From: Arcobacter sp. CECT 8985
GTDB lineage: Bacteria; Campylobacterota; Campylobacteria; Campylobacterales; Arcobacteraceae
Length of the DNA stretch: 64,000 nt
Assembly (NCBI RefSeq): GCF_004116495.1
Contig: NZ_PDKC01000002.1
Location: 1 to 64,000 of the forward strand
Direction: 5' to 3'
Part shown: piece by piece, positions 1 through 64,000 of the stretch
Numbering within the stretch: position 1 is the stretch's first letter
Layout of the letters: each line of letters opens with the position of its first letter
Made by a program: the position numbers and the translations under genes
The notes under the pieces: model-generated
What the model was told of the DNA's origin: nothing
The model's input: the letters and a program-made list of their open reading frames with translations, nothing else
Database searches by the model: none

Positions 1-54
1 CTGATAATACTGCACCTTTCAGGTGTGGAAACGTAGGTCTCTGCCAGCTCTTGA
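1..54 (+). rRNA. rrf: 5S ribosomal RNA, 3' end (partial)
   Basis: The first bases match the conserved 3' third of bacterial 5S rRNA: the stretch around gtaggtctctgccag resembles the usual GTAGG-x-C-x-CTGCCAG ending. The 5' part lies outside the window, so the end of an rRNA operon on the plus strand enters from the left. The exact 3' end is uncertain by a few bases. The T-rich sequence and hairpin that follow fit transcription ending just downstream. Confidence 0.85.
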
Positions 55-75
55 GTTTTGTTTTTACTTTTTACT

Positions 76-128
76 AAGCCTTTATCTATAACAACTTTTC
101 TCTTGTTATTGATATGGGCTTTTTTTTA
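76..128 (+). terminator. rrn operon rho-independent terminator
   Basis: AAGCC (76-80) pairs with GGCTT (117-121), and ATAACAA (88-94) pairs perfectly with TTGTTAT (103-109). The stem runs into eight T residues. It lies about 20 bases after the 5S 3' end, so it is the likely terminator of the rRNA operon. The remaining sequence to position 309 is T-rich and holds no gene that I can support. Confidence 0.75.
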
Positions 129-309
129 TCTACCCTTTCTTATCCCCTTTTACTTTATTTACTCTTTTACTTTTTTTATGCTTGTATGTTTGTTTTATTG
201 TATTCTTTTAGTTATTCTTTTCAATGATTTTATTTGTTCTTATTTTTAAGATATTAGTTTTTTTCTTAGAATTTTGTAGTTGTTTAGTATAAGATTTAGA
301 GAAAAAGAA

Positions 310-819
310 TTAATCTTTTTTCTCTAGTATTTCAATTGATACAATTTTATCATTTTGTTTAATATTATCAAGTGTTTCAAAACTTTTATTATCATTATCT
401 TCTATTTCCCCAAATACTGTATGTACACCATTTAAGTGAGGACATTCATCAAAACATATAAAGAATTGACTTCCACCAGTATTAGGCCCAGCATGTGCCA
501 TTGATAAGCTACCTTTTTTATGTACTTGTTTATCTGTATCAGTTTCACATTCAATTGCCCAATCAGGACCACCTGTACCAGTACCATTAGGACATCCACC
601 TTGTGCAACAAATCCTGGTATAACTCTATGGAAATTTAAACCATTATAAAAACCGTCTTTTGCAAGTGTAGCAAAGTTTGAAACAGTATTGGGAGTTTCA
701 TTTGTAAATAATTTTAACCAAATAATTCCATTTTCAGTTGTAACTTTAGCATATTTGAAAGTATCTAATACTTCTTGAGAATAATCGTATTGTTTAAGTT
801 CTTTTTTGAATCCAAACAT
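310..819 (-). CDS. ppiB: Cyclophilin-type peptidyl-prolyl cis-trans isomerase
   Basis: A 169-aa cyclophilin that catalyses cis-trans isomerisation of prolyl bonds. Family motifs are in order: FHRVIPGFVAQGG, then SMAHAGPNTGGSQFFI, then HLNGVHTVFGEI, covering the Arg and Gln/Phe of the active site. No signal peptide is visible, so it is likely cytoplasmic. The extra N-terminal 25 residues before the core are charged. It starts 9 bases after the ftsI stop on the same strand and is probably co-transcribed with it. Confidence 0.93.
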   Translation of the reverse strand: MFGFKKELKQYDYSQEVLDTFKYAKVTTENGIIWLKLFTNETPNTVSNFATLAKDGFYNGLNFHRVIPGFVAQGGCPNGTGTGGPDWAIECETDTDKQVHKKGSLSMAHAGPNTGGSQFFICFDECPHLNGVHTVFGEIEDNDNKSFETLDNIKQNDKIVSIEILEKKD

Positions 820-828
820 TTATTTCCT

Positions 829-2712
829 TTAATTTTTATTTGAAATTATATCTTTTTTTGGTGTAAGATAGTTTAAGTTAATTAAGTTTTTTACAATCTC
901 TTTAAAAATTGGTACAGCAGATTGAGATGCGTAATAATAATACCAATGTTTACCAGTAGAGTTTGGTTTGAATACTGTTACCCCAATTGTATATGAGTGT
1001 TTTTTATAATCATTTGCAAATCCAAAAAAAGATGAAATATACTCTTTTTGATAATCTCCACCTCTTGCAATATTTGCAGTACCAGTTTTCCCTCCAATTA
1101 TTAAGTTATCCATATTTGCAGCTTTTCCTGTACCATATTCTACAGTTTTTATTAACATCCTTTTTAATATATCAGCTGCATGTTTTGATATTACTTTTTC
1201 CTTTGAAATATCTTCTGGCATATATCTTTTATTATCCATTTCTAAATAAGAAACTATTTTAGGTGTAACTGTATATCCATCATTATTAAATGCACTATAT
1301 GCTTTTAAGATTTGCATAAATGTAGCTGTCATTCCTTGTCCATATGAAACTGTAGCTTTATATACATTATCTTCATTTTTATCTTCACCTGCTGATAATT
1401 TGTATATTGGTGGTATCTTACCTTTTTTTTCATATGGTAAATCAATTCCGGTTTTTCTTGTAAAACCAAATCTTTTATAACCTTCGTAAATTTCTGCACC
1501 TTTTAATCTTTGAATTACTTGAAGTAATCCAATGTTACTTGAATACATGATTATATCATCCAAAGTTAAATAATGCTTTTTAAATTGATGATCATCTTTA
1601 ATATAAAATCTATCAATTTTATATCTTCCTCTACGATATTCACCTTTTTTATTAGGTCTACCCTTATCATTATAAGCAAAAAATAACTCATCTCTTTTTA
1701 CTCTATTTTTATCAAGAACTAAGGACATTGCAATAGGTTTTATAACTGATCCTGGCTCAAATTGGTATTCAATTGCACTTACATTTAAAGATGGAATATC
1801 TTTTTGTTTTATACTTTCTGGATTAAATCTATTTGAAGAAGCAAGAGATATAATTTTACCTGTTTTACTATCCATTATAGATACAATTATTTCTTTTGCA
1901 CTTAATTTTTCTTTGTATCTATCTAAAATCATTTCTATATTTTTTTGTAATTTTAATGGAATATTTAATACAAGTTTTGCACCATCTTCTCTTTTTTTAA
2001 TAATTGAATTTTTATCAAAAGATATATAAGATAATACATCCCTATTACCTTTTAAGATACCATCTTCGGTTTTATTTAATAAAGCATTATATTTTTTTTC
2101 TAAACCCTTGATACCTTTTACTTTTGTTTTACCATTATCTGATTCAAATTTTCTTATATATCCAATTACAGGAGTTAGTGTATTATTATAAGAATATATT
2201 CTTTTTTCACCACTTTCTATTACATTTAAACCTTGAAGAATCCTATTTCCACTTATTTCTCTTGCTTTAAATACTTTTAGTCTTCTTAGTTTAAATCCTA
2301 ACTCTTTTAAGTTTTTAGCAGTTCTTGAGTCAATATTATATGATAATACTAAATATCCAGGATGGTATTTTATTGATTCATTTACTTTTCTTTTTAATTT
2401 GCTATAAGATATATTACTATAAATTGAAAAAAGTTTTAAAAATAATTCTTTTTTATTTAAATCTAAAAATCGCGTATCAATTGATGCCTTATATAGTTTT
2501 TTTGATGAAGCAATTTTAAAATTATCAGAACTAACTATATCACCTCTTACTGCAAGCTCTTTTTTTGTAGTTTTCAGTGAAGGCATTCTTCTATCTTTTG
2601 TCATAGTATTAGCAATTGAAAATACTAGTATTAGAAGGAATAGTAAGATTAATAAAAATAAAATTACAATTTTTTTTGTTTTATTAACATTTTCGATATT
2701 ATTTGAAGTCAT
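829..2712 (-). CDS. ftsI: Penicillin-binding protein, FtsI/PBP2 type (class B transpeptidase)
   Basis: A 627-aa class B PBP, the septal peptidoglycan transpeptidase. One N-terminal membrane helix (about 14-35) is followed by the dimerisation domain and then the transpeptidase domain. All three active-site motifs are present: S322-x-x-K325 (SVIK), S391-S-N393 and K542-T-G. The gene is divergent from ftsW with only 28 bases between the two ATGs. FtsW is the glycosyltransferase partner of FtsI, which supports the septal assignment over an elongation PBP2. Confidence 0.9.
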   Translation of the reverse strand: MTSNNIENVNKTKKIVILFLLILLFLLILVFSIANTMTKDRRMPSLKTTKKELAVRGDIVSSDNFKIASSKKLYKASIDTRFLDLNKKELFLKLFSIYSNISYSKLKRKVNESIKYHPGYLVLSYNIDSRTAKNLKELGFKLRRLKVFKAREISGNRILQGLNVIESGEKRIYSYNNTLTPVIGYIRKFESDNGKTKVKGIKGLEKKYNALLNKTEDGILKGNRDVLSYISFDKNSIIKKREDGAKLVLNIPLKLQKNIEMILDRYKEKLSAKEIIVSIMDSKTGKIISLASSNRFNPESIKQKDIPSLNVSAIEYQFEPGSVIKPIAMSLVLDKNRVKRDELFFAYNDKGRPNKKGEYRRGRYKIDRFYIKDDHQFKKHYLTLDDIIMYSSNIGLLQVIQRLKGAEIYEGYKRFGFTRKTGIDLPYEKKGKIPPIYKLSAGEDKNEDNVYKATVSYGQGMTATFMQILKAYSAFNNDGYTVTPKIVSYLEMDNKRYMPEDISKEKVISKHAADILKRMLIKTVEYGTGKAANMDNLIIGGKTGTANIARGGDYQKEYISSFFGFANDYKKHSYTIGVTVFKPNSTGKHWYYYYASQSAVPIFKEIVKNLINLNYLTPKKDIISNKN

Positions 2713-2740
2713 ATTTATCCATTATATATTATAATAGGAA

Positions 2741-3961
2741 ATGAATTTTAGCAGAAATAACATTAAACCCAAAGTTCAAATAAATAATAATGAGCCAGAC
2801 TATATACTTTTTTTATTAGTTTCTATTCTAATTACAATTAGTGTTATGTTTTCGTATTCTCTTACTATTTATACTGTTCAATATTTTGAATATAATCAAT
2901 TTCATTTTTTTGTAAGACAATTATTTGTAGGAGTATTATCCATACTTATTATGTGGGGATTTTCACAATTTAATCCTGAAAAGATTGTGGGTAGAATTAG
3001 TATGAGTTTATTTATCATATTTTTTATATTAATGGCAGTTATGCCATTTTTACCCACTAGTTTAGTTACGGAAAGTGGTGGTGCTAATAGATGGATTAGA
3101 TTACCTGGTGTATCCTTATCTCCTGTGGAGTTTTTTAAAGTTGGATTTATATATTTTTTATCTTGGTCCTTTCATAGGCGTGTTATGGTAATGCCAAAAA
3201 AAATGACATTAAAAGAAGAATTACTTCTTTTAGCTCCATATTTTGGAACATTTCTTTTAGTTGTTTTTTTAGTTGCATTTTTACAAAAAGATTTGGGACA
3301 AGTTGTATTACTAGGTGTTATTTTGATTGTGCTTTTAGTTTTTGCAAATAGAAGTTTTAAAGTATTCTTATCTTTAGGTGCAGGTGCTCTTGTATCTTTT
3401 GTTATTTTAATTATTTCTGCACCACATAGAATAAATAGAATTTATTCTTGGTGGGCAATGAATCAAGATGGAATTTTAGCAATTATGCCAGAGTGGGTAG
3501 ATAACTATTTAAGAATAGATGAATTACCAGAACCATATCAAGTGTCAAATTCATTAAATGCAATTCATAATGGAGGAATTTTTGGACAAGGAATATCTTT
3601 AGGAGATTTAAAACTAGGTTTTTTATCTGAAGTTCATACAGATTTTGTATTAGCTGGAATTACTGAAGAAATTGGATTAATTGGATTATTATTTATTTTA
3701 ATAATTTTATTTTCTATTATATGGAGAATTTTTATTATAAGTAGAAGAGTAAATAATCCTATATATCATCTTTTTACATTAGGAATAGCATTGATGATTA
3801 TAATTGCATTTTTAATAAATTCATATGGAATTTCAGGAATTATTCCAATAAAAGGTATTGCTGTACCATTTTTGAGTTATGGAGGTTCTTCTATGCTTTC
3901 AATGGCTATTGCAATAGGTTTAGTGTTATCAATTAGTAGAACAATTAGTAAGGAGAAATAA
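2741..3961 (+). CDS. ftsW: SEDS-family peptidoglycan glycosyltransferase FtsW
   Basis: A 406-aa polytopic SEDS protein that polymerises lipid II at the division septum. About ten hydrophobic helices are visible. The family motif around GGANRWI...SPVEFFK near residue 115 and the C-terminal FLSYGGSS stretch near 385 are present. RodA is the alternative, but divergence from ftsI and the murG gene four bases downstream point to FtsW. Confidence 0.9.
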   Translation: MNFSRNNIKPKVQINNNEPDYILFLLVSILITISVMFSYSLTIYTVQYFEYNQFHFFVRQLFVGVLSILIMWGFSQFNPEKIVGRISMSLFIIFFILMAVMPFLPTSLVTESGGANRWIRLPGVSLSPVEFFKVGFIYFLSWSFHRRVMVMPKKMTLKEELLLLAPYFGTFLLVVFLVAFLQKDLGQVVLLGVILIVLLVFANRSFKVFLSLGAGALVSFVILIISAPHRINRIYSWWAMNQDGILAIMPEWVDNYLRIDELPEPYQVSNSLNAIHNGGIFGQGISLGDLKLGFLSEVHTDFVLAGITEEIGLIGLLFILIILFSIIWRIFIISRRVNNPIYHLFTLGIALMIIIAFLINSYGISGIIPIKGIAVPFLSYGGSSMLSMAIAIGLVLSISRTISKEK

Positions 3962-3965
3962 AAAG

Positions 3966-4997
3966 ATGAAAGGTCGAGTAATAATAACCGGTGGAGGAAC
4001 TGGTGGACATTTAAAAGTTGCAAAAGCTTTTATTGATGAGTTTTACAAAAGAGGAACTCCTACTATTTTTATTGGTTCTACATCTGGACAAGATAAAGCA
4101 TGGTTTGAAAATGAAAAAAAATTAAAAAAAGCTATTTTTTTAGATACAAAAGGGGTAGTAAATAAAAATATTTTTGGAAAAGTTGGTTCTTTATTTAAAA
4201 TTTTAAAAGAGACAAATCATTGTATGAACTTTATAGATGAAGCAGAGGTAAAAACAGTAATTTCAGTTGGTGGTTTTTCAGCAGCTCCTGCAACATTTGC
4301 AGCTATATTGTCATATGGGTGTAAATTGTATATTCATGAGCAAAATTCAAAGATGGGTAAATTAAATGAACTTACAAGTAAATTTGCAACTGAAGTTTTT
4401 AGCTCATATATAGAAGAATCAAAAGTAAAAGATTATCCAGTATCAGAAGAATTTTTTAATAATGCAAGAGTTAGAAATAAAATTGAAACTATAATATTTT
4501 TGGGTGGTTCTCAAGGTGCAATTGCTATAAATAATTTTGCATTAAGTGTTGCAAAAAAAATAAATGATTTAGGAATAAAGATTATTCATCAAACAGGTAA
4601 AAATGATTTAAGTAGAGTATCAGATGAGTATAAAAAGCTTAATATAGATGCAGATGTTTTTGATTTTACTGATAATATTGCAAGGAAAATGAGTGAAGCT
4701 GATTTTGCTATTAGTAGAAGTGGTGCATCAACACTATGGGAATTGACTGCCAATTCTTTACCTACACTTTTTGTACCTTATCCTCATGCAGCAAAAGATC
4801 ATCAATATTATAATGCAAAATTTTTAAAAGACAAAAAATTATGTTTTGTTTGTAGGCAAAATAATTTAACACCACAAGTTATTGATAAAGTTTTAACTTG
4901 TGATGTTCATAGTATGAGTAAAGGCCTTGTTAATGCTATTAATTGTGATGCAATAGAATCTTTAGTTGATATTATTACTGAAAATAACCAACAGTAA
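3966..4997 (+). CDS. murG: UDP-N-acetylglucosamine transferase MurG (lipid II synthesis)
   Basis: A 343-aa GT-B glycosyltransferase that adds GlcNAc to lipid I on the inner membrane face. The glycine-rich GGGTGGH loop is at residues 9-15, HEQN near residue 126, LGGSQGA near 180 and [11 protein letters not shown] near 250. The ribosome binding site AAGGAGA sits inside the end of ftsW, suggesting coupled translation. The last 36 bases overlap the convergent uppP gene. Confidence 0.95.
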
Positions 4998-5744
4998 TAT
5001 ACCAAAAATTATTCTATAAATACCAAAACTTACGAAAGTAAATTTTTCTAAAAATTTTAGAAAAAGTTTTATTGTAAGAAAAGCTACAAAAAAAGCTACT
5101 ACAAACCCTACAACTAAATTAGTAAAATTTGTTGTATGTAGTAGTTCTTCATGGTGTTTAAGTAAATCATACCCTGTTGTGGCACACATTACTGGAAATG
5201 CTAAAAGAAATGAAAATTCAGCACTGGCTTTTCTATTAAACCCAACTAACATAGCTCCAATAATGGTTGAACCTGCTCTACTTGTACCTGGAATTAAAGC
5301 AAAAATTTGTGCTAATCCAATAAAAAAAGCTTGTTTATATGATACATCATCTACTTTTGAAACTATATGTTTTTTTTCATCATAAAATTTTTCTACAATC
5401 AAAAATACAATTCCACCGATTATAAACATATATGCTACAACTGTTAAAGAGAATAACTCTTTTATTTGTGAAGAGAATATAAAACCAATAATTGCAATTG
5501 GTAAAAATGCAATAAAAATTTTTGTCCATAATGTTATGTGTTTGAAATTGAACTTATCTGGATAATTTAATATCACTGCAAGAATTGCTGCAAATTGTAT
5601 AATGACTTCATATGCTTTATTTATTGACGTTTGTTCTACATTTAGAAAATGACTTGCAACTATTAAATGCCCTGTTGAAGAGATTGGTAAAAATTCTGTA
5701 AAGCCTTCAATTATACCAAGTATTATAGAATCGCCAGCTGTCAT
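4962..5744 (-). CDS. uppP: Undecaprenyl-diphosphatase UppP (BacA)
   Basis: A 260-aa integral membrane phosphatase that recycles undecaprenyl pyrophosphate, the lipid carrier for peptidoglycan. Both signature motifs are present: [14 protein letters not shown] from residue 13 and PGTSRAG around 152-158. About eight hydrophobic helices are visible. It overlaps the murG 3' end by 36 bases on the opposite strand and its start touches the mqnA stop, so mqnA-uppP is a likely operon. Confidence 0.95.
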
Positions 5745-6406
5745 TATATTCCTTTTTGTTTAGCTAATTTAAAAAATTTCTTTAATGCTCTTTTCTCTTT
5801 GATATTAATATCATAATCTATACCTTTTAAATAATGTAAAATATCTTTTCTATTAATTCCAGATCGTCGTTCATATTGTTCTAAAATATATTGAGGAATT
5901 TTAATATGTCTTTTCTTGAAATCTTTCATTGTCTTTTTTAATAAAGTACCATTTTTATTATAAGCTAATCTTGCAAAAACAAAAGGTAAATTATATTTAT
6001 CTTGCCAAGCTTTTGCTAAATCAATAAAACTATCTTTACTATTTTCATGGTAATATTTTAATGCTTTATCACCAATTATTACTTTTCCATTAAGACCTAA
6101 GACTTTTGCTAATGCATTTGATGTATCGCTTTGAAAATCTTTTTCATATTTTTCCCCTGGAACTATTATTACTGATTTTACTTCTTTTCTAGCTATAATT
6201 CCATAATCTAAGGCTTTTTCTCCTCTTGATGCAATTGAAGAAATAAATGCAGATTCAACTGATCTTTTTTTAAATTTTTTATTTATAGCCGATGGATAAG
6301 ACTTTTTATATTCAATAATTGCCTTTAATTGATTTGATTTAATATTTTTTTTCATATATACAGTTACAGGCAATAAATTTATAAAATCTATTTTTGCAAA
6401 CTTCAT
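5744..6406 (-). CDS. mqnA: MqnA-like chorismate dehydratase (futalosine menaquinone pathway)
   Basis: A 220-aa protein of the MqnA/MqnD periplasmic-binding-protein-like family. MqnA dehydrates chorismate at the start of the futalosine route to menaquinone, the route used by Campylobacterota. What is visible is the N-terminal IDFINLLPV stretch, the SxxxS-A-F-I-S substrate-binding region near 50-58 and the D-Y-G-I-I-A segment near 67-72. An AGGATAA ribosome binding site precedes the ATG. A related MqnD-like role cannot be excluded by eye. Confidence 0.75.
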
Positions 6407-6472
6407 TTTATTATCCTAAAAATTAAATTATTTTTGATATAATATTAAAATATAGGTAAATAAGGGGTTAAA

Positions 6473-6694
6473 ATGGTTGAAGTAGAATTTTTAGGACCAA
6501 TAAATAAAGATAAATTAAATTTAGATATATCAAACTTATCTGAATTAAGTGAAATTTTAAAAGAAGATACTGAAATTATTTCATGGTTAGATAAATGTGC
6601 AGTTGCAGTAAATGATACATTAGTTTCAACAAAAGATGTAGAATTAAAAAGCGGAGATAAAATTTCATTACTACCTCCTGTATGTGGAGGATGA
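6473..6694 (+). CDS. moaD: Molybdopterin synthase small subunit MoaD
   Basis: A 73-aa ubiquitin-fold sulfur carrier ending in the diagnostic Gly-Gly (LPPVCGG). The C-terminal glycine is thiocarboxylated and donates sulfur to precursor Z together with MoaE. moaE starts four bases downstream, with its ribosome binding site formed by the Gly-Gly codons. The molybdopterin product serves Mo enzymes and is separate from the nitrogenase FeMo cofactor. Confidence 0.92.
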   Translation: MVEVEFLGPINKDKLNLDISNLSELSEILKEDTEIISWLDKCAVAVNDTLVSTKDVELKSGDKISLLPPVCGG

Positions 6695-6697
6695 TTA

Positions 6698-7141
6698 GTG
6701 AAAAAGTTACAATTGTTTGATGGTAGTTTACCAGTTGAGAAGATAACTAATGAGTGGTATCAAGAGTTTAGAAACTCAAATTATGGAGCAATAATAACTT
6801 TTGTTGGAGTTGTGCGAGATGAAGATAATATTGAAGGATTATCTTTTGATATTTATAAACCAATATTAGAATCTTGGTTTGAGTCATGGCAAAAGAAAGC
6901 AAATGATAATAATGCTATTGTGTTGATGGCTCATAGCAAAGGTGATGTATTAAATCATGAAAGTTCATATATTGCAGCAGTTTGTTCTCCAAAAAGAAGA
7001 GTTGCTTTAGAAATGATTGATGAATTTGTTGAAGACTTTAAAGCAAATGCACCAATTTGGAAATATGATATTAAAGATTCAAAAAGAGTCTATGCAGAAG
7101 ATCGAAGTACGCCAATAAATGGTGCAGGGTTGTTAAAGTAA
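6698..7141 (+). CDS. moaE: Molybdopterin synthase catalytic subunit MoaE
   Basis: A 147-aa catalytic partner of MoaD in molybdopterin synthase. The conserved FVGVVRD stretch, the SSYIAAVCSPKRRVALE region and the PIWKYD motif carrying the catalytic lysine are all present. The start is GTG, placed just after a GGAGGA ribosome binding site inside the end of moaD. This is consistent with translational coupling. Confidence 0.93.
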   Translation: MKKLQLFDGSLPVEKITNEWYQEFRNSNYGAIITFVGVVRDEDNIEGLSFDIYKPILESWFESWQKKANDNNAIVLMAHSKGDVLNHESSYIAAVCSPKRRVALEMIDEFVEDFKANAPIWKYDIKDSKRVYAEDRSTPINGAGLLK

Positions 7142-7177
7142 AACTTATTTAAATTAAATAATAAACTAGGGTTAAAA

Positions 7178-7981
7178 ATGAGAGTTGATTTACATAATCA
7201 TACAGTGCTCTGTAATCATGCAAAAGGAACAATTGAACAATATATTCAAAGAGCTATAGAATTAAATATTAATTACTATGGATTTACTGAGCATGCACCT
7301 ATGGATTATGATTATAAATATAGAATGTCTATTAATGAAAAAGAGTTTTATGAAAGTACATTAAAATATTATAAGCAAAAGTATCAAGATAAAATTAATA
7401 TATTAATTGGATATGAAGTAGATTTTATGCAAAGTGTAAAAATGCTTGATGGAATACTAAATGCAAATGTAGATTATTTAATAGGTTCTGTGCACTTTTT
7501 AGAAACTAAAAATGATGATACACCATGGGGATTTGATAATCCAGAATTTATAGGAAAATATAAAAACAAAAATATTGATGATATATGGATTGATTATTTT
7601 TATGCGATAGAAAAATTAGCAAAATTAAATAAATTTGATATTGTTGGGCATTTTGATTTAATTAAAGTGTTTAAATTTTTACCAAAAAAAGATATTAAAT
7701 CTTTAGCAAAAAATGCATTGATACAAATAAAAAAATCAAATATGGTTGTAGAAATAAATTCAGCGGGTTTTAGAAAGCCAATTAAAGAGCAGTATCCTTC
7801 AAAAGATTTGTTAGAATTATGTTTTGAACTTGATATTCCAATTACATTTAGTTCAGATGCACATGCAATTGAACAAATAGGGTTTAAATACGAAGATACA
7901 TTATTACTTGCAAAGCAAATAGGTTATAAAAAATGTGCAGTTTTTAAGAATAGACAGTTAGAATTTGTTGATATATATTAA
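7178..7981 (+). CDS. hisK: PHP-family histidinol-phosphatase
   Basis: A 267-aa protein of the polymerase and histidinol phosphatase (PHP) fold. The metal ligands DLHNHT (residues 4-9), the TEHAPM stretch near 38, GYEVD near 86, GSVHF near 107, GHFD near 165 and the closing SSDAH near 227 follow the HisK/HisJ pattern. The role would be dephosphorylation of histidinol phosphate. No other his gene is adjacent, so the substrate is inferred from the family. Confidence 0.82.
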   Translation: MRVDLHNHTVLCNHAKGTIEQYIQRAIELNINYYGFTEHAPMDYDYKYRMSINEKEFYESTLKYYKQKYQDKINILIGYEVDFMQSVKMLDGILNANVDYLIGSVHFLETKNDDTPWGFDNPEFIGKYKNKNIDDIWIDYFYAIEKLAKLNKFDIVGHFDLIKVFKFLPKKDIKSLAKNALIQIKKSNMVVEINSAGFRKPIKEQYPSKDLLELCFELDIPITFSSDAHAIEQIGFKYEDTLLLAKQIGYKKCAVFKNRQLEFVDIY

Positions 7982-8085
7982 AGTTTAAAAAATATCAAAC
8001 TGTATATTTTTTATACAATTGATTTATTTTATTTTTTTAATATTCTGATACAATACATAAATAAAAATTTCAAGGAGTAATTGAT

Positions 8086-9513
8086 ATGGGTAAGTTTGTT
8101 AACGGAACAGATGAATTTTTTAAATATTGTGAAGAAAATGAAGTAGAATTTGTAGATTTTAGATTTTCTGATATGAAAGGTATGTGGCACCATTTAACAT
8201 ATACAATGGAAGCTGTAAGTGCAGATCAATTAGAAGGCGGTATGCCTTTTGATGGTTCATCAGTTGATGCATGGCAACCAATTAATAAATCTGATATGCT
8301 TTTAAAACCAGATGTTGATACAGCATTTTTAGATCCATTTACTGCAGACGTTACAATTATTGTAATTTGTGATGTATATGATATCTATAAAGGTGAGATG
8401 TATGAAAAATGTCCAAGATCTATTGCTAAAAAAGCATTATCTCATTTAAGTGAATCAGGACTTGGAGATGTTGCATATTTTGGACCAGAAAATGAATTCT
8501 TTATTTTTGATGATGTAAGAATTAAAGATGAAATTAATGAATCACACTATAGAGTTGATTCTGAAGAGGGTTGTTGGTCAGATGATAGATCTTCTGAAAT
8601 GGGAAATACAGGACACAGACCAAGAACAAAAGGTGGTTATTTCCCAGTTCAACCAACAGATTCAATGGTTGATTTAAGAGCTGAAATGATGCACGTATTA
8701 AAACAAGTAGGTTTAAAAGTTGTTCTTGGACACCACGAAGTTGCACAAGCACAAGGTGAAATTGGTATCGTATTTGGTGACTTAATTGAAGCTGCTGATA
8801 ATGTACAAAAATATAAATATGTAGTTAAAATGGTTGCACACTTAAATGGTAAATCTGCAACATTTATGCCAAAACCATTATTTGGTGATAATGGTAATGG
8901 TATGCATGTTCACCAATCAATCTGGAAAGATGGTAAAAACTTATTTTATAAAGAAGGTGAGTATGGAAACCTTTCTGAAATGGCAAGACACTATGTAGGT
9001 GGTATCTTTAAACACGCAAGAGCAGTTGCAGCGTTTACTAACCCATCAACTAACTCTTATAAAAGATTAATTCCAGGATTTGAAGCTCCTTCAATTTTAA
9101 CTTATTCTTCTCAAAATAGATCTGCATCTTGTAGAATTCCTTATGGTGCAGGAGAAAAAGCAACTAGAGTTGAAATGAGATTCCCAGATTCAACTGCTTG
9201 TCCATATTTAGCATTTGCTGCAATGTTATGTGCTGGATTAGATGGAATTAAAAATAAATATGAACCTATTGGACCAATGGATGATGATTTATTTGAATTA
9301 TCATTAGATGAAATTAGACAAAGAAAAATTCCTCAAATGCCACATACATTAAGAGGATCATTAGAAGCATTAATTAGAGATAATGAATTTTTACAACCAG
9401 TTTTCTCTCAAGAAATGATTGATACGTATCAACATTATAAATTTGAAACGCAAGTATGGCCAGATGAAGCAAGACCAACTGCATTTGAATTTAAATCAAC
9501 TTACTCTTGTTAG
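8086..9513 (+). CDS. glnA: Glutamine synthetase type I
   Basis: A 475-aa GSI enzyme that assimilates ammonium, the product of the nif system further along. Motifs seen: the DGSSV loop near 56-60, GPENEFFIF at 133-141, [10 protein letters not shown] near 269-278 and the [10 protein letters not shown] stretch near 344-353. At the place of the adenylylated tyrosine (NLYDLPPEE in enterobacterial enzymes) this protein reads DLFELSLDE, with Phe403 instead of Tyr. Adenylylation control is therefore unlikely. A GATACAAT -10-like box lies upstream and a strong terminator follows. Confidence 0.97.
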
Positions 9514-9533
9514 TATAATCTAAATATAGAAAT

Positions 9534-9576
9534 AAAAAAGGGGTTAAGAGTTTTATACTCTTAGCCCCTTTTTTTA
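9534..9576 (+). terminator. glnA rho-independent terminator
   Basis: An 11-bp stem GGGGTTAAGAG (9540-9550) pairs with CTCTTAGCCCC (9558-9568), with a TTTTATA loop, and is followed by a run of T. The A-run before it also makes it usable from the opposite strand, where the PBP gene converges. Confidence 0.92.
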
Positions 9577-9622
9577 TATTAAATTTTAAAATATAGAATT
9601 TAAAATAATAAATAGAGTTTAA

Positions 9623-11626
9623 TTAAAACTCTATTTGATTATCTTTTTGAATACTCAATGCATTTACAGGCAATTTTGAAGTGTTTGTATAGTACTCTTT
9701 TTTACCATTTATTATTGCACTTTTAACTCCTGAAGGAACTTCAAATTTTCTTTCAAGTTCAGGGTGAAGTTTTAAATAATTAGTATAAAAATATGAAAAT
9801 GCTGGACCACCAGATCTACCACCAGTTTCAGTTCTTCTCATTGGTTTATTATTATCATTCCCAAACCATACTATAGTTTGAATAGTAGGAGAGAATCCGC
9901 AAAACCATGCATCAACATTACTATTTGTTGTCCCTGTTTTTCCCGCAATATCAATGTTTTTAACTTGTGCCATTCTTCCAGTTCCTCTTTTTACTACATC
10001 ATGTAGTATATCTTTTATTAAAAAAGTTTGATCTTCATCTGTTATATATGTTCTTTTAGGTTCAAAATTTATTACACTTCCATTTCTATTTTCAATTGAA
10101 TTTATAATATATGGTTCAACTCTTACTCCGTTATTTGAAATTATAGAATACTCTTCTGATAATTTTAAAGGAGAAATTGCAAAAGAACCAAGCGTTATTG
10201 AAAGGTCATATGGCATACCACTAAAACCAAATCTTTCTAAGTTTTTATAAACAACATCAATTCCTATGTCTGAAACTAAATTAATTGTCGCAAGATTTCT
10301 AGAGTGAACTAAAGCTTCTCTTAATGGAATTAATCCTTTATATTTACCACTATAATTTTTTGGTTGCCATTTTTTCTTTTCATCTGAATCTTTTATATCG
10401 TATTCATATGTTCTACTAATATCAGTTAATTGAGAAGCCGGTGAATAACCTAAATCTAAAGCTGTTAAATATATAAATGGTTTTATTGCAGAACCTGGTT
10501 GTCTTTTACTTTGAATTACTCTATTGAAATTTGACTTTTTATAGTCAATTCCACCAACTAAAGATAAAATTTTACCTGTTTTTGATTCTATTGAAATTAA
10601 CGAACCATTTAATGTATTTACAAATCTATTAGGGTCTAATTCATTACCATCTTTGTCAAACTCTTTATCAATACCTCTTTTTTTATTTAACTTTTGGAAA
10701 TATTGGTCTCTTTTTAGAATCTTTTTATATGCTAAATCTAACCCTTCTTTAGCTATTCTTTGTGCATCTAAGTCTACAGTTAAGTTGATTTTATATCCAC
10801 CAGTTTTTAAATCTTTTATATCTTTTTTTAGTAATTTTGTTACATAATCAATAATATATGGTGCTTTATTTTTAGTCAATGTTTGATCGTATACTTTAGG
10901 TACATATTTCATTGATTCTTCATACTCTTTTTTATTTATCCAACCAAGAGTATTCATTCTTTTAATTACTTGATTTCCTCTTACTAATGCAAAGTTTAGA
11001 TTTCTTGTTGGGTCATAAAAACTTGGTGCCCTTGGTAAACCAACTAACATTGCTATCTCTTTTAGATTTAATTCATATAAGTTTTTTTTGAAATATCCTA
11101 ATGCTGCAGTTTTAATTCCATAATATCCATGCCCAAAATAGACTTGGTTTAGATATCTTTCTAATATTTGCTCTTTTGTTAGAATTGTTTCTAATCTTAA
11201 AGACAATAATGCTTCTTTAATTTTTCTTATTAGTTTCTTTTCTCTTGTAAGAACAAGTGTTTTCACAAGTTGTTGTGTTAATGTACTTGCACCTTCAACT
11301 AATGCACCTGCTTTAATATCTTTTATAATTGCTCTACTAATTGCGTCAGGATTTATACCTTTATGTTCAAAAAATTGAGTATCTTCAATTGCAACAAGTG
11401 CTTCAATAACTCGTGGTGGAATATTTTTATATTTTACATATAATCTATTCTCTTTTGAAAATGTATTTGCAATTAGTTTTCCATTCTTATCAAAAAACTG
11501 TGTTGTTAATCTTGGTTTATAATCTACAATTTTATCAAGTTCAAACCTAATTGAAGAGTATAAGTAGAGTAACCAACCAAGAAATGCTAAAGCTACAATA
11601 GTAAAAAATCCGAATATATATTTCAT
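9623..11626 (-). CDS. Penicillin-binding protein 1A (bifunctional class A PBP)
   Basis: A 667-aa class A PBP with an N-terminal membrane helix (2-24), a GT51 glycosyltransferase domain and a transpeptidase domain. The GT51 catalytic Glu81 lies in AIEDTQFFEHKG, followed by EGASTLTQQL. The transpeptidase motifs are S379-x-x-K382 (SAIK), S442-R-N and K563-T-G. It polymerises and crosslinks cell-wall peptidoglycan. It is the last gene of a minus-strand run gpmI - ABC ATPase - PBP with almost no spacing. Confidence 0.95.
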   Translation of the reverse strand: MKYIFGFFTIVALAFLGWLLYLYSSIRFELDKIVDYKPRLTTQFFDKNGKLIANTFSKENRLYVKYKNIPPRVIEALVAIEDTQFFEHKGINPDAISRAIIKDIKAGALVEGASTLTQQLVKTLVLTREKKLIRKIKEALLSLRLETILTKEQILERYLNQVYFGHGYYGIKTAALGYFKKNLYELNLKEIAMLVGLPRAPSFYDPTRNLNFALVRGNQVIKRMNTLGWINKKEYEESMKYVPKVYDQTLTKNKAPYIIDYVTKLLKKDIKDLKTGGYKINLTVDLDAQRIAKEGLDLAYKKILKRDQYFQKLNKKRGIDKEFDKDGNELDPNRFVNTLNGSLISIESKTGKILSLVGGIDYKKSNFNRVIQSKRQPGSAIKPFIYLTALDLGYSPASQLTDISRTYEYDIKDSDEKKKWQPKNYSGKYKGLIPLREALVHSRNLATINLVSDIGIDVVYKNLERFGFSGMPYDLSITLGSFAISPLKLSEEYSIISNNGVRVEPYIINSIENRNGSVINFEPKRTYITDEDQTFLIKDILHDVVKRGTGRMAQVKNIDIAGKTGTTNSNVDAWFCGFSPTIQTIVWFGNDNNKPMRRTETGGRSGGPAFSYFYTNYLKLHPELERKFEVPSGVKSAIINGKKEYYTNTSKLPVNALSIQKDNQIEF

Positions 11627-11627
11627 A

Positions 11628-12326
11628 TTACTCCCTGAAGTTTCTATTTTTAAAATTTGATTCTATTAATATCTTTGAATAATCTTTTTTAGGATTATTT
11701 AAAATATCTGAAGTTTTTCCCTGTTCTATTATTTTACCTTTTTTTATAATAATTATATTTTCACAAACATTAATTATAGATTCTATGTCGTGTGTAACAT
11801 ATAAAATTAATATATTTAGTTCAGAAATTAAATCTTTAATTAGTTTTTTTATATTATTTTTATTAGTTTCGTCTAGTGCTGTTGTTGGTTCATCTAATAA
11901 TAAAAGTTTCAAATCCTTACTTAATGTAATTGCAATAATTACTCTTTGTAATTGTCCTCCACTAAGTTGTGTAGGGAATCTATTTAAAACCCAATCTTCT
12001 AAACCAACTTTTTTTAACATTTTTATTTTTTTTTCATTAGAACAGAAAAATTGATTTTTTATTTTTGTCATTGGAGATAATGAAGTAAAAGGATTTTGAG
12101 GAATTAATCCTATATCATCTTTTGTTAAGTTTACTGATGATTCAATATCTATTTTTTTTGTTAAGTTTTTAGGTAATAAATCTAAAAGTGCTTTTAAAGT
12201 CAAAGATTTTCCACTACCACTTTCACCAATTATTGCAGTTGATGAGGTAATATTGAAATTTATATCTACTAAATTAGTATCATTTAAATCAATCTTTAAT
12301 TTATTTATTTTTACACTATTAGACAT
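11628..12326 (-). CDS. Orphan ABC transporter ATP-binding protein (Dpp/Opp-like)
   Basis: A 232-aa nucleotide-binding subunit. Walker A GESGSGKS is at 34-41, the Q-loop IGLIPQNP near 73, signature LSGGQ near 121, Walker B LLLLDEP near 141 and the switch His in YVTHD near 177. The sequence style (PQNPFTSLSPM) is that of peptide/nickel importers. No permease or binding protein is adjacent; it sits between gpmI and the PBP gene with 1-12 base gaps, so its partner is unknown. Confidence 0.85.
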   Translation of the reverse strand: MSNSVKINKLKIDLNDTNLVDINFNITSSTAIIGESGSGKSLTLKALLDLLPKNLTKKIDIESSVNLTKDDIGLIPQNPFTSLSPMTKIKNQFFCSNEKKIKMLKKVGLEDWVLNRFPTQLSGGQLQRVIIAITLSKDLKLLLLDEPTTALDETNKNNIKKLIKDLISELNILILYVTHDIESIINVCENIIIIKKGKIIEQGKTSDILNNPKKDYSKILIESNFKNRNFRE

Positions 12327-12338
12327 ATTTATTCTTAA

Positions 12339-13814
12339 TTAAATTAATGGTTCATCCATTTGTTCAGGTATATCAATATTCATAAGTTTTAAAACTGTTG
12401 GAGCAATATTATTTAGTCCACCAGTTTTGACTTCTGATACTTTATCTGAAATAATGAAACAATAAACATCACCAACAGTATGATTAGTTAGTGTTTTTCC
12501 ATTTTTATCTTTCATCTCTTCACAGTTTCCATGATCACTTGTTAGTATTAAGTTATATTTTAAATCTTTTGCTTTTTCTATAATTAATCCAAGTTCTTTA
12601 TCTACTGCTTCAACAGCTTTAATTGCTGCATCAAAAACACCTGTATGTCCTACCATATCGCCATTTGCAAAATTGACAACTATAAAATCCTCTTCTTCTT
12701 CCATTGCTTTTCTTACAACAAAACCAACTTCTGCTGCACTCATTTCAGGTTTTAAATCATATGTTGCGACACTTGGAGAAGGAATTAAAACTCTTGTTTC
12801 ATTTTCCACTGGTTCTTCAACTCCACCATTAAAGAAAAATGTAACATGTGCATATTTTTCTGTTTCTGCTGTGTGTAGTTGAGATAGCTCATTTTTAGCA
12901 ATTACTTCTGCAAGGGTATTTTTGGGAGCATCTTTTGGAAATAGTATTGGAAGAGGTAAGTTTTTATCATATTCTGTCATTGTTGCAATATTTACATCTA
13001 TATCTTTTGTTTCAAATTCATTAAATGCTTTATATGCATAAACTGAAGAAAGTTCTCTCATTCTATCACTTCTAAAATTACAAAAAATTATTGCATCGCT
13101 ATTTTCCATTCCATTATAATCATTGAATGAAATTGGGTCTATAAATTCATCAAAAATTTCATTTTTATATGATTCCTCAATATATTCAAGTATAGTTTTA
13201 TCAGTTTTATTATTAGCAAATGTCATAGCATCATAAGCTTTTTTTACTCTATCCCACCTACTATCTCTATCCATTGCATAATATCTTCCACTTATTGTTG
13301 CAATTTTTATAGTATTTGTACAAATGTCTAATAATTGTTTTATATATTTACTAGCACAATCAGGAGCTACATCTCTTCCATCTGTAATAACGTGAATAAA
13401 TACTTCTTTTCCCATGGCTTCACAAATTTTAGCAATTGCAATAATGTGATTAATATGAGAATGAACACCACCATCACTTATTAATCCAATTAAATGTACT
13501 CTACTAGAATCTGTAACTGTATTTACAAGAACACTGTTTTCTTTAAGTTTTTCTTCTTTTATGGATAAGTTTATTTTTACTAAATCTTGATATAAAACTC
13601 TTCCACTTCCTATTGTCATGTGTCCTACTTCACTATTACCCATTTGTCCTTCTGGTAATCCAACAAAGCCTCCATATGTATGAATTAAAGAGTTAGGAAC
13701 ATTCTCAAATAAATAATCATATGTAGGTGTATTTGCTTGTGCAAATGCATTATATTCATTTGAACTATTATGTCCTATTCCATCTGTTATAATTAAAACA
13801 GTTTTTTCTACCAT
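12339..13814 (-). CDS. gpmI: 2,3-bisphosphoglycerate-independent phosphoglycerate mutase
   Basis: A 491-aa alkaline-phosphatase-superfamily enzyme of glycolysis and gluconeogenesis that interconverts 3- and 2-phosphoglycerate using two metal ions. Seen are LIITDGIGHN at the start, GNSEVGHM with the catalytic serine near 62, ITDGRDV near 147 and SDHGNCEE near 437. A longer frame begins at a TTG at 13838. The ATG at 13814 is preferred because it follows AAAGGTTAG and gives the usual family N-terminus. Confidence 0.95.
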   Translation of the reverse strand: MVEKTVLIITDGIGHNSSNEYNAFAQANTPTYDYLFENVPNSLIHTYGGFVGLPEGQMGNSEVGHMTIGSGRVLYQDLVKINLSIKEEKLKENSVLVNTVTDSSRVHLIGLISDGGVHSHINHIIAIAKICEAMGKEVFIHVITDGRDVAPDCASKYIKQLLDICTNTIKIATISGRYYAMDRDSRWDRVKKAYDAMTFANNKTDKTILEYIEESYKNEIFDEFIDPISFNDYNGMENSDAIIFCNFRSDRMRELSSVYAYKAFNEFETKDIDVNIATMTEYDKNLPLPILFPKDAPKNTLAEVIAKNELSQLHTAETEKYAHVTFFFNGGVEEPVENETRVLIPSPSVATYDLKPEMSAAEVGFVVRKAMEEEEDFIVVNFANGDMVGHTGVFDAAIKAVEAVDKELGLIIEKAKDLKYNLILTSDHGNCEEMKDKNGKTLTNHTVGDVYCFIISDKVSEVKTGGLNNIAPTVLKLMNIDIPEQMDEPLI

Positions 13815-13909
13815 TTTTCTAACCTTTTTGTTTTCCAATAAAAATTTTATTTAAATATTTGGTAATTTATAATATAATCGGCCGATTATATCCAAACTAA
13901 GGTTTAAAT

Positions 13910-14971
13910 TTGTTTTACTGGTTTTATAGACATCTAGATATTAATATATTTCAATATATATCAGTTCGTGCTGGTATTGGTTTTTTTATTTCATTCTCTC
14001 TTACAATGTATTTAATGCCAAAATTCATTAGATGGGCAAAAAATAAAAAAGCTTCTCAACCAATTTATGAATTAGCACCTGAAAGTCATAGAGTGAAAGT
14101 TGGTACTCCTACGATGGGAGGAGTTGTATTTGTTTTTTCTTCAATTATTGCAGCAGTCTTAACTATTAAACTAAATAATTTTTATGTTGTAGGTGGATTA
14201 CTTACATTAGCTTTATTTAGTCTTATTGGAATTAAAGATGATTTTGCAAAAATTTCTAGCAATAAAAATGATGCAGGTTTAACTCCTAAAATGAAATTAA
14301 TTATGCAAATTTTTTCTGCTGCTATTGTAGTTTTAACTCTTTATTTTTATGGACATACAACAGAAATATATACACCATTTTATAAATTACCAATATTTGA
14401 TATTGGATTTTTTATAACATTGTTTTGGGTTTTGGTTATTGTTGCTGCATCTAATGCTGTTAATTTAACAGATGGTTTAGATGGATTAGCAACTGTACCT
14501 TCAATTATGGCATTTTGTACTCTTTCTATTATTCTATATATAACTGGTCATGCAATATTTTCATCTTATTTATTATTACCTAATTTAAAATTAACTGGTG
14601 AATTAGCAATTTTAGGAGCTTGTTTTGTAGGCTCATTAATTGGATTTTTATGGTTTAATTCTCACCCAGCACAAATATTTATGGGAGATAGTGGAAGTTT
14701 ACCTGTTGGAGCATTTATGGGATACATGGCAATAGTAGGTAAATCTGAAATATTATTGATTTTGATTGGATTTATATTTGTACTTGAAACTGTATCTGTT
14801 ATTTTACAAGTCGGATCATATAAATTAAGACAAAAAAGAGTTTTTTTAATGGCTCCTATTCACCACCATTTTGAAAAAAAAGGTTGGAAAGAAAATAAGA
14901 TTATTGTTAGATTTTGGATTATAGCTTTTATGACAAATTTAATTGCATTGATGAGTTTAAAGGTAAGATAA
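13910..14971 (+). CDS. mraY: Phospho-N-acetylmuramoyl-pentapeptide transferase MraY
   Basis: A 353-aa, ten-helix membrane enzyme that makes lipid I from UDP-MurNAc-pentapeptide and undecaprenyl phosphate. The [12 protein letters not shown] stretch, IKDDFAK near 105, [10 protein letters not shown] near 185 and the closing PIHHHFE near 320 are all present. The start codon is TTG, supported by an AAGG ribosome binding site 8 bases upstream and by the expected N-terminal [18 protein letters not shown]. It overlaps murD by one base (TAATG). Confidence 0.95.
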
Positions 14972-16131
14972 TGATTAGAGTATTAGGAAAAGGTTTAACA
15001 GCAAAAGCTTTAAAAGATTCTTTGGGTGATGTAGAATTATATGACGATGAAAATTTTGATGAGTATAATTTAAATAGTGATGAGGTAACAATAGTAAGTC
15101 CAGGAATACCTCCTTTTAATAATATGGTTAAAAATGCTAATAATTTGATGAGTGATTATGATTATTTTTCTTCATCAATGCCTTTTTCTATTTGGATTAG
15201 TGGAACAAATGGTAAGACAACAACAACACAAATGACTCAACATTTACTAGAAGAGTATGGAAGTGTGTGTGGAGGCAATATTGGTACACCAATTTCTAAA
15301 TTAGATAAAAATTCAAAAATATGGATTTTAGAAACATCATCATTTACTCTTCATTATACAAATGTTGCAAGTCCAAACTTATATATTTTATTGCCAATTA
15401 GTGAAGATCATATAACTTGGCATAGCAGTTTTAAAGAGTATGAACTTTCAAAATTAAAACCTCTTAATCTTATGAAAGAGGGCGAAATTGCAATAGTTCC
15501 AAAAAAGTATGAAAATTATAAAACTAATGCTCATTTAATTACATATGAAAATAGTGATGATTTATGTAAAATATTTGAAATAGAAAAAAATAAAATTAAT
15601 TTCAAAGAACCTTTTTTATTAGATGCAATATTAGCAATGAGTAGTAAAAAAATCATTTTTGATGAAATTGATTATAATAAGATAAATAGTTTTAAAGTAG
15701 ATGCACACAAAGTAGAAGAAGTTAAAGATAATTTTGGAAGATTGTGGATAAATGATAGTAAAGCAACAAATGTTGATGCAACAATTAATGCTTTAGTTCC
15801 TTATAAAAAAAATAAAATACATTTAATACTTGGTGGAGATGATAAAGGAGCAAATCTCAATCCACTTTTTGAGGTATTAAAACAGTATAATGTAGAAATA
15901 TATACAATTGGAACAAATAGTGATAAATTAGAACAACTTTGCAAAGAGTATAATCTAGAATGTAACAATTTAAAATATTTGAATAAAGCAGTAGAAAAAA
16001 TAAGTTTAAAACACGATAAAAACGCTATTGCGATATTATCACCAGCAGCAGCATCACTTGACCAATATCCTTCATATGCACATAGGGGAAATGAATTTAA
16101 ACAATTGATAAGCGGTTTAAGCTTAGATTAA
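14971..16131 (+). CDS. murD: UDP-N-acetylmuramoylalanine-D-glutamate ligase MurD
   Basis: A 386-aa Mur ligase that adds D-Glu to UDP-MurNAc-Ala. The ATP loop SGTNGKTTTT lies at about 77-86, ILETSSF near 123, the WINDSKATNVDA motif near 260 and GGDDKGANL near 288. The ATG at 14971 overlaps the mraY stop. A longer frame from 14914 would lie inside mraY and is not supported. The protein is shorter than the enterobacterial 438 aa. Confidence 0.94.
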   Translation: MIRVLGKGLTAKALKDSLGDVELYDDENFDEYNLNSDEVTIVSPGIPPFNNMVKNANNLMSDYDYFSSSMPFSIWISGTNGKTTTTQMTQHLLEEYGSVCGGNIGTPISKLDKNSKIWILETSSFTLHYTNVASPNLYILLPISEDHITWHSSFKEYELSKLKPLNLMKEGEIAIVPKKYENYKTNAHLITYENSDDLCKIFEIEKNKINFKEPFLLDAILAMSSKKIIFDEIDYNKINSFKVDAHKVEEVKDNFGRLWINDSKATNVDATINALVPYKKNKIHLILGGDDKGANLNPLFEVLKQYNVEIYTIGTNSDKLEQLCKEYNLECNNLKYLNKAVEKISLKHDKNAIAILSPAAASLDQYPSYAHRGNEFKQLISGLSLD

Positions 16132-16169
16132 TAATGTTCTGTGTATAATTTCACTCCAATTTAGGAAAT

Positions 16170-16245
16170 GGCTCGGTAGCTCAGTCGGTAGAGCAAAGGA
16201 CTGAAAATCCTTGTGTCGGCAGTTCGATTCTGCCCCGCGCCACCA
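16170..16245 (+). tRNA. tRNA-Phe (GAA), CCA encoded
   Basis: A cloverleaf of 76 bases. The D arm is GCTCAGTCGGTAGAGC, the anticodon stem-loop GGACTGAAAATCC carries GAA, and the T arm is GGCAGTTCGATTCTGCC, followed by ACCA. The acceptor stem GGCTCGG/CCGCGCC has one mismatch, U4 opposite C69. It is the first of four tRNAs between murD and tuf. Confidence 0.95.
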
Positions 16246-16258
16246 TTAAATTTAGGAC

Positions 16259-16336
16259 GCTGGTGTAGCTCAGCTTGGCTAGAGCAGCTGATTTGTAATC
16301 AGCAGGTCGGGGGTTCGAGTCCCTTCACCAGCTCCA
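16259..16336 (+). tRNA. tRNA-Thr (TGT), CCA encoded
   Basis: The acceptor stem GCTGGTG pairs fully with CACCAGC, followed by TCCA. The anticodon stem-loop GCTGATTTGTAATCAGC carries TGT. The T stem GGGGG/CCCTT contains two G-U pairs. It lies 13 bases after tRNA-Phe. Confidence 0.95.
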
Positions 16337-16399
16337 TTTATTTATTGTCGTGCGTAGTCTTTAAAAGATCAGCGCTTGACCAGATTAATAATTTTCAAC

Positions 16400-16484
16400 G
16401 GTGAGGTTGGAGAGTGGTCAAATCCAGGAGACTGTAAATCTCCCGCCTATGGCTTCGAAGGTTCAAATCCTTCTCTCACCACCA
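16400..16484 (+). tRNA. tRNA-Tyr (GTA), CCA encoded
   Basis: A class II tRNA with a long variable arm. The acceptor stem is GGTGAGG/TCTCACC and ACCA is encoded. The anticodon loop CTGTAAA carries GTA, and the variable arm lies between positions 16443 and 16456. The 63 bases before it are not a tRNA. Confidence 0.95.
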
Positions 16485-16495
16485 CGTAAATGATT

Positions 16496-16572
<77 letters not shown>

Positions 16573-16592
16573 TTTAATTATTTATTGATACT

Positions 16593-16645
16593 GGGAGCTG
16601 AGTTATAAGCACATGTATATAACTCTGATATTTATGTAATCTCCC
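16593..16645 (+). other. Stem-loop between tRNA-Gly and tuf
   Basis: GGGAG (16593-16597) pairs with CTCCC (16641-16645), and inside it GAGTTATA (16600-16607) pairs perfectly with TATAACTC (16618-16625). No T run follows. It may be a processing or termination structure for the tRNA transcript. It is not a recognisable tRNA. Confidence 0.4.
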
Positions 16646-16682
16646 TGTAATAATTTATTTGATACAATACGAATTTAAAATT

Positions 16683-16737
16683 CATACAGCTTAAGAATTT
16701 TGCTTGGCAAACTTAGGTATAATTCTTAAGCTGTATG
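16683..16737 (+). promoter_or_regulatory. 17-bp inverted repeat overlapping a TATAAT box upstream of tuf
   Basis: CATACAGCTTAAGAATT (16683-16699) is repeated as a perfect reverse complement at 16721-16737, with 21 bases between the arms. A TATAAT hexamer (16718-16723) begins in the spacer and enters the right arm. The layout suggests an operator or a cruciform over a promoter for the tuf transcript. No -35 box at ideal spacing is clear. Confidence 0.45.
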
Positions 16738-16754
16738 CGATAATAATATTAAAA

Positions 16755-16797
16755 CCCTCTGAATAGAGAAGCTATTAAGGCTTATCTACTCAGAGGG
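16755..16797 (+). promoter_or_regulatory. Leader hairpin before tuf
   Basis: CCCTCTGA (16755-16762) pairs perfectly with TCAGAGGG (16790-16797). Inside, AGC and GCT extend the stem. A short T run (aattttt) follows, then the tuf ribosome binding site. It could act as a weak attenuator or as a stabilising 5' structure. Confidence 0.5.
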
Positions 16798-16826
16798 AAT
16801 TTTTAAAATCTTTAAGGGGAATTTCA

Positions 16827-18035
16827 ATGGCAAAAGAAAAGTTCGAACGAAGCAAGCCACATGTTAACATTGGTACAATTGGTCACGTTGACCACGGTAA
16901 AACTACATTAACAGCTGCAATTTCAGCAGTATTAGCAGTTAATGGTAGTGCTCAACTTATGGATTATGATCAAATCGATAATGCTCCAGAAGAAAGAGAT
17001 AGAGGTATTACTATTGCTACTTCTCACATTGAGTACGAAACAGAAGCTAGACACTACGCTCACGTAGATTGTCCAGGTCACGCAGACTACGTTAAAAATA
17101 TGATTACTGGTGCTGCACAAATGGATGGAGCAATCTTAGTTATTGCTGCTACAGATGGGCCAATGGCACAAACTAGAGAGCATATCTTATTATCTAAACA
17201 AGTAGGTGTTCCATATATCGTTGTATTTATGAACAAAGAAGATCAATTAGATGATGAAGATAAAGAAGAGATGTTAGAATTAGTTGAAATGGAAATCAGA
17301 GAGTTATTATCTGAATATGATTTCCCAGGTGATGATACTCCTATCGTTGCAGGTTCAGCATATCAAGCATTAGAAGAAGCAAAAGCTGGAAGTATTGGAG
17401 CATGGGGAGAAAAAATCCTTGCTTTAATGAATGAAGTAGATAACTATATTCCAACTCCAGAAAGAGATGTTGATCAAGATTTCTTAATGCCTGTAGAAGA
17501 TGTATTCTCTATCCCAGGAAGAGGTACTGTTGTAACTGGTAGAATTGAAAAAGGTACTATCAAACTAGCAGAAGAAATTGAAATCGTAGGTATGAAAGAT
17601 ACTCAAAAAACTACTGTAACTGGTATTGAAATGTTCAGAAAAGAAATGGACCAAGGTCAAGCTGGTGATAACTGCGGTATTTTATTAAGAGGTATCAAAA
17701 AAGAAGATGTAGAAAGAGGACAAGTTCTTATTAAACCAGGAACAATTACTCCACATACAAAATTTAGAGGTGAAGTTTATATTCTTTCTAAAGAGGAAGG
17801 TGGTAGACATACTCCATTCTTCAGCGGATATAGACCACAATTTTATGTAAGAACAACAGACGTTACTGGTTCAGTTACATTACCAGAAGGTGTAGAAATG
17901 GTTATGCCTGGTGATAATGTAGAAATGACAGTTGAATTAGTTGCTCCAATCGCTCTAGAAAAAGGTACTAAGTTTGCTATTAGAGAAGGTGGTAGAACTG
18001 TAGGTGCTGGAGTTGTTGCAGAAATCATCGAGTAA
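16827..18035 (+). CDS. tuf: Translation elongation factor Tu
   Basis: A 402-aa GTPase that delivers aminoacyl-tRNA to the ribosome. The P-loop GHVDHGKT is at 19-26, DCPGHADY near 81, NKEDQLDD near 136 and GSAY near 174. The C-terminal domains end with the typical [12 protein letters not shown]. The ribosome binding site is AAGGGGA. It heads the order tuf-rpmG-trnW-secE-nusG-rpl-rpoBC typical of Campylobacterota. Confidence 0.98.
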
Positions 18036-18045
18036 GGATTGATTA

Positions 18046-18213
18046 ATGGCAGCAGTTAGAATAAAAATTGGATTAAAATGCGAGGAGTGTGGTGATATTA
18101 ACTACACTACTTGGAAAAACCCTAAAACTCACAGTGAAAAGTTTCAGGTTAAAAAATATAGTCCAAGATTAAAAAAACATACAATTCATAAAGAAGTTAA
18201 GTTAAAGTCTTAG
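18046..18213 (+). CDS. rpmG: 50S ribosomal protein L33
   Basis: A 55-aa protein beginning [16 protein letters not shown]. It fits L33 in length, basic character and the [11 protein letters not shown]-terminal motif. One CxxC pair (residues 12 and 15) is present, but the second CxxC of zinc-binding L33 is absent. It starts 10 bases after the tuf stop with an AAGGA ribosome binding site. Confidence 0.93.
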
Positions 18214-18239
18214 TACTTTAACTTAACTCTTTTTCCTAC

Positions 18240-18315
18240 AGGTCAGTAGCTCCAATGGTAGAGCGCCGGATTCCAAATCCGATGGTTGGGGGTTCGAATC
18301 CCTCCTGGCCTGCCA
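18240..18315 (+). tRNA. tRNA-Trp (CCA anticodon)
   Basis: The acceptor stem AGGTCAG pairs with CTGGCCT (one G-U), followed by GCCA. The anticodon loop TTCCAAA carries CCA. The T arm is GGGGGTTCGAATCCCTC. Its place between rpmG and secE is the usual one in this phylum. Confidence 0.94.
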
Positions 18316-18394
18316 TATAAATTTTTTTTAAAGATAGTAATTATTTACTTTTTTCAAAAAAATTTATAAGCTTAATAACATACTGGAGTCACTT

Positions 18395-18577
18395 GTGAAT
18401 AAATTCAAAACTTATTATAAAAATGCTAAAGAAGAACTTTTTAAAGTTATATTTCCAATCAAAGAACAAATTAGAACTGCTTTCTTATCTGTTTTTGTAG
18501 TTGTTACTGTTATTACATTGTTTTTAGCATTAATTGATACAGTTATGTCTTTAAGTATATCTTCAGTAATGAATTAA
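18395..18577 (+). CDS. secE: Preprotein translocase subunit SecE
   Basis: A 60-aa single-helix SecE, the essential small subunit of the SecYEG channel. A basic amphipathic segment (KTYYKNAKEELFKVIFP) precedes one membrane helix at about 30-52. The start is GTG with GGAG 8-11 bases upstream. It sits 8 bases before nusG, as in most bacteria. Confidence 0.93.
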   Translation: MNKFKTYYKNAKEELFKVIFPIKEQIRTAFLSVFVVVTVITLFLALIDTVMSLSISSVMN

Positions 18578-18585
18578 GGATAATT

Positions 18586-19113
18586 ATGGCACATAAATGG
18601 TACGCAATACAAACTCACTCAGGTAGTGAGTTGACAGTAAAAAAAGCATTAGAAAAACTTGCTGATGAAATGGGAGATGATAGAATTGCAGAAGTTCTTG
18701 TTCCTACAGAAGATTTAATTGAGATAAAAAAAAGTAAAAAAGTAATAGTTGAAAGACCACTTTATCCAGCTTATGCTTTTGCAAAACTTGATTTAGATAC
18801 AGCATTATGGCATAGAATTCAATCAATGCCAAAAGTTGGTAGATTTATTGGTGAATCAAAAAAACCAACTCCATTAGCAGATAAAGATATTAATCTTATC
18901 TTAGAAAAAGTTAATAATAGATCTGCTGCGAAACCAAAAGTTTCATTTGATGAAGGTGAAATGGTTAGAATCAATGAAGGACCATTTGCTAACTTTAATG
19001 GTGTTGTTGAAGACTTTGATATGAGTGCAGGAATATTGAAATTAAATGTTTCTATATTTGGTAGAAATACACCTGTTGAGATCTCTTATACACAAGTAGA
19101 AAGAGTAATATAA
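18586..19113 (+). CDS. nusG: Transcription termination/antitermination protein NusG
   Basis: A 175-aa NusG with the N-terminal NGN domain (KWYAIQTHSGSE at the start, YPAYAFAKLDL near 63) and a C-terminal KOW domain (FDEGEMVRINEGPFANFNGVVE near 122). It binds RNA polymerase and couples to NusE or Rho. It lies between secE and the ribosomal protein genes. Confidence 0.97.
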   Translation: MAHKWYAIQTHSGSELTVKKALEKLADEMGDDRIAEVLVPTEDLIEIKKSKKVIVERPLYPAYAFAKLDLDTALWHRIQSMPKVGRFIGESKKPTPLADKDINLILEKVNNRSAAKPKVSFDEGEMVRINEGPFANFNGVVEDFDMSAGILKLNVSIFGRNTPVEISYTQVERVI

Positions 19114-19123
19114 ATATAAGTTG

Positions 19124-19178
19124 TAGGCATTAGGCAATATCAACTTGCTTCTTTTATAGTTGTATTGCCTAATGCCTA
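19124..19178 (+). promoter_or_regulatory. 16-bp perfect inverted repeat between nusG and rplK
   Basis: TAGGCATTAGGCAATA (19124-19139) pairs perfectly with TATTGCCTAATGCCTA (19163-19178), with a 23-base loop and no T run after it. A stem this long in an operon spacer suggests an RNase III processing or r-protein control structure. The rplK ribosome binding site follows about 20 bases later. Confidence 0.5.
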
Positions 19179-19210
19179 TGGTTATAATAAATTTAGAAAA
19201 GGAATTTTAG

Positions 19211-19636
19211 ATGGCTAAAAAAGTAGAAGGTACACTTAAACTTCAAATACCAGCTGGAGCTGCAAATCCATCACCTCCTGTAGGACCTGCATTAGGTCAA
19301 AGAGGTATTAATATTATGGAATTTTGTAAAGCTTTTAACGAAAAAACAAAAGATAAATCAGGATTTACTATACCAGTAGAAATTACTGTATATTCTGATA
19401 AAAGTTTTACATTTGCATTAAAACAACCACCAATGACTGACTTAATTAAAAAAGTTTCAGGAATTAAAAAAGGTTCTGACAATCCACTTAAAAACAAAAT
19501 TGGAAAGTTAACTAAAGAACAAGTTTTAGAAATTGTTGATATGAAAATTGCTGATTTAAACACAGATGATAAAGAGCAAGCATCTAAAATTGTTGCTGGT
19601 TCTGCAAGATCTATGGGTATTGAAGTAGAAGCATAA
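19211..19636 (+). CDS. rplK: 50S ribosomal protein L11
   Basis: A 141-aa L11 of the GTPase-associated centre. The N-terminal [23 protein letters not shown] and the C-terminal [10 protein letters not shown] are typical. Its usual partner rplA follows after 70 bases. The spacer carries a short AAGTCT/AGACTT hairpin (19642-19660). Confidence 0.98.
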
Positions 19637-19706
19637 TTTCTTAAAAGTCTAACCACCAGACTTCAAAAACAGGCGGTAGCAAAATAAATAAATTGCGGAG
19701 TAAAAA

Positions 19707-20405
19707 ATGGCAAAAGTTTCAAAAAGATATAAAGCATTATCTGAAAAGATTGAAGATAAAAACTATTCGTTAGCGGAAGCTTGTTCTCATTTAAAAGAAC
19801 TTAAATCTGCTAAATTTGATGAGAGTATTGAAGTAGCTCTTAACTTAAATGTTGACCCAAGACACGCTGATCAAATGATCAGAGGTGCAGTTGTTCTTCC
19901 TCATGGTACTGGTAAAACTGTAAGAGTAGCAGTTTTTGCAAAAGGTGCAAAAATGGATGAAGCAAAAGCAGCTGGTGCAGATATTGTTGGAAATGATGAT
20001 TTAGCAGCAGATATTCAAGCTGGTAACATCAACTTCGATGTTTTAATTGCAACACCTGATTGTATGGGTATTGTAGGTAAAGTAGGTAGAATCCTTGGGC
20101 CAAAAGGTTTAATGCCGAATCCTAAAGTTGGTACTGTAACTATGGATGTAACAAAAGCTGTTAGTGATGCTAAAGGTGGTCAAGTTACATATAGGGTTGA
20201 TAAAAAAGGTAATATGCAAGCAGCAGTTGGAAAAATTTCTTTTTCAGAAGATGCTATTAAAGAAAATATTATAGCATTTGTTTCAGCTATTAATAAAGCT
20301 AAACCAGCAAGTGCAAAAGGTAGATACATTGGAAATGCAGCAGTTTCATTAACAATGTCACCATCTGTTAAATTAGATACTACTGAATTAATGGATATCA
20401 AATAA
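19707..20405 (+). CDS. rplA: 50S ribosomal protein L1
   Basis: A 232-aa L1, the stalk protein that binds 23S rRNA and in many bacteria represses its own operon. The [17 protein letters not shown] stretch near 65, the [19 protein letters not shown] motif near 127 and the closing [10 protein letters not shown] are visible. The ribosome binding site is GCGGAG. Confidence 0.98.
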
Positions 20406-20407
20406 TT

Positions 20408-20579
20408 AAGTAAGGCTTTGCCTTATTTAATTAACATTCAATAGTAAGGATTTTTTAGTCCTTATGTTTGAGTGTTAATCAAAGCACTGACTTAAAACTG
20501 AAGACAGCCGGTTAAGAGCGCCTCCGTTCTTTGTAAAACCTGCTTAAGTTCATCATGTTTTGAAAGGAGGAATATAATA
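20408..20579 (+). promoter_or_regulatory. L10-type leader region upstream of rplJ
   Basis: The 174-base spacer holds a small hairpin AAGTAAGGC/GCCTTATTT (20408-20428). A long stem follows, in which ATTAACA (20430-20436) pairs with TGTTAAT (20473-20479) and TAAGGA pairs with TCCTTA around a T-rich loop. About 100 structured bases then lead to a strong AAAGGAGG ribosome binding site. Position and layout fit the L10(L12)4-binding autoregulatory leader, but I could not test its consensus. Confidence 0.55.
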
Positions 20580-21068
20580 ATGACTAAACAACAAAAATCT
20601 GAAGTTATTGATTTTTTAACTTCTGAATTTAAAGAGTCTCAAGCAATTGTAGTTTGTGATTATAAAGGTCTTACTCATAAACAGTTAGAATCTTTAAGAA
20701 TCTCTGCAAAAGAAAATGGGGCTAAAGTTCAAGTGGCTAAAAATACTCTTGTAACTGTTGCAGTTAAAAATGCAGAGTTAGGAGATGTTGAATTATCAGG
20801 AACAAATATTTTCTTATGGTCTGAAGATCAAATTTCTGCTTGTAAAGTTGCAGATAAATTTGCTCAGGCTAATAGTGAAAAATTTGCTATTAAATCTGGT
20901 ATTATTGAAGGTGAGATTGCAGATCTTGATAGAGTTAATGCATTCGCTAAATTACCATCTAGAGAAGAACTTCTTGGTATGCTTGCTGCTACATGGATGG
21001 CACCAGTTACTAACTTTACTATTGGGCTTGATGCTCTTAGAAAGAAAAAAGAAGAAGAGGCTGCGTAA
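20580..21068 (+). CDS. rplJ: 50S ribosomal protein L10
   Basis: A 162-aa L10 that anchors L7/L12 dimers to the ribosome. The VVCDYKGLTHKQLESLR stretch near 22 and VAKNTLVTVAVK near 51 are the usual family features. The C-terminal helix that binds L7/L12 ends in charged residues. It is preceded by the structured leader and followed by rplL after 51 bases. Confidence 0.97.
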   Translation: MTKQQKSEVIDFLTSEFKESQAIVVCDYKGLTHKQLESLRISAKENGAKVQVAKNTLVTVAVKNAELGDVELSGTNIFLWSEDQISACKVADKFAQANSEKFAIKSGIIEGEIADLDRVNAFAKLPSREELLGMLAATWMAPVTNFTIGLDALRKKKEEEAA

Positions 21069-21119
21069 TTTAGATACGCATTTATTATAAAAAATTAAAA
21101 ATAAATTAAGGAATATGAA

Positions 21120-21497
21120 ATGGCAATTTCTAAAGAAGACGTATTAGAATACATCTCTGGTTTATCTGTATTAGAATTATCAGAATTAGTAAAAGAATTT
21201 GAAGAAAAATTTGGTGTATCTGCACAACCTGTTGCAGTTGCTGGTGGAGCAGTTGCTGGTGGAGCTGCTGAAGCTGCTGAAGAAAAAACTGAATTCAACG
21301 TTGTGTTAAAAGACGCTGGAGCTAAGAAAATTAACGTAATTAAAGTAATTAGAGCGTTAACTGGATTAGGATTAAAAGAAGCAAAAGCAATGGCTGAAGA
21401 AGCTGGTGCAGTTGTTAAAGAAGGTGCTTCAAAAGAAGACGCTGAAGCTGCAAAAGCTGAATTAGAAGGTGCTGGAGCTACTGTAGAATTAGCATAA
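21120..21497 (+). CDS. rplL: 50S ribosomal protein L7/L12
   Basis: A 125-aa L7/L12 with an N-terminal dimerisation domain, an Ala/Gly-rich hinge (about 38-57) and the C-terminal factor-binding domain with [20 protein letters not shown] and [13 protein letters not shown]-type helices. It forms the mobile stalk that recruits translation GTPases. Confidence 0.98.
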
Positions 21498-21520
21498 TTT
21501 TACGCACTACCTAGAATACG

Positions 21521-21614
21521 TATACAAGGCTCTTTGCCTTGTATAAGATTAGCATCTTTGAGGGCTAAGGTTAGAATTTTAAATAGAAATTTAACCTTAT
21601 CCTTTAGGGATGCT
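21521..21614 (+). promoter_or_regulatory. Two tandem hairpins between rplL and rpoB
   Basis: Hairpin 1 is TATACAAGGC (21521-21530), a TCTTT loop and GCCTTGTATA (21536-21545), a perfect 10-bp stem. Hairpin 2 has AGCATC (21551-21556) pairing with GATGCT (21609-21614) and TAAGGTTA (21566-21573) pairing with TAACCTTA (21592-21599). TTTT follows. The rplL-rpoB spacer is a known place for attenuation and processing, which would set the ratio of L7/L12 to polymerase. Confidence 0.6.
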
Positions 21615-21638
21615 TTTGCGCTTTATATAAAAAGCTAA

Positions 21639-30359
<8,721 letters not shown>

Positions 30360-30368
30360 AAACTTATC

Positions 30369-30758
30369 ATGGATATACTATCGCTTTTTTTTATTTTTAT
30401 TGCTGTTGAATTATTTGAAACCAATTGGCAAAAATCAGATACAATCTATGGATTACTCAATAACAATTTAAATATTTTTAATAAAAGCATCTTTTTTTAC
30501 TTCTTATTAAATGCAAGTTTTATTTACTCTATTTTTTTAACTATTTATTTAAACAATTACAATTTACTTATGTTAAGTATAGTTGCTATAAAATTTTTTG
30601 ATATTTCATTTAAAATATCAATACTACAAAAAATAAACAATGGATTGTCTTTTGAAGAGATAATGCCAAATGTACAAATCTCATATTTACTTAGATATTT
30701 TAATGTATTTGCATATCCTATAACATTCTTATTTGCTAATAACTTTTTTCAATACTGA
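30369..30758 (+). CDS. Hypothetical four-helix membrane protein
   Basis: A 129-aa very hydrophobic protein not recognised. About four membrane helices are visible (roughly 3-17, 42-60, 66-84 and 107-126), separated by short polar loops; one loop carries SFKISILQKINNGLSFEE. The ATG lies 26 bases after rpoC with no clear ribosome binding site, so it may be translated by read-through. It is followed 39 bases later by the EAL gene in the same direction. Confidence 0.65.
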   Translation: MDILSLFFIFIAVELFETNWQKSDTIYGLLNNNLNIFNKSIFFYFLLNASFIYSIFLTIYLNNYNLLMLSIVAIKFFDISFKISILQKINNGLSFEEIMPNVQISYLLRYFNVFAYPITFLFANNFFQY

Positions 30759-30797
30759 TAATTATTATCTTAAGTCTTTTTATGTTATATTTCCAAT

Positions 30798-31505
30798 ATG
30801 AATATGAAAGAATTTAAAAATATAATAATAGAAGCTGATTATTATACAAAATATGAAGCAATAATAGATATTAATACAACTGATGTTTATGCTTATGAAG
30901 CATTGTCCAAATTTGAAATTGACAACAAAATTATTACAACAGAAGAGATATTTCGTTACTTACACCATAATAATGAACTTTTTTATAAATTAGAGAAAAG
31001 AAATAAACAATTACAAATTCAAAATTTCAATATGAATACAAAACTATTTCTTAATTTTGATGCAGATATCTGTGTTAGTGAAGAACAAGAAAAATATTGG
31101 GAAAATTTTTTAATTAAAAATAAAAATAGTATTGTTGTTGAAATAACTGAAAATGGAAGTGATGATGAAACTAGTGCAAAAATCATGAGGAATTTCTCTA
31201 CATGGTTAAGTGATAAATCAATCGATACTGCACTTGATGATTTTGGTCAAGATGGTTCTATGTTCTCTTTTTTTATGATGAATGGCAGTAAGTACATTAA
31301 AATAGATAAATCATTTTTACAACAAATAAAATCAAATAGAAATTTTATATATTATTTAAAAGGTGTTCTTCATACAATAAAACTCAATGGACAAAAAAGT
31401 ATAATTGAAGGTGTAGAAACAAAACAGGATTTAGAAATTGCAAAGAGTTTAGGTTGTGATTATGTGCAAGGATACTATTTTGATGAGTATAAAATAATAA
31501 AATAG
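30798..31505 (+). CDS. EAL-domain protein (probable cyclic-di-GMP phosphodiesterase)
   Basis: A 235-aa single-domain EAL protein. The signature reads E34-A-L with Lys at the usual Arg position (YEALSKF). Other metal and catalytic residues appear kept: LNFD near 82, EITEN near 112, DDFG near 146, KIDKSF near 166, EGVET near 201 and QGYYF near 220. It would hydrolyse c-di-GMP to pGpG. There is no sensor or GGDEF domain, so its input must come from another protein or from expression level. Confidence 0.82.
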   Translation: MNMKEFKNIIIEADYYTKYEAIIDINTTDVYAYEALSKFEIDNKIITTEEIFRYLHHNNELFYKLEKRNKQLQIQNFNMNTKLFLNFDADICVSEEQEKYWENFLIKNKNSIVVEITENGSDDETSAKIMRNFSTWLSDKSIDTALDDFGQDGSMFSFFMMNGSKYIKIDKSFLQQIKSNRNFIYYLKGVLHTIKLNGQKSIIEGVETKQDLEIAKSLGCDYVQGYYFDEYKIIK

Positions 31506-31578
31506 TATAATTTTAAATTATATCAATATTATCTTATTATGATATAATTTAATAATATAAATATAATAAAGGACTAAA

Positions 31579-31866
31579 ATGCAATATTTAGTAATTGCTT
31601 ATGATAATGATAATGCTTTAGAAAAAAGACTTGAAGTAAGAGATGCACATATGCAAGGCGCAAAGAAATTAATGGCTGAAGGTAAAATAATTAATGCAGG
31701 TGCATTGATAGAAGAAGATAAAATGGTAGGATCTACACTATATGTAGATTTTGAGACAGATGATGAATTGAATGAATGGTTAGAAAATGAGCCATATGTA
31801 AAAAATGATGTATGGAATATGGATGAATTCCAAATCGTTCCTGTGAAACTACTTCCTAAAGATTAA
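31579..31866 (+). CDS. YciI-like protein; its 3' end is the island attachment site
   Basis: A 95-aa YciI-fold protein (MQYLVIAYDN at the start, AGALIEEDKMVGST near 45, DPY-like ENEPYVKNDVW near 74). The family has ferredoxin-like folds of mostly unknown function. The last 36 bases, ending at the stop codon, are repeated at 39022-39057. The island therefore inserted at the very 3' end and left an intact coding sequence. Confidence 0.85.
   Translation: MQYLVIAYDNDNALEKRLEVRDAHMQGAKKLMAEGKIINAGALIEEDKMVGSTLYVDFETDDELNEWLENEPYVKNDVWNMDEFQIVPVKLLPKD
31831..31866 (+). repeat. attL-like direct repeat at the yciI 3' end
   Basis: This 36-base segment matches 39022-39057 at 32 positions. It starts with CAAATCGTTCC and ends with TACTTCCTAAAGATTAA in both copies. 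The four mismatches lie in the centre. It forms the left edge of the defence island. Confidence 0.85.
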
Positions 31867-31968
31867 CAAAACTTCTCAAAACTAGCCTATAAATCGAACT
31901 TTTATGGGTTTTAGTTTTGCAAAACCTTCCTAAAATTTTCCAAATTTTTTAGAATAATTACAGTATTT

Positions 31969-32007
31969 TTACGGTACCAAGAAACTTTTAGAAAGTCAGT
32001 ACCGTAA
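31969..32007 (+). repeat. 9-bp inverted repeat before the integrase remnant
   Basis: TTACGGTAC (31969-31977) is repeated as its reverse complement GTACCGTAA at 31999-32007, ending 4 bases before the integrase ATG. It may be a recombinase or operator arm site of the former element. Confidence 0.4.
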
Positions 32008-32011
32008 TAAA

Positions 32012-32554
32012 ATGGCAAGAACTGTTAAACCCCTGAATGATACGCAACTTAAAAATGCTAAAGTTACAGAAGTGATATAAGTACTATATTTATCTTTAAA
32101 CTACTTCCTTATGTATTTGTTAGAAGTGAAAATATAATATTAATGAGATGGAATGAATTAAATTTAGAAGAGGGTTATTGGGCTATACCAAAAGAAAAGA
32201 TGAAAATGAATATAGAATTTGTTTGTCCATTGCCCATCAAGCTATTAAGCTTATGAAAGAAATAGAGCCATATTTAAGAAATAGGAGTGAATTTGTATTC
32301 CCTTCTCCACAAAAGAGTGATAAGGTGTATCAGGTGTAACCCTAAGTGATACATTAGTAAGACTTGGATATCAAAATAGACATACAGAACATGGTTTTCA
32401 TTCTGATATTATAGAAGCATGTTTAGCTCATAAAGAGAGAAATAGAGTAAAAGCTTCATATAATGGAGAATCAAAGTTTAAATATTTTGAAGAGAAGAGG
32501 GAGCTTATTCAATGGCATGCTAATTGGTTGGATAATATTCTTGATCAATATTAA
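32012..32554 (+). pseudogene. Degraded P4-type tyrosine recombinase (integrase)
   Basis: The first codons read MARTVKPLNDTQLKNAKVTE, the usual start of P4-family integrases, and then stop at once. The sequence resumes with KLLPYVFVRSENI...MRWNELNLEEG...WAIPKEKMKM, continues in another frame with HQAIKLMKEIEPYLRNRSEFVFP, and ends with SDIIEACLAHKERN...KYFEEKRELIQWHANWLD. The middle of the protein is lost by a large deletion, and frameshifts and stops interrupt the rest. It is non-functional but identifies how the island arrived. Confidence 0.85.
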
Positions 32555-32671
32555 TTTATGATCCTTTTTTACTTAATATTATATAGAATAACTTCAAAGT
32601 TTAATTAGAATCCTTTTTTTGCAATATGATGTCAAAAAAGCTTCTTTAAATACTAATAAAGGTTAATAAAC

Positions 32672-32706
32672 TTGACTTTTTTGCAAAAATATGTCAAAAT
32701 ATGACA
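32672..32706 (+). promoter_or_regulatory. Possible promoter/operator of the RloA-like gene
   Basis: A TTGACT box (32672-32677) is followed by the inverted pair TGTCA (32692-32696) and TGACA (32702-32706), just upstream of the ATG. The arrangement would suit a repressor site at the promoter. A good -10 box is not evident. Confidence 0.3.
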
Positions 32707-32731
32707 ATTGATTAATAAAAAGGTTAAATCT

Positions 32732-34030
32732 ATGCTAATTGAGTTTAAAGTTAAAAATTATCGTTCTATAAAAGAAGAACAAACATTGTCAATGGTAAAG
32801 TCAAGTGCTAAAGAGTTAGAAGATACTAATACATTTCCTACGCCAGAAAAGAAGAAACAAATAAAACTGCTTAATAGTGCAACTATTTATGGCCCTAATG
32901 CATCTGGGAAAAGTAATTTATTAAAAGCTATGAAAGCTATGCAAAGATTAGTTTTAGATTCTGGCTCAAAGATAAAAAGAGGAACAAAATTACCAATTAT
33001 ACCTTTTTTATTAGATGAAGAGACAAAAAATGAACCAACAGAATTTGAAGTAGTATTTATCTCTAAAAATGTTAGATATCAATATGGATTTATGTTAAAT
33101 AGTGAAATGATATTAGAAGAGTGGCTTTATGCCTTTCCCGAAGGAGTTTCTCAAACTTGGTTTGAAAGAGAATATAAAGAGAATGAAAAAGATACAAATT
33201 GGTATTTTGGTTCAAAGTTTTCAGGAAATAAAAAAATATGGAGTGAATCTACTCGTAAAAATGCATTATTCTTATCAACTGCAATACAATTAAATAGTGA
33301 ACAGTTAAAACCAGTTTACGATTGGTTTAATGATATTTTATATGTTCTAGCGACTACTGTAAGTCTTGATCCAGGATTTACATATGAATTGTATGATAAA
33401 GATAAGTATAAAAAACTTATCAATGAGTTTCTTAATATAGCAGATTTAGATATCGAGGGATTAAATATTACAGAAGAAGATTTTGATTCATCAATATTAC
33501 CATCAGATATGCCTGAAGACATTAGAGATAAAATATGTGAAGATATGAAAGATAAAAAAATGCTTGATGTAGCTTCTGTACATAAAAGTATACAGGGAAA
33601 AGATATTTATTTTGATTTTGAAGATGAATCAGATGGTACAAAAAAGTTTTTAGCTTTTATTGGTCCTTGGATTGATTCTTTAGAAAGTGGAAATGTTTTA
33701 GTAATTGATGAACTTAATGATAACTTTCACCCTTTAATGGTTAAATTTTTAATAGAATTATTCCATAACAAAGAAATAAATACAAGCAATGCACAGTTAA
33801 TCTTTACGTCTCATGATACTTCTGTTATGACACAAGATATTTTTAGACGTGATCAAATTTGGTTCTGCGAAAAGAATAATAAAGCAAGTGAATATTTTTC
33901 ATTAATTGAGTTTAAACCAAGAAAAGGTGTTACTGATATTGAAAAAAGTTATTTTAGTGGTCGATATGGAGCATTACCATACTTTAAGAGTATCGTAAAT
34001 TCTATGAAGGCTAAGACTGATGGGGAGTAG
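32732..34030 (+). CDS. RloA/AbiLi-like AAA ATPase (phage defence)
   Basis: A 432-aa ABC/SMC-like ATPase of the AAA_15/RloA type. The N-terminal IEFKVKNYRSIKEEQTLSM is characteristic. Walker A GPNASGKS is at about 54-61, Walker B VLVIDEL near 320 and the H-loop SHDTSVM near 358. The ATG at 32732 has an AAAGG ribosome binding site; the longer frame from TTG 32708 does not. It overlaps the RloB gene by 11 bases. Such ATPase-Toprim pairs act as abortive-infection defence (AbiL, with OLD and PARIS as cousins). Confidence 0.87.
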   Translation: MLIEFKVKNYRSIKEEQTLSMVKSSAKELEDTNTFPTPEKKKQIKLLNSATIYGPNASGKSNLLKAMKAMQRLVLDSGSKIKRGTKLPIIPFLLDEETKNEPTEFEVVFISKNVRYQYGFMLNSEMILEEWLYAFPEGVSQTWFEREYKENEKDTNWYFGSKFSGNKKIWSESTRKNALFLSTAIQLNSEQLKPVYDWFNDILYVLATTVSLDPGFTYELYDKDKYKKLINEFLNIADLDIEGLNITEEDFDSSILPSDMPEDIRDKICEDMKDKKMLDVASVHKSIQGKDIYFDFEDESDGTKKFLAFIGPWIDSLESGNVLVIDELNDNFHPLMVKFLIELFHNKEINTSNAQLIFTSHDTSVMTQDIFRRDQIWFCEKNNKASEYFSLIEFKPRKGVTDIEKSYFSGRYGALPYFKSIVNSMKAKTDGE

Positions 34031-34718
34031 AAAAAGAAATGTAGGGACAAGAAATAAGCAAATTCGTTACACGGGGGATACTGTGTTGATAGTTTGTGAA
34101 GGGAAAGAAACAGAGCCAAATTATTTAGAAGAGTTGAAGCACCATTTTTCTTTAAACCAAGCTGCAGTTGTTGTTGACCCTACATCTGGTTCAGCACCAA
34201 ATTCTCTAGTAAAGCATGCAAAAGATGAAATAAAAAAAGCTTGTAAACTTGGAAACCCTTATGCAAAAGTTTATTGTGTTATTGATAAAGATCAGCATCC
34301 AACTTATGCAGCGGCTTTAGAAGATATAAAAAATTTTAACGAAAGTACACGGAAAGAATGTGATACTGTATTATGCGCAATTACTTCTGTGCCATGTTTT
34401 GAATATTGGATTTTAATGCATTATGTACAAACTACAAAAAGTTTTGGTACTGGAGGAAGTAGTCCTTGCGGACAGCTTATAAGTACAGAATTAAAAAGAC
34501 ATATCCCGGGATATGAAAAAGCAAATAGAGCGTTAACAAAAATACTAATAGCACAAAAGCTTACAACTGCTAGAGTAAATAGTGCAGTAACATATAATGC
34601 AGCAAAAAGTGCAGGTACAGATGACCCTTCTTCTAAAATGCATTTATTGGTAGATGAGTTAGAATATTTAAAACAAAATAAGCATTTTGGAGAAGATAGA
34701 AAAAGGTGCCCTCTATGA
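34020..34718 (+). CDS. rloB: RloB/AbiLii-like Toprim protein (phage defence)
   Basis: A 232-aa RloB family protein. The Toprim-like acidic residues are seen in VCEGKETEPNYLEEL (Glu27) and CVIDKDQH (Asp89, Asp91). The CFEYWILMHY motif follows near 120. The ATG lies inside the end of the ATPase gene. The pair is expected to work as a nuclease or tRNA/DNA-damaging effector (RloB) under ATPase control, by analogy with AbiL; the actual target is unknown. Confidence 0.87.
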   Translation: MGSRKRNVGTRNKQIRYTGDTVLIVCEGKETEPNYLEELKHHFSLNQAAVVVDPTSGSAPNSLVKHAKDEIKKACKLGNPYAKVYCVIDKDQHPTYAAALEDIKNFNESTRKECDTVLCAITSVPCFEYWILMHYVQTTKSFGTGGSSPCGQLISTELKRHIPGYEKANRALTKILIAQKLTTARVNSAVTYNAAKSAGTDDPSSKMHLLVDELEYLKQNKHFGEDRKRCPL

Positions 34719-34779
34719 GATATTTGATATTTAATACAATTTAGTTTTGTATTTATGAGATGATTGAGAAAAAGTAGCT

Positions 34780-34812
34780 ATAGAATATATTACATTTTGC
34801 AATATATTCTAT
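34780..34812 (+). terminator. 12-bp hairpin after rloB
   Basis: ATAGAATATATT (34780-34791) pairs perfectly with AATATATTCTAT (34801-34812) around a 9-base loop. It is 62 bases after the rloB stop. There is no T run, so it is terminator-like only. It opens a 432-base gene-free stretch up to 35150. Confidence 0.4.
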
Positions 34813-34891
34813 GGTTATTAAAAAAAATACTAGAATTAACCATGTTAAATAATGGAGAGTTCTCTAAATATAATTTGATATAAGGAGTATT

Positions 34892-34900
34892 ATGAAATAA
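34892..34900 (+). other. Two-codon minigene with a strong ribosome binding site
   Basis: TAAGGAG is followed at normal spacing by ATG AAA TAA. The ribosome binding site looks real but the frame stops after one codon. It may be the remnant of a deleted gene or a leader signal upstream of the CBASS operon. Confidence 0.3.
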
Positions 34901-34939
34901 GAGCGAGTTGTTGATTTAAGTACTTAAGATTATTGTTTT

Positions 34940-34985
34940 AAGCATATAACCTGATTGCCGTCAGGTTAGTTTCTATGCTTTTCTA
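34940..34985 (+). terminator. Hairpin in the rloB - CBASS spacer
   Basis: AAGCATA (34940-34946) pairs with TATGCTT (34974-34980), and inside it AACCTGA (34948-34954) pairs with TCAGGTT (34961-34967) around TTGCCG. TTCTAT follows. It probably ends the upstream transcript, separating the RloAB and CBASS units. Confidence 0.5.
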
Positions 34986-34993
34986 TAAATTAA

Positions 34994-35130
34994 GTGTTAC
35001 TAAAATTGGTTGTATTAGTACAATTAATCTATACGAAGTTTCAAAATGATTATAGTTTAATGTACATAAAATTAAAATAAATGAGATCTTTAATCTATTA
35101 TTTTATTCAATATATCCTTTTTAGTAACAC
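34994..35130 (+). repeat. 12-bp inverted repeats bounding the CBASS 5' region
   Basis: GTGTTACTAAAA (34994-35005) recurs as the exact reverse complement TTTTAGTAACAC (35119-35130). The 113 bases between contain no frame. The right arm ends 20 bases before the CD-NTase ATG. It could be a small inserted element or a long-range stem that sequesters the start. Confidence 0.5.
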
Positions 35131-35150
35131 CTATGAAAAGGAAAAAATAC

Positions 35151-36356
35151 ATGAGTAAAACTCAAACAAATGCTTTACCTATGAAAATAGTTGAAGAACT
35201 TACTAAAGGGTTGGATATTTCTGATTCTATGTTTAAAGAAGCAGAGAAAAAGTATTATGCAGTTGCAAAATACTTAGGAGAATCTACAAATCCACTATTA
35301 CAAGGTGTAGATATATATCTGCAAGGTTCTATGAAATTAAGAACAGTTGTAAAACCTCATAAAAAGGATGAGTTTGATATAGACCTAGTAATACTTTTAC
35401 CTAATGTAAACTCAAGTCATAATTCTGACATGATTCATAAATTAATTGGTGATAGATTAAAAGAAGATAAATCTCCATACAAAGATATTTGTGAATCTAA
35501 AAATAGATGTTGGACAATCAATTATAAAACTAGATTTCATCTAGATATCACTCCTGCAATTAATAATGCTTTTGTAGAAGCAGAAGTATTTCACTATACA
35601 GATACTGCAGAATTAGTTCCTGATAAAAAGTTAAAAGAATGGAAAGATAGTAATCCAAAGGGATTAGCTAAATGGTTTTCTGATATTGCTAAGTTAATGC
35701 CTATCTTTGTTTTAAAAAGGTTTGTAGCATTTGATTCTGCTCTTTCAGTAAAAGCTATTAATGAGCGTTATACAGTTGAAGATATCCCAGATAATAATGA
35801 GTTTAAGGGATTATTGAGAAGAACAATACAACTTTTGAAAAAACATAGAGACTATTATTTTATAGAAAGAAAAGAATCTCCAGAAGAGTATAAACCAATC
35901 TCTATATTAATTACAACATTAGCTACAAAGTCTTATGAAAAAATTGTACTTGATAGAGTAGAGTATAGCTGTCCATTTGAAATGATGAAAGATATTGTCG
36001 GTCAGATGCATCTGTTTATAAATAAAGAAAATGGATTTAAGGTTGCTAATCCAACAAATGAAAATGAGAATTTTGCAGAAAAGTGGAATGATGATATTGA
36101 ATATGCTAAAGCATTTGAACAATGGCAAAAAACAGTATTTGAAGAACTTGATGAACTTCAGAAACAAAGTGGTATTGATACGATTGGAAGAGTTCTTGAA
36201 AAATCTTATGGGAAAGATTCTTCAAATAGAGTTATTGAATCTTTCAATAAAGAAGTAAAGGATGGTAGAGATATTGGAAAGATTGCTACTGGTATTCTTA
36301 CTGCAACTGAAGCTACTGCTACAGTAAAAGAAAATAAGTTCTTTGGAGTGCATTAA
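35151..36356 (+). CDS. CBASS CD-NTase (cGAS/DncV-like cyclic nucleotide synthase)
   Basis: A 401-aa nucleotidyltransferase of the cGAS/DncV-like group that makes a cyclic oligonucleotide alarm on phage infection. The QGSMKLRT motif (Gly59-Ser60), the D76-x-D78 pair in DEFDIDLVI and the third aspartate Asp132 in FHLDITPAI form the complete metal site. The ATG at 35151 is preferred over 35133 because it follows AAAAGG at good spacing. The stop overlaps the E2-like gene (TAATG). The nucleotide product cannot be told from sequence. Confidence 0.9.
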   Translation: MSKTQTNALPMKIVEELTKGLDISDSMFKEAEKKYYAVAKYLGESTNPLLQGVDIYLQGSMKLRTVVKPHKKDEFDIDLVILLPNVNSSHNSDMIHKLIGDRLKEDKSPYKDICESKNRCWTINYKTRFHLDITPAINNAFVEAEVFHYTDTAELVPDKKLKEWKDSNPKGLAKWFSDIAKLMPIFVLKRFVAFDSALSVKAINERYTVEDIPDNNEFKGLLRRTIQLLKKHRDYYFIERKESPEEYKPISILITTLATKSYEKIVLDRVEYSCPFEMMKDIVGQMHLFINKENGFKVANPTNENENFAEKWNDDIEYAKAFEQWQKTVFEELDELQKQSGIDTIGRVLEKSYGKDSSNRVIESFNKEVKDGRDIGKIATGILTATEATATVKENKFFGVH

Positions 36357-36991
36357 TGGGAGTTGGTAAATTTGGTCATAAAGGTACCCTCTTAGCTAAG
36401 CAAAGGTTTACTTTTTTATTAAACTATTTGGATAGAACTGGAATAAAATACTTTAGCAAAGGAGAGGTACAAAAGAAAGTAGGGATAACTAGAAAATTAT
36501 CAATTATTAATTGGGTAGAGTTTGACTTGCAACCCACACCATTAAGTAGAGTTTATAAAATCTTACTTGTCTATATTGAAGGTTACAGCCCTTATGCTTA
36601 TGTATTAACCCCTTCATTAAACAAGTTAAAAAAAGATAATACGCTAATCCCTCATCTATACGATCACGAGAGGTATCAATTGTGTTTACACTATCCCCAT
36701 TCAAATGAGTACAGTCAATATGAAGAGATTGGACAGCAATATGTGCCTTGGATTATTCACTGGTTGTACTATTTTGAAGAATGGCTTTATACTGGAGAAT
36801 GGAAAGGTGGAGGTGTAGAACCTGGAGATGAAATAGATAGAGAATTGAATCCTAAATATAAAAGGGAAGCTACTGTTAGTTCAAAACAGAAAGATACAAA
36901 GAAAGTTGTAAGTGCAGTAGATGAAGCAGATAAAATATATGATAGACGATTAAAGAAGTTGTTAAAGGATCTTGAAAATGAAGTTGCTTAA
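36356..36991 (+). CDS. Stand-alone E2-like protein of short type II CBASS
   Basis: A 211-aa protein resembling the E2-like component of CBASS operons that lack an E1 domain and a JAB peptidase. The YAYVLTPSL segment, the LCLHYP stretch with the likely catalytic Cys110 and the closing VPWIIHWLYYFEEWLYTGEWKGGG-type region (about 129-152) fit that group. In type II systems the E2 conjugates or primes the C-terminus of the CD-NTase. A basic, low-complexity tail follows (160-211). GGAG precedes the ATG. Confidence 0.82.
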   Translation: MGVGKFGHKGTLLAKQRFTFLLNYLDRTGIKYFSKGEVQKKVGITRKLSIINWVEFDLQPTPLSRVYKILLVYIEGYSPYAYVLTPSLNKLKKDNTLIPHLYDHERYQLCLHYPHSNEYSQYEEIGQQYVPWIIHWLYYFEEWLYTGEWKGGGVEPGDEIDRELNPKYKREATVSSKQKDTKKVVSAVDEADKIYDRRLKKLLKDLENEVA

Positions 36992-38045
36992 CAAAATTGT
37001 AGATTATGCATTTCAATACTTAATGACTAGAAAACTGAGTGTATATAAAGTTGGATTATCTTTAGTTGCCTTTGGAGCTTTGTTTTTTGCAACAGGCACG
37101 TTTGACTTTAATACAGAAGATTTTTCTGTTAAATGGGATAATGCAAGTTCAATAGTTGAATATCTGGTTGGTTCTTTTTTAATTATTTCAGGTGTAGTTT
37201 TAATATTTAAGAAAAATATAGAAGACTCAAGGATTGCTTCTAAGAAAGAAAATTTCTTATATTATATTAGTGATTCGGAGCTTGATTCAGAAGAAAGTTT
37301 TAACAAAAGCTTTCTTCCTGAAGAGGGAAGAACTAATTTGTCAAAAGTTGAAAGAAAAATTAATACATATAAAAAAGATGATGTAATTAATAGTTATCTT
37401 AATGATAAAAAGTTTGAAATAAAGCCGAGAAGTAAAAATAAGAATGTAGAGAATACTTATATTGCTGGTCTTGGTGGATTTCCTCATTTATATCTAATTG
37501 GAAGTAACTTTGGTAATGCTTATTCATCAAAGGTTTCAGTTTTTGATTTTAATAGAGATAATCATACTTGGTATATTCCAAATCAAGGTGGAACTAAAAC
37601 AAAGTATAAAGTTAATTTTGAAGATATTACTGTTCAAGAAAAAGTTAATGAATTGAAATACAATGGCAAAGCTGAAGTAGGAATTGCCATATCTAACTCT
37701 TTTACAATTGAAAAGGATAGTATCCCTGAAGAATTAGTTGATGATACTTTATTTCTAGTCTTGGAAGATTCATTAGGTATAAATAATGTTGAAGGGCAAA
37801 TTACTCAAGAATCTCTTTTAGAACAATTGACAAATATAATGGGTGAGCTAAGTAATAAGAAAAGTAAGATTCATTTATTTGTATCAGCAAGAGCATCATT
37901 TTGTATAAATTTAGGAACTTATTATATGCCTAAGACTTATCCTACTATTGTATTGCATAATTATAATAAAAATATAAGAGAAAGAGATTGGTGTCTAGAG
38001 TTAGTAAATGGAAGAATTAAGGGAGAGATTAAAAGTGAAAGATAG
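36978..38045 (+). CDS. 2TM-SAVED effector of CBASS
   Basis: A 355-aa protein with two N-terminal membrane helices (about 24-42 and 58-77) and a C-terminal SAVED-like sensor domain. The stretch IHLFVSARASFCINLGTYY near 300 and the following IVLHNYN match the SAVED core, which binds the cyclic nucleotide. The predicted outcome of activation is damage to the inner membrane. The ATG at 36978 follows AAGGA; an earlier TTG at 36972 is less likely. It overlaps E2 by 14 bases. Confidence 0.85.
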   Translation: MKLLNKIVDYAFQYLMTRKLSVYKVGLSLVAFGALFFATGTFDFNTEDFSVKWDNASSIVEYLVGSFLIISGVVLIFKKNIEDSRIASKKENFLYYISDSELDSEESFNKSFLPEEGRTNLSKVERKINTYKKDDVINSYLNDKKFEIKPRSKNKNVENTYIAGLGGFPHLYLIGSNFGNAYSSKVSVFDFNRDNHTWYIPNQGGTKTKYKVNFEDITVQEKVNELKYNGKAEVGIAISNSFTIEKDSIPEELVDDTLFLVLEDSLGINNVEGQITQESLLEQLTNIMGELSNKKSKIHLFVSARASFCINLGTYYMPKTYPTIVLHNYNKNIRERDWCLELVNGRIKGEIKSER

Positions 38046-38832
38046 GTTAATTAAAAGTTTTAGAATTATTAGCAAAAAAGATATTATAGGTTATACTCTT
38101 TTTATTATGGGAATGTTTTTCATTCTAATAGTACTTATAGGAGGTTATACTGTTAGGTTTAGTCCATTATCTTATGTCATTATTTTTGTAATCACAATGA
38201 TATTTATTATTTTGCTAAATTTTTTGAAAATGCAGAATTGGATGAAATTAAATTATTTTAATCTTTTGCTTTATTTTAAATTTATGTTAGTAGTATTTTG
38301 TATTTTAATTATACAGTTTACTTTTAAAATTGATTATAAAACAGCATTAGAAAACTTTTTAACCGTAATTTTAATATTTTCACTAATCACATTTAGTTAT
38401 TTTTTGATATTTGCTAGAAAAAATGAAAGAAAAAATATTTTATCAATCTATAGAGTCTATTATTCTATTGTAGTAATGTTGGCATTAATGATTTATTTTA
38501 CATACAAAGATGCAATAACTTTTTACTCTGATTATTATAAAAATAAAATTGCATATGATTTAACTTCAAATGAAGTTGATAACAGTTTTTCAAAGTATCA
38601 AGAATTTTTTGATAAAAATATTATTGTATTTGAAGAAACAGAAATTAAAAATAAAGAAACGGGAAAAACAACTGATAGGAAAACTATTTTTTTTATTAAT
38701 ATTGCTTCTACAGTTATGGTACTAATAACAATATTTTCTTTTACATGGTTTGTGTACGAGATTAATCTAAAGAGATATTTTAAAAGAAAAAGAAATTTAA
38801 AAAAAAGAGAAAAGATTGATTCACAAATTTAG
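38035..38832 (+). CDS. Six-helix membrane protein of unknown function, last gene of the CBASS operon
   Basis: A 265-aa protein with six predicted membrane helices, at about 18-42, 44-65, 73-96, 106-127, 139-157 and 218-240. A polar domain of about 55 residues lies between helices 5 and 6, and the tail is strongly basic. I recognise no family. The start is GTG 38035, supported by GGGAGAG 7 bases upstream; the longer frame from ATG 38008 lies deeper in the SAVED gene. The 11-base overlap suggests tight coupling, so it is likely a CBASS component. Confidence 0.7.
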   Translation: MKDRLIKSFRIISKKDIIGYTLFIMGMFFILIVLIGGYTVRFSPLSYVIIFVITMIFIILLNFLKMQNWMKLNYFNLLLYFKFMLVVFCILIIQFTFKIDYKTALENFLTVILIFSLITFSYFLIFARKNERKNILSIYRVYYSIVVMLALMIYFTYKDAITFYSDYYKNKIAYDLTSNEVDNSFSKYQEFFDKNIIVFEETEIKNKETGKTTDRKTIFFINIASTVMVLITIFSFTWFVYEINLKRYFKRKRNLKKREKIDSQI

Positions 38833-38891
38833 AAGTTGTTAGGAACTTTTATTAGTAAATTATTGAGCGTGAATTATAGAAAGGAAAATTC

Positions 38892-39050
38892 ATGGAAATA
38901 TCTTCACATTACTATGCATTACTTGCATTATGTAGAATTAGAGGTGCAAAAAAAGAAATTGCACATAAAATAGCTTATGCTTCACAATTTGTTGATGATG
39001 CAAAAATCAACTGTTTAAGTGCAAATCGTTCCAGTAAAGTTACTTCCTAA
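38892..39050 (+). pseudogene. Truncated DUF6765-like fragment fused to the att site
   Basis: A 52-codon frame whose N-terminus (SHYYALLALCRIRGAKKEIA followed by AYASQFVDDA) resembles the start of DUF6765 family proteins. Homology stops near residue 41. The remaining codons come from the right attachment repeat (ANRSSKVTS). A full family member is several hundred residues, so this is a gene cut by integration or deletion at the island edge. Confidence 0.65.
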
Positions 39051-39057
39051 AGATTAA
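39022..39057 (+). repeat. attR-like direct repeat
   Basis: It matches the yciI 3' end (31831-31866) at 32 of 36 bases. The following terminator hairpin would have been the original 3' flank of yciI. It marks the right edge of the island. Confidence 0.85.
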
Positions 39058-39058
39058 T

Positions 39059-39084
39059 AAAAGTCCATTAAAGGACTTTTATTT
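39059..39084. terminator. Bidirectional terminator between the island and porin
   Basis: AAAAGTCC pairs with GGACTTTT around ATTAAA (39060-39081), with A-rich and T-rich flanks on both sides. It serves the convergent porin gene and, before insertion of the island, would have served yciI. Confidence 0.75.
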
Positions 39085-40220
39085 TAAAAAGAGTATTGAA
39101 TATTAAGTCTTCCTACAGTTCCAGTTCCTTCACCTTTTGTTCTTAGTGTTCCGTATCTTAAATATGAAACAAGGTTTTTAGACATTTTGTATTTAACTTG
39201 TCCAAAAATATTTGTTAAATCTTTTGCATCTTTTCTTGAATCTGAACCATAATTTGCAGTAGAGTAATATATCCCCAAGTTAGTTTTTGAAGTTACATTT
39301 GCATTTGTACTTATATAAAAATATTTTGCATCTGCATCATTTGATGCTGTTATTCTCCATGCATAATCCATATTTGTTTTGGCACTAGTGTCAACTGAAA
39401 CATTTCCACCTTCTTTATTTGTTTCTCCATACGCTGTAAATAATGAATAAATTCCTTTTTTTCCAATAAGTCCTATTTGCCAAAGAGAGTTCTTTTTATC
39501 ACTATTATCTAAATCTAAAGAGCTATATCTAGCAAAAGGAGAAATAGAAATATCACTAACTTTAAAATTACTATTTAATCCAATAGAGTAACTATCATAA
39601 GTATCTTCCAAATCTGAATAAGATATATCAAAATCTACAAAAGGCAATTTTAAATATGCACTTACCAATGCTAAATCTTCTGAACCATTAATTCCTTTTA
39701 TTCCATTCCATGTACTGATTTCTGCTTGATTGAAATTTGTTTGATTAAAATATCCTGCACTTAAAGTTAATATATCTTTATTGTAAACTGCATATATTCC
39801 AGTACCTGTATTTTCATCTCCCATTGCATCTCTTGGAGTTGTCCAAGGTGAATAAATAGCTTGTTTACCAAAAGTAATAGATAAATCTTTTATACCTGTA
39901 TAAAGAAAATTTACTTCTGATAAATTTATATTAGTATTTTCATCTGCTTGATTTCCTGTATTAATAGAAAATCTTTGTGCTAAAAATCTTGTATTTAATT
40001 TAACATCTGCATTTATTTTTTTTGATATATTTAAAGCTGCTTTGTAAAAGTTCTGAGTTTTACCTGCTTTCTTATCTGTTTCATAATCATTATATCTATA
40101 AGATAATGTTCCAGAAATATTCACATCTTTTATGAAATTCTCAAGTTCTTGAGCATAAATATTTGTTTGTGAGCATAGGACAATTGTAGTTAATGTTAGT
40201 AAAATTTTGTTTTTTTTCAT
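39084..40220 (-). CDS. Outer-membrane porin, Campylobacterota type
   Basis: A 378-aa protein with a signal peptide (1-23, cut after IYA), many alternating beta strands rich in Tyr and Asn, and a terminal phenylalanine typical of outer membrane barrels. The segments NFYKAALNISKK and ARYSSLDL are like the OprD/MOMP-type porins of this phylum. It should form a channel for small solutes. It is not linked in function to the neighbouring island. Confidence 0.8.
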   Translation of the reverse strand: MKKNKILLTLTTIVLCSQTNIYAQELENFIKDVNISGTLSYRYNDYETDKKAGKTQNFYKAALNISKKINADVKLNTRFLAQRFSINTGNQADENTNINLSEVNFLYTGIKDLSITFGKQAIYSPWTTPRDAMGDENTGTGIYAVYNKDILTLSAGYFNQTNFNQAEISTWNGIKGINGSEDLALVSAYLKLPFVDFDISYSDLEDTYDSYSIGLNSNFKVSDISISPFARYSSLDLDNSDKKNSLWQIGLIGKKGIYSLFTAYGETNKEGGNVSVDTSAKTNMDYAWRITASNDADAKYFYISTNANVTSKTNLGIYYSTANYGSDSRKDAKDLTNIFGQVKYKMSKNLVSYLRYGTLRTKGEGTGTVGRLNIQYSF

Positions 40221-40368
40221 ATCCTCTCTTTATATAATAATTTTTTTTAGTATAGATATATTTTTATGAAATATAATTAAAAATAATGTTATCTTATGTA
40301 TTTTTGGATTTGTTTTTTAGTATTTGTTAAATTAGCAGTATATGAAATATAATACTGCTAATTTGTGT

Positions 40369-40941
40369 TTATAACACTTTTTTTAAATACTCTTTTATTT
40401 TATCTGGGTCTGATGAGTGTTGTATTTTTGCTACAAATTTACCTTTTTTATCAAATAAATATATATACGCAGTATGAGAAACTGAATAACCCATTGCAGA
40501 GTTTTTAAGAGGTAGTTTTTTATAGTAAGAGCCATATTTGCTTGTTATGTCATCAATATTTTCTTTATTTGAAGTAGCACCTATAAAGTTTGGATGGAAA
40601 TATTTTGCATACTCATTTAAATTTTTTAGTTTATCTCTATTGGGATCTACACTTATAAATAATCCTACAAAGTTTTTAGTTTTTTCTTTTTTAAAACTAT
40701 TTAATGCAGCAGCTAAGCTACTTAATGAAGTAGGGCATACATCAGGACAATATGTATATCCGAAGTACACTGCAAATGCTTTTCCTTTTAGACTATCTTT
40801 TGTTATATCTCCATTTATTGTGCTTACTTTAAAGTCATATTTTTTATGCTCTTTATATTCATCTAAAAATGGTTTTAATATTACTATTATAACAGCTGCT
40901 ATTATAATTATTATGGATATTTTTGTAATTTTTTTCATCAT
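40369..40941 (-). CDS. SCO1/SenC family copper chaperone
   Basis: A 190-aa thioredoxin-fold protein anchored by an N-terminal helix (about 5-23). The copper ligands Cys-x3-Cys in FGYTYCPDVCPTS and the distal His in VSHTAYIYLFD are present. It delivers copper to the CuA site of cytochrome oxidase or acts as a thiol reductase. The start overlaps the previous gene by 4 bases (ATGATGA). Confidence 0.93.
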   Translation of the reverse strand: MMKKITKISIIIIIAAVIIVILKPFLDEYKEHKKYDFKVSTINGDITKDSLKGKAFAVYFGYTYCPDVCPTSLSSLAAALNSFKKEKTKNFVGLFISVDPNRDKLKNLNEYAKYFHPNFIGATSNKENIDDITSKYGSYYKKLPLKNSAMGYSVSHTAYIYLFDKKGKFVAKIQHSSDPDKIKEYLKKVL

Positions 40942-41423
40942 ATACCTGTCTTAAATTTAAATCTTGCACCAATACTTTTACTTAATTTATCTATTTTTAT
41001 ATCGGCATTCCACTTCATATCTCCTACTGGACAAGTAGGTAGTGTACCAATTGTCTCATAATTTCCATTTCCTAAGTTTTTTAAATGAAGATTGAATTCA
41101 CCCATAAACATATTTGTAGCATATATATTTAATGTTAGGTCTTTTAAGTTTGGGTTATTACTTTTAATTGAAAATTTAAGAGGTTTCATTAATGGAATTG
41201 ATTTTGGATTTATTGATAATTCAAAAGTTGTTCCATCTTGAATTTTGATACTACAACTTTGTTTATGCAAGTCGCATTTGGTATCTTGAGTAATATATTT
41301 TGTTTCACCTTTTAGTGATTGATATAATGCATTAAAGTCAATTAAAAAATAACCAAGAACAATAGCAGTTATTCCTGCTATTGCAAATATAATACTTTTT
41401 ATTTCATTTTTTTGAATAGGCAT
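40938..41423 (-). CDS. Membrane-anchored periplasmic protein between PCuAC and SCO
   Basis: A 161-aa protein with one N-terminal helix (about 9-28) and a periplasmic beta-rich domain. A Cys pair CDLHKQSC lies near 49-56 and TCPVGDMKWNADI near 131. The domain style (MGEFNLHLKNLGNGNYETIG) is like small FixH/YtkA-type immunoglobulin domains. Its place between a PCuAC and an SCO gene implies a role in copper delivery to oxidases. Confidence 0.65.
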   Translation of the reverse strand: MPIQKNEIKSIIFAIAGITAIVLGYFLIDFNALYQSLKGETKYITQDTKCDLHKQSCSIKIQDGTTFELSINPKSIPLMKPLKFSIKSNNPNLKDLTLNIYATNMFMGEFNLHLKNLGNGNYETIGTLPTCPVGDMKWNADIKIDKLSKSIGARFKFKTGI

Positions 41424-41429
41424 AATTTT

Positions 41430-41888
41430 TTAGTTTTTATGTTGCATATTATGATGTTTCATTTTCATACCACCCATAACAGTTTTAATTTTTGCACTTA
41501 CTTTTTGGCTTTTACCATTTGAAAATTCAAGAGTTAAATCAACATTTTCTCCTACTTTTAAAGGGTGTTTTAAACCTATAAGCATAATATGAAAACCACC
41601 AGGTTTAAGTGTTGTTTCTCCTTTTGCTGCAATATCAATTTTAGGAACTTGATACATTTTCATAATTCCATTTTTCATTTGGTGGGTATGTAATTCTACA
41701 ACTTTTGAAACATTACTTTTAGCTTTTAATAAAGCTATATTCTCATCAGAACTATTTTTTATAGTCATAAATGCTGCTGAATTTTGTAATCCAGGAGGAG
41801 TAGCTCTTACATAAGCATCTTCAATTTTTAAATCTGAAGCAAAAATTGCAGATATACTTAATAGTACAAATAAAGTAATTTTTTTCAT
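41430..41888 (-). CDS. Periplasmic copper chaperone PCu(A)C
   Basis: A 152-aa protein with a signal peptide (1-17). The copper site ELHTHQMKNG...MYQV, then KPGGFHIMLIGL, gives the H-x-M pattern of the family. A His/Met-rich tail (MKMKHHNMQHKN) adds possible Cu ligands. It passes Cu(I) to SCO for cytochrome oxidase assembly. It is the first gene of a three-gene operon with the SCO gene. Confidence 0.93.
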   Translation of the reverse strand: MKKITLFVLLSISAIFASDLKIEDAYVRATPPGLQNSAAFMTIKNSSDENIALLKAKSNVSKVVELHTHQMKNGIMKMYQVPKIDIAAKGETTLKPGGFHIMLIGLKHPLKVGENVDLTLEFSNGKSQKVSAKIKTVMGGMKMKHHNMQHKN

Positions 41889-41945
41889 TGTTATCCTTTT
41901 TTATTTGTACTATTTTATAATATGTATGTTAATTAAATGTTAAAT

Positions 41946-42830
41946 TTATCTTTTTACTTCAGTATTTGCAAGTCTTTCATAATATTTAACTAAAGCACTA
42001 TGATCTAAATTATCTTCACCTTGAACTTTCATCGCTTGCATTATTTCCATAACTGCAGCTGTCAGTTGTGAGGGTGCACCAATTTCATGTGCTGTATCAA
42101 GTGCATTTTGTAAGTCTTTTATATGAAGATTAATTTTGAAGCCAGGATCAAATTTTCTATCCATAATAAGTGGAGCTTTTGCATCTAGAACAGTACTTCC
42201 AGCAAGTCCTCCTTTAATTGCATTATATACAAGTTCTGGCTCAACGCCAGCTTTTGTGGATAATACTAATGCCTCACTCATTGCTGCAATATTTAAAGCA
42301 ACTATTATTTGATTTGCAAGTTTTGTAGTATTCCCAGCTCCTACTTTTCCAGTATATACAACAGAATTAGACATAGCTTTTAATAAATCATAATATTTAT
42401 CAAATATCTCTTTTTTCCCACCAACCATAACTGATAGTGTTCCTTCAATAGCTTTTGGTTCACCACCACTTACTGGTGCATCTAAAAATTCTACATCTTT
42501 TTTTTCAAGTTCTTTTGAAATTTCTTGAGAAGCTAAAGGAGCAATAGAACTCATATCAATAACCGTAGTGCCTGCTTTTACTGTATTTATTATTCCATTT
42601 TCTCCTAAAACTACTTCTTTAACTTGTGGAGAATTTGGTAGCATAGTAATAATTACATCACAAGCACTTGCAACTTCTTTTGCATTATTGGCTGCTTTTG
42701 CACCTGCTTTTACAAGTTCATCAACAGAAGATTTACTTCTATTTGTTACTACAATATCATAATTCGCTTTTAACAAATTTTTTGCCATAGGTTTCCCCAT
42801 GATTCCTAATCCTATAAAACCAACTTTCAT
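41946..42830 (-). CDS. Beta-hydroxyacid dehydrogenase, GarR/GlxR-like (tartronate semialdehyde reductase)
   Basis: A 294-aa NAD(P)-dependent enzyme. The Rossmann loop GFIGLGIMGKPMAKNL starts at residue 4, the substrate-binding DAPVSGGEPKA near 117 and GAGNTTKLANQ near 163 with the catalytic lysine. 3-Hydroxyisobutyrate dehydrogenase is the alternative substrate class. The ATG at 42830 follows AAGGATAAATAT; an earlier ATG at 42845 gives a non-family extension. Confidence 0.88.
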   Translation of the reverse strand: MKVGFIGLGIMGKPMAKNLLKANYDIVVTNRSKSSVDELVKAGAKAANNAKEVASACDVIITMLPNSPQVKEVVLGENGIINTVKAGTTVIDMSSIAPLASQEISKELEKKDVEFLDAPVSGGEPKAIEGTLSVMVGGKKEIFDKYYDLLKAMSNSVVYTGKVGAGNTTKLANQIIVALNIAAMSEALVLSTKAGVEPELVYNAIKGGLAGSTVLDAKAPLIMDRKFDPGFKINLHIKDLQNALDTAHEIGAPSQLTAAVMEIMQAMKVQGEDNLDHSALVKYYERLANTEVKR

Positions 42831-42914
42831 ATATTTATCCTTCATAAGAGTTATTTATAATATAAACAGTTTAACTTAAATTAGATTATTGATAAATAAA
42901 TTAATATTGAAGAT

Positions 42915-43232
42915 TTAACCCAATGAACATTTCATGCAATTATTAATATCATTACAAGTGGCACATGCTGGGGCCGTTTTTCCTATGCAGTTATATAAAT
43001 AACGTTTCCACCTCATAGTTTCAGGTTTTAACTTTGCTAAAGTAGTAAAGTTATGTGTCATGAGTTTACCCATTTCCCTACGATTTTTTAAACCCAAATC
43101 TGAATATAGGTGTCCCATTTTTATTGATGTTTTAGCAATCCAAGGAGCTAATGCATTTTTAGCATAAGAATTATGTGCATGTTTTTGCAACAACTCTAAA
43201 ATTTCACTTTCCATAATTTCTAATTCATTCAT
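42915..43232 (-). CDS. nifQ: Short NifQ-like protein
   Basis: A 105-aa protein matching the C-terminal half of NifQ, which supplies molybdenum for FeMo-cofactor. The LGLKNRREMGKLMTHNF stretch and MRWKRYLYNC are the conserved core. The cysteines follow as C-x7-C-x2-C-x5-C, with a further MKC. Typical NifQ is 160-200 aa, so the N-terminal part is missing or reduced. The start overlaps the LRR gene by 8 bases and has AGGAGA. It ends the nifV operon. Confidence 0.8.
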   Translation of the reverse strand: MNELEIMESEILELLQKHAHNSYAKNALAPWIAKTSIKMGHLYSDLGLKNRREMGKLMTHNFTTLAKLKPETMRWKRYLYNCIGKTAPACATCNDINNCMKCSLG

Positions 43233-44229
43233 AACTTTCTCCTAATATATCAAGATAGTTTAAATTCAAATTTTCAGGTATTTTAATTTTATTATTGTGT
43301 TTTATATATAAAGTTTTTAGGTTATTTAATTTATATATTTTATTTGGAAGAGCCTTTAGTTTGTTATCTTCTAAATCTAACTCTTCAAGTTTAATTAGTT
43401 TATCAATATCTTCAGGTAAGTTAGTTAAACAATTTGTACTTACACTCAAAATAATTAGATTATTTAAATTCAAAATGGAGTTTGGTAACTCTTTTAAAAA
43501 ATTTTCATCAAGTATTAATACTTCAAGTTTACATAATTTTTTGAAATTAATATCTATTTTCTTAAGATTATTATTTGTTAGGTTTAGTTTTGTAAGAGAT
43601 TTTAGTTCTTCAATTAATTCTATATTCTCTAATTTATTTTCTTCTAAAAGTAGTGTTTTTAACTCTTTTAATTTAGAAAATGATTTTGGTAAATTGGTTA
43701 ATTTATTAAATGATAAATCAAGATAATATAACTCATTCATCTTTTCAAATATATTAGGGATTTTCTTTATTTCATTTGTATCAAATGATAAATATAATAG
43801 TTTGTCAAGTTTTTTCAAATCTTTTGGAATATGTTTTATTTTATTTGCTGCAAGAGTCAATCTTGTTAAATTTGTCAATAAACATAGTTCTTTTGGAATC
43901 TTTTTTATTCTATTACCATTTAGATTTAAAATTAAAAGATTTGATAATTTTGATATAGATACAGGAATATCTTCAATCAAATTATTTTCACACTGTAGGT
44001 TTTTTAACTTTTGCAACTCTCCAATAGAAGAGGGCAATGATTTGATTCTATTATTTGATAGTTTTAGTACTGATAAGTTTTTTAATATGCAAATACTTTC
44101 TGGAATATTTTTGATTTTTTGTTTACTTAAATCTAAAATAGTTATTTTTTCAAAATTATCTATACATATTAAATTTTCAAAATTATTTGATTTTATCCAT
44201 TTGATAAAATCATTTTTATAATCTTGCAT
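43225..44229 (-). CDS. Leucine-rich repeat protein in the nifV operon
   Basis: A 334-aa protein made of about 11-12 tandem leucine-rich repeats of 23 residues (pattern LxxLxLxxNxIxxIPxxIxxLxx), spanning about residues 28-320. There is no signal peptide, membrane segment or catalytic domain. It has an AAGGA ribosome binding site, is 1 base from the BFD-like gene and overlaps nifQ. It is probably a protein-binding scaffold in nitrogenase assembly or control; this is inference from position. Confidence 0.8.
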   Translation of the reverse strand: MQDYKNDFIKWIKSNNFENLICIDNFEKITILDLSKQKIKNIPESICILKNLSVLKLSNNRIKSLPSSIGELQKLKNLQCENNLIEDIPVSISKLSNLLILNLNGNRIKKIPKELCLLTNLTRLTLAANKIKHIPKDLKKLDKLLYLSFDTNEIKKIPNIFEKMNELYYLDLSFNKLTNLPKSFSKLKELKTLLLEENKLENIELIEELKSLTKLNLTNNNLKKIDINFKKLCKLEVLILDENFLKELPNSILNLNNLIILSVSTNCLTNLPEDIDKLIKLEELDLEDNKLKALPNKIYKLNNLKTLYIKHNNKIKIPENLNLNYLDILGESYE

Positions 44230-44230
44230 A

Positions 44231-44473
44231 TCAATCCTTTAATCTTTCATTTGCTGCATCAATTAAAAATGAAATTTCTTCATAATCAATTTGCCCAAAT
44301 TTAACCATATTAAAAAGACTCATTAATGCTTTTCTACAGCAAGTCTTATTACAACCAGTAACCAGTTTTTTAGCTTTTTTATATGGAAGTTCCGTATTTT
44401 TAAAAATTTCAATAGCCTCTTGAATAGTTTTTTCACCACATTCACAAATTCTTTTGTTTTTTAAATCTTCCAT
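44231..44473 (-). CDS. BFD-like [2Fe-2S] protein of the nif operon
   Basis: An 80-aa protein with a C-x-C pair at residues 10 and 12 (ICECGE) and a C-x3-C-C near 42-47 (GCNKTCCR). The pattern is like the bacterioferritin-associated ferredoxin/NifU central [2Fe-2S] domain, though the second pair is spaced differently. It probably carries a cluster for electron transfer or cofactor assembly. It sits between the CCE_0567-like gene and the LRR gene. Confidence 0.65.
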   Translation of the reverse strand: MEDLKNKRICECGEKTIQEAIEIFKNTELPYKKAKKLVTGCNKTCCRKALMSLFNMVKFGQIDYEEISFLIDAANERLKD

Positions 44474-44481
44474 AACTAAAC

Positions 44482-44691
44482 TTATTTTAAATATGGATGT
44501 TCTTCTTTAAATTTATTAACATCATCCATTGCAACTAATATCTCTTCACTAAGTTTAGGTAGTTTGTCATAATCTTGCCAAATTGTATCTTCCACAATAT
44601 CATGTACTGTTCCTGCAAGCTCTACGACTTTTCTTTTATACTTAGCTAATTTTTTTTTGTTTTGTTTTTGTTCTGGTGTTAAATCACTCAT
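44482..44691 (-). CDS. CCE_0567-family (DUF683) nif-associated protein
   Basis: A 69-aa helical protein (MSDLTPEQKQNKKK start, VVELAGTVHDIVEDTIW near 21, LPKLSEEILVAMD near 42). It matches the Rop-like small metalloprotein found in many nif clusters. The role is unproven; metal handling has been suggested for the family. The ATG at 44691 follows AAAGGA. The longer frame to 44745 overlaps the GNAT gene and is not preferred. Confidence 0.8.
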   Translation of the reverse strand: MSDLTPEQKQNKKKLAKYKRKVVELAGTVHDIVEDTIWQDYDKLPKLSEEILVAMDDVNKFKEEHPYLK

Positions 44692-44701
44692 ATTTATTCC
44701 T

Positions 44702-45508
44702 TTAAATTGCGTATATAGTTTCAAATTTGATATTTGGTTCTTCATTTAAATACATAAATGAAAACTTCATGTCTTTTTTAAATTTATAATTTTCATAAAG
44801 TTGTATTATCTCTTCATCATCACAATAAGCATAAGCAAAAATTTTCTTTAACCCTCTGTAATATAATACACCTCTTAAAAGTTTTTCAGCATCTAAAAAT
44901 GATTGTTTTTTAATCACCCATGGAGAAATTCTTATAAATTTTTTGTTTACTGAGTAAGAGTTCATAAAAGCTTCTTGTGTACAAAGTTTTAGTGAACTAT
45001 CAAACATAGTATTTTTCAATAAGTATGATTGTCTATTTTGTGAAAATGTAATTTTGTCTAATTTAACAGATATTTCATCATAGTTTTGTTCATTAATCTG
45101 TTTTGCAATAGAGTTTGAAAAGTTAAAAGCAACTGGTTGTGAAGTATGAATATATCTTGCAAAAGAACATTGTTTTTTAAATCCTAATGTTTCAAGTTCA
45201 TATGAAATCTCATCTTCAACTAATATATATACATTTTCATCTTCAATATTTTTAAGTAATAAACTAACAAGTCTTCTTGCAATATCTTTATTTAAATCAA
45301 TTACTTTAAGCATATTAATATATAAATAATTATCAAAAACATATGCACTTAATACTCCAATTATCTCTTGCTTCTCATATGCAGCAAAACAAAATTGAGG
45401 AAAACTATCATATGTGTTTTTTAATAATGATAATTCAAAAAAATCATCACTATTTGCTAAATTTGATATATTATTTTCAAAGTTATTTCTTAAATATCCA
45501 ATAAACAT
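44702..45508 (-). CDS. GNAT-like acetyltransferase in the nifV operon
   Basis: A 268-aa protein with features of one or two GNAT-like N-acyltransferase folds. Residues 38-130 hold a strand-rich segment (FCAAYEKQEIIGVLSAYVFDN) followed by ARRLVSLLL, which may be the CoA loop. A second half (165-260) repeats a similar layout. The catalytic assignment is weak. The ATG overlaps the end of nifV by 19 bases. Confidence 0.55.
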   Translation of the reverse strand: MFIGYLRNNFENNISNLANSDDFFELSLLKNTYDSFPQFCFAAYEKQEIIGVLSAYVFDNYLYINMLKVIDLNKDIARRLVSLLLKNIEDENVYILVEDEISYELETLGFKKQCSFARYIHTSQPVAFNFSNSIAKQINEQNYDEISVKLDKITFSQNRQSYLLKNTMFDSSLKLCTQEAFMNSYSVNKKFIRISPWVIKKQSFLDAEKLLRGVLYYRGLKKIFAYAYCDDEEIIQLYENYKFKKDMKFSFMYLNEEPNIKFETIYAI

Positions 45509-46605
45509 AGGTATAACTCTCTTAGCTCATTGTTTTTTAATACTTTTTTTCTTTTTGTAACTATTTGTCTTACTTGTGGCAATAATTTTTCTAAAATATC
45601 TTTATTTGCTTCAATTCCTAAAGTTTTTAGATGATACATTAGTGTTGAGGTACCAGAGTGCTTACCTATGGGATAATCTCTTTTTAATCCCACATCAATT
45701 GGTGAAAATGGTTCATAGCAAAGATTTGATTTTATCATTGCATTAACGTGTATTCCAGATTCGTGTGAAAAGATATTTTTGCCTATAATTGGTAAGTTTG
45801 TATCTACTCTTCTATTTGAAGCACTACTTACTGTTTTGATAAGATCTTTTAAATCCTTAGAATTGATTGTAACTTCTTTTTTTAGAAGTGTTTTTAAACT
45901 CATTAATACTTGTTCAAAAGAAGCATTTCCTGCTCTTTCTCCTAATCCAATTACTGTTGTATTTGCACTAATAGCACCTGCTTCAAATCCACTAATTGCA
46001 TTTGCAGTTGCCATTCCAAAGTCATTGTGAGTATGCATTTCTATATCAAGTAAATTATAATTTGATAACTCTTTTATATTTTTATATGTAGTATGAGGGG
46101 TTAATATTCCCACTGTATCACAATATCTAAATCTATTGGCACCTAAAGATTTTCCAAGTTCCATTATCTCTTTTAAAAAACAGTTATTTGCTCTACTTGA
46201 ATCTTCTCCTCCAATACAAACAAAAAGGTTCTCTTTCTTTGCTTGTATTATTACATTTTCAAGTTGCTTTAAAAGTCTATTCTTATCACCTTTAAATTTA
46301 ACATCGATTAAAATATCTGATACAGGAATAGATAAATCTACAGCTTTTAAACCACATTTTAATGAAGCTTCTAAATCTTTTAATGTAGCTCTATTCCAAC
46401 TCATAATTTGCATTGGTAAATTTAAAGCAAGTATCTCTTTTATATCTTCTTGCTCTTTTTTACCCATTGCAGGGATACCAACTTCTAACTCATCAGCACC
46501 TACTTTATAAAGTTTTTGGGCAATTTCTAGTTTCTCTTTTGTGTTAAAGGCAACATAAGCAGCTTGTTCACCATCTCTTAAAGTTGTATCATTTACTATT
46601 AACAT
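45490..46605 (-). CDS. nifV: Homocitrate synthase NifV
   Basis: A 371-aa enzyme that condenses acetyl-CoA and 2-oxoglutarate to homocitrate, the organic part of FeMo-cofactor. The NDTTLRDGEQAA start, HTHNDFGMATANAISGFEAGA with the metal His ligands near 195 and GLGERAGNAS near 219 identify the family. A sigma-54 promoter lies 33-50 bases upstream. It heads an operon of six minus-strand genes. Confidence 0.95.
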   Translation of the reverse strand: MLIVNDTTLRDGEQAAYVAFNTKEKLEIAQKLYKVGADELEVGIPAMGKKEQEDIKEILALNLPMQIMSWNRATLKDLEASLKCGLKAVDLSIPVSDILIDVKFKGDKNRLLKQLENVIIQAKKENLFVCIGGEDSSRANNCFLKEIMELGKSLGANRFRYCDTVGILTPHTTYKNIKELSNYNLLDIEMHTHNDFGMATANAISGFEAGAISANTTVIGLGERAGNASFEQVLMSLKTLLKKEVTINSKDLKDLIKTVSSASNRRVDTNLPIIGKNIFSHESGIHVNAMIKSNLCYEPFSPIDVGLKRDYPIGKHSGTSTLMYHLKTLGIEANKDILEKLLPQVRQIVTKRKKVLKNNELRELYLCLLDI

Positions 46606-46638
46606 CTTCTTGCCTTTTAAAATTAATATTTATAAAAT

Positions 46639-46655
46639 ATGCAAGAAGTGTTCCT
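46639..46655 (-). promoter_or_regulatory. Sigma-54 promoter of nifV
   Basis: On the minus strand AGGAACACTTCTTGCAT reads with GG and GC separated by 10 bases. It lies between the nifB stop and the nifV ATG (46605). Confidence 0.88.
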
Positions 46656-48095
46656 TTAATTTACTTCCAACTCTTTTTGTGAAAAGAAGTGTTTTTTAGT
46701 AGCTTCGAAAACTGATTTTTCTATTGGTTGTAAAGCATAAGAATCATCAGTAATTAAATCTATTTTTCTTAATTCATCTTGTGGGCACTCTCCAATTTTT
46801 TCTGTAAGTAATAAGTCTACATCTTTAAGAGTATTTTTTATCTCTTCAATTGGATATGAACCATCGCAATCTTCTGGTCCTTTACAATAAGCATTTTCTA
46901 CTTTTCTATGCATTACAAATTTAATAGCTTTATCTCCAGCTTCATATATTAAAAATTCTGTTGCACTACCAAAGTGAAGATTTATTGTACCTTCTCCTGC
47001 TGTTGTAACTGCAATTAGTTTTGTTTGATTATTTGAACTTAACTGTTCTTTTGAAGCTTGTTCTATTTTTACTCTTTCATTTGCACCTTCAAGTGCTTTT
47101 CTCCAATTTTCAATTAGTTCATGTCTTTGTTTTCTAGCTTTTATATTATAAATATCTTCTAATTCTTCCCATGATTTTGTTTTAAATACATCATCTGTGT
47201 ATTCATTTGATCTATCTTCACCAATAAGTCCTACTGCATCAGCTCTACATTGTCTACAGTGTGCCATTAGTTTCATGTCCATTCCACATGCTTCTTGTGC
47301 TTGCATTACTTCTTGATCTGTTGCACTTTTTTGGCCATTTAGTCCATAATAAGTTCCAAATTCAGGTTTAGATAATAAAGGCATAATATTGTGTAAAAAT
47401 ACATTTAACTCTTTTAGTTTTTTTGCTACATTTGCTACTTCTTTATCATTTACTCCAGGAATTAATACAGAGTTGGCTTTTACTAAAATACCTCTTTGTG
47501 TAAGCATTTTTATACCTTTTAGTTGTTGTTCTAAAAGAATTTTGGCTGCTTGTTTACCAAAGATTTTTTTATGATTCCAATGTACCCAAGGATATATTTT
47601 ACTTCCAATTTCACCTGTTTGATCTACGCTATTTATTGTAACAGTTACATGATCAACATTATATTTTACAATTTCATCAACAAACTCTGGAAGTCTTAAT
47701 CCATTTGTAGATATACAAAGTTTTAAATCAGGAGCTTTTTCTTGAAGAAGTTTAAAAGTTTCAAATGTTTTTTTAGGATTTGCTAATGCATCACCTGGTC
47801 CTGCGATTCCTACAACTGAAAGTTGTTGAATTTTTCCGCCAACGAATAATACTTTTTTTACTGCATCTTGTGGATTTAATTTAGAAGAAGTAACTCCAGG
47901 TCTTGATTCATTTGAACAATCAAACTTTCTATTACAATAATTACATTGAATATTACAAGCAGGTGCAACTGCTATGTGGATTCTTGCATAATGTTGATGA
48001 GCACCTTCGCTATAACAAGGATGGTTATTGATTTTATCCATTATATTTTGTTCTAAATTTTCTTGTGTACTACTTGATGTACAAGAACAACTCAT
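46656..48095 (-). CDS. nifB: FeMo-cofactor biosynthesis protein NifB
   Basis: A 479-aa radical SAM enzyme that makes NifB-co, the 8Fe-9S-C precursor of FeMo-cofactor. The radical SAM Cys motif ACNIQCNYC (residues about 50-58), CNRKFDC and SVVGIAGPGDALANP are visible. A C-terminal NifX-like domain covers about 360-475 and starts LIAVTTAGEGTINLHFGSA. The N-terminus SCSCTSS adds cysteines. The ribosome binding site is AAGGAGAG. Confidence 0.97.
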   Translation of the reverse strand: MSCSCTSSSTQENLEQNIMDKINNHPCYSEGAHQHYARIHIAVAPACNIQCNYCNRKFDCSNESRPGVTSSKLNPQDAVKKVLFVGGKIQQLSVVGIAGPGDALANPKKTFETFKLLQEKAPDLKLCISTNGLRLPEFVDEIVKYNVDHVTVTINSVDQTGEIGSKIYPWVHWNHKKIFGKQAAKILLEQQLKGIKMLTQRGILVKANSVLIPGVNDKEVANVAKKLKELNVFLHNIMPLLSKPEFGTYYGLNGQKSATDQEVMQAQEACGMDMKLMAHCRQCRADAVGLIGEDRSNEYTDDVFKTKSWEELEDIYNIKARKQRHELIENWRKALEGANERVKIEQASKEQLSSNNQTKLIAVTTAGEGTINLHFGSATEFLIYEAGDKAIKFVMHRKVENAYCKGPEDCDGSYPIEEIKNTLKDVDLLLTEKIGECPQDELRKIDLITDDSYALQPIEKSVFEATKKHFFSQKELEVN

Positions 48096-48141
48096 AGTCT
48101 CTCCTTTTTAATGTTGACATATATTTTATTTGTATGTATTA

Positions 48142-48158
48142 ATGCATTTTGTGTTCCG
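48142..48158 (-). promoter_or_regulatory. Sigma-54 promoter of nifB
   Basis: On the minus strand CGGAACACAAAATGCAT carries GG-N10-GC, 47-63 bases before the nifB ATG. Confidence 0.82.
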
Positions 48159-48203
48159 TAGACTTAAAATAGGGGGCTATAAACAAGTGGTATAAATTAA
48201 TTA

Positions 48204-48261
48204 GTGATGAGTATAACTTTTATAGTTTTAGTCAAATAAACTGTTATTTTATACTCATCAC
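48204..48261 (-). terminator. 13-bp hairpin after the flavodiiron gene
   Basis: GTGATGAGTATAA (48204-48216) pairs perfectly with TTATACTCATCAC (48249-48261). It lies just after the flavodiiron stop (48272) and upstream of the nifB promoter. There is no strong T run. It would end or shield the flavodiiron transcript. Confidence 0.5.
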
Positions 48262-48271
48262 GAATTGATTT

Positions 48272-49516
48272 TTAATTCATTGTCATTTCTATAATTTTTC
48301 CATTTAGTATATGAGAAAACTCTACACCAAAATCATAACAATCTTGAAGTTCTTCTTCTGTAGGGATTAATTTTATCTTTATATTTTCTATAGGAGGTAC
48401 TCTAAAATTTAGTGATTTTAATCTATGTATAATCATATCAACGGCTTCTCCACTCCAACCATAACTTCCAAAAGCTGAGCCTAATTTACCTTTTTTTTCT
48501 AATAACATCATACAAGATAGTAGTTCCCATACTGGCTTAGGTGCATCTGCATTAATAGTTGGGCTTCCTATTAAAATTCCATCACTATCTTCTAAAATAT
48601 TAATCATATTAGATTCTTCAATTGATGCTAAATCATAAACATTAGCAATTATGCCATCAACACTTTCTGCACCTTCATATATAGCTTCAGCCATATCTTG
48701 AGTATTTTTATAGCTTGTTAGATAAAAAATTGATAAAGTTTTTTTACCATTTGAACTTAATTTATAACTATTTTGACTCCATTTTCTATAATAATCAATA
48801 TATTTTTTTGGATTATCTCTTAAAATAGGACCATGTAATGTTGCAATAAGATCAATTTCAAGTTTATCATATAGTGTAATAGCATTTAATACATATGATT
48901 TAAATGGTCGCATTATATGATCATAATAGTATTTAAATGAATAATGAAAATCTCCAACTAAATCATTAAATAATCTTCTATCATGATAATGACTTCCAAA
49001 AACATCTCCAGAGAAAAGAAGTTTATTCTCTTGTACGTATGAACTCATTGTTTCTGGCCAATGTAGATAAGGAGTTGTTAAAAACTTAATTGTTTTATCT
49101 CCCATTTTCAAAGATTTATTAGTCCATACAGTTTCAAAATCTATATTTTCATTATGTGTAATTGCTTTTAACATTGCAGTTGCTTGTGGTGAAATTAATA
49201 CTTTTGCTTGAGGGGCTCTTTTTATTAATTCTGGAATTGATCCTGCATGATCAGGTTCTAAATGATGTGATATTACATATTTTATTTCATTATATGTGCA
49301 AAGTTTTTCTACTTTTTGAAAAAAAATATCTTGAAACTCTAATTTTACACCATCTAATATAACAACACCTTCATTTGTTTTGATTAAATATGCATTATAA
49401 GAAGATCCATTTGCAGTTTTCATAATTATATCAAATGTTCTAATATTTGGATCAAAAACACCTATAAAGAATATATTTGGTGCTATTTCAATTGGTTCTT
49501 CATTTGTTTTATTCAT
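48272..49516 (-). CDS. Flavodiiron protein (FprA-type A flavoprotein)
   Basis: A 414-aa protein with an N-terminal metallo-beta-lactamase-like diiron domain and a C-terminal flavodoxin domain (from about 255). Diiron ligands are seen in HHLEPDHAGS, YLHWPET, FSGDVFGSH and LHGPIL. FprA proteins reduce O2 or NO without making superoxide, here probably to protect nitrogenase. The start is ATG 49516; a TTG at 49528 with a nearby GAGAAG is possible. It follows the NifX-like gene by 1 base. Confidence 0.92.
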   Translation of the reverse strand: MNKTNEEPIEIAPNIFFIGVFDPNIRTFDIIMKTANGSSYNAYLIKTNEGVVILDGVKLEFQDIFFQKVEKLCTYNEIKYVISHHLEPDHAGSIPELIKRAPQAKVLISPQATAMLKAITHNENIDFETVWTNKSLKMGDKTIKFLTTPYLHWPETMSSYVQENKLLFSGDVFGSHYHDRRLFNDLVGDFHYSFKYYYDHIMRPFKSYVLNAITLYDKLEIDLIATLHGPILRDNPKKYIDYYRKWSQNSYKLSSNGKKTLSIFYLTSYKNTQDMAEAIYEGAESVDGIIANVYDLASIEESNMINILEDSDGILIGSPTINADAPKPVWELLSCMMLLEKKGKLGSAFGSYGWSGEAVDMIIHRLKSLNFRVPPIENIKIKLIPTEEELQDCYDFGVEFSHILNGKIIEMTMN

Positions 49517-49517
49517 A

Positions 49518-49877
49518 CTATTTTGCAATTATTCTTCTCATCCAAATTGGAGGATTTTCTTGCATTTTTATTAATTTATTTAAAGCATCTTCAATTTTTT
49601 CATTTTCATTTGCTGCTTTAATTGGGAAAATTTTAGAATCTTTTACAAGTAATGAAGCTTTTGGACCAATTTGCTCTACATATAAAATATCACTATTATC
49701 TAAACATTGAATTTTATATGATAATTTATCTAGTTCATTATCTATTTTATCTTTAGAATTTATTGCTTTTATAAATTTATATGAGTTATTATTTATTTCA
49801 TATATAAAAAACTTTTTGCACCAACCAAAATGTTCATTTATATAAATATTATCTTTTGAAGCAAATGCAATTTTCAT
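49518..49877 (-). CDS. NifX/NafY-family cofactor-binding protein (paralogue 1)
   Basis: A 119-aa dinitrogenase FeMo-cofactor-binding-type protein. It opens MKIAFASKDN, then EHFGWCKKFFIYE, in the pattern of NifX and the NifB tail, and ends ENPPIWMRRII like NifX (NPPPFIKRI). It should bind a FeMo-cofactor precursor. It has its own sigma-54 promoter and is followed directly by the flavodiiron gene. Confidence 0.82.
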   Translation of the reverse strand: MKIAFASKDNIYINEHFGWCKKFFIYEINNNSYKFIKAINSKDKIDNELDKLSYKIQCLDNSDILYVEQIGPKASLLVKDSKIFPIKAANENEKIEDALNKLIKMQENPPIWMRRIIAK

Positions 49878-49915
49878 AATATATCCTTACAGTTTACACT
49901 TTATATTTATGAATG

Positions 49916-49932
49916 ATGCAATTACTATTCCA
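49916..49932 (-). promoter_or_regulatory. Sigma-54 promoter of NifX-like gene 49877
   Basis: Minus strand TGGAATAGTAATTGCAT, GG-N10-GC, 39-55 bases before the ATG. Confidence 0.85.
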
Positions 49933-49946
49933 AAGAAAATATATAA

Positions 49947-51821
49947 CTATTCTTCTTTGTTTGTTACTTGAGTATTTAACTCTTTTTGTGTTACTAGCTC
50001 TTTATTTCTAAACTCTTTTTCATCTGCATTTTTTACAATTAGTTTTGCAATACTATCTGTAACTTTGGAAACTTCATATGTTTCAGTTGCAACAGCTGCA
50101 TATTGTTGTGTTTGAGAATCTATTTGTGTTACTGCATCGTTAATGTGTTCTATATTTGTAAGTTGTTCTTTACTTACATTTTCTATATCATTTATTAATA
50201 TTGCTGTTTGAGAAATACTCTCATTTAATTGTGTGTATCCTTCAATCATATTTGAAGCTATATTTTTACCTTCATTTGCTTTAAAAGTAGCATTTTCGAC
50301 TATATCTTTTATCTCTTTTGCCGCTTGAGCACTTCTTGATGCTAAGTTTCTCACTTCTTGTGCCACAACAGCAAAACCTTTACCTGCTTCACCAGCAGTG
50401 GCAGCTTCTACTGCAGCATTTAGTGATAGAATATTTGTTTGAAATGCAATCTTATCTATTACTAATATTGCTTCATTTATAGTAGATACTTGATTATTAA
50501 TATCTATCATTGCTTCAGAAGTTTTATTAGCAAGAGTTTCTCCATTTTTTGCAGATTGAGTAACTTCATTTGAAAGTTTTGCCATTTTATCAATATTCGA
50601 AGTATTACTTCTTATATTTGTAGTAATCTCTTCTAAAGTTGCAGAAGTCTCTTCTAAAGTTGCTGCTACACTATTAGAACTTTGATTAAGTGTATCTACA
50701 TTTGCAAGTAAAATATCAGAACTTTTATCTAATGTAAGTCCATTTGATTTATTTTCAATTAGCATTTTTGTTGTAGCTTCACCTAAATTATTTACACCTT
50801 GTGCAAGTTTTAAAAGCTGTTTTTTTAATCCTGTCTCATCAATAGAATCTAAATAGTTGTAGTTTGTATATTTATCTAAAGTAATTAAAACATTATTAAC
50901 ATTATCTTCAAAGTTTTCAGCCATTTCATTTATTACATCTTTTAGGTGCGTTAATATAGGATTTGAAACATTAGATTTTAACCTTTGAGATAAATCTCCT
51001 TGTTCAAAGTTATTTAGAACTTCAATGGCTTCATCTATAAGAACTCTATCTTCTTCTAAAGATTTTTTTGTTTTTATGATATTCTCATTTACTATTTTTG
51101 CCATTTGTCCAAATTCATCTTTATTATTCTGTTCTAATAACTCTACTTCTGTTGTATTTTGATTTAAATAATCAAAAAATGACAATAATCCTTTTTTAAA
51201 GTTATTAATTGATTTTATAATTGTTCTTGATATAAAAAATGAAACTAAACCAAAAGTAATGAATGAAAAGATTGCTAATGATATTAAAATTATATTTAAT
51301 CTAAATGACCAACTTTTTTTTGCTTCTATTGCGTGATCATGAATTCTATTTAGTCCATTTTCGATAAATAAAACTAAATTATTCATTTTTTCTAACATTG
51401 ATTGAGTCTCATTTGTTTCTGTTGTATTTCCACTATATAAATTATCAATTCTTGCAGTAGAGTATTTTTTATATAAATCAAGATAGCTATTTATATTTTC
51501 TAAAGTTTTATTTATTGTTTCAATATCCTCTTTTTTTAGCATATTTTGATGATTTTTTAAGCTGTTTACATCTTTAAAAAGTTTTTTAAACTCATCAGAT
51601 ACGATTAGTGCAAAATCTTCATCTAGTTCTGCAACAAACTGCTTAAATGATATTCTTGCATGTAGAACTTTTATGATTGTTTCATCTGTTTTTATCGCAA
51701 TTTCAACTGAATTATTTGCTTTTTTATTAAAAAAATTAATTGTAGCTGCTGAAATAATAAGAATTGAAAAAAAGATAATAGGAAATATTAGTAGTTTTTT
51801 ATTTGTAGAGAGTGAAGTCAT
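49947..51821 (-). CDS. Methyl-accepting chemotaxis protein within the nif cluster
   Basis: A 624-aa transmembrane chemoreceptor. The first helix is about 9-29, a periplasmic four-helix-type sensor about 30-180 and the second helix about 177-200, followed by HAMP-like segments and the signalling hairpin with [21 protein letters not shown]. At the tip the usual EAARAGE reads EAATAGE. No C-terminal CheR-binding pentapeptide is seen. The ATG follows AAGGA; no sigma-54 site was found upstream. Confidence 0.9.
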
Positions 51822-51902
51822 AATCCAAATCCTTAGAAAAAATTATTGAACTTTACTCTCTTTTATTTACAATATGGTTACATGTTAAAATCAAGAATAA
51901 AC

Positions 51903-52640
51903 TTATAAAATGATGATTTTTATTTTTTCATCTATGATTTTTTTCATTGTTTTTGAAATCATTTCATATGTTCCTGTTGAAGCAATAGAACAACCTACAC
52001 AAGCTCCTTGATAAGCAAGTCTTAACTCAATATCAGGATTATTTATATAATCAATTAATACAATATTTCCCCCATCTTTTAGTAAGATTGGTTTGATAAA
52101 TCTATCAAGTGAATCTTTGATTTTTGTTAACTGTTCATCTTTTGTAAGAGTTCTAAACTCTTCATTTATTTTCATTTCATTACTTGTTTTTTCTTCTTTT
52201 CCTGTAAGTTGAATTTTTGCTAATGTATGACCATTATTTGCAGCTTTTATCATACACTCAAATCCCTCTTTTATATTACTTATTTTATTTCTATCTTGAA
52301 GTAAAATTAGTGCTAATCTAAATGCTGCTTGTGTATGATTTTTTTCTACTGCTTTTCTAAAGTATTTAGTAGCTTTTTTTATATCTTCATCAACACCGAT
52401 TTTTGTTTGGTACATTAATGCAAGATTAAAATTAGCAGATGCATTATCATAACTACTCGCTTTTTCAAACCACTGTTTAGCCAAAGTGTAGTCTTTACAA
52501 ACACCTTCTCCTTTTAAATACATCAAACCAATATTTGTCATAGCTTGATCATTATTTTTTTCACTCTCTTGTTGCCAAATATTAAGAGCTGTTTCGAAGT
52601 CTTTGTTTTTATATGCATTTAAAGCTTCTTGATGTTTCAT
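51903..52640 (-). CDS. Sel1-repeat / NifU C-terminal (NFU) fusion protein
   Basis: A 245-aa protein. The N-terminal 150 residues hold Sel1-like repeats (AMTNIGLMYLKGEGV, ASANFNLALMYQTKIGVD, AAFRLALILLQ). The C-terminal 75 residues form an NFU domain with CVGCS (C-x2-C) near 217. NFU domains carry [4Fe-4S] clusters for delivery to apo proteins. The fusion suggests a scaffold that recruits cluster delivery to nitrogenase proteins. A 12-base gap links it to the next gene upstream. Confidence 0.82.
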   Translation of the reverse strand: MKHQEALNAYKNKDFETALNIWQQESEKNNDQAMTNIGLMYLKGEGVCKDYTLAKQWFEKASSYDNASANFNLALMYQTKIGVDEDIKKATKYFRKAVEKNHTQAAFRLALILLQDRNKISNIKEGFECMIKAANNGHTLAKIQLTGKEEKTSNEMKINEEFRTLTKDEQLTKIKDSLDRFIKPILLKDGGNIVLIDYINNPDIELRLAYQGACVGCSIASTGTYEMISKTMKKIIDEKIKIIIL

Positions 52641-52649
52641 TTAATATCC

Positions 52650-53039
52650 TTATTTTTTACTGCATCCACAAGTACAAGCTGAACTATTACCTGAATCAAG
52701 TAATAAATTACAATTGTTTTTTGTAACAAGTTTTGTATTATTATTTGAAAATTTTTTATAAATTTCATCAATTGTTAAATTTTGTTTTTCACATGTATAG
52801 ACTTTGATATTTTTTTTATCTAAAGTTTTAAAAACTCCATCTCCCATATGATAAAAAATTGTACTAGTAACATTTAAATCATCTAAGAAGTTTGCTGTTT
52901 CTATTCCATTACCACTTCCTCTATTTTGGCAGAAACTAACATCTCCAGATTTAGAATCTACAAGTGCGAAAAAATTTGCATTTCCAAAATATTGTGAAAT
53001 AGTATTAGAATCTTTACTATCTATTGGTATTGCTATCAT
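52650..53039 (-). CDS. NifX/NafY-family protein with Cys-rich tail (paralogue 2)
   Basis: A 129-aa member of the dinitrogenase cofactor-binding family (start MIAIPIDSKDSNTISQYFG, then FALVDSKSGDV). It ends in a Cys-rich tail (SACTCGCSKK) that could bind metal. The ATG at 53039 has AAGGAGATGATA upstream; a longer frame starting at a TTG (53069) is not supported. It has a sigma-54 promoter and is divergent from nifE. Confidence 0.8.
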   Translation of the reverse strand: MIAIPIDSKDSNTISQYFGNANFFALVDSKSGDVSFCQNRGSGNGIETANFLDDLNVTSTIFYHMGDGVFKTLDKKNIKVYTCEKQNLTIDEIYKKFSNNNTKLVTKNNCNLLLDSGNSSACTCGCSKK

Positions 53040-53063
53040 TATCATCTCCTTTTTAAAGACAAT

Positions 53064-53080
53064 ATGCAAAAACTATTCCT
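53064..53080 (-). promoter_or_regulatory. Sigma-54 promoter of NifX-like gene 53039
   Basis: Minus strand AGGAATAGTTTTTGCAT, GG-N10-GC, 25-41 bases before the ATG. It is back-to-back with the nifE promoter, 22 bases apart. Confidence 0.9.
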
Positions 53081-53102
53081 TTTGTATCAAATTTTTTCTT
53101 TA

Positions 53103-53119
53103 TGGAATAGTTTTTGCAT
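53103..53119 (+). promoter_or_regulatory. Sigma-54 promoter of nifE
   Basis: TGGAATAGTTTTTGCAT with GG at 53104 and GC at 53116. It lies 32-48 bases before the nifE ATG. Confidence 0.92.
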
Positions 53120-53151
53120 CATAATTTACATCTAATAAAAAGGATGCTTAG

Positions 53152-54492
53152 ATGGTTAATAAGAAATTAATTAGAGAACTTCTAAATGAGAGTTCTTGTA
53201 CTCATAATAAAACAAAAAAATCATCATGTGACAAGCCCAAGCCAGGTGCAACATCAGGTGGTTGTGCTTTTGAAGGTTCACAAATTTCATTATTTCCATT
53301 TGCAGATGTTGTTCATTTGGTACATTCTCCAGCAACATGTATTGGTGCATCATGGGAAACAAGACAGACTTTGACTTCTTATGAAAAACAAAATAATACT
53401 CTTACTGGTTACACAACAGATGTCAATACTAATGATGTAATCTTTGGAGGAACTAAAAAGTTAGAAGACTCTATTGAGTATATAGTTAAACATAAAAATC
53501 CCAAATCTATTTTTGTATATGAAACTTGTGTTACAGCAATGATTGGTGATGATATGGATAATGTCTGTTCTAGAATGGAAGAAAAACATAAAATACCTGT
53601 AGTTGTAATTCACTCTCCTGGATTTGTTGGAGGGAAAAATTTAGGGTCAAGACTTGGTGCTGAGTCTGTTTTTCATCAATTAATTGGGACAAAAGAACCA
53701 AAAGAGATTCATCCTTTTGGTATTAATTTAATTGGTGAATATAATGTAACAGGAGATATGTGGCAATATATTTCTATTTTAGAAAAAATAGGGATTAAAA
53801 TTATTTCTACTTTAGCTGGAGATGGAAGAGTGGAAAATATTCAAATGGCACATAGGGCAAAATTAAATGTAATTGTATGTGCTAAATCTTTAATAAGTCT
53901 TACAAGAAAAATGCAAGAAAAATATCAAATTCCATATGTAAGCGTATCTTTTTATGGAAAAAGAGATACATCAAATGCAATTAGAAGTATTGTAAATGCT
54001 TTTGGAGATGAGAATTTAAGTAAAAAAGCAGAAGAAATAATAAAAGCAGAAGAGAGTAAATTAGAAGAGAAACTAATACCTTATAAAAAGTTATTTAAAG
54101 GTAAAAAAGCCATTTTAAATACGGGAGGTAATAAATCTTGGTCTATTGCTAGTGCTTTGCAAGATATAGGACTTGAAGTAGTTGCAACAAGTGTTAAAAA
54201 AGCAACTTTAGAAGATAAAGAGATTGCTTCAAAATATGTTGATATTTTGATGACAAATCCAGGTGTTGAACAAGCAAAACTAATTGATGAACACAATGTT
54301 GATATTTTACTTGCAGGAGGAAGAAGTTTATATACAGCAATTAAGAAAAAAGTTGCTTTTGTAGATGTAAATCAAGAAAAAAAAGTAAGTTATGGTGCAT
54401 ATAATGGTCTTATTAATTTGGCAAAAGATGTCTCATATGCAGTAAATAATAGAGTTTTTAAAATTGTAGGAAGTCCTGAACCTTGGAATTAA
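53152..54492 (+). CDS. nifE: FeMo-cofactor scaffold subunit NifE
   Basis: A 446-aa NifD-like protein that forms the NifEN scaffold with NifN for maturing NifB-co to FeMo-cofactor. Cluster cysteines appear in GATSGGCAFEG (residue 41), HSPATCIGASWETR (63) and YETCVTAM near 124. The GEYNVTGDMWQ motif near 196 and NTGGNKSWSI near 322 fit NifE rather than NifD. Its sigma-54 promoter is close. nifN is 2 kb downstream, with two other genes between. Confidence 0.92.
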   Translation: MVNKKLIRELLNESSCTHNKTKKSSCDKPKPGATSGGCAFEGSQISLFPFADVVHLVHSPATCIGASWETRQTLTSYEKQNNTLTGYTTDVNTNDVIFGGTKKLEDSIEYIVKHKNPKSIFVYETCVTAMIGDDMDNVCSRMEEKHKIPVVVIHSPGFVGGKNLGSRLGAESVFHQLIGTKEPKEIHPFGINLIGEYNVTGDMWQYISILEKIGIKIISTLAGDGRVENIQMAHRAKLNVIVCAKSLISLTRKMQEKYQIPYVSVSFYGKRDTSNAIRSIVNAFGDENLSKKAEEIIKAEESKLEEKLIPYKKLFKGKKAILNTGGNKSWSIASALQDIGLEVVATSVKKATLEDKEIASKYVDILMTNPGVEQAKLIDEHNVDILLAGGRSLYTAIKKKVAFVDVNQEKKVSYGAYNGLINLAKDVSYAVNNRVFKIVGSPEPWN

Positions 54493-54601
54493 TTATAAAA
54501 AAACTTTTAATTATATTAAATATTTAATTTTATCTAAAATTAAGAAAGTTTAAAATAAAATATTTTTATAGTTTAACTAAAATTCTAAAAAAGGATTTAT
54601 T

Positions 54602-56035
54602 ATGATTATTTCATCATCACATAGTTTCTCAAATCTTAATTTGACTACACCTACATCGAATTTGATGAAAAAACATATTTCATCAAATATAGTAAGCGAA
54701 TCTTCTAAAACACAAAAAGAAGATAAAACTGATTCCATAGTTCCTAAAAAAATTGAAGGAGATTACTCTACATATAGTATAAGAGAGTTAAGTCAATTAT
54801 CTTATAGTGAATTAAAAGAACACTATAATGAGATAAAAAAAGTTCTAGAAGAGAAATTAAAAGCAGCAAAAGATGTTTTTTATTCTGATTCTTTTAAAAA
54901 TTATCAAAAAAGACTTGCTTTAACTATGCCATATACACAACTAGTAAATAATAAGGATATTGAAGTTTATTCTCAAGAACAGTCTAAATTTTTAAATGAA
55001 GAGAAAATTACTAATAAAATGCTTGATAAAGAGTATGGTCAAATAACATATGAAAATGTACAAGCACAAGAGTTACTTAATTTTAAAGATAAATTTAAAA
55101 TTGTTAATTTCTTTGATAATGATGAAATAAATAAAGCTATTTTTGATAAATATCAAGATAATGCTCAAATTTATTATGAAGAACCAGAAATAACTATTGC
55201 AAGTGGAGCTAATGGATTTCTTTCAGCTGATGCTAATATCATACAAGGAACAGATTTAAATAAAATTCTTAACTCAATAAAAAATGCAAAAGAGTTTATA
55301 GCAGAACATGGTAGGATAAGAGAAAATAATAATCCTCATGTTGATTATAGTAAAGGGTACTATATTCATGGAGACAAAATAACTATTGCAGGAAAAACTT
55401 TTAGTTTGGATGATGTACATAAGTCTGCATATGGATATAAAAGTGAAGAAAAAATACCAAATGAAACTGATTATTCAAGTTATACAATAAAAGAATTAAG
55501 ACAATTACCATTTGAAGAAGTAAAACAAAATTATGATGAAATATTAAAGGTAGTAAAAGATGCATTTAAAAATGGTAATGATCTTAGTGAGGAAGAAAAA
55601 AGAGATCTTCTTGCTTTAAAAGTACAACTTGATGCAGTACATTATACAGATAACGATGATATAAATCTAGCTTATTATAATAGATTAAAAAGTTTAGATG
55701 ATCCAAAAGTTTTAGTATGGAGTAATTCTGAAATAATAAAAAAAATGGATGATTTACAAAAAGGTTATATAGATTCATTAATAATTAATAATAGTACATT
55801 TTCGTCAAATGAAATAAATGCAAAACAAAAAGAAGAAGATAAAAAAGAGGATACTAAAATAAAAGAACATGAAAAAGAAAAAAGTCAAGTAGATTTAGAT
55901 TCTTTAATAAATAATGTTTCAAGAATGGCATTTAAAGTAAGTAATACTTCAGAAAATACTTATAATAAAGAGTTAATTGAATCATATTCAAAATTTATAA
56001 CACAATATAATGAAGTTAAAGATTCATTTGTTTAA
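54602..56035 (+). CDS. Unknown 477-aa protein between nifE and nifN
   Basis: Not recognised. The protein is polar and helical with a Lys/Glu-rich segment (about 405-425). An internal duplication is visible: DYSTYSIRELSQLSYSELKE near 56 resembles DYSSYTIKELRQLPFEEVKQ near 297. No signal peptide or catalytic motif is evident; the middle carries GYYIHGDKITIAGKTFSLDD. No sigma-54 site lies directly upstream, so it may be expressed on its own or by read-through from nifE. Confidence 0.75.
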   Translation: MIISSSHSFSNLNLTTPTSNLMKKHISSNIVSESSKTQKEDKTDSIVPKKIEGDYSTYSIRELSQLSYSELKEHYNEIKKVLEEKLKAAKDVFYSDSFKNYQKRLALTMPYTQLVNNKDIEVYSQEQSKFLNEEKITNKMLDKEYGQITYENVQAQELLNFKDKFKIVNFFDNDEINKAIFDKYQDNAQIYYEEPEITIASGANGFLSADANIIQGTDLNKILNSIKNAKEFIAEHGRIRENNNPHVDYSKGYYIHGDKITIAGKTFSLDDVHKSAYGYKSEEKIPNETDYSSYTIKELRQLPFEEVKQNYDEILKVVKDAFKNGNDLSEEEKRDLLALKVQLDAVHYTDNDDINLAYYNRLKSLDDPKVLVWSNSEIIKKMDDLQKGYIDSLIINNSTFSSNEINAKQKEEDKKEDTKIKEHEKEKSQVDLDSLINNVSRMAFKVSNTSENTYNKELIESYSKFITQYNEVKDSFV

Positions 56036-56045
56036 ACAATATTCA

Positions 56046-56062
56046 AGGAATAGTTTTTGCAT
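56046..56062 (+). promoter_or_regulatory. Sigma-54 promoter of cowN
   Basis: AGGAATAGTTTTTGCAT with GG at 56047 and GC at 56059, 37-53 bases before cowN. Confidence 0.92.
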
Positions 56063-56098
56063 TCAAAATAAAAGATATTTTATAGGAGCATAAAAACT

Positions 56099-56404
56099 AT
56101 GGAAGAAGAAATAAGAGATAGATATGTGACTTTTGACAATATAGATTGTTATAAAGATGCAGCAAATGTATTAGATGCATTATATGAACTTTTTGAACAA
56201 AATCCTGAATGTAAAAATAGTTTTTGGGATAGATTTGATAGTTTTATTCCTAAAAACTATCATGAAATATTAGCAAAAGAGAATGAAAAAGACATTTTAT
56301 ATCATATTTGTTCAAATGTATTTTATATTTCTGATTTATTTGAAGAGTATGATTTTGAAAAAGGAATAAATCTTCTAGATAGAGTTGAATTTGATTGTTG
56401 CTAA
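56099..56404 (+). CDS. cowN: CowN, carbon-monoxide protection of nitrogen fixation
   Basis: A 101-aa protein matching CowN, which sustains N2 fixation in the presence of CO by protecting the Mo nitrogenase. The RYVTFDNIDC start, SFWDRFDSF and YISDLFEEYDFE segments and the closing Cys-Cys match the family. A sigma-54 promoter precedes it and another lies between it and nifN. Confidence 0.88.
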   Translation: MEEEIRDRYVTFDNIDCYKDAANVLDALYELFEQNPECKNSFWDRFDSFIPKNYHEILAKENEKDILYHICSNVFYISDLFEEYDFEKGINLLDRVEFDCC

Positions 56405-56453
56405 TAAATACTTTTTTAATCACTAACATTTTAATATAACATAAAAAATATAG

Positions 56454-56470
56454 TGGAACACTTTTTGCAT
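56454..56470 (+). promoter_or_regulatory. Sigma-54 promoter of nifN
   Basis: TGGAACACTTTTTGCAT, GG-N10-GC, 33-49 bases before the nifN ATG. Confidence 0.92.
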
Positions 56471-56502
56471 ATATTTATAAAATATACCATAAGGAATCAA
56501 TT

Positions 56503-57783
56503 ATGGAAGCATTAAGTGCAAAACCACTTCAATTAAATCCAATAAAATTATCTCAACCAATGGGTGCAATGTTGTGCTTTTTAGGTATTAAAAATTGTAT
56601 GCCTTTAATGCATGGCGCACAAGGTTGTGCCTCTTTTTCTAAAGTTTTTTTCACAAGACATTTTAATGATCCAATTGCTGTTCAAACAACAGCAGTAAAT
56701 GATATTACAGCAGTAATTGATGGTGGAGATTATGCAATAAGTGAGAGTATAAAAAATATTACAAAAAAAGTAAAACCTGATTTAGTTGGTCTATTCACAA
56801 CTGGATTAACTGAAACAAAAGGTGATGATATAAAAGGTGCTACTTTATTACTAAAAGATATCCAACAAATGGTTTATGCAAATACTCCTGATTTTGAAGG
56901 TTCAATTGAAAGTGGATTTGCTAAAAGCATTGAAGCAATAATCACTCAACTAGTAAATAAAACATCTTATATTGATAATAATAAAGCCTTGATAATTCCA
57001 AATGTTAATTTAAAACCAATTGAAATAGAAAAGATAAAAGATACTCTTTCTTTGTTTGGTTATGAAGTTTATTCATTACCTGATTTAAGTGATAGTTTGG
57101 ATGGACATTTAGGACTAAAGCAAGGTGCATTAACTTCTGGTGGTATTAGTGTTGAAGAGATTAAAAATTTAGCATTATCTTCTCTTGTAATAACTATTGG
57201 TAATAGTGTTAAAAAAGCAGGTGAATTAATGCAAGAAAAAAATGAAAATATTAATTTACTTCATTTTGATAGCCTTTGTGGTATTCAAGCAACTGATGAT
57301 TTTTATAAACAATTATGCAATATAAAAGAGCTTACATCTCCTCATCCTAGTATTGTGCGATGGAGAAAAAGATTACAAGATGCATTATTAGATACACATT
57401 TTGCTATTGGAAGTAGCTCTTTTGTATTAGCTTTAGAACCAGACCAATGTGTAAGTATTGCAAATACTATTACTGAAGCAGGTGCAAATATCAAAGCAAT
57501 TATAACAACTCATAAAGATGAAGTATTAGAAAAATTAGATTGTCCTAATATTTTAGTTGGAGATTTTGAAGATGTGGAAAGATATCTATTAAAAAGTGAT
57601 GTTCTAATTTCAAATTTTCATGGATTAAGATATACAAAAAAACATAATAAAGCACTTCTTTTAAGAGGTTTTCCTGATTTTGAAGGAGTTGGGAATCAGT
57701 TGAAAAATGATGTTTTATATGAAGGAAGTTGTTATTTACTTTTTGAATTAGCAAATATAATAAATCATTATAAATTTGAATAA
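56503..57783 (+). CDS. nifN: FeMo-cofactor scaffold subunit NifN
   Basis: A 426-aa NifK-like partner of NifE. Features are QPMGAMLCFLGIKNCMPL near 19, GAQGCASFSKVFFTRHF near 39 with a cluster cysteine, and HPSIVRWRKRLQDALLDTHF near 285. NifEN receives NifB-co and inserts Mo and homocitrate. It has its own sigma-54 promoter; nifX follows after 65 bases with another. Confidence 0.92.
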   Translation: MEALSAKPLQLNPIKLSQPMGAMLCFLGIKNCMPLMHGAQGCASFSKVFFTRHFNDPIAVQTTAVNDITAVIDGGDYAISESIKNITKKVKPDLVGLFTTGLTETKGDDIKGATLLLKDIQQMVYANTPDFEGSIESGFAKSIEAIITQLVNKTSYIDNNKALIIPNVNLKPIEIEKIKDTLSLFGYEVYSLPDLSDSLDGHLGLKQGALTSGGISVEEIKNLALSSLVITIGNSVKKAGELMQEKNENINLLHFDSLCGIQATDDFYKQLCNIKELTSPHPSIVRWRKRLQDALLDTHFAIGSSSFVLALEPDQCVSIANTITEAGANIKAIITTHKDEVLEKLDCPNILVGDFEDVERYLLKSDVLISNFHGLRYTKKHNKALLLRGFPDFEGVGNQLKNDVLYEGSCYLLFELANIINHYKFE

Positions 57784-57801
57784 TTTTTATTTATTTTTTC
57801 G

Positions 57802-57818
57802 TGGAACACTTTTTGCAT
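57802..57818 (+). promoter_or_regulatory. Sigma-54 promoter of nifX
   Basis: TGGAACACTTTTTGCAT, identical to the nifN site over its 17 bases, 31-47 bases before the nifX ATG. It probably drives nifX through the ferredoxin gene. Confidence 0.92.
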
Positions 57819-57848
57819 ATTAATATTTAAATTTACTAGGAAAAAACA

Positions 57849-58244
57849 ATGAATAGTATAGAAATAAAATCAAAAGAACAAGGTCAAGGTACAATCAAAG
57901 TTGCATTTGCAACTACAGATTTAAGTAACATAGATTCTCATTTTGGTAGTGCAACACAATTTGCAGTTTATGAAATAAGTAAAGTTTCTACTGCAGTGTC
58001 TAAGATTATAAAAGTAACTCCAAAAGATACAGATGCAACAGTAAAGGCATTACTTGGTACAGATATTGTCTATTTTACAAATATTGGAGCAACTGCAGCA
58101 GCTAAGTTGATAAATAATGGAATATTTACTATTAAATATAAAGAAGTTACTTCTATTGATAGTGAAGTTGATAAATTAAAAGATATGTTAAATACAAACC
58201 CACCTCCTTTTATAAAAAGAATAGTTGAAAAAAAGGTTGCATAA
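57849..58244 (+). CDS. nifX: Nitrogen fixation protein NifX
   Basis: A 131-aa NifX that carries FeMo-cofactor precursors between NifB and NifEN. The opening IKVAFATTDLSNIDSHFGSA and the closing NPPPFIKRI are standard. It overlaps the next gene by one base. It starts a run of seven closely spaced plus-strand genes. Confidence 0.93.
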   Translation: MNSIEIKSKEQGQGTIKVAFATTDLSNIDSHFGSATQFAVYEISKVSTAVSKIIKVTPKDTDATVKALLGTDIVYFTNIGATAAAKLINNGIFTIKYKEVTSIDSEVDKLKDMLNTNPPPFIKRIVEKKVA

Positions 58245-58672
58245 TGGAACTTAAGGAACTTTTTTTAAGTACATTAATTGGTCAAGTTAGAGCTTTAGAT
58301 CAATTTGGTACATGGGCTAATAAATCTGATGAAGATTTATTAAATGAAAAGTATGTAAAAACTAAAGAAGAATTGAAAAATATACCAATTATTGCGGATA
58401 TTGATGAAATGCAAGTTCAAGATATAAGGCTTATTTATCAAGCAATAGCTTTAGCTTTTGAAAAACTTACAAGCGTTATGTGTTCAGTTGTTATGGAGAT
58501 GAGTCATGAAGGTTTTGGTAGAGTTGTAGTTTTTGCAGATGATATTGTTCTTTGTGAAAAATATTTTAAAGATGCTCATAGATTTTCTTTTAGAACTTTT
58601 GAAAAGTTAGAACAAGAGGGTGAAAAGAATCTAATTAAAGCACAAGAAAAATATAAAAAGTATAAAAGTTAA
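58244..58672 (+). CDS. NifX-associated protein (DUF269)
   Basis: A 142-aa helical protein of the NifX-associated family (DUF269), found beside nifX in most Mo-nitrogenase clusters. The segments LIGQVRALDQFGTW and SHEGFGRVVVFADDIVL are typical. Its role is not established. It overlaps nifX by one base (TAATG). Confidence 0.9.
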   Translation: MELKELFLSTLIGQVRALDQFGTWANKSDEDLLNEKYVKTKEELKNIPIIADIDEMQVQDIRLIYQAIALAFEKLTSVMCSVVMEMSHEGFGRVVVFADDIVLCEKYFKDAHRFSFRTFEKLEQEGEKNLIKAQEKYKKYKS

Positions 58673-58684
58673 AGGATAAGAAAG

Positions 58685-59206
58685 ATGGCAAATATTGGTA
58701 TATTTTGTGCAACTGCAGGTGGTACATCTTTGAAAATTGCTGATAAATTAGCAAAAGCTTTTAATGTTGAAGAAGATAATTTGATAAATATGGAAGAAGA
58801 TTTTGATGATGTTGATCAGTTATTAGATTATGATATTTTATTTATTGGAAGCTCAACTTGGGGTCAAGGTGATGTTCATCATGAATGGGTTGATCCACAA
58901 CTTGACATTGATTCTGATGAAATAGATTTTTCTGGTAAAAAAGTCGCTTTTTTTGGAGCAGGAGATTGCGTAAAACACGGTGAACATTTTTGTTCAGCTT
59001 TAGGAAAACTTTATAAAACTTTTACAAAAGCGGGTGCAGATATTATAGGTTTTGTTGATGCCAGTGATTATAGTTATGAATATTCACTTTCCCAAGTAGG
59101 AGATAAATTATGTGGTTTAGCAATAGATGAACATAATGAGAAGGGAAAAACAGAAGAAAGAATAGAAAATTGGATTGAATCATTAAAAAAAGAGATATCC
59201 AAATAA
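58685..59206 (+). CDS. nifF: Flavodoxin NifF
   Basis: A 173-aa long-chain flavodoxin that donates electrons to nitrogenase reductase. The FMN phosphate loop ATAGGTSLKIAD is at about residue 9, GSSTWGQGD near 58 and GAGDCVKHGEHFCSALG near 92. Its place in the nifX operon supports the nitrogenase role. Confidence 0.9.
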   Translation: MANIGIFCATAGGTSLKIADKLAKAFNVEEDNLINMEEDFDDVDQLLDYDILFIGSSTWGQGDVHHEWVDPQLDIDSDEIDFSGKKVAFFGAGDCVKHGEHFCSALGKLYKTFTKAGADIIGFVDASDYSYEYSLSQVGDKLCGLAIDEHNEKGKTEERIENWIESLKKEISK

Positions 59207-59218
59207 AAAGGAGTAGTT

Positions 59219-59548
59219 ATGAAAACAGTTGATGAATTTTATAAATTAACAAATACAGAAGATTACTTTAACTTTTTCAATATTGAGTATGACCAAAAGT
59301 TAATTAATGTAAAAAGATTTCATATTATGAAAGAGTACGGAAATCTTATTAAAAAAGGTTTAACTTCAATAAAAGAGGAAAATAAACTATTAGATTTTTT
59401 TAAATTCTCATTATTAAGAGTATACATGGATTTTAAAAATGGTTACTCTCCTAGTGCTGCACAAGTTTGGAATATGTTTGAAAATGGAAAATTAAGTGGA
59501 TGTTCAGCATGTTCATCTGGTTCGACAGGAGGAAATTGTGGTTGCTAA
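59219..59548 (+). CDS. nifW: Nitrogenase-stabilising protein NifW with Cys-rich tail
   Basis: A 109-aa protein with the NifW layout (FYKLTNTEDYFNFFNIEYDQ, then NVKRFHIMKEYG and YSPSAAQVWNMFENGK). NifW helps protect or mature the MoFe protein. The last 17 residues are a Gly/Ser/Cys tail with CSAC and CGC, unusual for the family. The nifZ start lies within its end. Confidence 0.86.
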   Translation: MKTVDEFYKLTNTEDYFNFFNIEYDQKLINVKRFHIMKEYGNLIKKGLTSIKEENKLLDFFKFSLLRVYMDFKNGYSPSAAQVWNMFENGKLSGCSACSSGSTGGNCGC

Positions 59549-59939
59549 TGGATATGAACATAAATCAATTGTTGATGAAAAAACTACTTTATATGATGAA
59601 GTTACATCAAATAGATCAGGAAATGATGAAGATAGTGCAAAATTTAGTATAGGACAAAAAGTAAAATTATTAAAAGAGATTGTAAATGATGGAACTTATC
59701 CTTATTGTCCAATAGGTACAGTAATGATGCCTGCTGGTGCAATAGGATATATTAGAACAATTGGAGATTTCTTACAAGTAATTAGAGTATATGAAGTACA
59801 TTTTTTAGAAGTTGAATCTGCATTAGTTGAAATTGTTGGATGTAGAGAACATGAATTAGAAGCAATGGAACCATATGAAGATGAAGTATCTAAAGAAATA
59901 GAGTTTTTAAAAAAACATAGAGAAAAATTTAAAAATTAA
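59538..59939 (+). CDS. nifZ: NifZ
   Basis: A 133-aa NifZ, which assists maturation of P-clusters of the MoFe protein. The FSIGQKVKLLKEIVNDGTYP core and GTVMMPAGAIGYIRTIGDFLQ match the family. The best start is GTG 59538, 5 bases after AGGAGG and overlapping nifW by 11 bases. The longer frame from 59496 lies inside nifW. Confidence 0.88.
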   Translation: MVANGYEHKSIVDEKTTLYDEVTSNRSGNDEDSAKFSIGQKVKLLKEIVNDGTYPYCPIGTVMMPAGAIGYIRTIGDFLQVIRVYEVHFLEVESALVEIVGCREHELEAMEPYEDEVSKEIEFLKKHREKFKN

Positions 59940-59954
59940 TAAAGGAGAGAAAGA

Positions 59955-60293
59955 ATGGCAAAAGTGATTTTTATGCATTTTGATAAAAAGAGTGATGGAG
60001 TATATGATGCAAAAATTGGTGAACCAATTGTTAGGTTAGCAAAAGAGAAACATGTACCAATATCTACTGATACAACAGATTATTCAAAAAGCTTAATTGA
60101 AGTAGAAAATTTAGCTGATGAAGAACCAACTAGTTATATGGAAGATGAAGAGTTAGATTTGTTAGTTGAACTTGGAGCTGTTTCTAAAGAAGAAGCATTA
60201 CAATGTCAGCAATTTACAATTAGTCCAAAAATAAGAATTGCACCTATGATGTTAATCAAAGGTGATGTTTTAGTTAAACCATATAAATTATAA
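59955..60293 (+). CDS. Ferredoxin-like nif protein lacking the Fe-S ligands
   Basis: A 112-aa protein with the outline of a 2Fe-2S ferredoxin: MAKVIFMHFDKKSDGVYDAK at the start, GEPIVRLAKEKHVPI near 22, an acidic helix and a closing ALQCQQFTISPK...GDVLVKP that aligns with the usual RLSCQ end. The cysteine loop is replaced by TDTTDYSKSLIEVEN, so only one of four ligands remains. It should not hold a cluster. It sits between nifZ and the true ferredoxin. Confidence 0.7.
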   Translation: MAKVIFMHFDKKSDGVYDAKIGEPIVRLAKEKHVPISTDTTDYSKSLIEVENLADEEPTSYMEDEELDLLVELGAVSKEEALQCQQFTISPKIRIAPMMLIKGDVLVKPYKL

Positions 60294-60311
60294 CAAATTA
60301 AAGGAGAAAAA

Positions 60312-60608
60312 ATGACAACAAGAGTAGAGATAATTAATGATTTTTTAGCAATTAATGTAAAGCCAGGAAGTACAATTCAAGATGTAGTAGAAGCGTCAGG
60401 TTCTGCATTACCTTTTGGCTGTAGGGATGGAGAATGTGGTACTTGTATTGTAGAAATTGAACAAGGTATGGAATTTTTATCAGAAATAAATGAAAAAGAA
60501 AAAAAAGTAATAAAAGAGGCTTGTGCTGGAACATGTACAGATAAAACTAGACTTTCTTGTCAAATGAAAATAGTTAAGCCAAATGGTGTAGTTAGAATTA
60601 AATACTAA
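60312..60608 (+). CDS. 2Fe-2S ferredoxin of the nif cluster
   Basis: A 98-aa plant-type ferredoxin with the complete ligand set C37-x4-C42-x2-C45 and C83 (CRDGECGTC and RLSCQ). Extra cysteines at 71 and 75 are present. It could pass electrons to nitrogenase reductase or serve cofactor assembly. It closes the nifX operon. Confidence 0.92.
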   Translation: MTTRVEIINDFLAINVKPGSTIQDVVEASGSALPFGCRDGECGTCIVEIEQGMEFLSEINEKEKKVIKEACAGTCTDKTRLSCQMKIVKPNGVVRIKY

Positions 60609-60625
60609 TTATTATACATTTTTTT

Positions 60626-60650
60626 ACTCAAATTGTTTTTCAATTTGAGT
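60626..60650 (+). terminator. Hairpin between the ferredoxin gene and rpoN
   Basis: ACTCAAATTG (60626-60635) pairs perfectly with CAATTTGAGT (60641-60650) around five T. The T run is before rather than after the stem, so termination on the plus strand would be partial. rpoN begins 25 bases later. Confidence 0.5.
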
Positions 60651-60675
60651 AGAATATAAAATAATAGGTAAGAAT

Positions 60676-61923
60676 ATGGCACAAGTATTATCAACATCAA
60701 TAGCACAAAAACAAACTCTTAGTTTATCTTTGAAGTTATGGTTACCAATGTTACAATCTTCACTTCAAGATTTAGAAAAACATTTAAAAAATATATCTTA
60801 TGAAAATCCATTTTTAGAAGTTAAAAAACCAAAAGATTTTTATAATGATTTTATTTCTCAAGGAACTAGTTCGGAGTTTATAGAATCTTTGGCAATATAT
60901 AAAAAATCATTAAATGATAAAATAAGTGAACAAATATGTGAACCACTTTTCCCAACTCCAAATTCACAAAAAGTAGCAACAGAAATTTTATGTGATATTA
61001 ATGAAGAGGGATATTTTGAAGGAGACATAGAGAATATTGCAATTAATTGTAATGTAACTTCAACTTATGTTGAATCAATTAGACAAAGATTTTCAATGTT
61101 AGAACCAAGTGGTGTTGGCTCAATAGATTTATCAGAATCATTTTTATTTCAACTTGATGCTTCTGATAAGAAGATTGATGATGAGTTATATAAATTTATA
61201 AAAAAAATTATAAAAAATATAAAAGTTTTAGATAAATATGCAACTCATCATAGATTTGAAGATGCAAAAGAAATTATAAAACATTTTAATAATCCTCCTG
61301 CAATTGAGTATATAAATACAAATACTCAAATAATTCCAGATTTTTTCGTTGAAGTAAATGAAGATATAAATATAAAAATAAATAATGCTTATTATCCAGA
61401 TATTGAAGTAAAAGATCCATTCTCTTCAAAAAAATCTGAAATAAAAGAGAAGATAAAACAAGCAAGGGATTTAGTAAATTTATTAAATCTTAGAAAATCA
61501 ACTCTTTACAAAATTGTATTATTAATTGTAGAGAAACAAATATCTTTTTTTGTAGGTGGAGAATTAAAACCCTTTTCAATGCAAGAATTAGCAAATGAGT
61601 TGGGGTTTGCTGAATCGACTATAAGTAGGGCAGTTGCAAATAAATATATTGAGTGTAATTTAGGAGTTTTTTCTTTAAAACATTTTTTTACAAATGCACT
61701 TAATAATAAAGATTTGTCATCTTCTCAAATAAAAAGTTATATAAAAAGTTTAGTTGAGTATGAAAATAGAACTGAGCCATTAACTGATCAACATATTTTA
61801 GAAAAAGTATTTGAAAAGTATAACCTTAAAATGGTAAGAAGAACTGTTACTAAATATAGAAAAATTCTAGATATTCCCTCTTCAAAAGAGAGAAAAAAAC
61901 TTTATAAGGTAGAAAGTTTATAA
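60676..61923 (+). CDS. rpoN: RNA polymerase sigma-54 factor RpoN
   Basis: A 415-aa sigma-54 that directs polymerase to GG-N10-GC promoters with an enhancer-binding activator. The Gln/Leu-rich region I (QKQTLSLSLKLWLPMLQSSL) is at the N-terminus, the HTH (FSMQELANELGFAESTISRAV) near 295 and the RpoN box RRTVTKYR near 390. It directly follows the nif genes whose promoters it should read, and may also serve flagellar genes elsewhere. Confidence 0.95.
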   Translation: MAQVLSTSIAQKQTLSLSLKLWLPMLQSSLQDLEKHLKNISYENPFLEVKKPKDFYNDFISQGTSSEFIESLAIYKKSLNDKISEQICEPLFPTPNSQKVATEILCDINEEGYFEGDIENIAINCNVTSTYVESIRQRFSMLEPSGVGSIDLSESFLFQLDASDKKIDDELYKFIKKIIKNIKVLDKYATHHRFEDAKEIIKHFNNPPAIEYINTNTQIIPDFFVEVNEDINIKINNAYYPDIEVKDPFSSKKSEIKEKIKQARDLVNLLNLRKSTLYKIVLLIVEKQISFFVGGELKPFSMQELANELGFAESTISRAVANKYIECNLGVFSLKHFFTNALNNKDLSSSQIKSYIKSLVEYENRTEPLTDQHILEKVFEKYNLKMVRRTVTKYRKILDIPSSKERKKLYKVESL

Positions 61924-61988
61924 AATTATTTAAACCCAAATGAATATAAAATTTAATATAAACAAAAAAATTATTATTAAGGTTTATT

Positions 61989-62476
61989 TTGAACTTATCC
62001 ATAAAACCCCTCTTTATCCTAATTATGTTTTCAATGTTATTAGCTTCATGTCGTGATGAGAAAGTAGAATTAAAAAAAGTACATATGATATAAAGCAATG
62101 TAATAAAAAGATTTTAAATAAATATGAATATGTAACACTAAAGATTATGTATGAAAGAGCTATTTATAAAGATATGACTAAAGGAAAATATTTAGGAAAA
62201 AAAGAAGCCTTAGAAATTGTTCCTTTTGGTTCATTTTCTTTATATAGCTTAAAAAATGATGATTTCTTAACTAAGATATATAAAGTATTAGAGATAAAAG
62301 GAGAGTTTAAAAATGGTGATGATAACTATAAAAAACTAAAAGATAATTATATTCACCACTCTTCAAAATATGCTGATTTTGTAAATAAAGCTTCTTATGA
62401 GAATAAAGACAAAAGTGATTTTTATGGAAAGAGAGTTATTTATACTGCATCAGGAGATATGTTTACAAGAGGATAA
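61989..62476 (+). pseudogene. Lipoprotein gene split by a frameshift at seven A
   Basis: A TTG start with AAGG upstream gives a lipoprotein signal (PLFILIMFSMLLASC, lipobox LASC). The frame ends 34 codons on. The -1 frame continues without a stop from the AAAAAAA at 62072-62078 to 62476, giving KSTYDIKQCNKKILNKYEY...SGDMFTRG. Together they would form a lipoprotein of about 162 residues. This is either a decayed gene, a sequencing error in the homopolymer, or -1 slippage on A AAA AAA. Confidence 0.6.
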
Positions 62477-62485
62477 AAAGTAAAT

Positions 62486-63109
62486 TTACTTTTTATCTAA
62501 TTTTTTCAAAAAATCATTTTTATAACTTTGTGCTATAAATTCAGATTCTAAAATTTCATTTATTATTCTTTTATCACTTGGGCTATTTTTTAAGTAAACA
62601 GATAAATCATATATACTTAGATTTGAAACTCTTTTTTCTAAAATCATTTTGTCTTCTATGTTAATTGTTCCTTCTTCCAAAACTTTTACATACCAACCAG
62701 TTGCATGATTATTTACAATATATCTATTTATGTCTTTATTAAAAATTGCTCCAATTTTCCAGCAAGGATGTCTTGGTTGTGTTACTTGTATTTTTACATT
62801 ACCAATTTTATAAATATCTCCAACACAAATGTCTTTTTCATCTAAATCTTCTATAATTAAATTGCAACCAATAAAAAGTTTATCAAAAGTTGGGTTTTTT
62901 ATAATATGTGTATTTGAACCAATATGAATAGCTTTATCTAATCCCCCATGATATCTTTTATCTACTTGAATATCATCTGTAATCCCATCTGAATTAATTT
63001 TTGCAGAGTCTAAAAAAATATCTTTTTTATAAGCACTGTCAAAATTTTTTTCATTTTTTGAATAATTTTTTACTTTTCCGATTGCAATACTTTTAATAGT
63101 ACTTTCCAT
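62486..63109 (-). CDS. MOSC-domain protein (YiiM-like)
   Basis: A 207-aa MOSC protein. The GDIQ-like DDIQVDKRYHGGLDKAIH segment near 45 and PRHPCWKIG near 115, with the conserved cysteine, fit molybdenum-cofactor sulfurase C-terminal type proteins. Such proteins transfer sulfur or bind Mo cofactor. The ATG at 63109 is preferred over a GTG at 63118. It lies convergent between the lipoprotein remnant and nifH. Confidence 0.87.
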   Translation of the reverse strand: MESTIKSIAIGKVKNYSKNEKNFDSAYKKDIFLDSAKINSDGITDDIQVDKRYHGGLDKAIHIGSNTHIIKNPTFDKLFIGCNLIIEDLDEKDICVGDIYKIGNVKIQVTQPRHPCWKIGAIFNKDINRYIVNNHATGWYVKVLEEGTINIEDKMILEKRVSNLSIYDLSVYLKNSPSDKRIINEILESEFIAQSYKNDFLKKLDKK

Positions 63110-63137
63110 TTTTCTCACTTTAATATAATATTTTTGA

Positions 63138-64000
<863 letters not shown>

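Follow-up and report, generated by a model that had tools for sequence, protein, structure and literature searches.

A Sel1–NFU fusion protein of nitrogen-fixing Campylobacterota as a candidate nif-dedicated iron-sulfur carrier

NfuA (TIGR03341) is an NFU carrier in which the NFU domain is joined to an A-type domain, and its N-terminal module is thought to aim the carrier. NifU of the Azotobacter type (TIGR02000) likewise ends in an NFU domain and is associated with nif genes; it is reported to donate clusters to NifQ (PMC11605450). In solo Nfu proteins, such as Paenibacillus YutI and Helicobacter pylori Nfu (HP1492), a single NFU domain with a CxxC motif is the only Fe-S module, as in the protein described here. 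Deletion of the NFU-only gene yutI halves nitrogenase activity in Paenibacillus polymyxa, and either nifU from K. oxytoca or nfuA from E. coli makes good the loss (PMC8038749). H. pylori relies exclusively on a NIF system made up of NifS, NifU, and Nfu, the last of which binds [2Fe-2S] or [4Fe-4S] clusters (PMC8144621). The Sel1-like repeat proteins HcpC, LpnE, and COA7 share a Sel1 solenoid with the protein described here and offer its closest solved folds. To our knowledge, none of the three has been described with an iron-sulfur NFU domain.

The window analyzed here is a stretch of 64,000 nucleotides from Arcobacter sp. CECT 8985 (contig NZ_PDKC01000002.1), and it forms part of a large nif cluster in this Campylobacterota (Arcobacteraceae-type) genome. 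It encodes a protein that unites both of these modules:

51903-52640, minus strand: Sel1–NFU fusion gene (open reading frame list, Pfam, structure, conservation)
51915-52121, minus strand: NFU (PF01106) coding part of the fusion gene (genome search, 52.5 bits, above the curated cut-off)

The open reading frame has an ATG start, an AAGG ribosome site, and a TAA stop, and it encodes 245 amino acids. Residues ~1–145 make up a Sel1 solenoid (PF08238, three repeats, 73.4 bits against a cut-off of 30.7), and residues 174–242 match the NifU/NFU family (PF01106, 50 bits against a cut-off of 27), as do all 22 aligned members of the fusion family. The CVGC motif corresponds to C214-V-G-C217, and its CxGC pattern is kept in 77/77 fusion homologues from a scan of named genomes; the linker between the two parts carries a conserved N159-x2-F162-R163 motif. 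AlphaFold2 modeling with 22 homologues (mean pLDDT 91.7) predicts an alpha-solenoid formed by helices spanning residues 2–144, a linker, and then the alpha-beta-beta-alpha-beta fold of NFU domains, with a helix at 167–188, two strands, a helix at 223–235, and a final strand. Foldseek matches the solenoid to the Sel1 proteins LceB, LpnE, HcpC, and COA7, and a profile search with the C-terminus retrieves NFU1/HIRIP5/AtNfu2. Pfam, the structural model, and the same architecture in ~77 loci thus bear out the sequence-only reading, which had proposed Sel1 repeats fused to a CVGC-bearing NFU domain. Because the architecture is kept in ~77 other loci, the pairing is no chance fusion. Comparison with congeners gives a dN of 0.16, well below a dS of 0.77–0.83 (dN/dS ~0.2), indicating that the gene is under purifying selection.

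The fusion differs from each of the described NFU proteins. Pfam finds neither PF01592 (the IscU-like NifU_N domain) nor PF04324 (the BFD-type [2Fe-2S] domain) in it, so that, unlike NifU, it lacks NifU_N and Fer2_BFD; the TIGR02000 model scores 34.6 bits against a cut-off of 273.3. It differs from NfuA in having Sel1 rather than an A-type domain as its N-terminal module, and TIGR03341 reaches 24.1 bits against a cut-off of 269. Solo Nfu proteins, in turn, have no Sel1 or HicB-like part and are encoded outside nif clusters, and the solo Nfu domains of Campylobacterota are phylogenetically apart from the NFU domain of the fusion. Among the open papers searched, none contains both Sel1 and "NFU domain", and a single co-mention of Sel1, NifU, and nitrogen fixation is unrelated. 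With Sel1–NFU, a known type of carrier takes on a new domain architecture, which none of these papers describes.

The fusion gene lies among nif-cluster genes, which include the following, together with two promoter-like sites:

52650-53039, minus strand: NifX/NafY-like gene (PF02579), upstream of the fusion in the same operon; likely start ATG at 53039
53152-54492, plus strand: nifE, divergent from the fusion operon (TIGR01283, 492.6 bits, slightly below the cut-off of 505.1)
49518-49877, minus strand: nifX, which almost every relative has as the neighbor downstream of the fusion
48272-49528, minus strand: flavodiiron protein gene, a conserved member of the row that holds the fusion
46656-48095, minus strand: nifB (TIGR01290, 581 bits)
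42915-43232, minus strand: short NifQ of 105 amino acids, candidate client of the fusion
53103-53118, plus strand: sigma-54-like -24/-12 site TGGAATAGTTTTTGCA, facing nifE; exact motif match
53065-53080, minus strand: sigma-54-like -24/-12 site AGGAATAGTTTTTGCA, facing the NafY-like/fusion operon; motif match only, one letter off

The window also holds nifN, DUF269, nifW, nifZ, a 2Fe-2S ferredoxin gene, cowN, and nifV, and nifH, nifD, nifK, and nifA lie at its end or just beyond. The NifX/NafY-like gene is the one gene between the fusion and nifE; a gap of 9 nt separates it from the fusion, and it is a conserved neighbor in most fusion loci. The order nifE (divergent), NafY-like gene, cowN (in some loci), fusion, nifX, flavodiiron gene (in some), nifQ (in some) is conserved across four families. 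The two putative sigma-54 sites point away from each other within the ~110 bp that separate nifE from the fusion operon. The window contains 16 matches to the pattern TGG-N8-TTGCW against 4.2 expected, and 0/100 shuffles reach 16. A similar divergent pair occurs in 7/31 related loci, some of which are the same genome twice, versus 7/1550 random segments.

Several further features of these clusters were observed. The tail of the NifX/NafY-like protein, itself a conserved partner of the fusion, is rich in cysteines (CTCGCSKK), and NifW (59219-59548) likewise has a Cys-rich C-terminal tail, GCSACSSGSTGGNCGC. A gene for a methyl-accepting chemotaxis protein (MCP; 49947-51821) separates the fusion from nifX in the window, as it does in the congener G080. 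The cowN gene, encoding a CO-protection protein, is found inside the cluster at 56099-56404, and in several loci of families f1, f4, f7, and f10 it separates the NafY-like gene from the fusion. Against the Pfam NifQ model, the window NifQ aligns with the C-terminal portion only; most NifQ matches in Campylobacterota span only model positions ~45–159, and full-length NifQ is present in three genomes (G216, G424, and G457). A leucine-rich-repeat protein is encoded at 43225-44229, and relatives keep it beside nifV, GNAT, and nifQ. A neighboring Cys-rich protein of 80 amino acids (44231-44473) was considered as the lone BFD part of a split NifU and dropped, as it has no Pfam Fer2_BFD match. In another locus (L011; G068:C1:771474-772777), nifE is apparently split by an in-frame TAG.

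A genome-wide search with PF01106 returns three NFU genes: the fusion, a solo Nfu of 92 amino acids, and a canonical NifU of 326 amino acids with NifU_N, Fer2_BFD, and NFU domains. This NifU is encoded directly after a NifS that scores above the cut-off of the epsilon-type NifS model, and it accounts for the sole NifU_N (PF01592) domain of the genome (C77:77636-78043). That nifU and nifS were not seen in the window agrees with its content, but the genome encodes both outside it. The IscU-like and ferredoxin-like parts that had been supposed replaced by Sel1 repeats are borne by this three-domain NifU. The set of NifS, NifU, and Nfu fits the H. pylori pattern. A second, nif-linked canonical NifU accompanies the fusion in genomes of f7 and in some of f4 (for example, in G443, fusion at C10:20757 and NifU at C10:24856). 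Given this coexistence, the fusion would add a carrier step to NifU rather than replace the scaffold.

The link between the fusion and nitrogen fixation is strong. Among 397 Campylobacterota genomes sampled, full-length orthologues are present in 49/76 nifE-positive genomes versus 0/321 nifE-negative ones, the latter tested at E <= 1e-25 only, so that short forms there may escape. Of the two findings by which the sequence-only reading would have been refuted, a standard nifUS elsewhere is present, but a wide spread among non-diazotrophs is not seen. Four further nif-positive genomes, all from f7, carry short forms of ~150 amino acids in the same gene row. Within the window's own family, 30/32 nif-positive and 0/72 nif-negative genomes have full orthologues, the two nif-positive exceptions being fragmented assemblies of 84–86% completeness. 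Six genera (g1, g2, g8, g10, g13, and g20) mix nif-positive and nif-negative members, and in these the fusion tracks nif with the exception of one fragmented assembly. No member of the fusion family was found in 23/76 nif-positive genomes, chiefly in genus f10 g41 (14/14), indicating that the fusion is not universally needed; f10 g41 keeps the nifE-nifX-flavodiiron row without it and has only the housekeeping NifU and solo Nfu. One genome scored as lacking the fusion (G324) has, at a contig edge beside nifN, a 75-amino-acid Sel1 fragment that is 37% like the fusion (L119:42-269).

The named-genome scan covered ~85,000 species genomes with two peptide patterns, which distant forms can escape, and 78 loci were kept. 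The fusion is present in 77 of them, all with Campylobacterota-type titles (including Arcobacter, Aliarcobacter, Sulfurospirillum, Sulfurovum, Sulfuricurvum, and Sulfurimonas) or from unassigned MAGs, and a cultured diazotroph, Sulfurospirillum arcachonense DSM 9755 (L146), is among the carriers; the remaining locus (L210, from a "Proteobacteria" MAG) has the Sel1 part only. Recognizable nif-cluster genes lie within 6 kb in 73/78 loci, and nifX is just downstream of the fusion in nearly all. Matches in plasmid records were weak, with less than 60% identity; most carry a Sel1 or TPR annotation, and none is labeled NFU or NifU. Since the fusion is found only in nitrogen-fixing Campylobacterota, it probably serves nitrogenase as a dedicated delivery helper.

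Members of the family vary in the modules that accompany the NFU domain. About 40% of the fusions (30/77; for example, L072:7742-8710) have an extra domain before Sel1, in a long form of ~78 or a shorter form of ~55 amino acids, with the motif GDGY...DFPD(I/V)KG.GDT(Y/F)EEA. The window protein and its whole genus lack it. HicB chains, which are antitoxins, rank on top in a PDB profile search with this domain (E 0.005), and PF15919 matches it in 11/12 members, with a best E of 0.015 that falls below the cut-off. Pfam finds nothing decisive on the extension alone, and Foldseek results for the long form are dominated by Sel1 matches. With moderate confidence, these profile matches suggest a HicB-like domain. 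For a fold of the antitoxin type, a position before Sel1 is unusual. At the other extreme, the short forms of the four f7 genomes have one Sel1 repeat or none. In an NFU tree of only 87 columns, all fusion domains stand apart from NifU and solo Nfu with support of 100/99, and the NFU domains of the short f7 forms nest inside the fusion clade, indicating that Sel1 was reduced in f7. Sel1 docking therefore cannot be essential everywhere.

NFU-only proteins can serve nitrogenase (PMC8038749), and for this reason the reading chosen here is that the fusion is probably a nif-dedicated NFU-type [4Fe-4S] carrier with docking modules. We infer cluster binding, dimer formation, a docking role, and a client along the following lines. 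The shared NifS and NifU, whose genes lie outside the window, would build [4Fe-4S] clusters, one of which would be taken up at the Cys-x-x-Cys motif of the fusion's NFU domain. This cluster would bridge two fusion subunits, the arrangement of other Nfu proteins. The Sel1 solenoid, joined by the HicB-like domain in many relatives, may act as a docking arm to nif-specific acceptors, which could be NifB, cofactor carriers of the NifX/NafY type, NifQ, or NifH. NifQ as the specific client was set aside: it is present in 73/76 nif-positive genomes regardless of the fusion, which lends support neither way.

Three other readings were weighed against this carrier. The sequence-only reading had suggested that the fusion takes part of the NifU role. 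As far as this concerns Fe-S supply to nitrogenase, the suggestion is well supported, given the position of the gene and its strict co-occurrence with nif; as a replacement of NifU, with the fusion assuming the scaffold role for nitrogenase, it is rejected. The window's genome does lack a second NifU, as such a stand-in would lead one to expect, but the fusion has neither the IscU-like assembly site nor the [2Fe-2S] domain, a canonical NifS–NifU pair is present, and f7 relatives hold the fusion and a nif-linked NifU side by side, even inside nif clusters. A nif-specific stand-in for NifU is hence very improbable.

Another reading gives the solenoid the leading part: Sel1 would bind and stabilize a nif maturase (for example, NifX, a NafY-like protein, or NifEN), with NFU as a structural or redox module and no cluster donor. 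Sel1/TPR solenoids do bind proteins, an assembly factor, the Sel1 protein COA7 (7mqz), is among the fold matches, and the operon partners of the fusion are cofactor carriers. The NFU domain, however, is the constant part of the family, with an invariant CxGC, while Sel1 shrinks or vanishes in four f7 genomes, and a scaffold or chaperone of this kind seems unlikely. The carrier might instead restore nitrogenase clusters damaged by O2 or NO, together with the flavodiiron protein, and first assembly would then proceed without it. The flavodiiron gene and cowN, which protects from CO, are recurrent neighbors of the fusion, an H. pylori nfu mutant is sensitive to oxidative stress (PMC8144621), and some diazotrophs do without the fusion gene. 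Genus f10 g41, however, keeps the flavodiiron gene without the fusion, and we regard a role in repair or stress as quite improbable.

The supply of Fe-S clusters to nitrogenase is a limiting question for nitrogen fixation in new hosts. If the nif-dedicated carrier reading is true, a carrier confined to nif and equipped with a docking arm would be a simple route from general clusters to nitrogenase, with one shared NifU/NifS. The fusion gene offers a clean knock-out target for a test of this idea. Tentatively, the family may represent an undescribed, phylum-specific nif maturation factor, in which an NFU carrier whose docking modules can be exchanged (HicB-like, Sel1) would link housekeeping NifU/NifS to the FeMo-cofactor pathway, and lineages such as the window's family would thus need no nif-dedicated NifU.
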